Origin: an uncultured Clostridia bacterium
GTDB lineage: Bacteria > Bacillota > Clostridia > Christensenellales > UBA1242
Length of the DNA stretch: 42,228 nucleotides
Direction of reading: 5' to 3'
Assembly (NCBI GenBank): GCA_930990515.1
Contig: CAKNPS010000007.1
Coordinates: 1-42,228 of the forward strand
The notes under the pieces are model-generated. The model was not told where the DNA came from, did no database searches, and saw nothing but the letters and a program-made list of their open reading frames with translations. Shown piece by piece: positions 1 through 42,228 of this stretch. Position 1 is the stretch's first letter, and every line of letters begins with the position of its first letter. Both the position numbers and the translations under genes were made by a program.

Positions 1-129
1 TTCTTTTATTGTCGTGGTTTCAGAAAATCGAAACATATTTTTCATTTCACCTGGTTTTAAACCGTTATCTTGACAAAATTTCAGATAACTTTCCCAATTT
101 TTGTCCTGTGCTAATTCTATATTTTTCAT
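1..129 (-). CDS. Partial unknown protein, N-terminal 43 residues
   Basis: An open frame runs off the left edge of the window. It starts at ATG 129-127 behind a good GGAGG ribosome binding site. The visible protein begins MKNIELAQDKNWESYLKF and is hydrophilic; I do not recognise it. It is transcribed divergently from the XRE repressor at 302, with a well-formed promoter (-35 at 195-200, -10 at 172-177) and a palindrome just downstream of that promoter. This is the usual layout of a repressor-controlled early gene of an integrative element or prophage, so it is probably the first gene of the element's regulated operon. That role is inferred from position only. Confidence 0.6.
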   Translation of the reverse strand, partial: MKNIELAQDKNWESYLKFCQDNGLKPGEMKNMFRFSETTTIKE

Positions 130-144
130 AAAAACCTCCATAAA

Positions 145-200
145 TATCAAATTTCTTGATAATTCACTTTAATTTTAATCCAGAAATTTGAAAAAGTCAA
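145..200 (-). promoter_or_regulatory. Promoter and operator-like palindrome of the leftward element gene
   Basis: On the minus strand TTGACT (195-200) and TAAAAT (172-177) are separated by 17 bases. Downstream of the -10, TATCAA (145-150) and TTGATA (156-161) form an inverted repeat with a 5-base spacer, a size that fits a dimeric XRE repressor. It would sit near the transcription start of the leftward gene, so binding would block it. On the other side, the sequence TTTACTAATTTTTTT occurs twice in tandem (about 206-240). Confidence 0.55.
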
Positions 201-301
201 TTAAATTTACTAATTTTTTTGATTATTTACTAATTTTTTTTATAAATCTTCCATTTTTTATCAAAATTTATTATTATACAAATACAAAGGGGAGGTTTTA
301 T

Positions 302-655
302 ATGAATTTGAAAAATTTAAGAATGCAAAATAATTTATCACAGCAACAATTAGCAAAAACATTGGGCATAAAACAAAATACATTATCAAATTATGAAAAT
401 GGCATTACTCAACCAGATTTAAATTTGATAATTAAAATTTCAGATTTCTTTGGTTGTTCTATTGACTATCTATTAGGACATCAAACCAAAAATACAGTGT
501 ATTTAGACTCACTTACAGAAAATCAAAAAGAGGCAATTTCTCTTATCAAAACTTTAAGTGACCGGGAGACTGCTAAGGTTATCGGTTATATTGAAAGAAT
601 TAAGGAAACACCACTCGAAGATATTATCTTAAAACACCTGGAATCTGAGGAATAG
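302..655 (+). CDS. XRE-family transcriptional repressor
   Basis: A 117-residue protein with an N-terminal helix-turn-helix of the HTH_3/XRE (Cro/CI) type: residues about 3-58 contain LSQQQLAKTLGIKQNTLSNYE followed by the typical third and fourth helices ending in SIDYLLG. The C-terminal half is short and helical, probably for dimerisation, with no peptidase (LexA-like) domain. The frame is open upstream to 188, but ATG 302 is chosen because GGGGAGG lies just upstream at about 290-296. It is divergent from the truncated gene at 1-129 and lies upstream of the integrase, the standard position of the immunity or maintenance repressor of a prophage or conjugative element. Family assignment is secure; the target operator at 145-161 is an inference. 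Confidence 0.88.
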   Translation: MNLKNLRMQNNLSQQQLAKTLGIKQNTLSNYENGITQPDLNLIIKISDFFGCSIDYLLGHQTKNTVYLDSLTENQKEAISLIKTLSDRETAKVIGYIERIKETPLEDIILKHLESEE

Positions 656-702
656 TGAATTTTAGACTGGAAACAGTTTGAAATATTTAAAAGGAGGTTA
701 AT

Positions 703-919
703 ATGTTGGAAACAATAAAAAAATTTGGAAAAGGAGGAAGAACACTCAAATAAAAATATAGAACTGGCAAAACAGTTCATAAAGTCAGAAGAAAATTGGA
801 GTCGACTTCGAAACAAACTTATAGGCTTTTTCGAAGCAGATAAAGATTTTTACGACTTAAAGAGAGAAAATCTTGTTGTTATCAATGGTGCAAATCGAAC
901 TCTTGAAAAGGAGGACGAT
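703..919 (+). pseudogene. Broken or frameshifted small reading frame before the integrase
   Basis: A strong AAAGGAGG site precedes ATG 703, but that frame stops after 16 codons at 753. The adjacent frame is open from 725 through to the integrase and reads like real protein (SNKNIELAKQFIKSEENWSRL). The two frames meet at a run of seven A residues (717-723). With six A residues one continuous frame from ATG 703 would result. This is either a frameshift mutation, an indel, or phase-variable control in a homopolymer. Whether the product would be an N-terminal extension of the integrase or a separate small protein cannot be decided here. Confidence 0.4.
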
Positions 920-1894
920 TTGAAAAATGTAAGACATAGAAAAGATGGTAGATGGGAATATCGAAAAACTATCAATGGCAAAAAAATAGATATTGTCAAA
1001 AGAACAAAAACTGAATTAATTAAAGCCGTGCAAGAATTTAAAAAGAATTCTCTATCTAAGATTAAAGAGGAACAAAAACGCAGTAATTTCAAGAACTATG
1101 CGAAAAATTGGTTTGAAACTTATAAAAAACCTAATATAAAATCAACGAGTGCAGAGGTTTATGAAAATATCATAAATAATCACTTAAAAGATTTATATAA
1201 TTTTGATTTAAAAGACATTCACCTTGAAGATTTACAAAAAGTTTTGAACAATGAAAGTGGAAGAATGAAAGAATTGACATATCTGACAATAAAACAAATT
1301 TTTAAGCAAGCATACTTTGAAGATTTGATTCCAAAAGATATTTCTCAATTTCTTTCAAAAGGCAAAATTGAAAGAGCGGAAAGAAAAAATTTATTATATG
1401 CTGAGCAGGAAAAACTTTGGAATAGTCTTGAAAACAAGAGATTACATTTGTTAATTAGATTTTATTTGTTAACTGGTTGCCGAAGAGAAGAGGCAAGAAT
1501 AACACAAAAAGATTTGTATTGTGAAGAAAATGGTTATTATGTTTACATAAATGGCACTAAAACTGAAAAATCTAAGAGATATGTAAAAATTTCTAAAAGA
1601 CTATATGACGAACTTATGGCAATTGATGGTCAAATTTTTTATGCTGATTATAAATCAGTTGAAAAGAAGTTTCGAAAGTTTGTTAAAAGTTTAGGATTAC
1701 AAATTACAATTCACCAATTAAGACATACATTTGCGACCAATTTGTATATACTTGGAGTTCCTGATAAAAAAAGACAGTTATATTTAGGACATTCATCAGT
1801 TGTTATGACTAATGATGTATACACACATAATGATCCAACCTTAACTGCAAAAAAAATAAAAATGCTTTATGGTGAGTGGTTACCTGAATTCTAA
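920..1894 (+). CDS. int: Tyrosine-family site-specific integrase
   Basis: It catalyses integration and excision of the mobile element. From TTG 920 the protein has 324 residues: an N-terminal arm-type DNA-binding segment (VRHRKDGRWEYRKTINGKK), a SAM-like core-binding domain, and a catalytic domain with the R-H-R-H-Y set visible as TGCRREEA, HQLRHTFAT, LGHSS and VYTH. TTG 920 is chosen because AAAGGAGG lies 5 bases upstream and because the family normally begins at this arm domain. The frame is open back to TTG 725, so a longer form is possible. The gene points at the 3' end of tRNA-Lys 120 bases away, the classic arrangement for an element integrated in a tRNA gene. The opposite boundary is outside the window. 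Confidence 0.9.
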   Translation: MKNVRHRKDGRWEYRKTINGKKIDIVKRTKTELIKAVQEFKKNSLSKIKEEQKRSNFKNYAKNWFETYKKPNIKSTSAEVYENIINNHLKDLYNFDLKDIHLEDLQKVLNNESGRMKELTYLTIKQIFKQAYFEDLIPKDISQFLSKGKIERAERKNLLYAEQEKLWNSLENKRLHLLIRFYLLTGCRREEARITQKDLYCEENGYYVYINGTKTEKSKRYVKISKRLYDELMAIDGQIFYADYKSVEKKFRKFVKSLGLQITIHQLRHTFATNLYILGVPDKKRQLYLGHSSVVMTNDVYTHNDPTLTAKKIKMLYGEWLPEF

Positions 1895-1903
1895 TAAATT
1901 TAC

Positions 1904-1924
1904 TTTGCCCCACATTTTGCCCCA
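1904..1924. repeat. Direct repeat TTTGCCCCA, possible integrase arm site
   Basis: TTTGCCCCA occurs at 1904-1912 and again at 1916-1924, a 12-base period, directly after the integrase stop codon and before tRNA-Lys. Short GC-rich direct repeats beside int are typical of integrase arm-binding sites. The function is inferred from position. Confidence 0.4.
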
Positions 1925-1952
1925 ATAAATTCACCAAAAATATAACATTAAA

Positions 1953-1983
1953 AAAAGTGAAATCAATATTTAGATTTCACTTT
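1953..1983 (-). terminator. Terminator of the tRNA operon (possibly bidirectional)
   Basis: An 11-base perfect stem (AAAGTGAAATC, 1954-1964, with 1973-1983) has an 8-base loop. Read on the minus strand it is followed by seven T residues, so it is a good terminator for the leftward tRNA operon. On the plus strand the tail is weaker but could end int. A second 16-base palindrome, ACACAATATATTGTGT, lies at 1993-2008 between it and tRNA-Lys. Confidence 0.7.
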
Positions 1984-2012
1984 AAATTTTAGACACAATA
2001 TATTGTGTTTTT

Positions 2013-2088
2013 TGGTGGCCTGCCCGGGGCTCGAACCCGGGACCCCAAGATTAAAAGTCTTGTGCTCTACCAACTGAGCTAGCAGACC
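2013..2088 (-). tRNA. tRNA-Lys(TTT)
   Basis: Cloverleaf on the minus strand with acceptor GGTCTGC/GCAGGCC, discriminator A and encoded CCA. The anticodon loop CTTTTAA reads TTT. It is the last gene of the six-tRNA operon, and its 3' end faces the integrase, so it is the probable attachment-site gene of the element at 1-1924. Confidence 0.95.
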
Positions 2089-2175
2089 ATATTTAATTTT
2101 AAACAAACAACAATATACATCATTTTTCTTGAAAAGTCAAGATATTTTAAGAAAAACATCTAAAAGTTGTTTGGT

Positions 2176-2250
2176 TGGCAGGGGTGGCAGGATTCGAACC
2201 TACGCATGCAAGAGTCAAAGTCTTGTGCCTTACCGCTTGGCTACACCCCT
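2176..2250 (-). tRNA. tRNA-Gln(TTG)
   Basis: Cloverleaf on the minus strand with acceptor AGGGGTG/CACCCCT, discriminator G and encoded CCA. The anticodon loop CTTTGAC reads TTG. It is closely similar to the neighbouring tRNA-Gln(CTG), which suggests duplication. A glutaminyl-tRNA synthetase gene lies at 38220. Confidence 0.95.
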
Positions 2251-2269
2251 TTAAGTATTCCAGCACAAA

Positions 2270-2345
2270 TGGCTGGGGTGGTAGGATTCGAACCTACGCA
2301 ATGTTGGAGTCAGAGTCCAATGCCTTACCGCTTGGCGACACCCCA
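2270..2345 (-). tRNA. tRNA-Gln(CTG)
   Basis: Cloverleaf on the minus strand with acceptor TGGGGTG/CACCCCA, discriminator G and encoded CCA. The loop CTCTGAC reads CTG. A dedicated CTG isoacceptor is less common in AT-rich Bacillota, where the TTG tRNA usually suffices. Confidence 0.95.
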
Positions 2346-2363
2346 TCGCACCAAAAGAATAAA

Positions 2364-2440
2364 TGGGGTGATCGAAGGGGATCGAACCCTTGACCTCCAG
2401 AGCCACAATCTGGCGTTCTCCCAACTGAACTACGACCACC
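2364..2440 (-). tRNA. tRNA-His(GTG)
   Basis: Cloverleaf on the minus strand with anticodon loop TTGTGGC (GTG). The extra 5' G (position 2440) pairs with discriminator C (2367), the identity pair of tRNA-His. CCA is encoded at 2364-2366. Confidence 0.95.
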
Positions 2441-2444
2441 ATGT

Positions 2445-2521
<77 letters not shown>

Positions 2522-2524
2522 AAG

Positions 2525-2598
2525 TGGAGCAGGTGAAGGGAATCGGACCCTCGCAACCAGCTTGGAAGGCTAGTGTTCTACCACTGAACTACACCTGC
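2525..2598 (-). tRNA. tRNA-Gly(TCC)
   Basis: Cloverleaf on the minus strand with acceptor GCAGGTG/CACCTGC, discriminator T and encoded CCA. The loop CTTCCAA reads TCC. It is the first gene of the six-tRNA operon; the gap to tRNA-Arg is only 3 bases. Confidence 0.95.
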
Positions 2599-2611
2599 AC
2601 ATTGCCGTATT

Positions 2612-2640
2612 AGTTTAACACGACGAAAATAAAAAGTCAA
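2612..2640 (-). promoter_or_regulatory. Promoter of the six-tRNA operon
   Basis: On the minus strand TTGACT (2635-2640) and TAAACT (2612-2617) are spaced by 17 bases, with the start about 8 bases before tRNA-Gly. No other promoter is evident inside the cluster. Confidence 0.75.
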
Positions 2641-2707
2641 GAAAAATGTAAAAATTTTTCAAAAAGTGCATAAAATTATTAACATATTAAATATTATGAA
2701 GTTTTTT

Positions 2708-3541
2708 CTATTTTTCTCTTGTATCATTTATTGTTAATAAATCTCTGTTATGTAAATTATAAAAAATTTGGTGTGCAGTTTCTAAAGCCGTATAATCAAT
2801 AAAAGTTTTTTTACATAATTGAGTGTGTTTTGTTCCAAGAATAGACATAACCATATCGGCATAATTATAAGCATAAACTTCATCATTTTTATGATGAACA
2901 TAATCATAGTAAATAAGTTCTTCCACATTTTCTGAAATATCAGGTTCTAAAATGATTGTGTTATTACACTTGTCAAGCATATTTAAAATACCAGCGAATT
3001 GTGGTTTATCATCTAGAAATTCTTTTAAAAACATACTTGTTGCTTCGGATTTTAATTGATAATATTTTGAATCTAAAAATTGTTTTCTTAATTCGCGAAT
3101 TTCTGAGTAAGCATTTAATCTTATTTTTTCTAGTAAATTAAATGGAGTAAATATCAAGCCCTGATCTATGCATTTTACGGAGCCATCTCTCATCCAAAGA
3201 AGTGGAAACGCGTATGTTCCCAAAGGCCAGTTTTTTTGGCATAATTTTTCGATTCGTTTTTCCAAATCATTTAACATTTTTTTATTTATACTATATTGTT
3301 CAAACATATAAATCAATTTTATATATTTGTCATTTCTACCAAATTTTTCCACAAAATTGACATAAAACGAAAGTTTATCAAATTTAAACCCGTCTTTCAA
3401 GCAAATCAAAGCAGCATTAAACTGCCCATTTTCTGCAAGTTCCACAAGTTTCATTTGATTTTTGCGGTTTGGTCTTAAATAATAACGACTTACCACTGTC
3501 AAAAAATCTCTATCAATATCTTGAAAATTTTCTTCTAACAT
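2708..3541 (-). CDS. Unknown protein, 277 residues
   Basis: A hydrophilic, mostly helical-looking soluble protein with no signal peptide or membrane segment. I do not recognise its family. ATG 3541 is preferred; a GTG two codons upstream is possible, but GGGTGG would lie between them. It has its own promoter and sits alone between the tRNA operon and tRNA-Leu(TAG), on the opposite strand from the latter. Codon use matches the neighbours, so it looks like a resident chromosomal gene. No catalytic motif is apparent. Confidence 0.75.
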   Translation of the reverse strand: MLEENFQDIDRDFLTVVSRYYLRPNRKNQMKLVELAENGQFNAALICLKDGFKFDKLSFYVNFVEKFGRNDKYIKLIYMFEQYSINKKMLNDLEKRIEKLCQKNWPLGTYAFPLLWMRDGSVKCIDQGLIFTPFNLLEKIRLNAYSEIRELRKQFLDSKYYQLKSEATSMFLKEFLDDKPQFAGILNMLDKCNNTIILEPDISENVEELIYYDYVHHKNDEVYAYNYADMVMSILGTKHTQLCKKTFIDYTALETAHQIFYNLHNRDLLTINDTREK

Positions 3542-3561
3542 AACCACCCTACTTTAGTTTC

Positions 3562-3590
3562 ATTTTAGCATAATAAAAATCATTATTCAA
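3562..3590 (-). promoter_or_regulatory. Promoter of the 277-residue unknown gene
   Basis: On the minus strand TTGAAT (3585-3590) and TAAAAT (3562-3567) have 17-base spacing, about 20 bases before the start codon. Confidence 0.6.
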
Positions 3591-3671
3591 TAGGTATTTT
3601 AAAAATTTTCAAAATAAAAATTAGATAACAATGAAACAAATAATGAATTTAAAATAAGATTTTAAAATAAC

Positions 3672-3700
3672 TTGCAAAGAAAACTCAAATATGATATACT
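3672..3700 (+). promoter_or_regulatory. Promoter of tRNA-Leu(TAG)
   Basis: TTGCAA (3672-3677) and TATACT (3695-3700) have 17-base spacing; the -10 hexamer ends 13 bases before the tRNA. Confidence 0.75.
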
Positions 3701-3713
3701 AAACACTAGTTAT

Positions 3714-3796
<83 letters not shown>

Positions 3797-4179
3797 GAGA
3801 AAAAACTGCGCTTTTAATTCATTTTGAAAACAAGTTTCAAAATTTCATTTGATGCTTGTTTTTTCTCTATATGAAACAAATCGCATTTCATTGGCGATTG
3901 TGTTGCAACGGTATCTTTCGAAGAATGTTGTTCCAAGTATAGTATCAGCCACAGGCTGCTGCGCTTTTGCTCGTTTTCAAAACAAGTTTGAAAAGCATCG
4001 CCTTTTCGCTTGTTTTTTCTCTATATGCAACAAATCGCATTTCATTGGCGATTGTGTTGCAACGGTATCTTTCGAAGAATGTTGTTCCAAGTATAGTATC
4101 AGCCACAGGCTGCTGCGCTTTTGCTCGTTTTCAAAACAAGTTTGAAAAGCATCGCCTTTTCGCTTGTTTTTTCTCTTCA
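3797..4179 (+). repeat. Structured tandem repeat following tRNA-Leu(TAG)
   Basis: About two and a half units of a 154-base repeat (landmark ATATG at 3871 and 4025) begin at the base after the tRNA CCA. Each unit holds a long hairpin closed by GAGAAAAAAC and GTTTTTTCTC (first copy 3797-3806 with 3858-3867) around a TTTTGAAA/TTTCAAAA stem. A second hairpin is TGCAACA-AATCGC with GCGATT-G-TGTTGCA, and a small one is CAGCC-ACA-GGCTG. The first hairpin, with its six T residues, would serve as the tRNA terminator. The first unit is diverged and the others are nearly identical. The same unit occurs inverted at 13262-13843 after the other tRNA-Leu. Reading frames through it are chance products of the repeat. 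Confidence 0.85.
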
Positions 4180-4482
4180 GTTATATTTATAATTTTTGTT
4201 AGCATTTGCAACAATATTTGCATCGTCAATGGCTTTAATCCAAACTATTCTTATGTATCTTCTTGTCCGTTGCCTATTGGAGATATTACGAATATTGGAG
4301 TTTTGAGAATTGGAAATTTCACATTCCCAGTTGTTTATTTAATTGTTCTGACCTTATTTTATAATCTTATTTTCGTTGTCGGACTTTTGATTTATCGTCT
4401 AATATTAAAAATTAATAAAACGATTAAACGAAGAAAAATGGATGTTGTGGATAGAATGCTGGAAATCATTAAAGATAATTAA
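4174..4482 (+). pseudogene. Remnant of a small membrane-protein gene, N-terminus lost
   Basis: From the end of the repeat an in-frame stretch of about 100 codons has normal local codon use and ends in a proper stop with a terminator. It contains one clear hydrophobic segment (FPVVYLIVLTLFYNLIFVVG and following) then a basic tail (LKINKTIKRRK). No ATG with a ribosome binding site exists before codon about 88; upstream the frame enters the repeat. The simplest reading is that the repeat array replaced or separated the start of the gene. The original function is unknown. Confidence 0.5.
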
Positions 4483-4503
4483 CAGGCGTTGCCTGTTTTT
4501 ATT
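4481..4503 (+). terminator. Terminator after the membrane-protein remnant
   Basis: AACAGGC-GTT-GCCTGTT hairpin followed by a T-rich tail; it overlaps the stop codon of the preceding remnant. Confidence 0.75.
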
Positions 4504-4523
4504 TTTTATATAATTGAGTGAAA

Positions 4524-4604
4524 ATGGAAAACTATAAAAATAATATTCGACATTTTGCGAAGGAAATCGGCAAAAAGTTTGTTCTTATTGATGCACGTTT
4601 GTAA
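4524..4604 (+). CDS. Possible 26-residue peptide or gene remnant
   Basis: An ATG frame encodes MENYKNNIRHFAKEIGKKFV followed by LIDARL and a stop. There is no convincing ribosome binding site. The sequence reads more like protein than noise, so it may be the remnant of a gene. It lies between a terminator and the next gene. Low confidence. Confidence 0.2.
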   Translation: MENYKNNIRHFAKEIGKKFVLIDARL

Positions 4605-4642
4605 TAAAATAGTGCTACAACCAAAAAATAAAAGGAGTTTTT

Positions 4643-4975
4643 ATGCCATATATTGTTACTGAACCAGTCAAAATTGAAGGGACAAAATTAGGTTATGCAT
4701 TATTTCCATATCAATTTTCTTTTGCGGATATTAAAAGAGAAAGCGATAATCATTTGATGCGACTTTATATCTACGAACTTAAAGATAGTAAATTTATTGA
4801 AGTTGAAAAAACATTATTTCAAAAAGATTTTTCTATCAGTATGCAAAGTGCTCACATCGTGGAAGAAACTTTGAAAGATTTTATTGTGAAAAATCAAGAT
4901 TATGTTCAAAATGTAAATGTCCTTGAAAACTTTTTTAATCCTATAAAACCGAATAAAAACTATATTAAAGACTAA
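4643..4975 (+). CDS. Unknown small protein, 110 residues
   Basis: It begins MPYIVTEPVKIEGTKLGYAL behind AAAAGGAG 6-7 bases upstream, so the start is secure. The protein is soluble, mixed alpha/beta in appearance, acidic to neutral, with no cysteines and no recognisable motif. It sits alone between the gene remnant and comEC on the same strand, separated from comEC by 55 bases. I do not recognise the family. Confidence 0.75.
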   Translation: MPYIVTEPVKIEGTKLGYALFPYQFSFADIKRESDNHLMRLYIYELKDSKFIEVEKTLFQKDFSISMQSAHIVEETLKDFIVKNQDYVQNVNVLENFFNPIKPNKNYIKD

Positions 4976-5030
4976 ATTTCTTTTTTTCTTGCTTTAAATT
5001 GTTTTTTATGATATTATTTTATAGAAAAAT

Positions 5031-7142
5031 ATGGAAGCAAAGAAAAAAAATTTACATAATAGACCGATTTTTTACTCGTTTTTGGCATTAATTCTTGGCA
5101 TTACAATGACAAGGTTTGTTTTTAATCTTAATGTGACTTATCTTGTTCTCATTTCAGTTGTTTTATTGGGACTTTTAGGAACACTTATCTATTTTAAAAA
5201 TTTTTATTTTATTTTGATTTTCCTTTCAGTTATTCTTCTTGGTGTTTGTCTTTTTTTCATTGGAACAAAAGTTTTTGAAGGGAATAATTATGAAGGAGTG
5301 CAAGTTGTTGAAGCGCGAATTTCTGATGATATTGAAAATAGTTCTGGAAGTTCGCGTTATAAACTTGTTGATGTAAAAATTAATGGCAAAAGCGAAAGTA
5401 ATGTTTATGCCACAATTTATGGATATGGCGAGAATTTCCAAGTGGGAGATGTTATCACATTTGAAAGTGAAATTGGAAAGAATAATCTTTTTAGTCTTGG
5501 TAATTTTAATCTTTCTTACTATCGAGATAATGCTCCGTATTATGTCAATGTTAACGCAAGTGATGTTAGTATTATTGGGAACAGCATAAAACTTGACGAG
5601 CGTTTTAGGCTGAAAGTTAAAGATTTGTTGTTTGACAAAATGGGTGTCGATAATGGGGCAACTGCTTACGCCGTTTTGTTTGGAAACACAAACGACATAA
5701 GTGATGAAATCTATGATACATATCAAAATTCTGGAATTTTACATTTGCTTGCTGTTAGTGGTTTGAATGTCACATTTTTAATTGCTCTTTTAGGTTTTAT
5801 CTTAAAACTATTTAAAGTCAACAGGTGGACAAATTTTCTTGTTTGTTTCTTTGTTCTTTTCGTTTACATATATCTTTGCGGATTTGCTCCGTCAATTGTC
5901 AGAGCGGGCATTATGGGAATCATTTTCTTGGCCTCTTCATTATCAGGAAAATGTTATGACGGACTGAACACCCTTGGACTTGCTGGGATTTTGACGCTTC
6001 TATTTTCTCCACTTTCAGCACTTGACAACGGCTTTTTAATGAGTTATTTTTGCGTTTTAGGAATTTTTACAATTCACCCAGTGCTTACAAAAGCATTTAG
6101 AAAATTTATGCCTAAATTTGTGGCCGATTCTTTTTCAATTTCAATTAGTTCTCAAATTATGATTTTGCCTTTTATGGCAAGTTTTTACACAAATTTAAAT
6201 TTACTTTCGTTTTTCCTAAATTTGATTGTTGTTCCACTTTTTGGAGTTATATATCCTGTTCTTTTTGTGGCGGCGATTTTGTCAGTTTGTCTACCATTTC
6301 TTGATTTTATTTTGGTTTTGTGTGGATATGGACTTTCGCTGGTGCTTATTTGTGCAAACTTCTTTGCTGGCACAAACTTGGTGGTTGCGTTAAAGCCGTT
6401 TAATGCGCTTGTGTCATGTTTTATGTTTGCTCTTATCTTTTCGTGCAGTCAGTATGTGATGATTAAGTGGAAAAATAAATTGGTTTTAGTAAATTTATTT
6501 GCCACATTAATGCTTTCGACATCACTCATTTATTCGTTTGTACCAATTGCAACTAAACCATCAATTTTATATTCTTATTATTTTGATAATGATTTGGTTA
6601 TATTTACCGATAGTCAAAACACTTCAATCGTGGTTGATGGATATTCTTTTAGCAACATAAACAACGGATTAAATGTCGTAAATGGAAATAGAGTTGTGGG
6701 GCATATTGCTTTAAATAATTCTTTAAGACAAACTTCTATGGAAAGGCTGGATAGCGATTACTACTTTTATACTGATAATCTCACGGCTTTTGAGGGTTGC
6801 GAAGTGTTAAACTCTGGTTTTGAATATACTTTAGGCGGTTTTAAAATTCAAAGAGTGGACTACCTTTCCGAACTTATCGGTGCGCAAGTGGAGTTTGACA
6901 ATTATTCTTGTTTTGTTTTAAATGAAAATTGCTCTTATAATAGAGATGTCGCAAATTATATTGATAGTCAAAACTACAATTTTGTAATCTTAGGTGACAT
7001 TGAGAATACACTCGCCAATTTTACCGAAGAAGAAGTTTTGACATATTCAAAAATAGATAATTCTGACCATAACTATGCTGATGGTGGCAGTATGCTTTTT
7101 CATTTGAAAGATAATAATTTTAGTTTAAGGAGGGTTGATTAA
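5031..7142 (+). CDS. comEC: ComEC/Rec2-type DNA uptake channel
   Basis: A polytopic membrane protein of 703 residues, the inner-membrane channel family that passes single-stranded DNA in natural transformation. Several N-terminal membrane helices (about 12-80) are followed by an extracellular beta-rich DUF4131-type region (about 85-190). The Competence domain follows (about 205-490) with the signature HLLAVSGLNV at 238-247 and SIVRAG at 288-293. The C-terminal 190 residues occupy the place of the metallo-beta-lactamase-like domain but show no HxHxDH motif, so a nuclease activity there is unlikely. It overlaps holA by one base (TAATG), the conserved comEC-holA pair of Bacillota. No clear ribosome binding site precedes ATG 5031. 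No other competence gene is visible in the window. Confidence 0.93.
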   Translation: MEAKKKNLHNRPIFYSFLALILGITMTRFVFNLNVTYLVLISVVLLGLLGTLIYFKNFYFILIFLSVILLGVCLFFIGTKVFEGNNYEGVQVVEARISDDIENSSGSSRYKLVDVKINGKSESNVYATIYGYGENFQVGDVITFESEIGKNNLFSLGNFNLSYYRDNAPYYVNVNASDVSIIGNSIKLDERFRLKVKDLLFDKMGVDNGATAYAVLFGNTNDISDEIYDTYQNSGILHLLAVSGLNVTFLIALLGFILKLFKVNRWTNFLVCFFVLFVYIYLCGFAPSIVRAGIMGIIFLASSLSGKCYDGLNTLGLAGILTLLFSPLSALDNGFLMSYFCVLGIFTIHPVLTKAFRKFMPKFVADSFSISISSQIMILPFMASFYTNLNLLSFFLNLIVVPLFGVIYPVLFVAAILSVCLPFLDFILVLCGYGLSLVLICANFFAGTNLVVALKPFNALVSCFMFALIFSCSQYVMIKWKNKLVLVNLFATLMLSTSLIYSFVPIATKPSILYSYYFDNDLVIFTDSQNTSIVVDGYSFSNINNGLNVVNGNRVVGHIALNNSLRQTSMERLDSDYYFYTDNLTAFEGCEVLNSGFEYTLGGFKIQRVDYLSELIGAQVEFDNYSCFVLNENCSYNRDVANYIDSQNYNFVILGDIENTLANFTEEEVLTYSKIDNSDHNYADGGSMLFHLKDNNFSLRRVD

Positions 7143-8074
7143 TGAAAACATTAAAGCAAAGACTACAAAAAAAGGTGGAACCTTGTTATCTCATTCAGGG
7201 GGAAGATATACTTTTATACGACAAGGCCCTTGAAATGATAAAAAACGCTTGCAAGATTGAACTTGAAGAGTTTAATTTTTTAAAGTTTGATGACGACACT
7301 TTTAATGGAGATGTTCTTATTGACACTCTCCAAACTTTGCCAATGGGCAGTGAGAGAAAATTGGTGCTTTTAAAAAATGTTACCAAATTTAATGACGATT
7401 TCAAGAAAAAACTTGTGGCATATTTGAAGTCGCCATTGCTTTCGACATGTCTTGTCATTTTTGATTATTTCAACAAGTTTGATTTTATCATAAGCGAAAA
7501 AGTTAGTGCTAAACGCCTTGACGAAAAAAGTTTAAGTGATATTGTTGTGAGTGAACTAAGAGACAGTGGAAAAAGCATAACTTCTGATGCTGTTAGACTT
7601 TTACTTTCATATTGCTGTGATTATTATTCTTTAATTAAAAACGAACTTGAAAAACTTAAAAGTTGCAATTTTGATGAAATTGGAGTTAAGCAAATTGAAG
7701 ACATGGTCACTCGCGAAACTGAGTGGACTGTTTTCGAACTCACTGAAGCACTTTCTAAAAAAGATGGAAGTAAAGCCATCAATCTTTTAAATTTAATGAA
7801 TAAAGACACTAAAACTTTTAATCTTATTCTCAACCACTTTAGGCGACTTTTCTTTGTGGCGATTTCTAAGGAAAGTGACCAAGAACTATGTAAGCTTTTG
7901 AATGTTAAAGAATATGCAATTGTAAAGGCTCGACAGGTTACTAGGAATTTTTCTAAAATACAACTTAAAAACATCTATGAACTTTTAGATAATGTTGATT
8001 TATATATTAAAAATGGGCAAATGCAAATTGAAAATGCGCTATATTATTTGATTTTTGGTATTCTTTATTGTTAA
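7142..8074 (+). CDS. holA: DNA polymerase III subunit delta
   Basis: 310 residues, the usual length of the clamp-loader delta subunit, which opens the sliding clamp and loads it at primed sites in a complex with gamma/tau and delta'. The N-terminal region CYLIQGEDILLYDKALEMI matches the HolA start (family members read YLLxGxDxxL), followed by an AAA+-like fold without a working Walker A motif and a C-terminal helical collar (about 200-310). The start overlaps the comEC stop, indicating translational coupling, with AGGAGG 5-7 bases upstream inside comEC. The comEC-holA order is widely conserved in Bacillota, which supports the call. Confidence 0.92.
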   Translation: MKTLKQRLQKKVEPCYLIQGEDILLYDKALEMIKNACKIELEEFNFLKFDDDTFNGDVLIDTLQTLPMGSERKLVLLKNVTKFNDDFKKKLVAYLKSPLLSTCLVIFDYFNKFDFIISEKVSAKRLDEKSLSDIVVSELRDSGKSITSDAVRLLLSYCCDYYSLIKNELEKLKSCNFDEIGVKQIEDMVTRETEWTVFELTEALSKKDGSKAINLLNLMNKDTKTFNLILNHFRRLFFVAISKESDQELCKLLNVKEYAIVKARQVTRNFSKIQLKNIYELLDNVDLYIKNGQMQIENALYYLIFGILYC

Positions 8075-8099
8075 AATATTAAAATGAAAGGAAAAAGTT

Positions 8100-8702
8100 A
8101 TGGACGAAGAATTGGAAGAAACAAAGGAAGAATTTTTACAAATTTATTATGACAACATTGAGCGTGACGGAGCGGAAGAACTCTTAGATTTTTTGGAGCG
8201 TTCCGATTTTTTCACTGCACCAGCAAGTTATCGTTTTCATTCTTCTTTTGAAGGCGGACTTTGTTTGCACTCTGTGAATGTTTATCATCGTTATGTTAAA
8301 CTTTTGGAAGGTGAATATGGCGAAGAATGGGATAAAATTATTTCCAAAGAGAGTGTGGCAATAATTGCACTTCTTCACGATATTTGTAAAGTTAATACAT
8401 ACAAGCCAGATTTAAAAAATGTTAAAAAAGATGGTGTTTGGGTCCAAGAGCCATATTATAGAGTGGAAGATTCTCTTCCTTATGGGCATGGTGAAAAGTC
8501 GGTTTATATGATTTCTGGCTTTATGAGACTTACTCGCGAAGAAGCAATGGCAATAAATTGGCACATGGGCGGATTTGACCCAAGAATTAAGGAAGGAAGC
8601 GTGCGAACGACTGATATTTTCTACCGCTATCCAACTGCTTTTCTTTTTCATATAGCTGATGGTATGGCGACCTATTTAGATGAAAAACCAACAAAGAATT
8701 AA
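8100..8702 (+). CDS. HD-domain phosphohydrolase-like protein
   Basis: 200 residues with the HD superfamily metal motif: histidine in GGLCLHSVNVYHRY (about residues 57-63) and HD in ALLHDICKVNTYK (about 93-94), then SVYM and a conserved AINWHMGG histidine near 151-154. HD proteins usually cleave phosphoesters of nucleotides or RNA; the substrate cannot be told from sequence. The start ATG 8100 follows AAAGGAAAAAG. It lies 25 bases after holA and is probably cotranscribed with comEC-holA. The next gene has its own strong promoter. The family is reasonably sure, the reaction unknown. Confidence 0.8.
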   Translation: MDEELEETKEEFLQIYYDNIERDGAEELLDFLERSDFFTAPASYRFHSSFEGGLCLHSVNVYHRYVKLLEGEYGEEWDKIISKESVAIIALLHDICKVNTYKPDLKNVKKDGVWVQEPYYRVEDSLPYGHGEKSVYMISGFMRLTREEAMAINWHMGGFDPRIKEGSVRTTDIFYRYPTAFLFHIADGMATYLDEKPTKN

Positions 8703-8752
8703 AAATTTTTTACAAAAACTAGCAAAAATTGCATTTTCTTTTTAAAAGGGTA

Positions 8753-8781
8753 TTGACAGAAAACTTAAATTAAGGTATAAT
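8753..8781 (+). promoter_or_regulatory. Near-perfect sigma-A promoter of the 942-residue orphan
   Basis: Consensus TTGACA (8753-8758) and consensus TATAAT (8776-8781) are separated by exactly 17 bases, followed by a short leader with GAGGAGG about 8 bases before ATG 8808. This is one of the strongest-looking promoters in the window and suggests high constitutive expression. Confidence 0.88.
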
Positions 8782-8807
8782 ATAGACAAGTAAACGAGGA
8801 GGTTTAT

Positions 8808-11636
8808 ATGGCAAAGTTTGATTATTATAAATTGACCGACGACTCTCAAAGAAATGTGGATACATTATTAACAGCTTTAGATAAATTTAACACAGAAAAA
8901 GGAGATGCAAGTTTTTCTTCTAAATGTGTTGATATTGAAAGTATGGGGTTAGGTTATAGAATTAGTCAAAGAGATCTTCAAGCAAAAATTGATGATCCAG
9001 CTTATTCTCAAAAAGTTATCACATTAACTTCAGGTCTTACTGGGGACTCAACACAACTTTATGCTTTTGGTAAAGATTATCCGGTTTCAGAACTTAGAGG
9101 GCAATCCTTTGTTGTAGATAAAAATGGAAAATCTTTTGTTGTTATTGGCGTTAATAGTGCTTCTGCAGATCCAGGTTCTCCAACTCAGTTGGAAGTTAGA
9201 GGTTTAACTGGTAGTATGGCAGATTTAAATAATTTATCAAGAGAAACTTCTTCATACACAAAAATCAGAGACTATACAGATCCATCTAGAGGTTTAATTA
9301 CAAGAGAAAACATATATTTTGTTGGTAATTTAGGAAAAATTATTGGCTCGAGATGTCCTAAATTGGAAAACGAACCAATAAAAGATGTTTATGGTTGCTT
9401 TGATTTACCTGTATCAAGCAGAACTATTGTTTATGGTATGGGAAGAAAAGCCACAAAAAATGCTTACTTTGATGCAAAAAGAAGTCAGAAAAAAATGGCT
9501 AAAGGTAAACCAGTAAGAAAAGGTGCTCCGGTTCTTAATGCTGACATTGCACAATTAATTTTTGTTAGAGATAGAGCAAGTGAAAAGGGAGTCTTAGATA
9601 TTTTTATCAATATTAATCCTAATGCTTCAACTATAAGATATGATTATGACCCAGCAACTGGTAAGTTAATCGATGCTATGGGAAATCCTCTTCCATTTGA
9701 AGCTTTTACTGATTCTAGACAAAATCCAGGAACATTATTTAAGGTTTCTCTTCAAGGAATTAAAGTTCTTGATGATAACCATGTTGCATTAAATCTATAT
9801 GATGCAACAACAGATACTGCCCGTAAGGGAGAACATCCAAGAAGAGTTATTTTAGAAACTGATACTCAACTCATTAGAGTATTGCAAGATGCAATTGCAC
9901 ATAACTCAACAAGAGATGGTTTTAAAACTGCTTTTGCTCCAATTTTGAGTGGACTTTCTTCTACAGAGAAAAAATCTGTTGATAATTTAAATAGAGTTGT
10001 TAATCGTAGTATTGCTGATAGGGCAAGAGTTGCAAGAGGGGAAATTACTGAAGCAGAATCAGACCAAAAAGGTTTCTTTGATAAAGTTTCTCCAATGCTT
10101 AAAACCTTAGGTGAAAAAATTTGGTCAATTGTCAAAGGGGGGCTTCTTTTCTTAGGTGGTGCTGCTCTTGGTGCAGGATTGACAGCGGGTGCAGGTGATA
10201 TTGATGTTGCTGCAAATTCAGATAAGGCAGAAGAATATGCTCAAGGAAAAGCGACGACAAAAATTGTTAGAACAGCAGAAGATATTGAAGAAGCAAATGC
10301 TGCAAGTTATAATGAATTAGCATCAAGACTTGTTATGGCAACAACCTCAGGAAAGAATGCAAAAACAACTTTAACAACCAAAACTACCGATAATTCTTCA
10401 ATCGTTCTTGATGGTTTTATGAAATATTCTTATAGCGGTGATGGAAATGAAGGAACGGTTACAATTGAACCTGGTAGAGCATCAATTATATCAAAAAACG
10501 ACTTTAATGATTTGGTAACATCTGAAGAAGTTGCTGATTCTGTCGCTCCTTTTGGAACAAACTATTCATTTAGTGCAATCGGTGGAAAGGGAAATATATA
10601 CAAAAGAGAAACCCGAATCGGTGCTGTAAGAGCTTTGGCATCAGAAGTTGCAAAAGAAGTTTCTTCACTTGAAAAAAGAGGGCTTGAACTCCCAGAAGGA
10701 ACAGTTATATATCCTAGCACAAGTGGTGACTTGACCAGTGAAAGCCAATATATTAGTGAAAGAGAAGAAATGGGTGACCAATATGCTACTGAAGTTGCGA
10801 AGGCTTATACAGATGCTTATACAATTTCTTATACACTTTCAAATCAAGATAACCAACATGATGCTAATAGAAATCCTATTCTTCCTGAAGATTATGAAGA
10901 AATTGAAGATGGGCAACATTATTACATCAATAATGAAACATTAATTAGCACTGTAAGGGATATTATTGGTGCTACTGATGCACAAATTGAAACAATTAAT
11001 GTCGTTCAACCAAATGCAGATGGGCAAGGAATTATCACAGTTTATGCAACATCAAATGATGGCGCTAATGCTCATGAAATTTCTATTCTGATTGATGATG
11101 CTGTTTCAACCACAAAAGATGTTTACACTGCATTACAAAATGCTTCAAAAGAATATAGTAGAAGCTCAATTTGTGAAGATTTTGTTTCTGCCGAAAGTGT
11201 CCTTAGCCAATTTAAAATCAACTCAAAAAGATTAAATACTTATATGGCAAATGAATTTGGAACCAGAGTTGGAAGCGGAACCACTTATATTTCAGCAAAA
11301 CCAGATGCAACAAAAAATATTAATGAATATAGTTTAAGTATTCTTTATGTTGGAGAAAATGGTGTTACTTCAACAATTGTCGATAGCATCAAATTTAATG
11401 GAACCAGTGTTCAAACAGACAATGTAATTCAAACAAGTGCATTGGTTGCTATGTATAATGGTTCTACTCCATCAAGTTTTCCATCATACAAAATTTCAAT
11501 TGATTCAAATAGTGCAGTATATCAAAACCAAGGAGAAGTTTATGTTGCTCCTGATCTTGAAATTCCAGAAGAAGAAAGTACTATAACAGCAAGCACTGTA
11601 AGACATAAATCAACAGATGATGGAAGAAGTAAATAA
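8808..11636 (+). CDS. Large orphan protein, 942 residues
   Basis: I do not recognise this protein. There is no signal peptide. Residues 1-435 are mixed alpha/beta and look soluble. A basic patch lies near 213-238 (GRKATKNAY, KRSQKKMAKGKPVRKG). A single glycine- and alanine-rich hydrophobic segment at about 439-465 (GGLLFLGGAALGAGLTAG) could be a membrane helix. The rest is Ser/Thr/Asn-rich and acidic, with the beta-rich look of extracytoplasmic repeats. A topology with an N-terminal cytoplasmic half and an exported C-terminal half is possible. The gene has a consensus promoter, strong ribosome binding site and its own terminator, so it is a single, probably abundant product. Codon use is AT-rich and uniform like its neighbours. 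Confidence 0.85.
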   Translation: MAKFDYYKLTDDSQRNVDTLLTALDKFNTEKGDASFSSKCVDIESMGLGYRISQRDLQAKIDDPAYSQKVITLTSGLTGDSTQLYAFGKDYPVSELRGQSFVVDKNGKSFVVIGVNSASADPGSPTQLEVRGLTGSMADLNNLSRETSSYTKIRDYTDPSRGLITRENIYFVGNLGKIIGSRCPKLENEPIKDVYGCFDLPVSSRTIVYGMGRKATKNAYFDAKRSQKKMAKGKPVRKGAPVLNADIAQLIFVRDRASEKGVLDIFININPNASTIRYDYDPATGKLIDAMGNPLPFEAFTDSRQNPGTLFKVSLQGIKVLDDNHVALNLYDATTDTARKGEHPRRVILETDTQLIRVLQDAIAHNSTRDGFKTAFAPILSGLSSTEKKSVDNLNRVVNRSIADRARVARGEITEAESDQKGFFDKVSPMLKTLGEKIWSIVKGGLLFLGGAALGAGLTAGAGDIDVAANSDKAEEYAQGKATTKIVRTAEDIEEANAASYNELASRLVMATTSGKNAKTTLTTKTTDNSSIVLDGFMKYSYSGDGNEGTVTIEPGRASIISKNDFNDLVTSEEVADSVAPFGTNYSFSAIGGKGNIYKRETRIGAVRALASEVAKEVSSLEKRGLELPEGTVIYPSTSGDLTSESQYISEREEMGDQYATEVAKAYTDAYTISYTLSNQDNQHDANRNPILPEDYEEIEDGQHYYINNETLISTVRDIIGATDAQIETINVVQPNADGQGIITVYATSNDGANAHEISILIDDAVSTTKDVYTALQNASKEYSRSSICEDFVSAESVLSQFKINSKRLNTYMANEFGTRVGSGTTYISAKPDATKNINEYSLSILYVGENGVTSTIVDSIKFNGTSVQTDNVIQTSALVAMYNGSTPSSFPSYKISIDSNSAVYQNQGEVYVAPDLEIPEEESTITASTVRHKSTDDGRSK

Positions 11637-11642
11637 CAAAAT

Positions 11643-11672
11643 AAAAGGACTTAAGTTTTAAGTCCTTTTTTA
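11643..11672 (+). terminator. Terminator of the 942-residue orphan gene
   Basis: AAAAGGACTTAA-GTT-TTAAGTCCTTTT stem followed by further T residues, seven bases after the stop codon. Confidence 0.9.
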
Positions 11673-11734
11673 TTGTTACAGAAAACCACGGGATAGTCCC
11701 GTGGTTCAAAAGAGGTTAACCTTTACATAAAGAT

Positions 11735-11789
11735 ACCTCCTGTGTTAAGATATCTTCGTAGTCTACACTAAATATTTAACACAGGAGGT
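11735..11789 (+). promoter_or_regulatory. Leader hairpin hiding the tnpA ribosome binding site
   Basis: A perfect 14-base inverted repeat (ACCTCCTGTGTTAA, 11735-11748, with 11776-11789) folds the AGGAGG at 11783-11788 into a stem. IS200 elements are known to repress transposase translation through such a leader structure. Confidence 0.8.
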
Positions 11790-11796
11790 TTTTGTC

Positions 11797-12252
11797 ATGC
11801 ATGACACAAATAGTTTAGCACATTCGACTTGGAATTGCAAGTATCATATTGTATTTGCCCCTAAGTACAGAAGAAAAGTATTTTTTGGAGAAAAGAGAGT
11901 AGAAATAGGAGCAATTTTAAGGCGATTGTGCGAATGGAAAAATGTAAATATTATAGAAGCAGAAGTGTGTAAGGACCATGTACATATGCTTGTAGAAATC
12001 CCGCCAAAACTTAGTGTGGCGGGATTTATGGGATATTTAAAAGGGAAAAGTACAGTACTAATATACCAAAGATTCACAAATCTAATGTTAAAATATAGGC
12101 ATAGAGAATTTTGGTGTACAGGGTATTACGTAGATACAGTTGGAAAGAATACGAAAAAGATTAAGGAGTATATCGCGAACCAGTTAAAAGAAGATAAACG
12201 GATAGAACAGTTGTCAATGCAAGAATTAGTGGACCCGTTTAAGAAAAAGTAA
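11797..12252 (+). CDS. tnpA: IS200-family Y1 transposase TnpA
   Basis: 151 residues, the normal length of the Y1 HUH transposase that excises and inserts the element as single-stranded DNA. The HUH motif is DHVHM (His61, His63) and the catalytic tyrosine is in the YxxxQ motif YIANQ (Tyr125, Gln129). ATG 11797 follows AGGAGG by 8 bases. The frame is intact. Translation is probably repressed by the leader hairpin at 11735-11789. Downstream, 12253-12320 holds further short inverted repeats near the right end. Confidence 0.95.
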   Translation: MHDTNSLAHSTWNCKYHIVFAPKYRRKVFFGEKRVEIGAILRRLCEWKNVNIIEAEVCKDHVHMLVEIPPKLSVAGFMGYLKGKSTVLIYQRFTNLMLKYRHREFWCTGYYVDTVGKNTKKIKEYIANQLKEDKRIEQLSMQELVDPFKKK

Positions 12253-12380
12253 AGCGGTTCGCGATTCGCGGAGTAGGCTACGCGTTTACGCGCCCGCTAG
12301 AACAAAGGGTTTTACCCTTACTTGAAAAACCACGGGTTTTACCCGTGGATTTTTATTTTGTTTAGGGCTTTAAAAGTTAG

Positions 12381-12530
12381 TATAAACTATGTGATGTTAA
12401 AATTTAAGCAAGTTAAATTTTAATTTTGCTAAACGCAAAAACCCAATAAATTGTGTTCATCACAGTATGTATGACCATCAGCCTCACTCTTGCAAGCAAG
12501 TTCGGCTTCCGATAATATAAGTTATTTGTA
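12381..12530 (+). repeat. Structured dispersed element, copy 1 (candidate ncRNA)
   Basis: 150 bases sharing three conserved blocks with a minus-strand copy at 38064-38219: TATAAACTATGTGATG at the start, ATGTATGACCATCAGCCTC in the middle and GTTCGGCTTCCGATAATATA at the end. A closing stem pairs TGTGATG (12390-12396) with CATCACA (12458-12464). Inside are a perfect 11-base hairpin (TTAAAATTTAA, 12397-12407, with 12413-12423), a TTTTGC/GCAAAA hairpin (12424-12440) and a CAAT/ATTG hairpin. A variable CTTGC/GCAAG stem lies between the last two conserved blocks. TTGTTT and TATAAA with 17-base spacing overlap its start. The element may be an RNA or a mobile structured repeat. Confidence 0.7.
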
Positions 12531-12558
12531 TTTGAAAGTTAAATTAAATAATCTTGTT

Positions 12559-13194
12559 TTATAAATGATTTATTATTGATTTAACTTCATCCAACAATTT
12601 AGCAATAAGATAGCCATCAATAGCTGCATGATTTACTTGTATAGAAACATTAATCCATCGTTTTCCTTTTTCGTTTATTTTCATTTTGTCAAAACTAATG
12701 TGTGGAACGAAAGAGTTTCGTTGAACATCTTGTGGGTGCGTTATATGTGTAAATTCAAACCAAGGCGTGCAAGAAATATAGGCAATAACTTGACTTCTTC
12801 TGGCGTTAGCTGGCAAAGGTTCAGTGAAGGTGGTTTGAGTTTGTAATTTCTTTTTAGTTTCGTTGCAAAATTTTTCGATGTCTGAATAATATCTGCTATT
12901 TATAATTTTAAAAATTTCTTCATCTTGTTTTTTAACGCATATATTGGCAAATTCGCAATCTTCAATCACAATTTTACCTTTAATAGAACGTATCATAAAT
13001 TCTTCGAATTTTAAAAGTGCTGTATAAAAGATATGGCACATACAAAAATAAAAAGACAAATTTTTAGATTTTGCAAATTCATAAACTTTTGACACTTCTA
13101 AAGGTGTGCAAAGTGAGATTTGTGGAATATCAAATTGATAGTATAAGTTGAAAATATCTTTGCGATTCCATGTTTCTAAATCAATTTCTTTCAT
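12559..13194 (-). CDS. Chloramphenicol acetyltransferase-family protein
   Basis: 211 residues, the standard length of type A CAT. The family active-site motif HHxxxDG appears near the C-terminus as NHAAIDG: the catalytic His and the Asp-Gly are kept, while the preceding His is Asn. The conserved N-terminal region (WNRKDIFNLYYQF) and the central FTHITHPQD, FVPHISFDK stretches fit the fold. CAT proteins are acetyl-CoA dependent trimers; chromosomal variants often act on unknown substrates, so antibiotic resistance should not be assumed. ATG 13194 is chosen because AAGGAAG precedes it; the frame is open to 13245. It has its own promoter and is convergent with the structured element at 12381. Confidence 0.85.
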   Translation of the reverse strand: MKEIDLETWNRKDIFNLYYQFDIPQISLCTPLEVSKVYEFAKSKNLSFYFCMCHIFYTALLKFEEFMIRSIKGKIVIEDCEFANICVKKQDEEIFKIINSRYYSDIEKFCNETKKKLQTQTTFTEPLPANARRSQVIAYISCTPWFEFTHITHPQDVQRNSFVPHISFDKMKINEKGKRWINVSIQVNHAAIDGYLIAKLLDEVKSIINHL

Positions 13195-13213
13195 AAAACT
13201 TCCTTTTGATATT

Positions 13214-13241
13214 ATCATACTATAAAAATAAAATTTTTCAA
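13214..13241 (-). promoter_or_regulatory. Promoter of the acetyltransferase-like gene
   Basis: On the minus strand TTGAAA (13236-13241) and TATGAT (13214-13219) are spaced by 16 bases, with the start about 20 bases before ATG. Confidence 0.6.
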
Positions 13242-13261
13242 ACAAATTTTAAAAATAAACA

Positions 13262-13843
13262 AAAATATAGTAGCCTGTGACTGATACTATACTTAGAACA
13301 AATTTCTTCGAAAGATATCGTTGCGACAAAACGCCAATGAAATGCGATTTGTTGCATATAGAGAAAAAACAAGCGAAAAGGCGATGCTTTTCAAACTTGT
13401 TTTGAAAACGAGCAAAAGCGCAGCAGCCTGTGGCTGATACTATACTTGGAACAACATTCTTCGAAAGATACCGTTGCAACACAATCGCCAATGAAATGCG
13501 ATTTGTTGCATATAGAGAAAAAACAAGCGAAAAGGCGATGCGGCGTCACAAACGGCATTCATTTTAATCTTTGTCTACTGCCAAAGATTTTACCATTCAC
13601 TTGTTTGTTCCTTATTCCAAAAAATGATAGTCATTTTTCGGAGGCCTAATTTCTTGTTTTGAAAACGAGCAAAAGCGCAGCAGCCTATGGCTGATTCTAT
13701 TCTTGGAACAACATTCTTCGAAAGATATCGTTACAACACAATCGCCAATGAAATGCGATTTGTTGCATAAAGAGAAAAAACAAGCGAAAAGGCGATGCTT
13801 TTCAAACTTGTTTTGAAAACGAGCAAAAGCGCAGTTTTTTCTC
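13262..13843 (-). repeat. Structured tandem repeat following tRNA-Leu(CAG)
   Basis: Inverted relative to the array at 3797-4179 and made of the same approximately 154-base unit. Unit landmarks (GCCTGTGRCTGATAC and variants) occur at 13273, 13426 and 13683. The unit next to the tRNA is intact: GAGAAAAAAC pairs at 13834-13843 with 13772-13781, giving a tRNA terminator hairpin whose inner stem is TTTTCAAA/TTTGAAAA. At the other tRNA-Leu the same stem is TTTTGAAA/TTTCAAAA, a compensated G-C to C-G swap. The unit farthest from the tRNA is the most diverged. The middle unit is interrupted by a 113-base insertion. Frames through the array are chance products. Confidence 0.85.
13541..13653. other. 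113-base insertion inside one repeat unit
   Basis: Between GCGATG (ending 13540) and TTGTTTTGAAAAC (from 13654) a regular unit has only CTTTTCAAAC; here 113 unrelated bases replace those ten. The insert contains a hairpin, AAAAATGA-TAG-TCATTTTT, flanked by CC and GG (about 13618-13642). It has no open frame of note, no terminal inverted repeats and no obvious target duplication. Origin unknown. Confidence 0.6.
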
Positions 13844-13929
13844 TGGTGCGGTTAAGAGGATTTGAACCTCCATGAGATTTCTCTCAATAGGACCTGAACC
13901 TATCGCGTCTGCCATTCCGCCATAACCGC
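13844..13929 (-). tRNA. tRNA-Leu(CAG)
   Basis: Class II cloverleaf on the minus strand with acceptor GCGGTTA/TAACCGC, discriminator A and encoded CCA. The loop TTCAGGT reads CAG. Its 3' end abuts the structured repeat exactly as at tRNA-Leu(TAG). Confidence 0.95.
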
Positions 13930-13938
13930 ATATATTTC

Positions 13939-13967
13939 ATTATATATATTTTGATTCTTAATGTCAA
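13939..13967 (-). promoter_or_regulatory. Promoter of tRNA-Leu(CAG)
   Basis: On the minus strand consensus TTGACA (13962-13967) and TATAAT (13939-13944) with 17-base spacing, about 10 bases before the tRNA. Confidence 0.85.
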
Positions 13968-13978
13968 GTTTTGTGTTG

Positions 13979-14060
13979 TTTAAACTATAGTTTAAGGTCT
14001 ATAAACTTTGAAACTAGCAGAAAAAAGATAGTGGAAGAATTTGTTTCCACTATTTTTTTT
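13979..14060. terminator. Terminator hairpin with no assigned gene
   Basis: GATAGTGGAA-GAATTTG-TTTCCACTAT followed by eight T residues (about 14027-14060) is a strong plus-strand terminator; six A residues before it make it usable in the other direction too. No gene lies upstream on the plus strand up to tRNA-Leu. A 16-base palindrome TTAAACTATAGTTTAA lies at 13979-13995. A short unannotated RNA is possible. Confidence 0.55.
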
Positions 14061-14157
14061 GTATTAGTTTGAAAAAGGATTGACTAAAGATAATGTTATC
14101 TAGTTTTTGAAAAAATAATTTTCAATGTCAAATTTTAGAAAAATTGAATAAAATAAG

Positions 14158-14207
14158 TTGACAGTTGAATATGTGTTCAATTATAATATAGTTGAATAAT
14201 TGTTCAA
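14158..14207 (+). promoter_or_regulatory. cad promoter with two ArsR-type operators
   Basis: TTGACA (14158-14163) and TATAAT (14182-14187) are spaced by 18 bases. TTGAATATGTGTTCAA (14165-14180) fills the spacer between them, and TTGAATAATTGTTCAA (14192-14207) follows the -10. Both are inverted repeats with TTGAA..TTCAA arms, the shape of CadC/SmtB/CzrA operators. Metal-free regulator bound here would exclude RNA polymerase; metal binding would release it. Confidence 0.85.
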
Positions 14208-14221
14208 TAGTTGGAGGTTTT

Positions 14222-14632
14222 ATGGAGTGTCATTGCAATAAAGGTGATAAATGTTGTTGTGAAACAATTCAGAAATGTGATTGTGAAATTATACATCAAG
14301 ATGTTGTGGATAAAGTGAAAAAGAGAATTTTAGATGAAGAAACTTTGCTTTTGATGGCAGATTTTTATAAGGCACTTTCAGACAGCACCCGTATGAAAAT
14401 TATTGATGTGTTATATGAAGGGGAGATGTGTGTTTGCGATATTTCTGTCCTTATTAATATGACAAAATCAGCGACTTCACATCAACTCAAATATCTTAAA
14501 GATATGAATTTGATAAAAAGTAGGAAACAAGGTAAGGAAGTTTTCTATAGTCTTGCTGATAGGCATATTGTTGAAGTTTTTGAGATAAGCAAGGAGCATA
14601 TTTTGGAGGCTAAAAATGAAAAGAATTGTTAA
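14222..14632 (+). CDS. cadC: CadC-type ArsR/SmtB metal-sensing repressor
   Basis: 136 residues. The N-terminus is cysteine-rich (MECHCNKGDKCCC) and the recognition region carries MCVCDI (Cys70, Cys72), together the soft-metal site typical of CadC sensors of Cd(II), Pb(II) and Zn(II). A winged helix (about 45-125) contains the DNA-recognition stretch TKSATSHQLKYLKDMNLIKS. ATG 14222 is used because GGAGG lies 5 bases upstream; an upstream TTG at 14192 lies in the operator and is unlikely. The gene overlaps cadA by 17 bases, so the two are translationally coupled. It should repress its own operon through the two operators just upstream. Confidence 0.92.
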   Translation: MECHCNKGDKCCCETIQKCDCEIIHQDVVDKVKKRILDEETLLLMADFYKALSDSTRMKIIDVLYEGEMCVCDISVLINMTKSATSHQLKYLKDMNLIKSRKQGKEVFYSLADRHIVEVFEISKEHILEAKNEKNC

Positions 14633-16652
14633 AATTGAAGGCTTAGATTGTCCAAATTGTGCAAGGACCTTGCAGAACGAAATCAACAAGATTGATGGTG
14701 TTAAAAATGCTGAAATTAACTTTGTTAAGTCCAAAATTTCTTTTGAAAGTGAAGATGTTGATAAGGCAACAAAAGACATTGTTAATTTGACAAGAAGAAT
14801 TGAGCCAAATGCGACAATAGTTTTGGAAAAAACAAACAAAAACAAAAAGATGCTTATACTAGATTTAGTATTTTTAGTTTTGGGTGTAGCACTTGGACTT
14901 ATTTCTCTTTTAGTAAGTTTGCCTACTTGGGCTTTTTGGATTGTTTTTGTCGCAAGTGCTTTGCTACTTGGTTACAAAACCTATTTAAAGGCAGTTTTAC
15001 TCCTTTTTAAAGGTGTTGTCAATGAAAACCTATTAATCACAATTTCAGTTGCTGGCGCGGCAGCACTTGGCGAATATATGGAAGCATTGATGGTTATTTT
15101 CCTATATACCATTGGTAAAATCTTGGAGAAATTGGCAGTTGACAAGTCAAGAAAGTCGATTGAAGATTTGACAAATTTGCAGCCTGAATTTGCTGTGATT
15201 GTCAAAGGAGAAGAAGAAATCAAAGTCAGTCCTGAAGAAGTGCAGATTGGCGATGTTATTGTTGTGAAACCGGGTGAAAGAGTCCCTATTGACGGAGAAG
15301 TTTTGGAAGGAAATGCCACTTTAGATATGCAAAGCCTCACTGGAGAGAGTGTGCCAGTTTCCATTGGTGCAACTCAAAAAATTTTGTCAGGAGCAATTGT
15401 TTTAGATGGTGTTTTAAGAATTAAAACAACTGAAGAATATAAAAATAGCACGGTTAGCAAAATTATGAATTTGATTGAAAATGCTCAAGACAAAAAGTCA
15501 AAAACCGAGACATTTATTTCAAAAATCACTCGCTGGTATACTCTTGGAATTATTGTTTTGGCAGTTCTAACTTTGGGAATCGGCTGGGCAATTACAAAAG
15601 AATTAAACTCTTCAATTTATCGTGCCCTGAAACTACTTGTTGTGTCTTGTCCTTGTGCTTTTGCAATTTCCGTTCCACTTTCCTATTTTTCTGGACTTGG
15701 TAATGCTTCTAAAAATGGAATACTTATTAAAGGTTCAAACTATCTTGATGCACTAAGCAAAATTAATGTTGTGGCCTTTGATAAAACAGGAACATTGACT
15801 ACTGGAGAATTTCAAGTGGAAAAAGTTGAGTGTTTAATTGGAAAATACAACAGTGAAGATATTATCTTCTTGGCAAGTTTGGGAGAGCAATATTCTTTAC
15901 ATCCGCTTGCTAAGTCAATCGTCAAGGCAAATAAAAGAGAATTAAAACACATAAAAAATGTTAAAGAAGTTGCTGGGGAAGGAATTTATTATAAATATAA
16001 TAAAAATAACTATTTTGTTGGTAGAAAAAATAAACAAGAACACGTTGCAGTTGAAGTTTATGAAAATGATGTTTTAATTGGAAGAATTTTCTTAAATGAC
16101 ACAATTAAGGCGACAGCAAAAGATGCTTGCTTGCAATTAAAGTATATGGGGATAAGAACACTTTTATTATCTGGAGATAACAAAGAAAAAGTGGAAGCGG
16201 TTGGTAAAGAACTTAACATTGATGAGTGCCACTCTGAACTTTTACCACAAGACAAATTTGCCTTTCTTGAAGAATGCAAAAAAGATAAAAAGAATTTTGT
16301 TGGGTATGTAGGGGATGGAATAAACGATGCTCCGTCATTAACACTTGCCGATGTTGGCATAAGTATGGGAATAAATGGTAGCCCTGCGAGCATTGAAGCA
16401 AGCGATGTAGTTCTAGGCGATGACAACATTGAAAAAATTCCACATGCAATCAAAATTTCGAAATTTACGAAGAAAATTGTTTGGACAAATATCATTTTTT
16501 CTATGCTTGTAAAAGTCACTTTTTTGGTTTTAAGCCTTGTTGATGTTGCAAGTATGATGTTGGCAGTTTTCGCCGATGTTGGTGTGACGCTTATTGCGGT
16601 TTTAAATAGTTTAAGAGCGTTATATTATAATCCTAAAAAGAAATTAAATTAA
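14616..16652 (+). CDS. cadA: Heavy-metal exporting P1B-type ATPase (CadA/ZntA)
   Basis: 678 residues, a membrane pump that exports Zn(II), Cd(II) or Pb(II) using ATP. One N-terminal HMA domain (residues 1-72) carries GLDCPNCA. Transmembrane helices follow, then the actuator domain with TGES, the ion-site motif CPC (345-347), the phosphorylation motif DKTGTLT (Asp389), HP in the nucleotide-binding domain (SLHPLAKSIV) and the hinge GDGINDAP (Asp567). Two C-terminal helices complete the fold. The CPC motif and partner CadC point to divalent soft metals rather than copper. It overlaps cadC and is followed by a terminator at 16682-16712. Confidence 0.95.
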   Translation: MKRIVKIEGLDCPNCARTLQNEINKIDGVKNAEINFVKSKISFESEDVDKATKDIVNLTRRIEPNATIVLEKTNKNKKMLILDLVFLVLGVALGLISLLVSLPTWAFWIVFVASALLLGYKTYLKAVLLLFKGVVNENLLITISVAGAAALGEYMEALMVIFLYTIGKILEKLAVDKSRKSIEDLTNLQPEFAVIVKGEEEIKVSPEEVQIGDVIVVKPGERVPIDGEVLEGNATLDMQSLTGESVPVSIGATQKILSGAIVLDGVLRIKTTEEYKNSTVSKIMNLIENAQDKKSKTETFISKITRWYTLGIIVLAVLTLGIGWAITKELNSSIYRALKLLVVSCPCAFAISVPLSYFSGLGNASKNGILIKGSNYLDALSKINVVAFDKTGTLTTGEFQVEKVECLIGKYNSEDIIFLASLGEQYSLHPLAKSIVKANKRELKHIKNVKEVAGEGIYYKYNKNNYFVGRKNKQEHVAVEVYENDVLIGRIFLNDTIKATAKDACLQLKYMGIRTLLLSGDNKEKVEAVGKELNIDECHSELLPQDKFAFLEECKKDKKNFVGYVGDGINDAPSLTLADVGISMGINGSPASIEASDVVLGDDNIEKIPHAIKISKFTKKIVWTNIIFSMLVKVTFLVLSLVDVASMMLAVFADVGVTLIAVLNSLRALYYNPKKKLN

Positions 16653-16681
16653 ACCTTGTAACTTTTGATTTTAGTAAAAAA

Positions 16682-16712
16682 TGGTGTGGAAAATTTTCAC
16701 ACTATTTTTTAT
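16682..16712 (+). terminator. Terminator of cadC-cadA
   Basis: TGGTGTG-GAAAATTTT-CACACTA hairpin followed by six T residues, 30 bases after the cadA stop. Confidence 0.75.
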
Positions 16713-16842
16713 TTATTTTAAAAATTAAATATTTTCTTTTTTTGCTACGTTTTTTATGTTATAATACTCTTAAATGAAAATAAAATTGCACTTATAAATT
16801 TTATCTTCAAAAAAAGGAAAATTTTAAAGTTCGGAAAACGCA

Positions 16843-17205
16843 ATGAAAGATTATGATGATTATTTAAATGATTTATCAAAATCTCAGTTTAGAAGTCGAT
16901 TTCATTTAAAGAAAAAAGATTTTGACTATATCAATGATAAGGGTATGGAGACAATCAAGAAACATGCCTATGATTTTATAAGGACAAGACTTGCTCCAGC
17001 AAATCCAGAAAATGATGGCAAACAAACTCCTATGAAAAATCACCCTGTTTTTGTTGCACAGCACGCAACTGCAACGTGTTGTCGTGGGTGTCTAAATCGT
17101 TGGTACAAAATTGAAAAGAACAGAGAACTCACGCAAGAAGAAATTGACTTTGTTGTTAATTTGATTATACATTGGATTGAAAAGGAAAGAAAAAATGCAA
17201 GTTGA
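16843..17205 (+). CDS. DUF4186 family protein
   Basis: 120 residues matching the DUF4186 pattern: RSRFHLKKKDFDYI, the middle KQTPMKNHPVFVAQHATATC and then CRGCLNRWY. The histidine of the AQHATATCCRGC stretch and its three cysteines suggest a small metal-binding site. The biochemical role of the family is not known to me. The start has only a weak ribosome binding site (CGGAAAA). A TATAAT at 16760-16765 may drive it, leaving a 75-base leader. It overlaps the next gene by 11 bases, so the two form an operon. Confidence 0.88.
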   Translation: MKDYDDYLNDLSKSQFRSRFHLKKKDFDYINDKGMETIKKHAYDFIRTRLAPANPENDGKQTPMKNHPVFVAQHATATCCRGCLNRWYKIEKNRELTQEEIDFVVNLIIHWIEKERKNAS

Positions 17206-18418
17206 AATTATAGATATATCACATAGCGGAAGTGGAGTTGGAAAGGTAGATGGAAAGGTTATCTTTATCCCTTTCACTGACATTGGAGAGATTGTTGAAG
17301 TTAAAAATATTAAATCAAATTCCAAGTTTGATAGAGGTGAACTTGAGAAAGTTATTCTTTCATCAAAAGATAGATGTGAGCCTTTTTGTCCATATTTTTC
17401 AAAGTGTGGTGGTTGTGATTTTCAGTTTGTAAGTTATGAGAGAGAATTAGAAATAAAATTACAAATTTTAAAAAATGAGTTAAAAAAGGTCAATTTTTTC
17501 GAAAAAATTGAGTTTTTTCCGTCAAAAAATAGATTTTTTTATAGAAATAAAATTAAACTTACTTATTTTAATGGAAAACTTGGCTATCATACGCTTAGTA
17601 ATAATTTCATTGAAATTTCAAATTGTCCACTTGCTGACAAGGAAATAAATGACGCAATAGAAACTTTAAAGAAGTATTTAAAAGAAGTAAAATATCAACA
17701 TCTAACTTCAATCACATTTAGAAAAAGTGATGATAAAATTCTAATCACCTTTTTGTTTAAGGAAAAAGAAAAATTTGTTTATAGCAAAAGTTTAGATAAT
17801 TTTGTTGTCGGCATTTTTATTGGCAAAGTTTTAGAAAGTGACAAAACAAAACTTATTGAAACTTTCAATTTTTGTGAAACCTATAAAACGATGTTGGGGA
17901 CAAAAATTCCACTTGATTTTAAATCATTTTTTCAAGTCAATGACAATGTGGCAGAAAAATTATATCAGTATATTTTGAACAATTTGAAAGATAAAAAAGT
18001 GATTAATGCCTATTCTGGTCAAGGGGCTTTAAGTTTATATTTGGCAAAAAAATGTCAGAAAGTTGTGGGAATTGAAGTTCAAAAATCTTCTCATTTGATT
18101 GCCGAAAAAATTAAAACTTCTAATATGGAAAATATTAATGGTCTAGTAGAAGAAACCTTAAATTCTCTTCTTGAAAAGGAAAATTTTGACGCAATTGTAT
18201 TGGACCCGGCTCGCGAAGGCTGTCAAGAAAGTGTGATAGAAGCAATTAAAAAAGCCAAAATTAAAGATGTTTTCTATATATCGTGTAATTTTTCCACTTT
18301 AATCCGCGATTTAAAGAAATTATGTGAAAACTATATTATTGAAAATGTTAAAATGTTTGATATGTTTCCAAACACTGCAAACATGGAAGTTTGTGTTCGT
18401 TTATCGTTAAAAAAATGA
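17195..18418 (+). CDS. 23S rRNA (uracil-5-)-methyltransferase, RlmD/RlmCD type
   Basis: 407 residues of the TrmA/RumA class, which transfers a methyl group from SAM to C5 of a uridine in rRNA. A TRAM RNA-binding domain (about 1-55) is followed by an iron-sulfur cluster motif C-x5-C-x2-C (Cys65, Cys71, Cys74) with a later cysteine in NCPLA. The SAM-binding domain has FFQVND, NAYSGQGALSLYL and DPAREG. The catalytic cysteine is in YISCNFSTL. ATG 17195 is chosen because GGAAAGGAAAG precedes it. The target (U747/U1939-type) cannot be assigned from sequence. It overlaps the end of the DUF4186 gene. Confidence 0.9.
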   Translation: MQVEIIDISHSGSGVGKVDGKVIFIPFTDIGEIVEVKNIKSNSKFDRGELEKVILSSKDRCEPFCPYFSKCGGCDFQFVSYERELEIKLQILKNELKKVNFFEKIEFFPSKNRFFYRNKIKLTYFNGKLGYHTLSNNFIEISNCPLADKEINDAIETLKKYLKEVKYQHLTSITFRKSDDKILITFLFKEKEKFVYSKSLDNFVVGIFIGKVLESDKTKLIETFNFCETYKTMLGTKIPLDFKSFFQVNDNVAEKLYQYILNNLKDKKVINAYSGQGALSLYLAKKCQKVVGIEVQKSSHLIAEKIKTSNMENINGLVEETLNSLLEKENFDAIVLDPAREGCQESVIEAIKKAKIKDVFYISCNFSTLIRDLKKLCENYIIENVKMFDMFPNTANMEVCVRLSLKK

Positions 18419-18462
18419 TGATTAAGTAAGTTTCAAATATTTAAAAATCTTTAACTATTTAA

Positions 18463-18491
18463 TTGACTTTATACATAGAATATGTTATCAT
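18463..18491 (+). promoter_or_regulatory. Promoter of the large membrane-anchored protein operon
   Basis: TTGACT (18463-18468) and TATCAT (18486-18491) with 17-base spacing. The leader contains an AAAGAA/TTCTTT inverted repeat (about 18496-18522) before AGAGGG and the TTG start at 18536. Confidence 0.7.
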
Positions 18492-18535
18492 AATTAAAGA
18501 ATGGCTCAGAATGTCGTTCTTTATTAGAGGGTAAT

Positions 18536-19507
18536 TTGAAATTTAAAAAATTTTTTATATATTTTATGGTTGTAGTTCTCGCTGTCACTTCTGGTGTTGT
18601 CATCGGTGACTTATATATCGACACGCTCATTCCACTTGTCGATACTTTTGCTACGCTTGAAGCTGATGTTCGTGATGATGAAAGAGAAATTGAAAATTTA
18701 TATAATCAGGCAATAAGTGGACAAAAAACATCATTTACAGCGGTAGAATTGTATCAAATTGCTGAATATAAATTAAAGCAAAAAGATTCCTTTATGAAAG
18801 TTTTGAGTGGTAATGTGGAAAGTATGGGATTAGCTCATCAGCAACTTCGTTCAAACAAAGTTTTATACAACAACCAAATTTACTATCTAAAAATGAGTCC
18901 AAGCAATATGTCTATGGCTCCATCAATGGCTGTTTGGATAAACTATGAACTTGGTTCTGACGCAATTCTTATGAATGAAAGCAGAAACAGAAGCGATATT
19001 ATTGGAAATAGTCCAGAAGATTTTGATATTTTGCTTGGAAGAGAAGGTGCGTCAACTTGGAGTTTAGATAAATATCGCAGTTTCTTTAAAACAGACATTA
19101 CAACTCCATTAACCTACATTATTTCAGAATATACCACTTCAGAAGGGAATTATAGCACAAATGTCACACTTGATGAGAATGGAAACTATGTTTTTGAAAT
19201 TGAAATGACTTATCGTTATGCAGCTTTTGCTGCTCTATATTATAGTTTTGAAATAACTCACTTCTTAGATGCAAATGCCGTTCCAACAACTCCACCTCAA
19301 AGTAGTAGTGAACTTCCACAATGGGAAAGCGTGAAAATTACTGGGGTTGTTGATAAAGATTTTAATTTCATTAGCATGGATTATGTAGAAAAATATCGCG
19401 TAAATCAAATAATTCAAGGGGCATCGGTTACAAACACCCTTACAGATACATTCTATTATGATGAAGAAACAATAACAACTTATCTTGAAAGCATAGGAGA
19501 ATTATGA
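18536..19507 (+). CDS. Membrane-anchored unknown protein, 323 residues
   Basis: Translation starts at TTG 18536, supported by AGAGGG 5-6 bases upstream. The protein begins with a short basic stretch and one hydrophobic helix (FIYFMVVVLAVTSGVVIGDL, about 6-25), a signal anchor. The long remainder is extracytoplasmic, first helical (EADVRDDEREIENLYNQAI) then beta-rich with alternating hydrophobic residues (YIISEYTTSEGNYSTNVTLD). There are no cysteines or LPxTG motif. I do not recognise the family. Its stop overlaps the start of the 1552-residue gene (ATGATAA), so the two proteins are translationally coupled and likely act together at the cell surface. Confidence 0.8.
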   Translation: MKFKKFFIYFMVVVLAVTSGVVIGDLYIDTLIPLVDTFATLEADVRDDEREIENLYNQAISGQKTSFTAVELYQIAEYKLKQKDSFMKVLSGNVESMGLAHQQLRSNKVLYNNQIYYLKMSPSNMSMAPSMAVWINYELGSDAILMNESRNRSDIIGNSPEDFDILLGREGASTWSLDKYRSFFKTDITTPLTYIISEYTTSEGNYSTNVTLDENGNYVFEIEMTYRYAAFAALYYSFEITHFLDANAVPTTPPQSSSELPQWESVKITGVVDKDFNFISMDYVEKYRVNQIIQGASVTNTLTDTFYYDEETITTYLESIGEL

Positions 19508-22500
19508 TAAATCCTGATAAAGTCGAAAGTAGATTAAGTTCGAAAATATTTAAGACAATAACACTATATATGCTTATAGTGCTATGTACTTTCTTCGGCT
19601 ATATTATGATTTTTCAAAATGTTAAAGATGATGCTGGCGATTTGGGGGCAGATGGAACGGTTAGTCCTTTTACTGCATTAATTGATAATATTATTTCTAC
19701 CGAAACAATGAATGCAAATCTTGGTTTTTCTGTAATGGGCCCAGATTTAGATTTAGATGTTGATGGAAATTTAAAACTTAATGTTTCTAACAGTGATTTT
19801 TCAGCAAATTTTGACATTGTTTATAATGAAAACTATTATAAATTTAACGCATTTAAAAATTCAAATTTAGAAGAAAGCAATACTTTGTTTGTGGCTATAA
19901 ATGATAATAGTTATAAAGTTGACTTAGGTGCGACAGATTTAGATTTTATTGAAATTATTTCTAAAATTGATTTTTCAAGTCTTGATCTTAACATCAATTT
20001 AGAGCCTTTCATTGAAGCCCTTGAAAGATATACTGGGTTTGATTTCTCTGACCCTAATTTGTTAAATAATATTTTGGCAGTTTTAACAGAAGCAGAACCA
20101 ACCGAAACAGAGACTGGCTATATCTTTGATGTGGCATTTAACTCAATTAGAATGCTTATTGGTTGTGATAAAGAATATAATAATTTAACTTTAAATGTTG
20201 ATTTACCAAAATTTGACGAATATACAATTGATTTTGCAATAGATAGTGCAGTTTTAAATGAAGATAATTTTAATATTGGTGGAAATCCAACAGGAAACGA
20301 ACAAGATTTAACTTCCATTTTGAAAATTATTGAAAATGCAAAACTTGATGAAAACACTTATGCAATTTCTGGAGATTTAGCGGTTAGTTACAACGAAATG
20401 AACTTTGCAGGTGATATTCTTGCAATGGTTGTTACAAGTGGAGAAAAATTTGTTCCATACATTAGGTTAAATGCTGAAGTTGAAGGAGTAAATGCATATA
20501 TTTACTTACTCGACCAAACAATATATCTAAATGTATACAACCTAAAATTCAAGTTTGACTTAACACAAGAAAACATTGATGAAGTAATGAATTTTGTGGA
20601 AAGTGAACTTGGAATTAGTTTAGGTTTAGATGAAGAAGCAGTAGCAACAATCACATACGTATTACCAACACTTGAAAATATATCAGCAAGTTGGATTGAA
20701 AATGGATTTAATATATCTGTTAATGATACTGTTCAAGTTGAAAGTGTCAAACTATACAACATTATTGTTGAAGTATTAACAAAGAAAGATGCTGAAGAAA
20801 ACATTTTGCCTGACAGTTTGAAGCTTGAAACAAACATTGACTTTGGAGAAGGCGAAAACAAAGTTGCACTTAACATTACAAATATTGAAATTGGAAAGAA
20901 TGCAGATTATCTTGAAGATATTACAATTAATGAAGGTATTGTTGAAAGTGTAAGAGTGGCAAATGGCACTGCAAAACTAAGTGAATTTATCGACTTAATG
21001 CCAGCACTTGACATTGCAAAAGTTGTTATGAATGTAAACAACTTAACAGGTTATATTGATACAAAAGTGTTAAGTGACAAAACTGAAATTAGTTTAAATG
21101 GAGAAGTTAAGTTTGACATTCAAACAATGTCAATGTCAGCAAATTTAACAGCAGAATATGATGGTTTAGTTGTTGACTTTGGTTTGTATTTAGAAAACTT
21201 AACAAACTTAAAAGAAATCTATCTCACACTTGGTGAAAAGACACTTAAATTAGACTTAGAAAAAGCTAACATTGAAGAACTTTTAGGTTCAACAGGAATG
21301 AATGAAAATGTAAGTGAGATAATTAGCACAATTTTAGAAAAACTCAACATTAATCTTGATTTAGAGAACTTGGACGTCAAAGCACTTGTTCTTGAAATAT
21401 TGCAAGATTTAACAGTTGAAGAAAGCGAAGATAGATTGACGCTTAATGTTAAATATCAAAGCTATGAAGTTAAAGTAGAAGTATTGAAAGGTAGTTACAG
21501 CGTTTATAATCTTGAAATATCTCCAATAACAATAGACAACATTTCAATCATAAAACTTAATTTAACAAATGTGGAAGTAAATGCAAACAACTTCACATTA
21601 GATATACCAAACTTTGAAGAAGTTGAAGATGTGACATCACTTCTTGATTTAGTTGAGAATGCAAAACTCGACGAAAACACTTATGCGATTTCTGGAGATT
21701 TGAAAGTTCGATATAGCACCACAAGTTTCTATGGAAATATTCTTGCAATGCTTACTATGAAAGAAGGTAAACTTGTGCCTTATGTAAGAGTTTATACAAC
21801 ATCAATGAATTTAAGCACATTCATTTATCTTATTGATACAACGGTTTATATTGATTTACAGGGACTTAGAATTAAAGCTGATTTGAATGAAACTACTATC
21901 AATGAAATTTTAGATTTTGTTAATTCTGAATTCTTAACTCAAGAAGAGCAAATTCCAGAAGAAACAACAGAAAGTTTTGAAATTATACTGCCAGCACTTA
22001 AGAATATTTCAGCAAATTGGATTTTAAATGAAGATAATTTAAGCGGAATTCAAATTAACGTTGATGATGAACTTTATTATACTGCAAATGCTTATTTTGA
22101 CAGCATAGTTTTGCAAGCATTTGGTGTTAAGGGTGCTGATGGGACAATATTGCCAACTGAAATCGTTCTCGGGGCAAATATTAATGATCCAAACACAACA
22201 ATTTATGATGATTATGAAGATTATTTATTAGAAAATGAAACTGCCGTAACATCTTCAAAGAATTTTGCAGTTTACCTTGAAAATGTGGAAATTGGTAAGA
22301 ATGCCAATTATCAAGATTCTATTGTTTTTGACGAAGTTAGTGGGACAGTTACTTCCCTAATGGGAAATGCTAAAAATGAAAATAATTTCTATACATTAGA
22401 AGAATTTAATGATTATAGTGTGCTTCTGGAAAGCTTTAAAGTTGTTAAAGATTATATCTTCTCATATCAATATCAAATTAATCTCAATGCTAGCCTAGGA

Positions 22501-24162
22501 GAAACCGCAATAAGCGGAGATATTAATGTTGATGTTACTGATGCGGAAGAAACAGAAGCCCGTGATGATATTTTCGAATTATTTGGCGGAAAGAACTTGC
22601 AAGTTCAAGGCGATTTAAGTCTTGTTATGAGTGGGGTTCAACATCTTATTTCTATTCTTTATGATAGCGATGAAAGAGATGCATCAGGGCAATTTAATGA
22701 AAATTATGGTGGACTTTATATTTCCTATTCTCATGGAGATTATATAACAAGTGGGGATATTTTCCGTGGTAGAATTAAAAATGCTAATATGAGCGAAATG
22801 ATTTCCTTTATTCTCGGCTTTGCAAATATTGAACTTGGTGATGAGACAATGGAAAGTTGGCACTTAGAGAAGAGTCAAACAGACTTTAGTTACATTCAAC
22901 ACATTTTGGGAATAACTGGCGAAGATGTTTCAGATGATATTTCAGAAGTTGACTCGTTACTTGGTAATATTTCTGCAATGCTAGAAATGCTCCATAATAT
23001 CAATTTATCAAAAACTTTGAATAGTGAAACAGGACTTTATACAACAACATTTGAAGTTGAACTTGACATTGAAGGCAACATTGGAAGTGTGGTTATTGTT
23101 TTAAATGAAGAAATTGAAGACTCTATCATAGTAAATAAGATTAGAGAATTAAGAGTTTCAAACATTAAGGTTGGAGAACAATTCGTAAATGCCACAATCA
23201 AATTTGAAGATTTCGACAGTGCGAACTTTGATTACTTCACAGCAAATCCAGCGGAAAATCACTTTGATTTAAGCAATCTTCCTGAATTTATGGATATTGC
23301 GGTTAACACAATCAACACTCGCGGTCTTAATTTCAAGGGCTCTGCAACTGTTAGTATTCTAAACATTATTGATATTAATGTTGATATAGATATGTCAGTT
23401 GAGTTTGGTGATAATGGAGAAATTTCACTTGTCGCAGAAGTTCGACCAGAAGCAATTTGGGTTTTGGGTTTTGGAACTTATGTTGTTACAAATGCTGAAG
23501 GACATAAATATACAACCAATTATTCGTATGATGAAAGAGTATCTGTTGTAACATTTAAGCAAGATGAACTTGGAGAATATAAACTATCTATTGTTCAATA
23601 TAATTACAAAGCGGGTGGTTGGTTCTCTAGTGAAAAACGAGATGTTTTTGGTTTGAATGATGAAGATTGGATTTATTCAATGGATGAACTAGCGAATGGC
23701 GAAAATATTATGAAAATTATGGCTCAAGTTTTGGGTATGACTGATGTTACTTATGAACAAATACAAAATTTGATTGCCAATATGAATCCTAATCCTTCAC
23801 TTGAAAAGACAATTCTTTCGTTTACCAAAAATATTGATGCTAATACAAATATGACCACAGGTTATACTCTTGGAATAAATGGGGAAACATTAACGGGTGA
23901 TGCTAATTTTGACGACTTTACAATGACTGTTGGTTTAAGCGAGCAATATAATGGAGAATTAAGAAATTATCAATTTATTGATAACATTTCAACAACGCTT
24001 TCAATATTAAATGGTTTTGTTAAAATTCCTGTTAATTTGGCATCTGTTGTTGATGATGATAATCGTTATCAAACTTCAAGTTCAACCGATTATGCTGGCA
24101 GAGATGTCTTTACAAATGAGTATTATAGACAGGAGTATATAAAAACTCAAGTTGCGGCCTAA
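19504..24162 (+). CDS. Giant membrane-anchored protein with duplicated modules, 1552 residues
   Basis: An N-terminal hydrophobic helix at about 17-36 (ITLYMLIVLCTFFGYIMIF) anchors a very long exported region. The region is acidic and consists of amphipathic beta-strand pairs with Asn/Asp-rich turns. A large module of about 440 residues is repeated: NAKLDENTYAISGDL occurs near residue 276 and again near 716, each followed by an ILAM..(V)PY(I/V)R segment, a Y(I/L)xDTTVY-like strand and a later NI(S)A-W-I segment. A third, more diverged portion follows to about 1000. The C-terminal 500 residues are not obviously repeated. No enzyme motif is visible. It is coupled to the 323-residue gene by a 4-base overlap and ends in a shared terminator. 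Confidence 0.83.
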   Translation: MINPDKVESRLSSKIFKTITLYMLIVLCTFFGYIMIFQNVKDDAGDLGADGTVSPFTALIDNIISTETMNANLGFSVMGPDLDLDVDGNLKLNVSNSDFSANFDIVYNENYYKFNAFKNSNLEESNTLFVAINDNSYKVDLGATDLDFIEIISKIDFSSLDLNINLEPFIEALERYTGFDFSDPNLLNNILAVLTEAEPTETETGYIFDVAFNSIRMLIGCDKEYNNLTLNVDLPKFDEYTIDFAIDSAVLNEDNFNIGGNPTGNEQDLTSILKIIENAKLDENTYAISGDLAVSYNEMNFAGDILAMVVTSGEKFVPYIRLNAEVEGVNAYIYLLDQTIYLNVYNLKFKFDLTQENIDEVMNFVESELGISLGLDEEAVATITYVLPTLENISASWIENGFNISVNDTVQVESVKLYNIIVEVLTKKDAEENILPDSLKLETNIDFGEGENKVALNITNIEIGKNADYLEDITINEGIVESVRVANGTAKLSEFIDLMPALDIAKVVMNVNNLTGYIDTKVLSDKTEISLNGEVKFDIQTMSMSANLTAEYDGLVVDFGLYLENLTNLKEIYLTLGEKTLKLDLEKANIEELLGSTGMNENVSEIISTILEKLNINLDLENLDVKALVLEILQDLTVEESEDRLTLNVKYQSYEVKVEVLKGSYSVYNLEISPITIDNISIIKLNLTNVEVNANNFTLDIPNFEEVEDVTSLLDLVENAKLDENTYAISGDLKVRYSTTSFYGNILAMLTMKEGKLVPYVRVYTTSMNLSTFIYLIDTTVYIDLQGLRIKADLNETTINEILDFVNSEFLTQEEQIPEETTESFEIILPALKNISANWILNEDNLSGIQINVDDELYYTANAYFDSIVLQAFGVKGADGTILPTEIVLGANINDPNTTIYDDYEDYLLENETAVTSSKNFAVYLENVEIGKNANYQDSIVFDEVSGTVTSLMGNAKNENNFYTLEEFNDYSVLLESFKVVKDYIFSYQYQINLNASLGETAISGDINVDVTDAEETEARDDIFELFGGKNLQVQGDLSLVMSGVQHLISILYDSDERDASGQFNENYGGLYISYSHGDYITSGDIFRGRIKNANMSEMISFILGFANIELGDETMESWHLEKSQTDFSYIQHILGITGEDVSDDISEVDSLLGNISAMLEMLHNINLSKTLNSETGLYTTTFEVELDIEGNIGSVVIVLNEEIEDSIIVNKIRELRVSNIKVGEQFVNATIKFEDFDSANFDYFTANPAENHFDLSNLPEFMDIAVNTINTRGLNFKGSATVSILNIIDINVDIDMSVEFGDNGEISLVAEVRPEAIWVLGFGTYVVTNAEGHKYTTNYSYDERVSVVTFKQDELGEYKLSIVQYNYKAGGWFSSEKRDVFGLNDEDWIYSMDELANGENIMKIMAQVLGMTDVTYEQIQNLIANMNPNPSLEKTILSFTKNIDANTNMTTGYTLGINGETLTGDANFDDFTMTVGLSEQYNGELRNYQFIDNISTTLSILNGFVKIPVNLASVVDDDNRYQTSSSTDYAGRDVFTNEYYRQEYIKTQVAA

Positions 24163-24180
24163 TAAGTTGCTAATAAAATA

Positions 24181-24212
24181 AAAAAGAACGAATAAATTTT
24201 CGTTCTTTTTTT
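24181..24212. terminator. Bidirectional terminator between convergent genes
   Basis: AAAAAGAACGA-ATAAATTT-TCGTTCTTTTT hairpin with T runs on both strands serves the giant protein operon (plus) and metG (minus). It marks the point where gene direction changes from mostly plus to mostly minus. Confidence 0.9.
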
Positions 24213-24246
24213 GTTAATTTATTATGTGACTTATAAGATATTTTTG

Positions 24247-25947
24247 TTATTGTGGGCGTAATTCGTTTTTATATCTTTCAATGATTTCGTCATCAAGTCG
24301 CATAAATAGTGGTTTTGGAGTTCCAATTTTATGAGTTTTTGACATGTTGATTTTGCTTGCTTCTTGCCAATTGTCTTGAGCATCAGGAGAACCAGAAAAG
24401 CCAAGTTGTTCCCATATTTCCTTTGTTTTTGTTGGCATAATTGGGCTGGCAACAATGGCGAGAGCCTGTGCCATATTAAGACATAAGTATAAAACTTTCT
24501 TGGCATTTTCCAAATCACCATTTTTAATAAGTGACCAAGGTGCAGTTTTTTCAAGATATGTGTTGCCAATGGAAGCAAATCGCATAATTTCCTTGTAGGC
24601 TGCTCTAAATTCTGTTTTTGAAAATAGATTTGCAATTTCGTTTGGGCAATTTTCGATTGCATCAATCATTTCCTTATCATTTTCGTCAAGGGTATTCTTG
24701 ATATTTTCAAAATCAATTTGAAGTTCGCCAGCAAAATTTTTATTAATCATATTGAGAGTTCTATTGAAGAAATTGCCATATTTCCCAACAAGTTCAGCAT
24801 TTGTGTTAAGTTTGAAGCCTTCATAAGAGAAATCGCTATCTTTATTTTCTGGGAAAATTGAAAGAAGATATGCTCTTAAGGTGTCAATATCAATATCACT
24901 ATTAAGTAAACTTTCGCAGAAAATTCCTACCTTGTTTGATTTAGAAAATTTTTGACCTTCAAAGTTCAAGAAATTGAATCCGACAACATTTTCAGCAAGT
25001 TCATATTTCTTGCTTCCAAGTTCAATGCATGGGAAGAAAACTGCGTGGAAATCAATGTTATCTTTTCCTATGAAGTTGTAAATTTCACAATCTTTGTTTT
25101 GCCAGCGGTCTTTAACCATTTCATCGCCACCAAGTTCTTTAGTTATGGAGATATAGCCGATTGGGGCATCAAACCAAACATAGAAAACTTTATCTTCATA
25201 GCCTTCAAGTGGAACTTTAATTCCCCAAGGAATGTCACGGGTGATACAGCGTGGCTGCAAGCCTTCATTTATCCATTTATATGCCATATTATATACGTGT
25301 GGGCGGAAGACATCTTTCTTTGTGTCAATCCATTTCTTCAATTCGTTTTGAAGCTTGTCAAGGCGAATATATAAGTGTTTTGTATTTTTAAAAACAGCAT
25401 TTTGATGACAGAAAGCACATTTAGGGTCTTTAAGTTCTTCCAAATCATAAGTTTTTCCGCAGTTGTCGCATTGGTCGCCATAAGCCTTATCATAACCGCA
25501 GTATGGACAAGTTCCGTAGACAAAACGGTCAGCAAGTGCAATCTTATCATTTTCGCAGTAACACATTTTGCTTTCTTTTTCACTTATGTAGCCATTCTTG
25601 TTTAAATCATTGAAAACATCGCAGGTTACTTCTTTGTGAGTTTTTGTGTTTGTTCCACTGAATATATCAAAACTTATGGAAAGTTTTTCGGCAATTTGTT
25701 TCATTTTGGTGTTCATCATTTTGATATAATCATTTATATCCATATTCAAATTTTTTGCACTGATATAACTTGCTGTGCCGTGGTCATCTGTTCCGCTGAT
25801 ATATTTTACATCATTACCATAAGTTCTATGAAATCTTGCGAAGATATCACCAGGAAGCCAGCAACCAACGAGATGTCCAAGGTGTGGCAAGCCATTAATA
25901 TATAAAAGTGCAGATGTGACAAGTATTTTTTTTCTTTTCTTTTCCAT
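24247..25947 (-). CDS. metG: Methionyl-tRNA synthetase
   Basis: 566 residues; attaches methionine to initiator and elongator tRNA-Met. The class I HIGH motif is in INGLPHLGHLVGC near the N-terminus and the KMSKS motif appears as KFSKSNKVG. The connective insertion carries a double CxxC zinc knuckle set (CPYCGYDKAYGDQCDNC and a later CAFC), i.e. the four-cysteine-pair type. The anticodon-binding helical domain is present, but the C-terminal EMAP-like tRNA-binding domain found in many Bacillota MetRS is absent. ATG 25947 is chosen because GAGG lies 6 bases upstream; an in-frame TTG is two codons earlier. It lies downstream of hisS on the same strand. Confidence 0.95.
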   Translation of the reverse strand: MEKKRKKILVTSALLYINGLPHLGHLVGCWLPGDIFARFHRTYGNDVKYISGTDDHGTASYISAKNLNMDINDYIKMMNTKMKQIAEKLSISFDIFSGTNTKTHKEVTCDVFNDLNKNGYISEKESKMCYCENDKIALADRFVYGTCPYCGYDKAYGDQCDNCGKTYDLEELKDPKCAFCHQNAVFKNTKHLYIRLDKLQNELKKWIDTKKDVFRPHVYNMAYKWINEGLQPRCITRDIPWGIKVPLEGYEDKVFYVWFDAPIGYISITKELGGDEMVKDRWQNKDCEIYNFIGKDNIDFHAVFFPCIELGSKKYELAENVVGFNFLNFEGQKFSKSNKVGIFCESLLNSDIDIDTLRAYLLSIFPENKDSDFSYEGFKLNTNAELVGKYGNFFNRTLNMINKNFAGELQIDFENIKNTLDENDKEMIDAIENCPNEIANLFSKTEFRAAYKEIMRFASIGNTYLEKTAPWSLIKNGDLENAKKVLYLCLNMAQALAIVASPIMPTKTKEIWEQLGFSGSPDAQDNWQEASKINMSKTHKIGTPKPLFMRLDDEIIERYKNELRPQ

Positions 25948-26033
25948 TTTCAACCTCGAATGAGAGTTTTCGACTCTTTTTATTTTATATTTTTTAGTTT
26001 ACTCTTAAATTATTTCTAAAGAAAAAACAAAAG

Positions 26034-26059
26034 AGCACTAAGAAAGTGGCAATGCCACC
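26034..26059 (-). terminator. Probable terminator between hisS and metG
   Basis: On the minus strand GTGGC-ATT-GCCAC followed by TTTCTT, about 50 bases after the hisS stop. The T-tract is imperfect, so read-through into metG is possible. A smaller AGAGT/ACTCT hairpin lies at about 25964-25978 just before metG. Confidence 0.5.
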
Positions 26060-26107
26060 AAATTAAAAATATAATTTTTATTTCTATATAGATTCAACAA
26101 TTGAAAT

Positions 26108-27421
26108 TTATTTTTTATTCAATTCTTGAATTATTTTAGAAAGTGGTAACACCACTTGGGTGGAAGTTTCCATATTTTTCAAAGTGTATGTGTTAGATTT
26201 TAGTTCATCTTCACCACAAATAATGATGAATGGAATTTGCTTTCTATTTGCTTCTTTCATTTTGGCCTTAAAACTCTTTTCTTCGTTTAATACATCAGCC
26301 TTGATTCCATTTTCACGAAGCTCTGTCATAAGTGAAAGTCCATAGTTTAGGGTTTCTTCATCAAAAGTAATTATTCCAACATCAACACTTGAAGTGTTAA
26401 AATCAATCATATTTTCCGTTCTTAAAATGTCAAAAAGGCGGGTTATTCCGATACTCATGCCGACACCTTGAACTTGTTTATCAATAAAGTGTCCGCAAAG
26501 ATTGTCATATCTTCCACCACCACCAATGGCACCAAGATTTCTTTTTCCTTTAATATAGGCTTCAAAAACTGTGCCAGTATAGTAATTATGTCCGCGAACG
26601 ATGGCGAGATTAAAACAATAAGTATCGTCCCGCATACGCATCGCTTGAAGTCGAGAATTAACAATTTCAAGTTCGCTAAGACCTTCTTGGAAGGTGGATT
26701 TGTCGGTTATATTTTTAATTTTATTTTTTATCTCTTCAAAAGAGCCCTTAGCATTCAAAATTGTGAAAAGGTCGTCAATTTGGTTATCATTTAAACCATT
26801 TTCTTTTAAAAGCGAGATAATATCGTCTTTTGAAAGTTTATCCACCTTGTCAACAACAATCATTAAATCAACCGTTTTGTTTTCAAGTCCTAAACTCTCA
26901 AAAAAGCCTGCCAAAATTTTACGATTGGATATTTCAACAATAGTTTCAAGGTTTAAGGCTTTAAAACAAGGTTCATAGAGTTTTATACATTCTGCATCAT
27001 AGGTGAGGGGGAGAGATTCTCCAATAATATCAGCATCGCATTGATAGAACTCTCTAAACCTACCTTTTTGTGGGCGTTCACCACGATACACCTTTCCAAT
27101 TTGGAAGCGCTTGAATGGAAAATCAAGAATGTTATAGTTCATACTAACAAAACGGGCGAGTGGAACGGTCAAATCATAGCGTAAGCAAATGTCGTTGTCA
27201 CCTTTAGTGAAGCGATAGATTTCTTTGTCTAAGTCACCACCACTTTTAGCAAGCAAAATTTCGCTATATTCCACATTAGGCGTGTCTAAAGGAAGGAAAC
27301 AGTTGTTTTTAAAGACATTTTTAAGTTTGTCTAAGATGTCTTCAAAAACGAGTTCCTCATTAGGCATAAGTTCCCAAAAGCCTTGTAATTTTCTTGGTGT
27401 TATAAGTTTTTTATCTGCCAT
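26108..27421 (-). CDS. hisS: Histidyl-tRNA synthetase
   Basis: 437 residues of a class II synthetase. Motif 1 region is at about 30-60, motif 2 is GRFREFYQCDADIIG, and the histidine-specific stretches are LRYDLTVPLAR and GHNYYTGTVFEAY, with motif 3 near LGAIGGGGRYDNL and VGMSIGITRLF. The C-terminal anticodon-binding domain (about 335-437) is present. ATG 27421 follows AAAGGAA. Its promoter is well formed. The substrate tRNA-His lies at 2364-2440. Confidence 0.95.
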   Translation of the reverse strand: MADKKLITPRKLQGFWELMPNEELVFEDILDKLKNVFKNNCFLPLDTPNVEYSEILLAKSGGDLDKEIYRFTKGDNDICLRYDLTVPLARFVSMNYNILDFPFKRFQIGKVYRGERPQKGRFREFYQCDADIIGESLPLTYDAECIKLYEPCFKALNLETIVEISNRKILAGFFESLGLENKTVDLMIVVDKVDKLSKDDIISLLKENGLNDNQIDDLFTILNAKGSFEEIKNKIKNITDKSTFQEGLSELEIVNSRLQAMRMRDDTYCFNLAIVRGHNYYTGTVFEAYIKGKRNLGAIGGGGRYDNLCGHFIDKQVQGVGMSIGITRLFDILRTENMIDFNTSSVDVGIITFDEETLNYGLSLMTELRENGIKADVLNEEKSFKAKMKEANRKQIPFIIICGEDELKSNTYTLKNMETSTQVVLPLSKIIQELNKK

Positions 27422-27443
27422 ATAAATTCCTTTCTAGAAATAT

Positions 27444-27472
27444 ATTATAGTGAAAATATATCTAAAAGTCAA
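27444..27472 (-). promoter_or_regulatory. Promoter of hisS
   Basis: On the minus strand TTGACT (27467-27472) and TATAAT (27444-27449) with 17-base spacing. Confidence 0.8.
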
Positions 27473-27925
27473 TTAAATCCTAGAATTTATAGATAATGAA
27501 AAATTATGTAAAGATATGCACAAAAATACAGACTTATCCACAAATTATAAATATACATTCCAGTTTATGAATATTCAAAAGTGGAAAAAGTAGATAAATC
27601 TGAAGAAATCCACATAAGTTATCCACATTTCCACATCAAAATCTTAAAAATAGGACAAATTTCGCACTAAACGGGGGTTCTTTCAACAATTTGTCCAACA
27701 TAAAATAGAGATTGCTGCTTGATAGTTATTCATTTAAATGTGTTTTTATAAATTTTTTATGCAAAATTTTTGTATACTTTGAATAATAATTCACGCATAA
27801 TTTTCCCTTTAAAAAATTTTGAAAAACAATTTTACAATAATATAATTAATCTTTAAAATCATATTTATAAAATTTTTAAGTTGACCAGGGTTGTCTTAAT
27901 AGATAAATAGAGTTTTAAAAAATGA
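27473..27925. other. Intergenic region with DnaA-box-like cluster
   Basis: No gene is seen here. Perfect DnaA boxes TTATCCACA occur at 27534-27542 and 27619-27627. Near matches surround them (AAATCCACA at about 27606-27614, a TTTCCACA at about 27628-27635), all within 105 bases. They are followed by GGGGG-containing sequence near 27671 and then about 180 bases of very AT-rich DNA (27720-27900). The combination resembles a bacterial origin or another DnaA-binding locus. dnaA itself is not in the window. Confidence 0.5.
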
Positions 27926-27946
27926 AAAAAGGTGACAATGTCACCT
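27926..27946 (-). terminator. Terminator of helD
   Basis: On the minus strand AGGTGAC-ATT-GTCACCT followed by six T residues; the stem overlaps the helD stop codon at 27945-27947. Confidence 0.8.
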
Positions 27947-29969
27947 ATTTTATTAGAAATCTACTTGGTTTTTTGTCGGCAATAAATGTTAAATTATGAA
28001 GTGCACGAGTGCAGGAAACATAAAGAAGATTTCTATCTAGTTCTGTTTGGTAATTTTCATCGTTAGCAAATGGAATGACAACCATATCAAATTCCACACC
28101 TTTAGCATTGATGATTGTCGTGATTATGTTCTTTGCTCCAGAAATTTCATGAGTTTCGTCAAGAACTTCAAACTTATTTATAATCTCGCTTTGTTCTTGT
28201 AGATAATCAATTTCTTGCCTATCTTTACAAATGATACACAAAGTCTTTGATTTGTTTTTTGCTTGTTTTTCTTTTATAAGTCTATCTAAGGCTTTAACAC
28301 AATTCTTAGCTTTGATAAATTGCACTTCTTCGCCATTTCGATTGACATTGTTAGCAACTTTCTTCCCTAAAATTTTTTGAGAGAATTTTGATATTTGAAG
28401 AGTGCTTCTATATGACTTTGTCAAATGGCAAATTTTTGATTTGGTTTCTTTGGCAAGAAGTTTCAAGTAATCTTCATTTAAACTTTTATCAATGCTTTGA
28501 TTGATGTCGCCAAGATACATTTTAGGGCAGTGCCAAAGTTTATCAAAAAGGTAGAAGTGGCAAGGGGTGTAATCTTGCATTTCATCAACAATGACATATT
28601 TTGCGTCATAATTATGGTTAAAACCGAACAAGTTTTCCTTAATTAGTAAAATTTGAGCAATATCATACGCTCCGATTTCATCAATTTCATCAAGTTCCAT
28701 TGAACGTAAAAATATGTTGTAAATGCGAACACAATCAGTTGTTATCATTTTGGAATATAAAATTTTTTTCGCCCTTTCAAAGAATGCCATATTTTTTGCT
28801 GGTGGAATATTGAATAAATCGACAATATGCTCTGCAATCGCGTCAATTCTTTTGTAAATTGGAAGATTTTTGAGTTTATTATAGTAAATATCTCTTATTT
28901 CTTTTTCTTCAATAACTAAATTGCCAAAAACTAATGTTTTAGGAACGAAAAGGTTGCAAATATCGTTGTTTAAGAAATTTTTAAAATCTTCCAAAAATTC
29001 AAAACTATATTTTATGGCAATGTTTTCAAAATCTTTTTGAGTCCCATTTGTTATAAGTTTGTCCAAGAGTTCTTCACGGGTTTTATATTCTTTTCCTAAA
29101 AGTCTTTTAGCAATGTTATTAAATGTTGTTGTGTATGGCTTGTCATCGCCAAGAGATGGCAAGACATCTTCAATATAGTCGGCAAAAAGTTCGGAAGGTG
29201 ACAAAATGAGAATGTCATCAGTTTTGAGAGTGTCGCGATATTTATATAAAAGATAGGAAACTCTATGCATAGCGACCGATGTTTTTCCAGAGCCTGCCAC
29301 ACCTTGAACAATAAGATTTTTAAGTTCGTTATTGCGAATTAAAACATTTTGTTCCTTTTGAATGGTGGAAACAATATCATGCATTTTTGCTGTGGAATTT
29401 TTGGAAAGTTCTTCCATCAAAATGTTGTCATCAATGACAAGAGATGAATCAATATAATATTTTAAAACACCATTTTCAATTTTGTATTGGCGTTTAAGGT
29501 TTAAATTTCCATGCACTTCTCCAGCAGGGCAAGTGTAGGAAACTTTACCTTTGGCATCGTCATAGTATAGGGAAGAAATATCAGCACGCCAGTCGTAGAC
29601 ATAATATTTTTTTTCTTCATTATTTTGAATATGCCCAATGCCGATATAATAAGAGTTAAAATCTTTTTCATTTTCCGCTTTAAAATCAAAGCGTCCAAAA
29701 TAAGGATTTTTCTTTTGTTTTTTTAATCTACTTGAAAGTTTTTCAAGCCTATCAATGTTTTGTTCTAAATGTTCAATTTGCAAGTTGACGCTGGCAAGTT
29801 CGTCAGAGTTATCGCCTTCATAGAAGCTGTTTGCAAAATATTCTTTTTGTTTTTCAATTTCTTGTTTATTTTCTTTTATTAACTGTGTGGAAGAAGTTTG
29901 TAAAATATCAATTTCACTTTCAACTTTCTTTAAATATTCTTTTTCTTCTTGAAGAATTTTCTTTTCCAT
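27945..29969 (-). CDS. helD: HelD-like RNA polymerase-recycling helicase
   Basis: 674 residues of the UvrD/Rep superfamily 1 group. The N-terminal 95 residues form an antiparallel coiled coil (two long charged helices), then FGRFDF, a YYIGIGHI stretch and DWRADISSLYYD, all signatures of HelD, whose N-terminal arm enters the RNA polymerase secondary channel to remove stalled complexes. The helicase part has Walker A GVAGSGKTSVAMHR, motif II VIDEMQDYTP, a QSID motif and the C-terminal NAKGVEFDMVVIPF. It is about 100 residues shorter than the B. subtilis protein. ATG 29969 follows AGAGG. A TATAAT lies upstream at about 30012-30017. Confidence 0.88.
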   Translation of the reverse strand: MEKKILQEEKEYLKKVESEIDILQTSSTQLIKENKQEIEKQKEYFANSFYEGDNSDELASVNLQIEHLEQNIDRLEKLSSRLKKQKKNPYFGRFDFKAENEKDFNSYYIGIGHIQNNEEKKYYVYDWRADISSLYYDDAKGKVSYTCPAGEVHGNLNLKRQYKIENGVLKYYIDSSLVIDDNILMEELSKNSTAKMHDIVSTIQKEQNVLIRNNELKNLIVQGVAGSGKTSVAMHRVSYLLYKYRDTLKTDDILILSPSELFADYIEDVLPSLGDDKPYTTTFNNIAKRLLGKEYKTREELLDKLITNGTQKDFENIAIKYSFEFLEDFKNFLNNDICNLFVPKTLVFGNLVIEEKEIRDIYYNKLKNLPIYKRIDAIAEHIVDLFNIPPAKNMAFFERAKKILYSKMITTDCVRIYNIFLRSMELDEIDEIGAYDIAQILLIKENLFGFNHNYDAKYVIVDEMQDYTPCHFYLFDKLWHCPKMYLGDINQSIDKSLNEDYLKLLAKETKSKICHLTKSYRSTLQISKFSQKILGKKVANNVNRNGEEVQFIKAKNCVKALDRLIKEKQAKNKSKTLCIICKDRQEIDYLQEQSEIINKFEVLDETHEISGAKNIITTIINAKGVEFDMVVIPFANDENYQTELDRNLLYVSCTRALHNLTFIADKKPSRFLIK

Positions 29970-30110
29970 TTTTACCTCTTTTTAAAAGTAAAAATTTTAC
30001 TCGCAAAATTATAACATATTTATACATAAAAAATCTATTTATTTTAGGTAAAATTTTAATAAATTTTGAAAATTATAGAAAAGTATAAGAAATTCTTAAT
30101 ATATAAATAA

Positions 30111-30136
30111 AAAATCGGCTAAAATAAGCCGATTTT
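30111..30136 (-). terminator. Terminator of the gyrB-orf-gyrA operon
   Basis: On the minus strand AAAATCGGCT-TATTTT-AGCCGATTTT with a continuing T-rich tail, about 50 bases after the gyrA stop. Confidence 0.85.
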
Positions 30137-30186
30137 AATTATGATGCAAGTATTAATAGGATTAAGTTTGTTTTGAGCAAAACAAT

Positions 30187-32781
30187 TTATTCTTCGTCAT
30201 TTTCAACAGTTTCCAAATTGCTTTCAATTTCTTCTTGGATAGTTGAATTAGAACTTTCAGCAGTTTCAATATTTTCACTATCTGGAGTTACTTCTTCAAC
30301 TTGGTCGTTTTCTTCATCTTCTTCGCGTTTTGTAAGGGCAACACTGACAATTTTTGCATCATTTTTAAGACGCATAACTTTAACACCTTGACTAACACGG
30401 GAGAGTGTGCTGATGCTGTCGATATGTGTTCTTATAATAATTCCAGTGTCTGCAATAACAACAATATCTCCATTATCTTCAATAAGTTTAAGGGCAACAA
30501 GTTTTCCTGTTTTTTCATTGAGAACGCAGGCTTTGACACCCATACCACCACGTTGTTGAAGTCTGAATTCTTCAACAGGTGTTTGTTTTCCATAGCCATT
30601 TTCTGTGATTGTGATGACTTTGTCATTTTCGTCTTTAATGATTGCCATATCGACAATATAATCGCCAGAATTGAGTTTCATACTCTTAACACCTTGGCTG
30701 TCACGACCAACTTGGCGAACATCAGTTTCGTTGAAACGAATACATTTGCCTTCGCGAGAAGCAATCAAAATGTCATCTCGCCCATTTGTCACTCCAACTC
30801 CGATAAGTTCATCGCCGTCTAAGAGTTTAATAGCGATTTTTCCGCCTTTTCGTATGTTCTCATATTCAGTGAGTGGAGTTTTCTTAATAAGCCCGTTTCT
30901 TGTTGCCAAGATTAAATTACCTTTTGTATCTTTTTTGCCAGCAATTATCATTGCCACTTTTTCACCAACAGAAAGTTGAAGGAGATTTATCATTGCCCTA
31001 CCTTTTGCTTGGCGTTGTGCTTCTGGAATTTCATAGGCTTTCAAGTTATAAACTCTACCAAGATTTGTGAAGAAGAATAGGTCATCATGGGTTGATGAAA
31101 CAATGATTTTTTCCACGAAATCTTCGTCTTTGGTCTTGTGAGCAGAAATTCCAACTCCACCACGATTTTGTGCCTTATATTCGTCCATTGCCATACGCTT
31201 GATGTAGCCCATGTGTGTCATTGAAATGATGACATCTTCTTCGGCAATTAAGTCTTCAATGTCAATTCCGCCCATCTCTAAACTTATTTCAGTTTTTCTG
31301 TCATCTCCATAGGTGTTTTTAATTTCTTCAAGGTTATCACGAATAATTTGAAGAACTCTTGAAGGAGTGTCCAAAATATTTTGAAGGTCGGCAATTGTGT
31401 TTTCAAGTTCTCTGAGTTCTTCATTGAGTTTTTCCACTTCCAAACTTGTAAGTTTTGAAAGTCGCATTTCTAGAATGGCATTTGCTTGAATTTCATCAAG
31501 TTCAAAGTTAGAAGTCAAGTTTACCATTGCATCTTGCTTATCTTTAGAAGATTTAATGATTTTAATAACTTCGTCAATATTTGCAAGGGCGATAACTAAA
31601 CCTTTAACAATATGCTCTCTTTCTTGTGCTTTTTTAAGGTCATAACGTGTTTTTCTGATTAAAACTTCCTTTTGATGTTCAAGGTAGTAGTAAAGCATTT
31701 CTTTAAGGTTCAAAACTCTTGGAACACCATTGACAAGTGCGAGCATAATGATACCACTTGATTGTTGAAGCATTGTGTGTTTATAAAGCATATTCAAAAC
31801 AACTTGTGCATTGGCATCTTTCTTAACATCAACAACGACTCTAAGGCCTTCTCTGTCACTTTCTTCCTTAATGTCGGCAATACCTTCAATTTTTTTGTTT
31901 TTAACCATATCAGCCATTTGAGTGATGAAGCGAGCCTTGTTTACTTGATATGGAAGTTCTGTAATTACAATTCTTGCGCGTCCTGAAGAAGTTTCTTCAA
32001 TTTCGGCACGACCTCTAACTAAGATTCCGCCACGACCAGTTTTATAGGCATGTTTAATGGCGGTTCTTCCCATAATGATGCCACCAGTTGGGTAGTCTGG
32101 TGCAGGAATAATTTTAATAAGGTCGTCAATGTCGATGTCAGGGTTATCAATAAGTGCTTGAACGCCAGAAATTACTTCTCTTAAATTGTGTGGTGGAATG
32201 TTTGTTGCCATACCAACAGCAATACCATCAGCACCATTGACAAGAAGATTAGGAAATTTTGCTGGGAGCACAGATGGTTGCATAAGAGTGTCATCGAAGT
32301 TAGGATAAAAATCGACGGTTTCTTTGTCAATATCTTCAAGCATTAAAGAAGCAATTTTGCTTAATCTTGCTTCAGTATAACGTTGAGCAGCAGGTGGGTC
32401 GCCATCGACAGAACCAAAGTTTCCGTGACCGTCAACAAGTGGATAACGAATTGAGAAATCTTGCGCAAGTCTAACAAGGGCATCATAGATGGAACTATCG
32501 CCGTGTGGGTGATATTTACCCATAACTTCACCGACAATTCTTGCACTTTTCTTGTGCGGTTTGTCATAAAAGTTGTTAAGTTCGCCCATACTGAACAAAA
32601 TTCTGCGGTGAACAGGTTTAAGCCCATCGCGAACATCAGGAATGGCACGGCTGACATTGACAGCCATAGCATAGGAGATGAAAGACTTTTTAAGTTCTCC
32701 CACAACTTCCACTTTTTCGACTTTTTCGTTTTCAAACAATTCTTTTAAACTTTTTTTCTTTTCTTCGTCAATTTTACTCAT
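30187..32781 (-). CDS. gyrA: DNA gyrase subunit A
   Basis: 864 residues; the breakage-reunion subunit that with GyrB introduces negative supercoils. The N-terminal winged-helix has the catalytic tyrosine in [10 protein letters not shown] (Tyr135). The quinolone region reads HGDSSIYD with Ser96 and Asp100, the positions of E. coli Ser83 and Asp87, so the common resistance substitutions are absent. The C-terminal beta-pinwheel carries a GyrA-box-like QQRGGMG near residue 740, which favours gyrase over topoisomerase IV. The last 45 residues are a strongly acidic tail. ATG 32781 follows AAGGAAAAG and lies 12 bases after the preceding gene of the operon. Confidence 0.95.
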
Positions 32782-32793
32782 TGTCTTTTCCTT

Positions 32794-33567
32794 TTATTTG
32801 CTTCTATCAGATAGATAAGTTCTGTTGGTTTTTAATACTTTATCAGTTTCGACGATATGTTTAAATTCTCGTCTTTGATTTAAAGATTTAACAAATGTTA
32901 TTGGGTTGTTGTTTTGAAGATATTTTATTGAAAATTTAGGATTTGAATAATCTGTCAACACTTTTAAATAACCGTTTAAATCTTCATTTGATTTAAGTTC
33001 TGTCAAAAACTCATTAGCATCTAAATTTTTGTTTTCATTAAAATAATTAAACATAACAAAAATTTGTTGATATTCAGTTTTAGTCACAAATTTATATTCA
33101 ATTTTCTGCTTTTCGCCATAAAGGTTTTCATAATATTTTACAAGTGAGCGATTATCTTCCTTTATTTGAATGTTATTCTCTTCAAGCCAATCAGAAAATT
33201 TATTTATCTTTTTAGTTTTATTTTGATGTTGATTATATTTTTCAACAAAATGTAAAGAACCGTGGAATTTTAAATCTTCAACTGCCTTTTTATAACCATT
33301 TTCATAGTTTTGTAAAAGGACTTTAAACCTAGAATCTGGCAAACTTTTTAGCATTTCAAAAAATTCTTCAGGGGATACTTCATGTTCGGTCAAATATTCG
33401 TCCATTTTTCTTATTCTTCGCATATCGCCTTGACTTATGTTTTGAAATGTTCCTAACTTATAGTCTGCGGTGTGTTCATAATGAATGGAAAAGGTGAAAG
33501 GAACTTTATCTTCCCCGTGTGAAATTACAAAATTCTTTTTTTCTAAGTATGATTTAAAATCCATCAT
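32794..33567 (-). CDS. Unknown protein encoded between gyrB and gyrA, 257 residues
   Basis: A soluble, lysine- and asparagine-rich, mostly helical protein with no membrane segment and no motif I recognise. Two adjacent ATG codons can start it; the second (33564) has better spacing to GGGAG. It is separated from gyrB by 8 bases and from gyrA by 12, so it must be cotranscribed with both. Codon use matches the neighbours. Its position could mean a role linked to gyrase, but that is inference. It could equally be a lineage-specific insertion. Confidence 0.8.
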   Translation of the reverse strand: MMDFKSYLEKKNFVISHGEDKVPFTFSIHYEHTADYKLGTFQNISQGDMRRIRKMDEYLTEHEVSPEEFFEMLKSLPDSRFKVLLQNYENGYKKAVEDLKFHGSLHFVEKYNQHQNKTKKINKFSDWLEENNIQIKEDNRSLVKYYENLYGEKQKIEYKFVTKTEYQQIFVMFNYFNENKNLDANEFLTELKSNEDLNGYLKVLTDYSNPKFSIKYLQNNNPITFVKSLNQRREFKHIVETDKVLKTNRTYLSDRSK

Positions 33568-33575
33568 TTTCTCCC

Positions 33576-35552
<1,977 letters not shown>

Positions 35553-35616
35553 TTATTTCCTTTATATTTATATAATATACTATATTATAACATATATAGG
35601 GAGAAAAATAAAGAAA

Positions 35617-35650
35617 AAAAGACTAAAAATTTTGAGAAATTTAGTCTTTT
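35617..35650 (-). terminator. Terminator of the HipA-like gene
   Basis: On the minus strand an AAAAGACTAAA/TTTAGTCTTTT stem followed by T residues, between the HipA-like gene and gyrB. Confidence 0.75.
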
Positions 35651-35658
35651 ATGTTTTA

Positions 35659-36894
35659 CTATGATAGTTGTTTGTTGCTTTTTAATTCCTTATCTAAATA
35701 GTTAATAAGCCAATTTGCACGGCAATAAATGTAAGATTTAAAAATATTTGCTTCGTTAGGTGTGAGAAGTGGTGGATTGTTTCTTTCTGATTTTGTATAA
35801 TCGTCAACTAGTCTATCCAAAATATTGCTATTTGTTATCAAATTTTTTAGGCTACCTAAAAATTCTTTTGTGTCATCTTGATAATTTTCTACGATATATT
35901 TAATGTTTTCTTCACTTGTATTACTTGAAAATTGTGATGCTAATGTTTCAATTGGAGTTTTGCTTTTTTCTTCTTTTCTTTTTAGGTAATCTTTGTCCCA
36001 TTTTAAGATTATTTCAACTTCTTCTTTAGGTGGGAGATAGTCAAGTTTTGTTTTAATTAAAGCATTAAAACTTTCTCCATAATCAAAATTAGGGGCAAAC
36101 TGCAAGTCTTGAGCTTTGCTGTCGAAAATAAATCCGCTGTTTCTGTCTGTGAAATCGCAATCTCCAAGAAATTCTCGGAGTAAGAAAGAACGAACAACAC
36201 GACTTTTAACACATTTAATTTGTTTTTCTAATTTTTCTTGCGAAATATCTGGCAAATATTGTTCTTTTTTATCACGAATAAAGGCACATAAACTTTTAAG
36301 CCAGTTTTTAACAAGGAAAGGCTTATCTGAATTGTCAGAAAAAATTGCTTTTGCCATTTTCATACTTTCTTCAAAGGAAACTAGGCGTTCTCCTGAGTAT
36401 GCTGTTGATAAATAAATTGATGAGTCATTTGATGGTTTTAAAAAATCGATTGAAACAATACCATAAGGCTGTAAATTTTTTAAATCTCTTTCATTCAAGT
36501 GTTTTAATAGGCTTTTAAAACCAGCCTTATCATCTTGAAAATCAAATTCAACAATATAGTTATATGAAGTTGGTAAATCCAATGCAAGTGCTATTCTCAT
36601 ACCTAAATTTTCGGCGATTGCTGAATACCTAGAATATGTTGGTTTAAAGGTTGCGGAAATTGATTTTGGCAAATTTTCAAGTTTGGTAGGAATTAAATTT
36701 CCGTCTTCATCTTTTTTATAAATTTGTTCGTCATAGCAGGTCCATACACAAGCCTTTTTGCCTTGCATAATTGAATGGTTGATTAAATCAAGCGGAAGGT
36801 TTGATGTTGGCACTTGTCCCCAAATGTTGTTACTTCTTCCACCAGAATAACTCCAACCATCAACAGAACGATATTTGATTCTTAATTTTCTCAT
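35659..36894 (-). CDS. HipA-like kinase-fold protein
   Basis: 411 residues. The segment FLGDCDFTDRNSGFIFD at about 241-257 has the D-x4-N spacing of a kinase catalytic loop, and APNFDYGESF at about 268-277 resembles the metal-binding DxG element, as in HipA-related proteins. The N-terminal half (SISATFKPTYSRYSAIAENLGMRIALAL) fits the nucleotide-binding lobe of that group. No HipB-like helix-turn-helix partner is adjacent, so a classic toxin-antitoxin pair is not evident. The gene stands alone between tRNA-fMet and the gyrase operon, with its own terminator. ATG 36894 has a weak AGAGAG upstream. The fold assignment is moderate; the substrate is unknown. Confidence 0.6.
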   Translation of the reverse strand: MRKLRIKYRSVDGWSYSGGRSNNIWGQVPTSNLPLDLINHSIMQGKKACVWTCYDEQIYKKDEDGNLIPTKLENLPKSISATFKPTYSRYSAIAENLGMRIALALDLPTSYNYIVEFDFQDDKAGFKSLLKHLNERDLKNLQPYGIVSIDFLKPSNDSSIYLSTAYSGERLVSFEESMKMAKAIFSDNSDKPFLVKNWLKSLCAFIRDKKEQYLPDISQEKLEKQIKCVKSRVVRSFLLREFLGDCDFTDRNSGFIFDSKAQDLQFAPNFDYGESFNALIKTKLDYLPPKEEVEIILKWDKDYLKRKEEKSKTPIETLASQFSSNTSEENIKYIVENYQDDTKEFLGSLKNLITNSNILDRLVDDYTKSERNNPPLLTPNEANIFKSYIYCRANWLINYLDKELKSNKQLS

Positions 36895-36959
36895 AATGTT
36901 TTCTCTCTTTAATTTATTTTATCATAAACAAAGATAAATTACAATAGAAAAAATAAAAA

Positions 36960-36981
36960 AAGACTGAAACATTCAGCCTTT
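36960..36981 (-). terminator. Terminator of tRNA-fMet
   Basis: On the minus strand AGGCTGAA-TGT-TTCAGTCT followed by seven T residues. Confidence 0.85.
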
Positions 36982-36987
36982 TATAAT

Positions 36988-37064
<77 letters not shown>

Positions 37065-37079
37065 TCAAAAGATATTAGT

Positions 37080-37109
37080 ATTATAAACCTAATATATGCC
37101 TTTTGTCAA
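37080..37109 (-). promoter_or_regulatory. Promoter of tRNA-fMet
   Basis: On the minus strand consensus TTGACA (37104-37109) and TATAAT (37080-37085), 18-base spacing. Confidence 0.85.
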
Positions 37110-37191
37110 GGGTTATTCATAAAATTTTTATTTTTGTGAGAGTTGTTTGTTGAAGAATAGAAACCTTTTTAAAGGTTAAGAAGTAAAATTA

Positions 37192-37950
37192 TTATAGAAA
37201 CAAAATTGAAAGACAAAGAAGAATAAAAGACACATACATCAAAATGTTTATTCTTCTTTCCTTTGTGAAAGTTGTTGTTATTATGTAACTAGCAAAAATT
37301 AAGGAAGCAATGGCATATAAGATGTTTGAAAGAGCAAAAGAATACATTAAAACTGTAATTATTTGCCCAACAAGAAAGCCTGCTGAAATATAACATAATA
37401 TGTTGGAAATAACATCATAGAAATTATGATTTTTTCGCATAAAAGTGATGCAAAGACCAATCAATGCAAAAGGAATTGCCATTAAAAATCCAAATGGAGT
37501 TTCTTTGCCTAGATATAGTCCAGCAAAAGCAAACAAGAAAGATGATAAAAGAAAGGCAACACCTTCAAAAATTCTTCCTTCGCTTTCTGCAAAGGATTTT
37601 GAGAAATTGTATTTCTTTTTTTCTTTTTTCTTTTTCTTATTATTTTTATTGATTTCTTCAATTTCGGTGTCAAAATTTTGAGTGGTATTTTCTATATCTT
37701 CTTCCACAATTTCTTTAGGTTTAAGTTCAAATAGTGATAAGAAAATAGGGAAAATTGAGATAATAGAAATGATAGAAAATCCGCCGAAATAATTATTATA
37801 ATTTGCGGTCAAAATTCCTGCAACAACAAGGCAAATAATTGTTAATGCCGATATAGAAAAATATAACGCACCTTTCTTTTTTATAAATATGGTGGTTATT
37901 CCAAGAAGTCCAGAAGCGACATAAATAATTATAAGTGATGCTAGTAGCAT
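37192..37950 (-). CDS. Polytopic membrane protein of unknown function, 252 residues
   Basis: About seven or eight hydrophobic helices are split by a strongly charged central loop: an acidic stretch (VEEDIENTTQNFDTEIEEI) followed directly by a run of lysines (NKKKKKEKKKY) around residues 80-115. Helices 1-3 come before the loop and the rest after. I do not recognise the family and see no transporter motif. ATG 37950 has no ribosome binding site and lies exactly where transcription should start (see the promoter at 37957-37984), so the mRNA may be leaderless. Confidence 0.75.
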   Translation of the reverse strand: MLLASLIIIYVASGLLGITTIFIKKKGALYFSISALTIICLVVAGILTANYNNYFGGFSIISIISIFPIFLSLFELKPKEIVEEDIENTTQNFDTEIEEINKNNKKKKKEKKKYNFSKSFAESEGRIFEGVAFLLSSFLFAFAGLYLGKETPFGFLMAIPFALIGLCITFMRKNHNFYDVISNILCYISAGFLVGQIITVLMYSFALSNILYAIASLIFASYIITTTFTKERRINILMYVSFILLCLSILFL

Positions 37951-37956
37951 ATAATT

Positions 37957-37984
37957 ATTATAAACAAAAAAAATAAAATTGCAA
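37957..37984 (-). promoter_or_regulatory. Promoter giving a predicted leaderless mRNA
   Basis: On the minus strand TTGCAA (37979-37984) and TATAAT (37957-37962) with 16-base spacing. Only six bases separate the -10 from ATG 37950, so the predicted start nucleotide is the A of ATG. The -35 lies within the stem of an overlapping terminator-like hairpin (AAAATTGCA/TGCAATTTT, about 37975-38006). Confidence 0.6.
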
Positions 37985-38006
37985 AACGATTTTAATGCAA
38001 TTTTAT
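37968..38006 (-). terminator. Terminator downstream of glnS and the structured element
   Basis: On the minus strand AAAATTGCA pairs with TGCAATTTT around a 12-base loop, followed by ATTTTTTTT. It would end transcripts from glnS and element copy 2, and it overlaps the promoter of the next gene. Confidence 0.65.
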
Positions 38007-38063
38007 TTTAAAAATAATTTTATTATTAAAATTAAAGGAAATAAATAAAATATTTTCCTTAAT

Positions 38064-38219
38064 TTATATTATCGGAAGCCGAACCAAGCACAACTTTAGT
38101 TGTATTTGAGTGAGGCTGATGGTCATACATATTATGTGATGAGTGTGCACTAGCACACAAATTCGATAGAATTTATTAAAATTTTATGATAGTAAAATTT
38201 TAACATCACATAGTTTATA
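38064..38219 (-). repeat. Structured dispersed element, copy 2 (candidate ncRNA)
   Basis: 156 bases, the minus-strand relative of 12381-12530, starting at the base after the glnS stop codon. The three conserved blocks are the same. The closing stem is longer here (TATGTGATG at 38204-38212 with CATCACATA at 38133-38141). The second stem is again a perfect 11-mer but with a changed sequence (TTAAAATTTTA, 38193-38203, with 38176-38186). The other hairpins are AAATTC/GAATTT, GTGTGC/GCACAC (38143-38158) and ACAAC/GTTGT (38090-38103). The stems occupy the same positions as in copy 1 with different sequences, which points to selection on structure. Confidence 0.7.
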
Positions 38220-39911
38220 TTATTTCTTAAAAGAATCTTTAAGAGAAATTGTGGAATTGAAGATATAGTTATCTTCCGTGGTATCTTTATCAAGGCAATA
38301 ATAACCTTTTCTCATAAATTGGAATTTATCTTCCACTTTAGCAGATTTGAGGAAATTTTCGGCATAAGCCTTTCTTTCAATAAGAGAATTTGGCTCGAGT
38401 AGTTCGCTGATTTCTACACCATCTGCAAGTGCTTTGGCAGGGCTTTTATATTCGCTTTTAATAAGATTTTTAAATTCCCTAATTGTGATTTCAAAGAAGT
38501 TATCACTAGATACAAAGTGAATTGTGCCTTTACACTTAATTCCAGAAGTGTCGTTGCCACTTTTTGTGTTTGGTAAATATTCACATTCCAAATGGTCAAT
38601 TTCACCATTTTTATCAAAGATAACTTTGTTGCATTTTATGATATATGCACCTTTAAGCCTAACAATTCCACCTTCTGTAAGACGATTATATTTTGGTGGT
38701 GGATTAAGACTGAAATCTTCTTTTTCAATGTAAATTTCACGACTGAAACGTGCTTTGTGAGTGCCAGCATTTTCATCATTTGGGTTGTTGTCGATTTCAA
38801 TATCTTCGCCATCTTTGTCATAGTTTGTGATAACGACTTTAAGTGGGTCCAAAACCACCATAGCACGAGTGGCAATTCTGTTTAAATCTTCTCTAACATA
38901 ATATTCTAAAGCAGAGAAAGGAACTGTCACTTCAATTGTGTTTCCCCAACCGACAGATTTAACAAAATCTTTAACGGCTTTTGCTGTGTATCCTCTTCTT
39001 CTGATTCCAACAAGGGTTGGAAATCTTGGGTCGTCCCAGCCACTGACTGCTCCACTATTTACAAGTTGTTTTAAATATCTTTTTCCAGTCAAAATATTTT
39101 CAATGACAAGACGGCTAAATTCGCGTTGTTTAGGGGCATATTTCTTTCCCCAACCATGTTCCACAAACCACTCATAGACAACTCTATGGTCTTGGAAGCC
39201 TTTATCGCACAAACTGTAAGTTGTGCCTTCAAGGCAGTCTTCCATTGGGTGAACAAAGTCATATTGTGGCCAAATACACCATTTATCGCCAACACGATAG
39301 TGATGTTGTCTAGCAATTTTATACATTACAGGGTCACGCATATTGATGTTTGGGTGTGACATATCAATTTTTGCACGTAAAGTTCTTGAGCCATCAGGGA
39401 ATTTACCAGCACGCATCTCTCTAAAAAGTTTTAAATTTTCTTCAGGTGTGCGGTTTCGATATGGGCTTTCTTTTCCAGGTTCTGTTAAAGTCCCGCGAGT
39501 TTTTGAAACTTCTTCGGCTGAAAGGTCGCAAACATAAGCATCGCCGTTCATAATCATTTTCTCGGCGATTTTATATATGTCGTCAAAGTATGCTTCGCTT
39601 GCATAAACAAGTGCTTCTGGTTTAAATCCGAGCCATTCAAGGTCGGCCATATAACTATCGGCAAATTCGCCATCTTCTTTTGTAGGATTTGAGTCGTCCA
39701 TACGAAGATATGTTTTTCCACCAAATTTTTGTGCTGTTTCAAAATTAATAGTCCATGCTTTTACATGACCAATATACCAATAACCACTAGGTTCTGGAGG
39801 ACAACGGGTTTGAACTTCTTTTGTTCTTCCTGCCTTAATGTCGGCGATTATTTCTTCTTCAAGTTCGTTTTCTGGAACAATTTTGTCAATGTCAATATCT
39901 TTTAAACTCAT
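38220..39911 (-). CDS. glnS: Glutaminyl-tRNA synthetase, divergent
   Basis: 563 residues; charges tRNA-Gln directly with glutamine. The family is clear from RMDDSNPTKED, RGTLTEPGKESPYRNR, LRAKIDMSHPNINMRDPV, WCIWPQYDFVHPMED and WDDPRFPTLVGIRRRGYT. Both catalytic signatures depart from the norm: the HIGH region reads PEPSGYWYIGHVKA instead of GYLHIGHAKS, and the KMSKS loop reads ILTGKRYL instead of VMSKRKL. The C-terminal beta-barrel anticodon domain is complete (FQFMRKGYYCLD). ATG 39911 follows TAGGAG. Most Bacillota lack GlnRS and use GatCAB. Two tRNA-Gln genes lie at 2176-2345. Confidence 0.93.
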   Translation of the reverse strand: MSLKDIDIDKIVPENELEEEIIADIKAGRTKEVQTRCPPEPSGYWYIGHVKAWTINFETAQKFGGKTYLRMDDSNPTKEDGEFADSYMADLEWLGFKPEALVYASEAYFDDIYKIAEKMIMNGDAYVCDLSAEEVSKTRGTLTEPGKESPYRNRTPEENLKLFREMRAGKFPDGSRTLRAKIDMSHPNINMRDPVMYKIARQHHYRVGDKWCIWPQYDFVHPMEDCLEGTTYSLCDKGFQDHRVVYEWFVEHGWGKKYAPKQREFSRLVIENILTGKRYLKQLVNSGAVSGWDDPRFPTLVGIRRRGYTAKAVKDFVKSVGWGNTIEVTVPFSALEYYVREDLNRIATRAMVVLDPLKVVITNYDKDGEDIEIDNNPNDENAGTHKARFSREIYIEKEDFSLNPPPKYNRLTEGGIVRLKGAYIIKCNKVIFDKNGEIDHLECEYLPNTKSGNDTSGIKCKGTIHFVSSDNFFEITIREFKNLIKSEYKSPAKALADGVEISELLEPNSLIERKAYAENFLKSAKVEDKFQFMRKGYYCLDKDTTEDNYIFNSTISLKDSFKK

Positions 39912-39932
39912 CTATTTCTCCTAATAACTTTT

Positions 39933-39961
39933 ATTTTAATTTCTTTATAAGGAAATGTCAA
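39933..39961 (-). promoter_or_regulatory. Promoter of glnS
   Basis: On the minus strand TTGACA (39956-39961) and TAAAAT (39933-39938) with 17-base spacing. Confidence 0.75.
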
Positions 39962-39975
39962 TTATATAAGCAAAA

Positions 39976-40566
39976 TTATATGGCTTCATTGTGTATGTTT
40001 TTAAGTTTGTTTTTAATTCGACTCAAGGAATTGTCAATACTTTTTTGGTTAAGGTTTAAAAAGTCGGCGATTTCTTTATATGTATAACCACGAAGATAAT
40101 ATTTTAAAACTTCAAATTCCTTTTTTGAAAGTGTTTTCTTTATGGCTGAAACTAAATATTTATAGTTTTCTCGATTAATGATTTTTTCATCAGGGGAGAC
40201 TTGAAAAATCAAGTTTACTGGCAAAAATTCATCTTCTTCACTTTTTTCGCTAAAACTTTGCAAGGAAACGGAATTAGAAAGTGGTAAATTCTTTTTTGTG
40301 TTTGCTTTTTTAATTGCGGTTTGAATTTGATGTTTAATGCACATAATGGCAAAAGTTTTGAATGTGGCATTTTTATTTTTACTGAAATTTTTAATAGCCT
40401 TATAAAGTCCTATCATACCTTCTTGAATAATGTCTTCAAGTTCGCCACCAATGATAAAGTAACCACGGGAAATTTTCACCACAGTGTCTTTATATTTTTC
40501 TAAAATTTCATTTTCAGCAGATTCATCGCCTTTTTGTGATAATGCCACAAGTTCTTCATCAGTCAT
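39976..40566 (-). CDS. sigH: SigH-type (Spo0H) RNA polymerase sigma factor
   Basis: 196 residues. It starts TDEELVALSQKGDESAENEI and has region 2 with IIGGELEDIIQEGMIGLYKAI and FKTFAIMCIKHQIQTAIKKA, the strongly conserved SigH core (YFLIGADREDIIQEGMIGLYKAI in relatives). Region 4 is a helix-turn-helix (EVLKYYLRGYTYKEIADFLNL). SigH directs transition-phase, competence and early sporulation genes in Bacillota; the occurrence of comEC in the same window fits a competence role. No ribosome binding site precedes ATG 40566 and the promoter predicts a leaderless mRNA. Confidence 0.93.
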   Translation of the reverse strand: MTDEELVALSQKGDESAENEILEKYKDTVVKISRGYFIIGGELEDIIQEGMIGLYKAIKNFSKNKNATFKTFAIMCIKHQIQTAIKKANTKKNLPLSNSVSLQSFSEKSEEDEFLPVNLIFQVSPDEKIINRENYKYLVSAIKKTLSKKEFEVLKYYLRGYTYKEIADFLNLNQKSIDNSLSRIKNKLKNIHNEAI

Positions 40567-40572
40567 ATTGAT

Positions 40573-40600
40573 ATTTTAACATATTTTGTCAAAATTTCAA
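40573..40600 (-). promoter_or_regulatory. sigH promoter giving a predicted leaderless mRNA
   Basis: On the minus strand TTGAAA (40595-40600) and TAAAAT (40573-40578) with 16-base spacing. Six bases separate the -10 from ATG 40566, so transcription should begin at the A of ATG. Confidence 0.55.
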
Positions 40601-40718
40601 TATGATTTTTAAAGAAAATTATTTTAATTAAAGATGTAATTAAATAAAGATAAATGCTAAAATTAAAACTTTTACTATATATAGGAATAAAAAGGTAATT
40701 AACTCACAAACTATTTTT

Positions 40719-41228
40719 ATGAAATTTAAATCATTAATTTGTGCGTTATTAATTTTTATGGCAATTTCTTTTGCTGGTTGTGGTGGAAAAGAAGTTTCTT
40801 CTGCAAAAATTTCTCGTGATGATGAAATGACTGGCGGAAGTTTATCATTTGTTTATGATGAAAATTCAAGAACAATTTTTGTTGGTGGGGAAGGAGAGTT
40901 TATTCAATATTATGAAAAAGATTTATCTAAAGGTTGGGAACCGGGAAATCGTATTGGACTTAAAATTGAAGCACCAAGTGAAGTTGAAAACTTAAAAAAG
41001 ACCACTCTTGAAATGAATGGTGTGACATTCACTGATATGTTTGTTAAAATTGATGGACAACAACAAAATTTTTTTAATATTTATCCAGTTGTAACAGAAA
41101 CAACCAATGAAATTGTTTTTAAAATCACTTGGGAAGAAGAAATTGCCACTCAAACTTACACTATAAAGATTGTGGAAGGCACGGCACTTTTAGATAATGA
41201 AGGAAATGTTAAAGAAATTAAAAAATAA
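40719..41228 (+). CDS. Small lipoprotein of unknown function
   Basis: 169 residues. The N-terminus has a basic start (MKFK), a hydrophobic core (SLICALLIFMAI) and the lipobox FAGC, so the mature protein is anchored through Cys20. The rest is beta-rich and resembles one or two small immunoglobulin-like or lipoprotein beta-sandwich units (GVTFTDMFVKIDGQQ; WEEEIATQTYTIKIVEG). There is no known domain I can name. No clear ribosome binding site lies before ATG 40719; AAAAAGG lies 25 bases away. A short AATCAT/ATGATT hairpin with T residues (about 41227-41256) follows. Confidence 0.8.
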   Translation: MKFKSLICALLIFMAISFAGCGGKEVSSAKISRDDEMTGGSLSFVYDENSRTIFVGGEGEFIQYYEKDLSKGWEPGNRIGLKIEAPSEVENLKKTTLEMNGVTFTDMFVKIDGQQQNFFNIYPVVTETTNEIVFKITWEEEIATQTYTIKIVEGTALLDNEGNVKEIKK

Positions 41229-41334
41229 ATCATTGTATTATGCCATGATTTTTTAAATCCGATCTTGATTTTAAAAATAATTATTGCTTTTTCATAAAAA
41301 AGTTAGGAGAAAAACAACTTTTTATTAATTTTTG

Positions 41335-41364
41335 TTGACTTATAGCATAACATTTGAGTAATAT
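41335..41364 (+). promoter_or_regulatory. Promoter of the 174-residue membrane protein
   Basis: TTGACT (41335-41340) and TAATAT (41359-41364) with 18-base spacing. An AAAAAGTT/AACTTTTT hairpin lies just upstream (about 41298-41324). Confidence 0.6.
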
Positions 41365-41381
41365 CAAGATAGGAGTAGATA

Positions 41382-41906
41382 ATGCAAAAGACATTAAATA
41401 TTATTTCAACAATAATTATTTTGATTGGTGCCGTTCTTTTAGGAGCAACATTTGGGTTAGAACCAACTCAGGGCTTAATTTTACCACTTTTAATTTCCGG
41501 CATTGTAGTTTTGGTTGTGGGAATAATTATAGCAATAGTTTCATCATTCTGTGTTAAATATAAAAAAGATAGGTCAACACTCAAAGTTGAATATGTTGGA
41601 ACAAAAGAAGAAGTAACTGCAAAGATTGAAAACTTTTTAAAACAAAACGGCTTTGAACTTGTCCAATATAATGATGAAAAAGTATATCAGAATGGAAAAG
41701 GTTTTTGGGTTTCAAGAAAATATATTAAATATGAAATAACAGATTCTGAACTCAATCTTGAATATTGGATAGGGTTAGGAGTTGGCACAAAACCAGGTGA
41801 AGAAATGCCGATAGATAATAAATTTTTTGGTAGTGCAGCAAAAAATCAAGTTAAAGGTTATGTTGACACATTGGTTAGTCTTGTTCAAAACAAATTGACA
41901 AAATAA
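41382..41906 (+). CDS. Two-helix membrane protein of unknown function, 174 residues
   Basis: Two N-terminal membrane helices (about 5-25 and 32-56: IISTIIILIGAVLLGATF; LPLLISGIVVLVVGIIIAIV) are followed by a positively charged boundary (KYKKDR) that places the remaining 115 residues in the cytoplasm. The soluble part is alpha/beta (VEYVGTKEEVTAKIENFLKQ). I do not recognise the family. ATG 41382 follows AGGAG 6-7 bases upstream. It has its own promoter and terminator. Confidence 0.8.
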   Translation: MQKTLNIISTIIILIGAVLLGATFGLEPTQGLILPLLISGIVVLVVGIIIAIVSSFCVKYKKDRSTLKVEYVGTKEEVTAKIENFLKQNGFELVQYNDEKVYQNGKGFWVSRKYIKYEITDSELNLEYWIGLGVGTKPGEEMPIDNKFFGSAAKNQVKGYVDTLVSLVQNKLTK

Positions 41907-41907
41907 A

Positions 41908-41940
41908 AATCGTGATTTAATAATCACGATATTTTATAAT
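41908..41940 (+). terminator. Terminator of the 174-residue membrane protein
   Basis: ATCGTGATT-TAAT-AATCACGAT hairpin followed by a T-rich tail. Confidence 0.8.
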
Positions 41941-41993
41941 TTTGTGCTGAAGGAAAGGAACTTTCTATCTATAACTTTTCTTTAATATATAAC

Positions 41994-42013
41994 AAAAAAA
42001 CAGGCGATGCCTG
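41994..42013 (-). terminator. Terminator of tRNA-Glu
   Basis: On the minus strand ACAGGC-ATC-GCCTGT followed by seven T residues, directly after the tRNA. Confidence 0.85.
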
Positions 42014-42088
42014 TGGTGATCTCGAGGGGACTCGAACCCCTGATACCGCCGTGAAAGGGCGGTGTCTTAACCACTTGACCACGAGACC
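42014..42088 (-). tRNA. tRNA-Glu(TTC)
   Basis: Cloverleaf on the minus strand with acceptor GGTCTCG/CGAGATC, discriminator A and encoded CCA. The loop CTTTCAC reads TTC. Confidence 0.95.
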
Positions 42089-42107
42089 AAATATTCATTG
42101 CTTTTAA

Positions 42108-42137
42108 AGTATAATATATTTGCATTTCACTTGTCAA
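42108..42137 (-). promoter_or_regulatory. Promoter of tRNA-Glu
   Basis: On the minus strand consensus TTGACA (42132-42137) and TATACT (42108-42113), 18-base spacing. Confidence 0.85.
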
Positions 42138-42179
42138 GTGTTTTTCAAAATTTTATTTAAATATTTATAATTGTGTTGG

Positions 42180-42217
42180 GTCTTATACTTATTGTCGTAA
42201 GGTATAAGACTTTTTTA
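42180..42217. terminator. Terminator at the right edge
   Basis: GTCTTATAC pairs with GTATAAGAC (42202-42210) and is followed by six T residues on the plus strand. Nothing on the plus strand upstream needs it; on the minus strand it could end a gene lying beyond the window. Confidence 0.6.
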
Positions 42218-42228
42218 TTAGGCAATTT

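Follow-up and report, generated by a model that had tools for sequence, protein, structure and literature searches.

Does a sequence that keeps its fold while its letters change have to be an RNA? The question is posed by a stretch of 42,228 nucleotides from the genome of an uncultured Clostridia bacterium (below, the window), in which an earlier note had pointed out two copies of a structured element and had left two options for it, a functional RNA or a DNA element recognised as a folded single strand. This gene-less element of about 140 letters from a gut Clostridia group does keep its fold while most of its sequence changes, and the family to which it belongs points rather to the second option.

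Two Copies of a Structured Element in the Window

Copy 1, delimited by sequence comparison with its ends set from the family boundaries, occupies 12381..12520 on the plus strand and is of type a with a spacer of class 1. It begins with a 5' R arm (TATAAACTATGTGATG, 12381..12396, its boundary taken from 66 copies without a 5' neighbour), followed by a spacer that carries three hairpins, a, b and c (12397..12457), by an L arm that is the inverse of R together with the left internal loop (12458..12480), by a near-invariant core found with the core pattern search (TCACTCTTGCAAGCAAGTTC, 12484..12503), and by the 3' end of R (GATAATATAA, 12511..12520), which forms a direct repeat with the 5' end, all on the plus strand; the core domain matched by our model R1 spans 12460..12525 on the same strand (E 1.4e-16). 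Copy 2, also of type a, lies on the minus strand (38064..38219) and has a spacer of class 2 and a long apical stem.

The observation of a two-copy element is real. The alignment of both copies with short flanks, identical in 116 of 204 columns, confirmed the identity of the three shared blocks, and the hairpins between them are of unlike sequence with pairing kept (TTAAAATTTAA/TTAAATTTTAA vs TTAAAATTTTA/TAAAATTTTAA). The hairpin before the last block is CTTGC/GCAAG in copy 1 and corresponds in copy 2 to a longer stem containing ACAAC/GTTGT, and the closing arm is longer in copy 2, as described. The proposed boundaries held for copy 2 (38219-38064, minus strand), but copy 1 stops at about 12520 (...GATAATATAA) rather than at 12530. 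The gene context had to be corrected: directly 5' of copy 1 lies not the gene for a 942-residue orphan protein but an IS200 transposase gene (11797-12252), and glnS, taken to be plus-sense, is a minus-strand gene and so shares the sense of copy 2. A position 3' of a gene is true of both window copies and is no general rule across the family.

The IS200-type element (11660-12360, with the Y1 transposase and with end hairpins recognised by eye) ends just before copy 1, and a relative of it broken by stops was seen elsewhere (G000:C2:133661). Adjoining copy 1 on the other side is a chloramphenicol acetyltransferase-like gene (12559-13245, minus strand; Pfam CAT), which matched four NCBIfam CatA models below their cut-offs. 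The 942-aa protein (8808-11636, plus strand) had no Pfam or NCBIfam match at E 0.001.

A Repeat Family With a Constant Core

The genome of the window (1,177,379 bases, 1.18 Mb, in 10 contigs) holds six copies of the element, recovered as seven BLAST pieces and as six matches to model R1. The further copies that were to be sought in relatives exist: BLAST found matches in 10 of 41 genomes (its own and 40 relatives), every one from the same genus, and model R1, some rows of which derive from these genomes, detected the family in 38 of the 61 genomes sampled from the genus. In a sample of the order, 13 of 297 genomes were matched by R1, namely 10 of the 22 family genomes listed and three weak cases outside (E 6.7e-5 to 5.8e-4); in this search the repeat barely extends outside its taxonomic family.

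Elements of otherwise unrelated sequence have in common the core TCACYCTTGC-NN-GCAAGTTC. This 20-nt pattern occurs in 27 of the 61 genus genomes and its reversed control in 0 of 61. A scan of genome contigs with the core pattern retrieved at least 117 stretches, by title mostly metagenome-assembled genomes of uncultured Clostridia or Firmicutes; seven that appeared unrelated by title or context (L048, L055, L089, L096, L107, L113 and L149) were left out of the counts of the 4-bp stem, targets, array strand and array identity and kept in the structural scan. Across 118 sources the latter gave 137 matches, against 2 when the sources were mononucleotide-shuffled once (among the matches listed), a control that is generous because 117 of the 118 sources had been pre-picked by the core pattern.

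In line with the view that this is no known RNA family, Rfam returned for the window ten tRNAs and no other family at gathering score. Over 17 element loci and up to E 10 there were 15 matches, of which four were tRNAs and 11 lay far below gathering score, some of these over elements (best non-tRNA E 0.0088, 29.6 of 50 bits). Searches confined to openly licensed full texts found no description of this repeat family, and copy 1 had no match in phage and plasmid records. Viral contigs yielded nine stretches (eight of near-identical context and one different), with the context of the element in none by eye.

Upstream of a XerS-like gene (L224) lies another palindrome (GTCATCCTGAG..) whose reverse strand also shows TCACT..TTC; this palindrome may represent an additional branch of the class. 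At L248 (G013:C16) two core domains stand 60 bp apart as a direct repeat without the three-hairpin spacer.

Unit Architecture and Fold

Each unit runs from the 5' R arm over hairpins a, b and c to the L arm, the core, and R again. The core sits between two internal loops, and arms and hairpins are swapped among subfamilies with pairing retained. Units measure 140-155 bp in the window, and the period of arrays is about 110-200 bp. Type-a units carry an AATATAA-like direct repeat on both sides, seen with some departures in 66 copies without a 5' neighbour and 65 without a 3' one. No terminal inverted repeat was seen by eye: the ends, ACTATGTGATG.. and ..TTCCGAT, are flanked by AATATAA and are not mutual inverses.

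The predicted fold of L, core and R is a hairpin made imperfect by two fixed internal loops and by an A.A mismatch noted by eye within the arm helix. We assessed this structure on a gapless alignment of fifteen representatives (A2), 12 of whose 15 rows had been picked for the tested helix geometry, which favours it. It consists, nested from the outside, of a 6-bp arm helix, an internal loop, a 4-bp stem, an internal loop UCACY/UUC and an apical stem. The claim of conserved unpaired blocks with covarying stems is borne out: 86.2% of cells are paired, compared with 72.0% in shuffles and at most 41.9% when the structure is slid along the alignment, and two-sided changes affect 35 cells, where shuffles give 11.5 (none of the 500 reaches 35) and sliding gives at most 12. 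Other measures are weaker, with nine pairs showing two-sided change (reached by 36 of 500 shuffles) and 20 further pair types (113 of 500). The arm helix is just 68.9% paired over all 15 rows, and the apical stem, for which window copy 2 has a longer alternative, is invariant in A2.

In type-a class 2 and in three tRNA-Val units of unlike sequence, pairing of R with L closes three adjacent hairpins with almost no unpaired junction letters, followed by the core hairpin. Measured against 60 dinucleotide shuffles per unit with RNA parameters, their folding z-scores range from -6.0 to -11.4; window copy 1 takes the same shape with a z of -1.6, and four other units reach -3.8 to -10.0 with folds that are more elaborate or different. 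The hairpins of the two type-a spacer classes are unlike in sequence. As no structure came out of automatic consensus folding for class-2 units, the type-a stems were set by hand.

Dispersal, Empty Sites and Arrays

The element looks mobile, its units being dispersed. In genome G000, units 98.6-100% identical lie at unrelated sites whose flanks have an identity of only 0.40-0.57. One G000 unit has a 99.3% identical counterpart in G292, a genome labelled as another genus (g19), compared with 73-78% for matched glnS ends within the genus; this case is soft, since about 55-60 bp of the 3' flank of the G292 unit are common to copies in G341 and L059, and a larger shared segment or a mis-binned contig may lie behind it. 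The type-a copies L271, L272 and L059, from different genomes, have about 55-60 bp of common 3' flank past the unit, which may reflect a compound unit of greater length, a common site of insertion or the transfer of a segment. Four further type-a copies in different records (L077, L128, L153 and L207) have the same 3' flank, with three type-a cores near tRNA-Arg, and these are probably a single inherited insertion.

Sites without the unit were found as well. Joining the flanks of 57 queries gave 12 spanning rows, five of them self matches, three from true empty sites and four weak or ambiguous. Two orthologous unit-free junctions resulted, one from L101 and L202 (the same G048 locus retrieved twice) compared with L072 and the other from L078 vs L148; in G046 the gap from glnS to the next gene is shorter. 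Among 25 tRNA-Val loci that share one exact 3' end, in 24 of 61 genomes, seven have a strict core within 220 nt downstream, one has a variant and 17 have neither. The variant (L362, G019:C4) has TTCGTC/CTCCTCG loops and a longer stem without the TCACY/TTC loop; besides this occupied tRNA-Val gene the same genome has an empty one (L354), and the letters that follow it match the ATAGCGTT that follows the unit. At L350 and L353 the core is present though the L arms failed the arm pattern. At the empty sites, divergence is too great for a target duplication to be placed to the exact base.

The units also form tandem arrays that run one way. Among the matches listed, strict cores number 188 when distinguished by their 120-nt context and make 42 adjacent pairs less than 260 nt apart, all 42 on the same strand and 39 spaced 110-159 nt. 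Simple duplication is insufficient to explain these arrays, because 12 of the 20 type-a pairs (among the matches listed) join unlike units of 61-69% identity. The mixed type-a pairs are, among the matches listed, 11 times in the order class 2-then-1 and once class 1-then-2, a bias in view of which some type-a units may move or descend as dimers.

No cargo or encoded partner was seen within units when matches to the type-a 5' end were followed to the next strict core. There were 175 such matches, redundant over overlapping loci, and 105 of them had a strict core beyond, 103 within 110 nt; the other two, with cores at 3.2 and 4.5 kb, were by eye one unit with a deviant core and one place without a unit. 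Most of the 70 matches without a following strict core are, by eye, L arms on the reverse strand.

Target Sites at tRNA and 5S Genes

Cores other than type a often lie behind stable RNA genes. Among the matches listed, 27 of 51 are found at most 500 nt downstream and on the same strand of tRNA-Val (19), tRNA-Glu (3) or 5S genes (5), one lies upstream of tRNA-Arg and 23 are near no tRNA or 5S gene; type-a cores are near such genes in 12 of 116 cases and in mixed orientation (among the matches listed). These counts treat units of one array and orthologues separately. The R of tRNA-Val and tRNA-Glu units is a copy of the 3' end of that very tRNA and L is its inverse, and hairpin a of tRNA-linked units resembles a terminator. 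In a subfamily of G005, G042 and G068 the arms resemble the neighbouring stretch TTATCCACA, which we take to be DnaA-box-like.

Functional RNA or Folded DNA

The expanded family allows the two options to be compared. Type-a stems, set by hand, contain 33 G-T vs 42 A-C cells, and the 4-bp stem contains 15 vs 13 over all subfamilies (among the matches listed), compared with 43 vs 9 in the acceptor and T stems of tRNAs from the same loci (Fisher test against this control, with cells that are not independent: p 1.7e-5 and 0.008, respectively). An automatic class-1 fold gave 66 G-T vs 3 A-C cells, but two positions account for 58 of the 66, and they belong to a different helix, which we think is wrong. 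By crude ORF calls, genes are co-oriented with the element in 30 of 59 cases upstream and 24 of 59 downstream, which is no bias; 22 of 96 cores fall within an ORF call, and these calls are probably spurious. The reading as a functional RNA is weakened because both a gene-orientation bias and an excess of G-T over A-C are absent, and we regard it as less likely; a folded single strand of DNA would fit better, so that the earlier interpretation is partly supported. The missing G-T excess could also stem from copies decaying unselected or from template-switch correction of hairpins.

A structured RNA acting in cis or in trans (a 3' UTR element or a small RNA) would account for the covariation, for the folding of 8 of 9 units at least 3.8 SD below shuffles and for the terminator-like hairpin of tRNA-linked units. 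The identical copies at unrelated sites and the lack of an Rfam match speak against it in addition to the counts above, and we consider it distinctly unlikely. Template-switching during replication, which would perfect hairpins and copy short tandem units without any dedicated enzyme, agrees with complementary changes that show no excess of G-T intermediates and with L arms that mirror the adjoining sequence; it would nevertheless require the 20-nt core to be delivered to every site, and it is hard to reconcile with identical units at unrelated sites and with mixed arrays, which leaves it little probability.

Two kinds of known enzyme might move the element. A REP- or BIME-like palindrome mobilised by an IS200/RAYT-type Y1 transposase comes to mind, as the element is palindromic, extragenic and multi-copy and has an IS200 beside window copy 1. 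We rejected this IS200 as the partner: its gene and copy 1 are about 130 bp apart, yet a strict core was found in just 1 of 8 Y1 loci, some of them cut by contig ends. Against rejecting IS200-type enzymes counts that all 6 of 6 Y1-positive genomes carry cores (p 0.005). However, 21 of the 27 core-bearing genomes had no Y1 match, among them G073 and G075, the richest two (G075 being 79% complete), the window IS200 has, by eye, its own end hairpins, and arrays here are head-to-tail only, an arrangement described as rare in PMC3733652, with head-head as the main dimer; a Y1-driven origin thus seems very improbable to us. Site-specific recombination by a XerS-like tyrosine recombinase, in the manner of the IMEX-like use of Xer, would suit type a, in which a direct repeat of about 7 bp resembles an overlap region, and also the use of tRNA 3' ends as sites. 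PF00589 is present in 60 of 61 genomes, and G005, with nine model matches, has a single PF00589 match, a protein nearest to XerS and below its cut-off (191 vs 267 bits). A recombinase that is near-universal cannot, however, explain the patchy distribution of the element, which also makes the profile uninformative as a clue to the partner, and no common dif-like motif was seen by eye beside nine such genes; we hold this route to be unlikely. A link to reverse transcriptases was rejected, these being present in 4 of 9 element-bearing vs 3 of 7 element-free chosen genomes (p 1).

Comparison With Known Mobile Repeats

An integron cassette carries at its 3' end a folded inverted-repeat site, attC, has its ends inside this split site, and joins unlike units head-to-tail; the R boxes of attC are RYYYAAC and GTTRRRY. 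The element resembles it in all of the former respects, but its units have no ORF, the core is conserved here in place of the arms, and boxes of this consensus were not seen by eye in the arms. The sole typed tyrosine recombinase lies far under the integron-integrase cut-offs. With MITEs the element has in common that it is short, gene-less, multi-copy and flanked by a direct repeat at both ends, whereas the terminal inverted repeats that accompany target duplication in MITEs are not visible by eye and the arrays are strictly oriented. Derivatives of IS200/IS605 and the REPIN/RAYT system (GTAG REPs) are alike in that recognition may plausibly rest on a folded single strand, but the element has no consistent Y1 partner: Y1 was found in only 6 of 61 genomes, even if all six have cores.

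Parallels also exist within the order. Palindromes of the form TTCGTCRC..GYTCCTCG were found in 74 of 248 genomes; G204, G144 and G258 have 104, 48 and 23 matches vs 0-1 in the control, and many of the single matches elsewhere look coding. They have the same internal-loop module as the element, and G144 also has the TCACTGCGTTC loop at the homologous place, in the loop order of the element (TTCGTCGC-TCACTGCGTTC-GCTCCTCG), while their tips are shorter and their arms are other than those of the element. The pattern was found in 0 of 17 genomes of the window's family, probably reflecting internal loops that differ there by at least one letter, and a 41-nt relative of the order palindrome had no match in phage and plasmid records. 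We do not claim a phylum-wide class, because TTCGTCGC..GCTCCTCG in 11 of 348 genomes of a phylum sample is not above the control.

CGTC-tagged REPs are extragenic palindromes of many genomes for which, as reported, no dedicated transposase was found and the mode of movement was left open (Di Nocera et al., 2013; PMC3733652). The same paper gives a REP size of 20-40 bp and, for the CGTC type, stems of 8-9 bp that start with A-T pairs, loops of 4-5 nt, and dimers that are mostly head-head, with head-tail rare or negligible (PMC3733652). An unpaired CGTC is also present here, within the internal loop TTCGTC of several subfamilies, but there it is followed by a 4-bp stem instead of being terminal before an 8-9 bp stem starting with A-T pairs; our units are 110-200 bp long with variable arms, a conserved apical module and one-way arrays, in which 42 of 42 adjacent pairs are on the same strand (among the matches listed).

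A Probable Non-Autonomous Folded Cassette

We consider it probable, at roughly 60%, that the element is a non-coding, non-autonomous mobile DNA cassette whose folded strand is recognised by a trans-acting enzyme. The proposed enzyme would recognise the strand folded as L-core-R and exchange strands within R at the TATAA-like site, by which the unit could enter a target resembling R or the R end of a resident unit, the latter producing a head-to-tail array. Units whose R is a tRNA 3' end and whose hairpin a is terminator-like could go in at the tRNA concerned without damaging it. On this reading the element would act as folded DNA and not via an RNA product, and the cassette would work in a way analogous to integron cassettes or REPs, identity with either not being claimed. 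The 23 of 51 non-type-a cores with no tRNA or 5S gene nearby and the spacer-less pair of core domains at L248 count against the cassette reading.

It is tempting, if distinctly more tentative, to speculate further that these are gene-less cassettes built of a three-hairpin DNA junction closed by R and L and of a fixed recognition hairpin, and that an exchange of both arms, matched to each other, around a constant 20-nt core might direct them to other conserved places in the chromosome (tRNA 3' ends, 5S ends and a DnaA-box-like region). The enzyme could possibly be the mover of the related palindromes of the order, and of a kind undescribed or new to this role.

Covarying hairpins in two copies, this family warns, need not imply a functional RNA; here the comparison of G-T with A-C cells on the expanded family points away from RNA. 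The unit ends of the family are sharp and some copies are recent; empty sites exist, the arrays are oriented, and the core stays constant while the arms follow their targets. The family offers a tractable case, perhaps related to the CGTC-tagged REPs, in which the question of what moves such palindromes becomes testable with a short list of host proteins.
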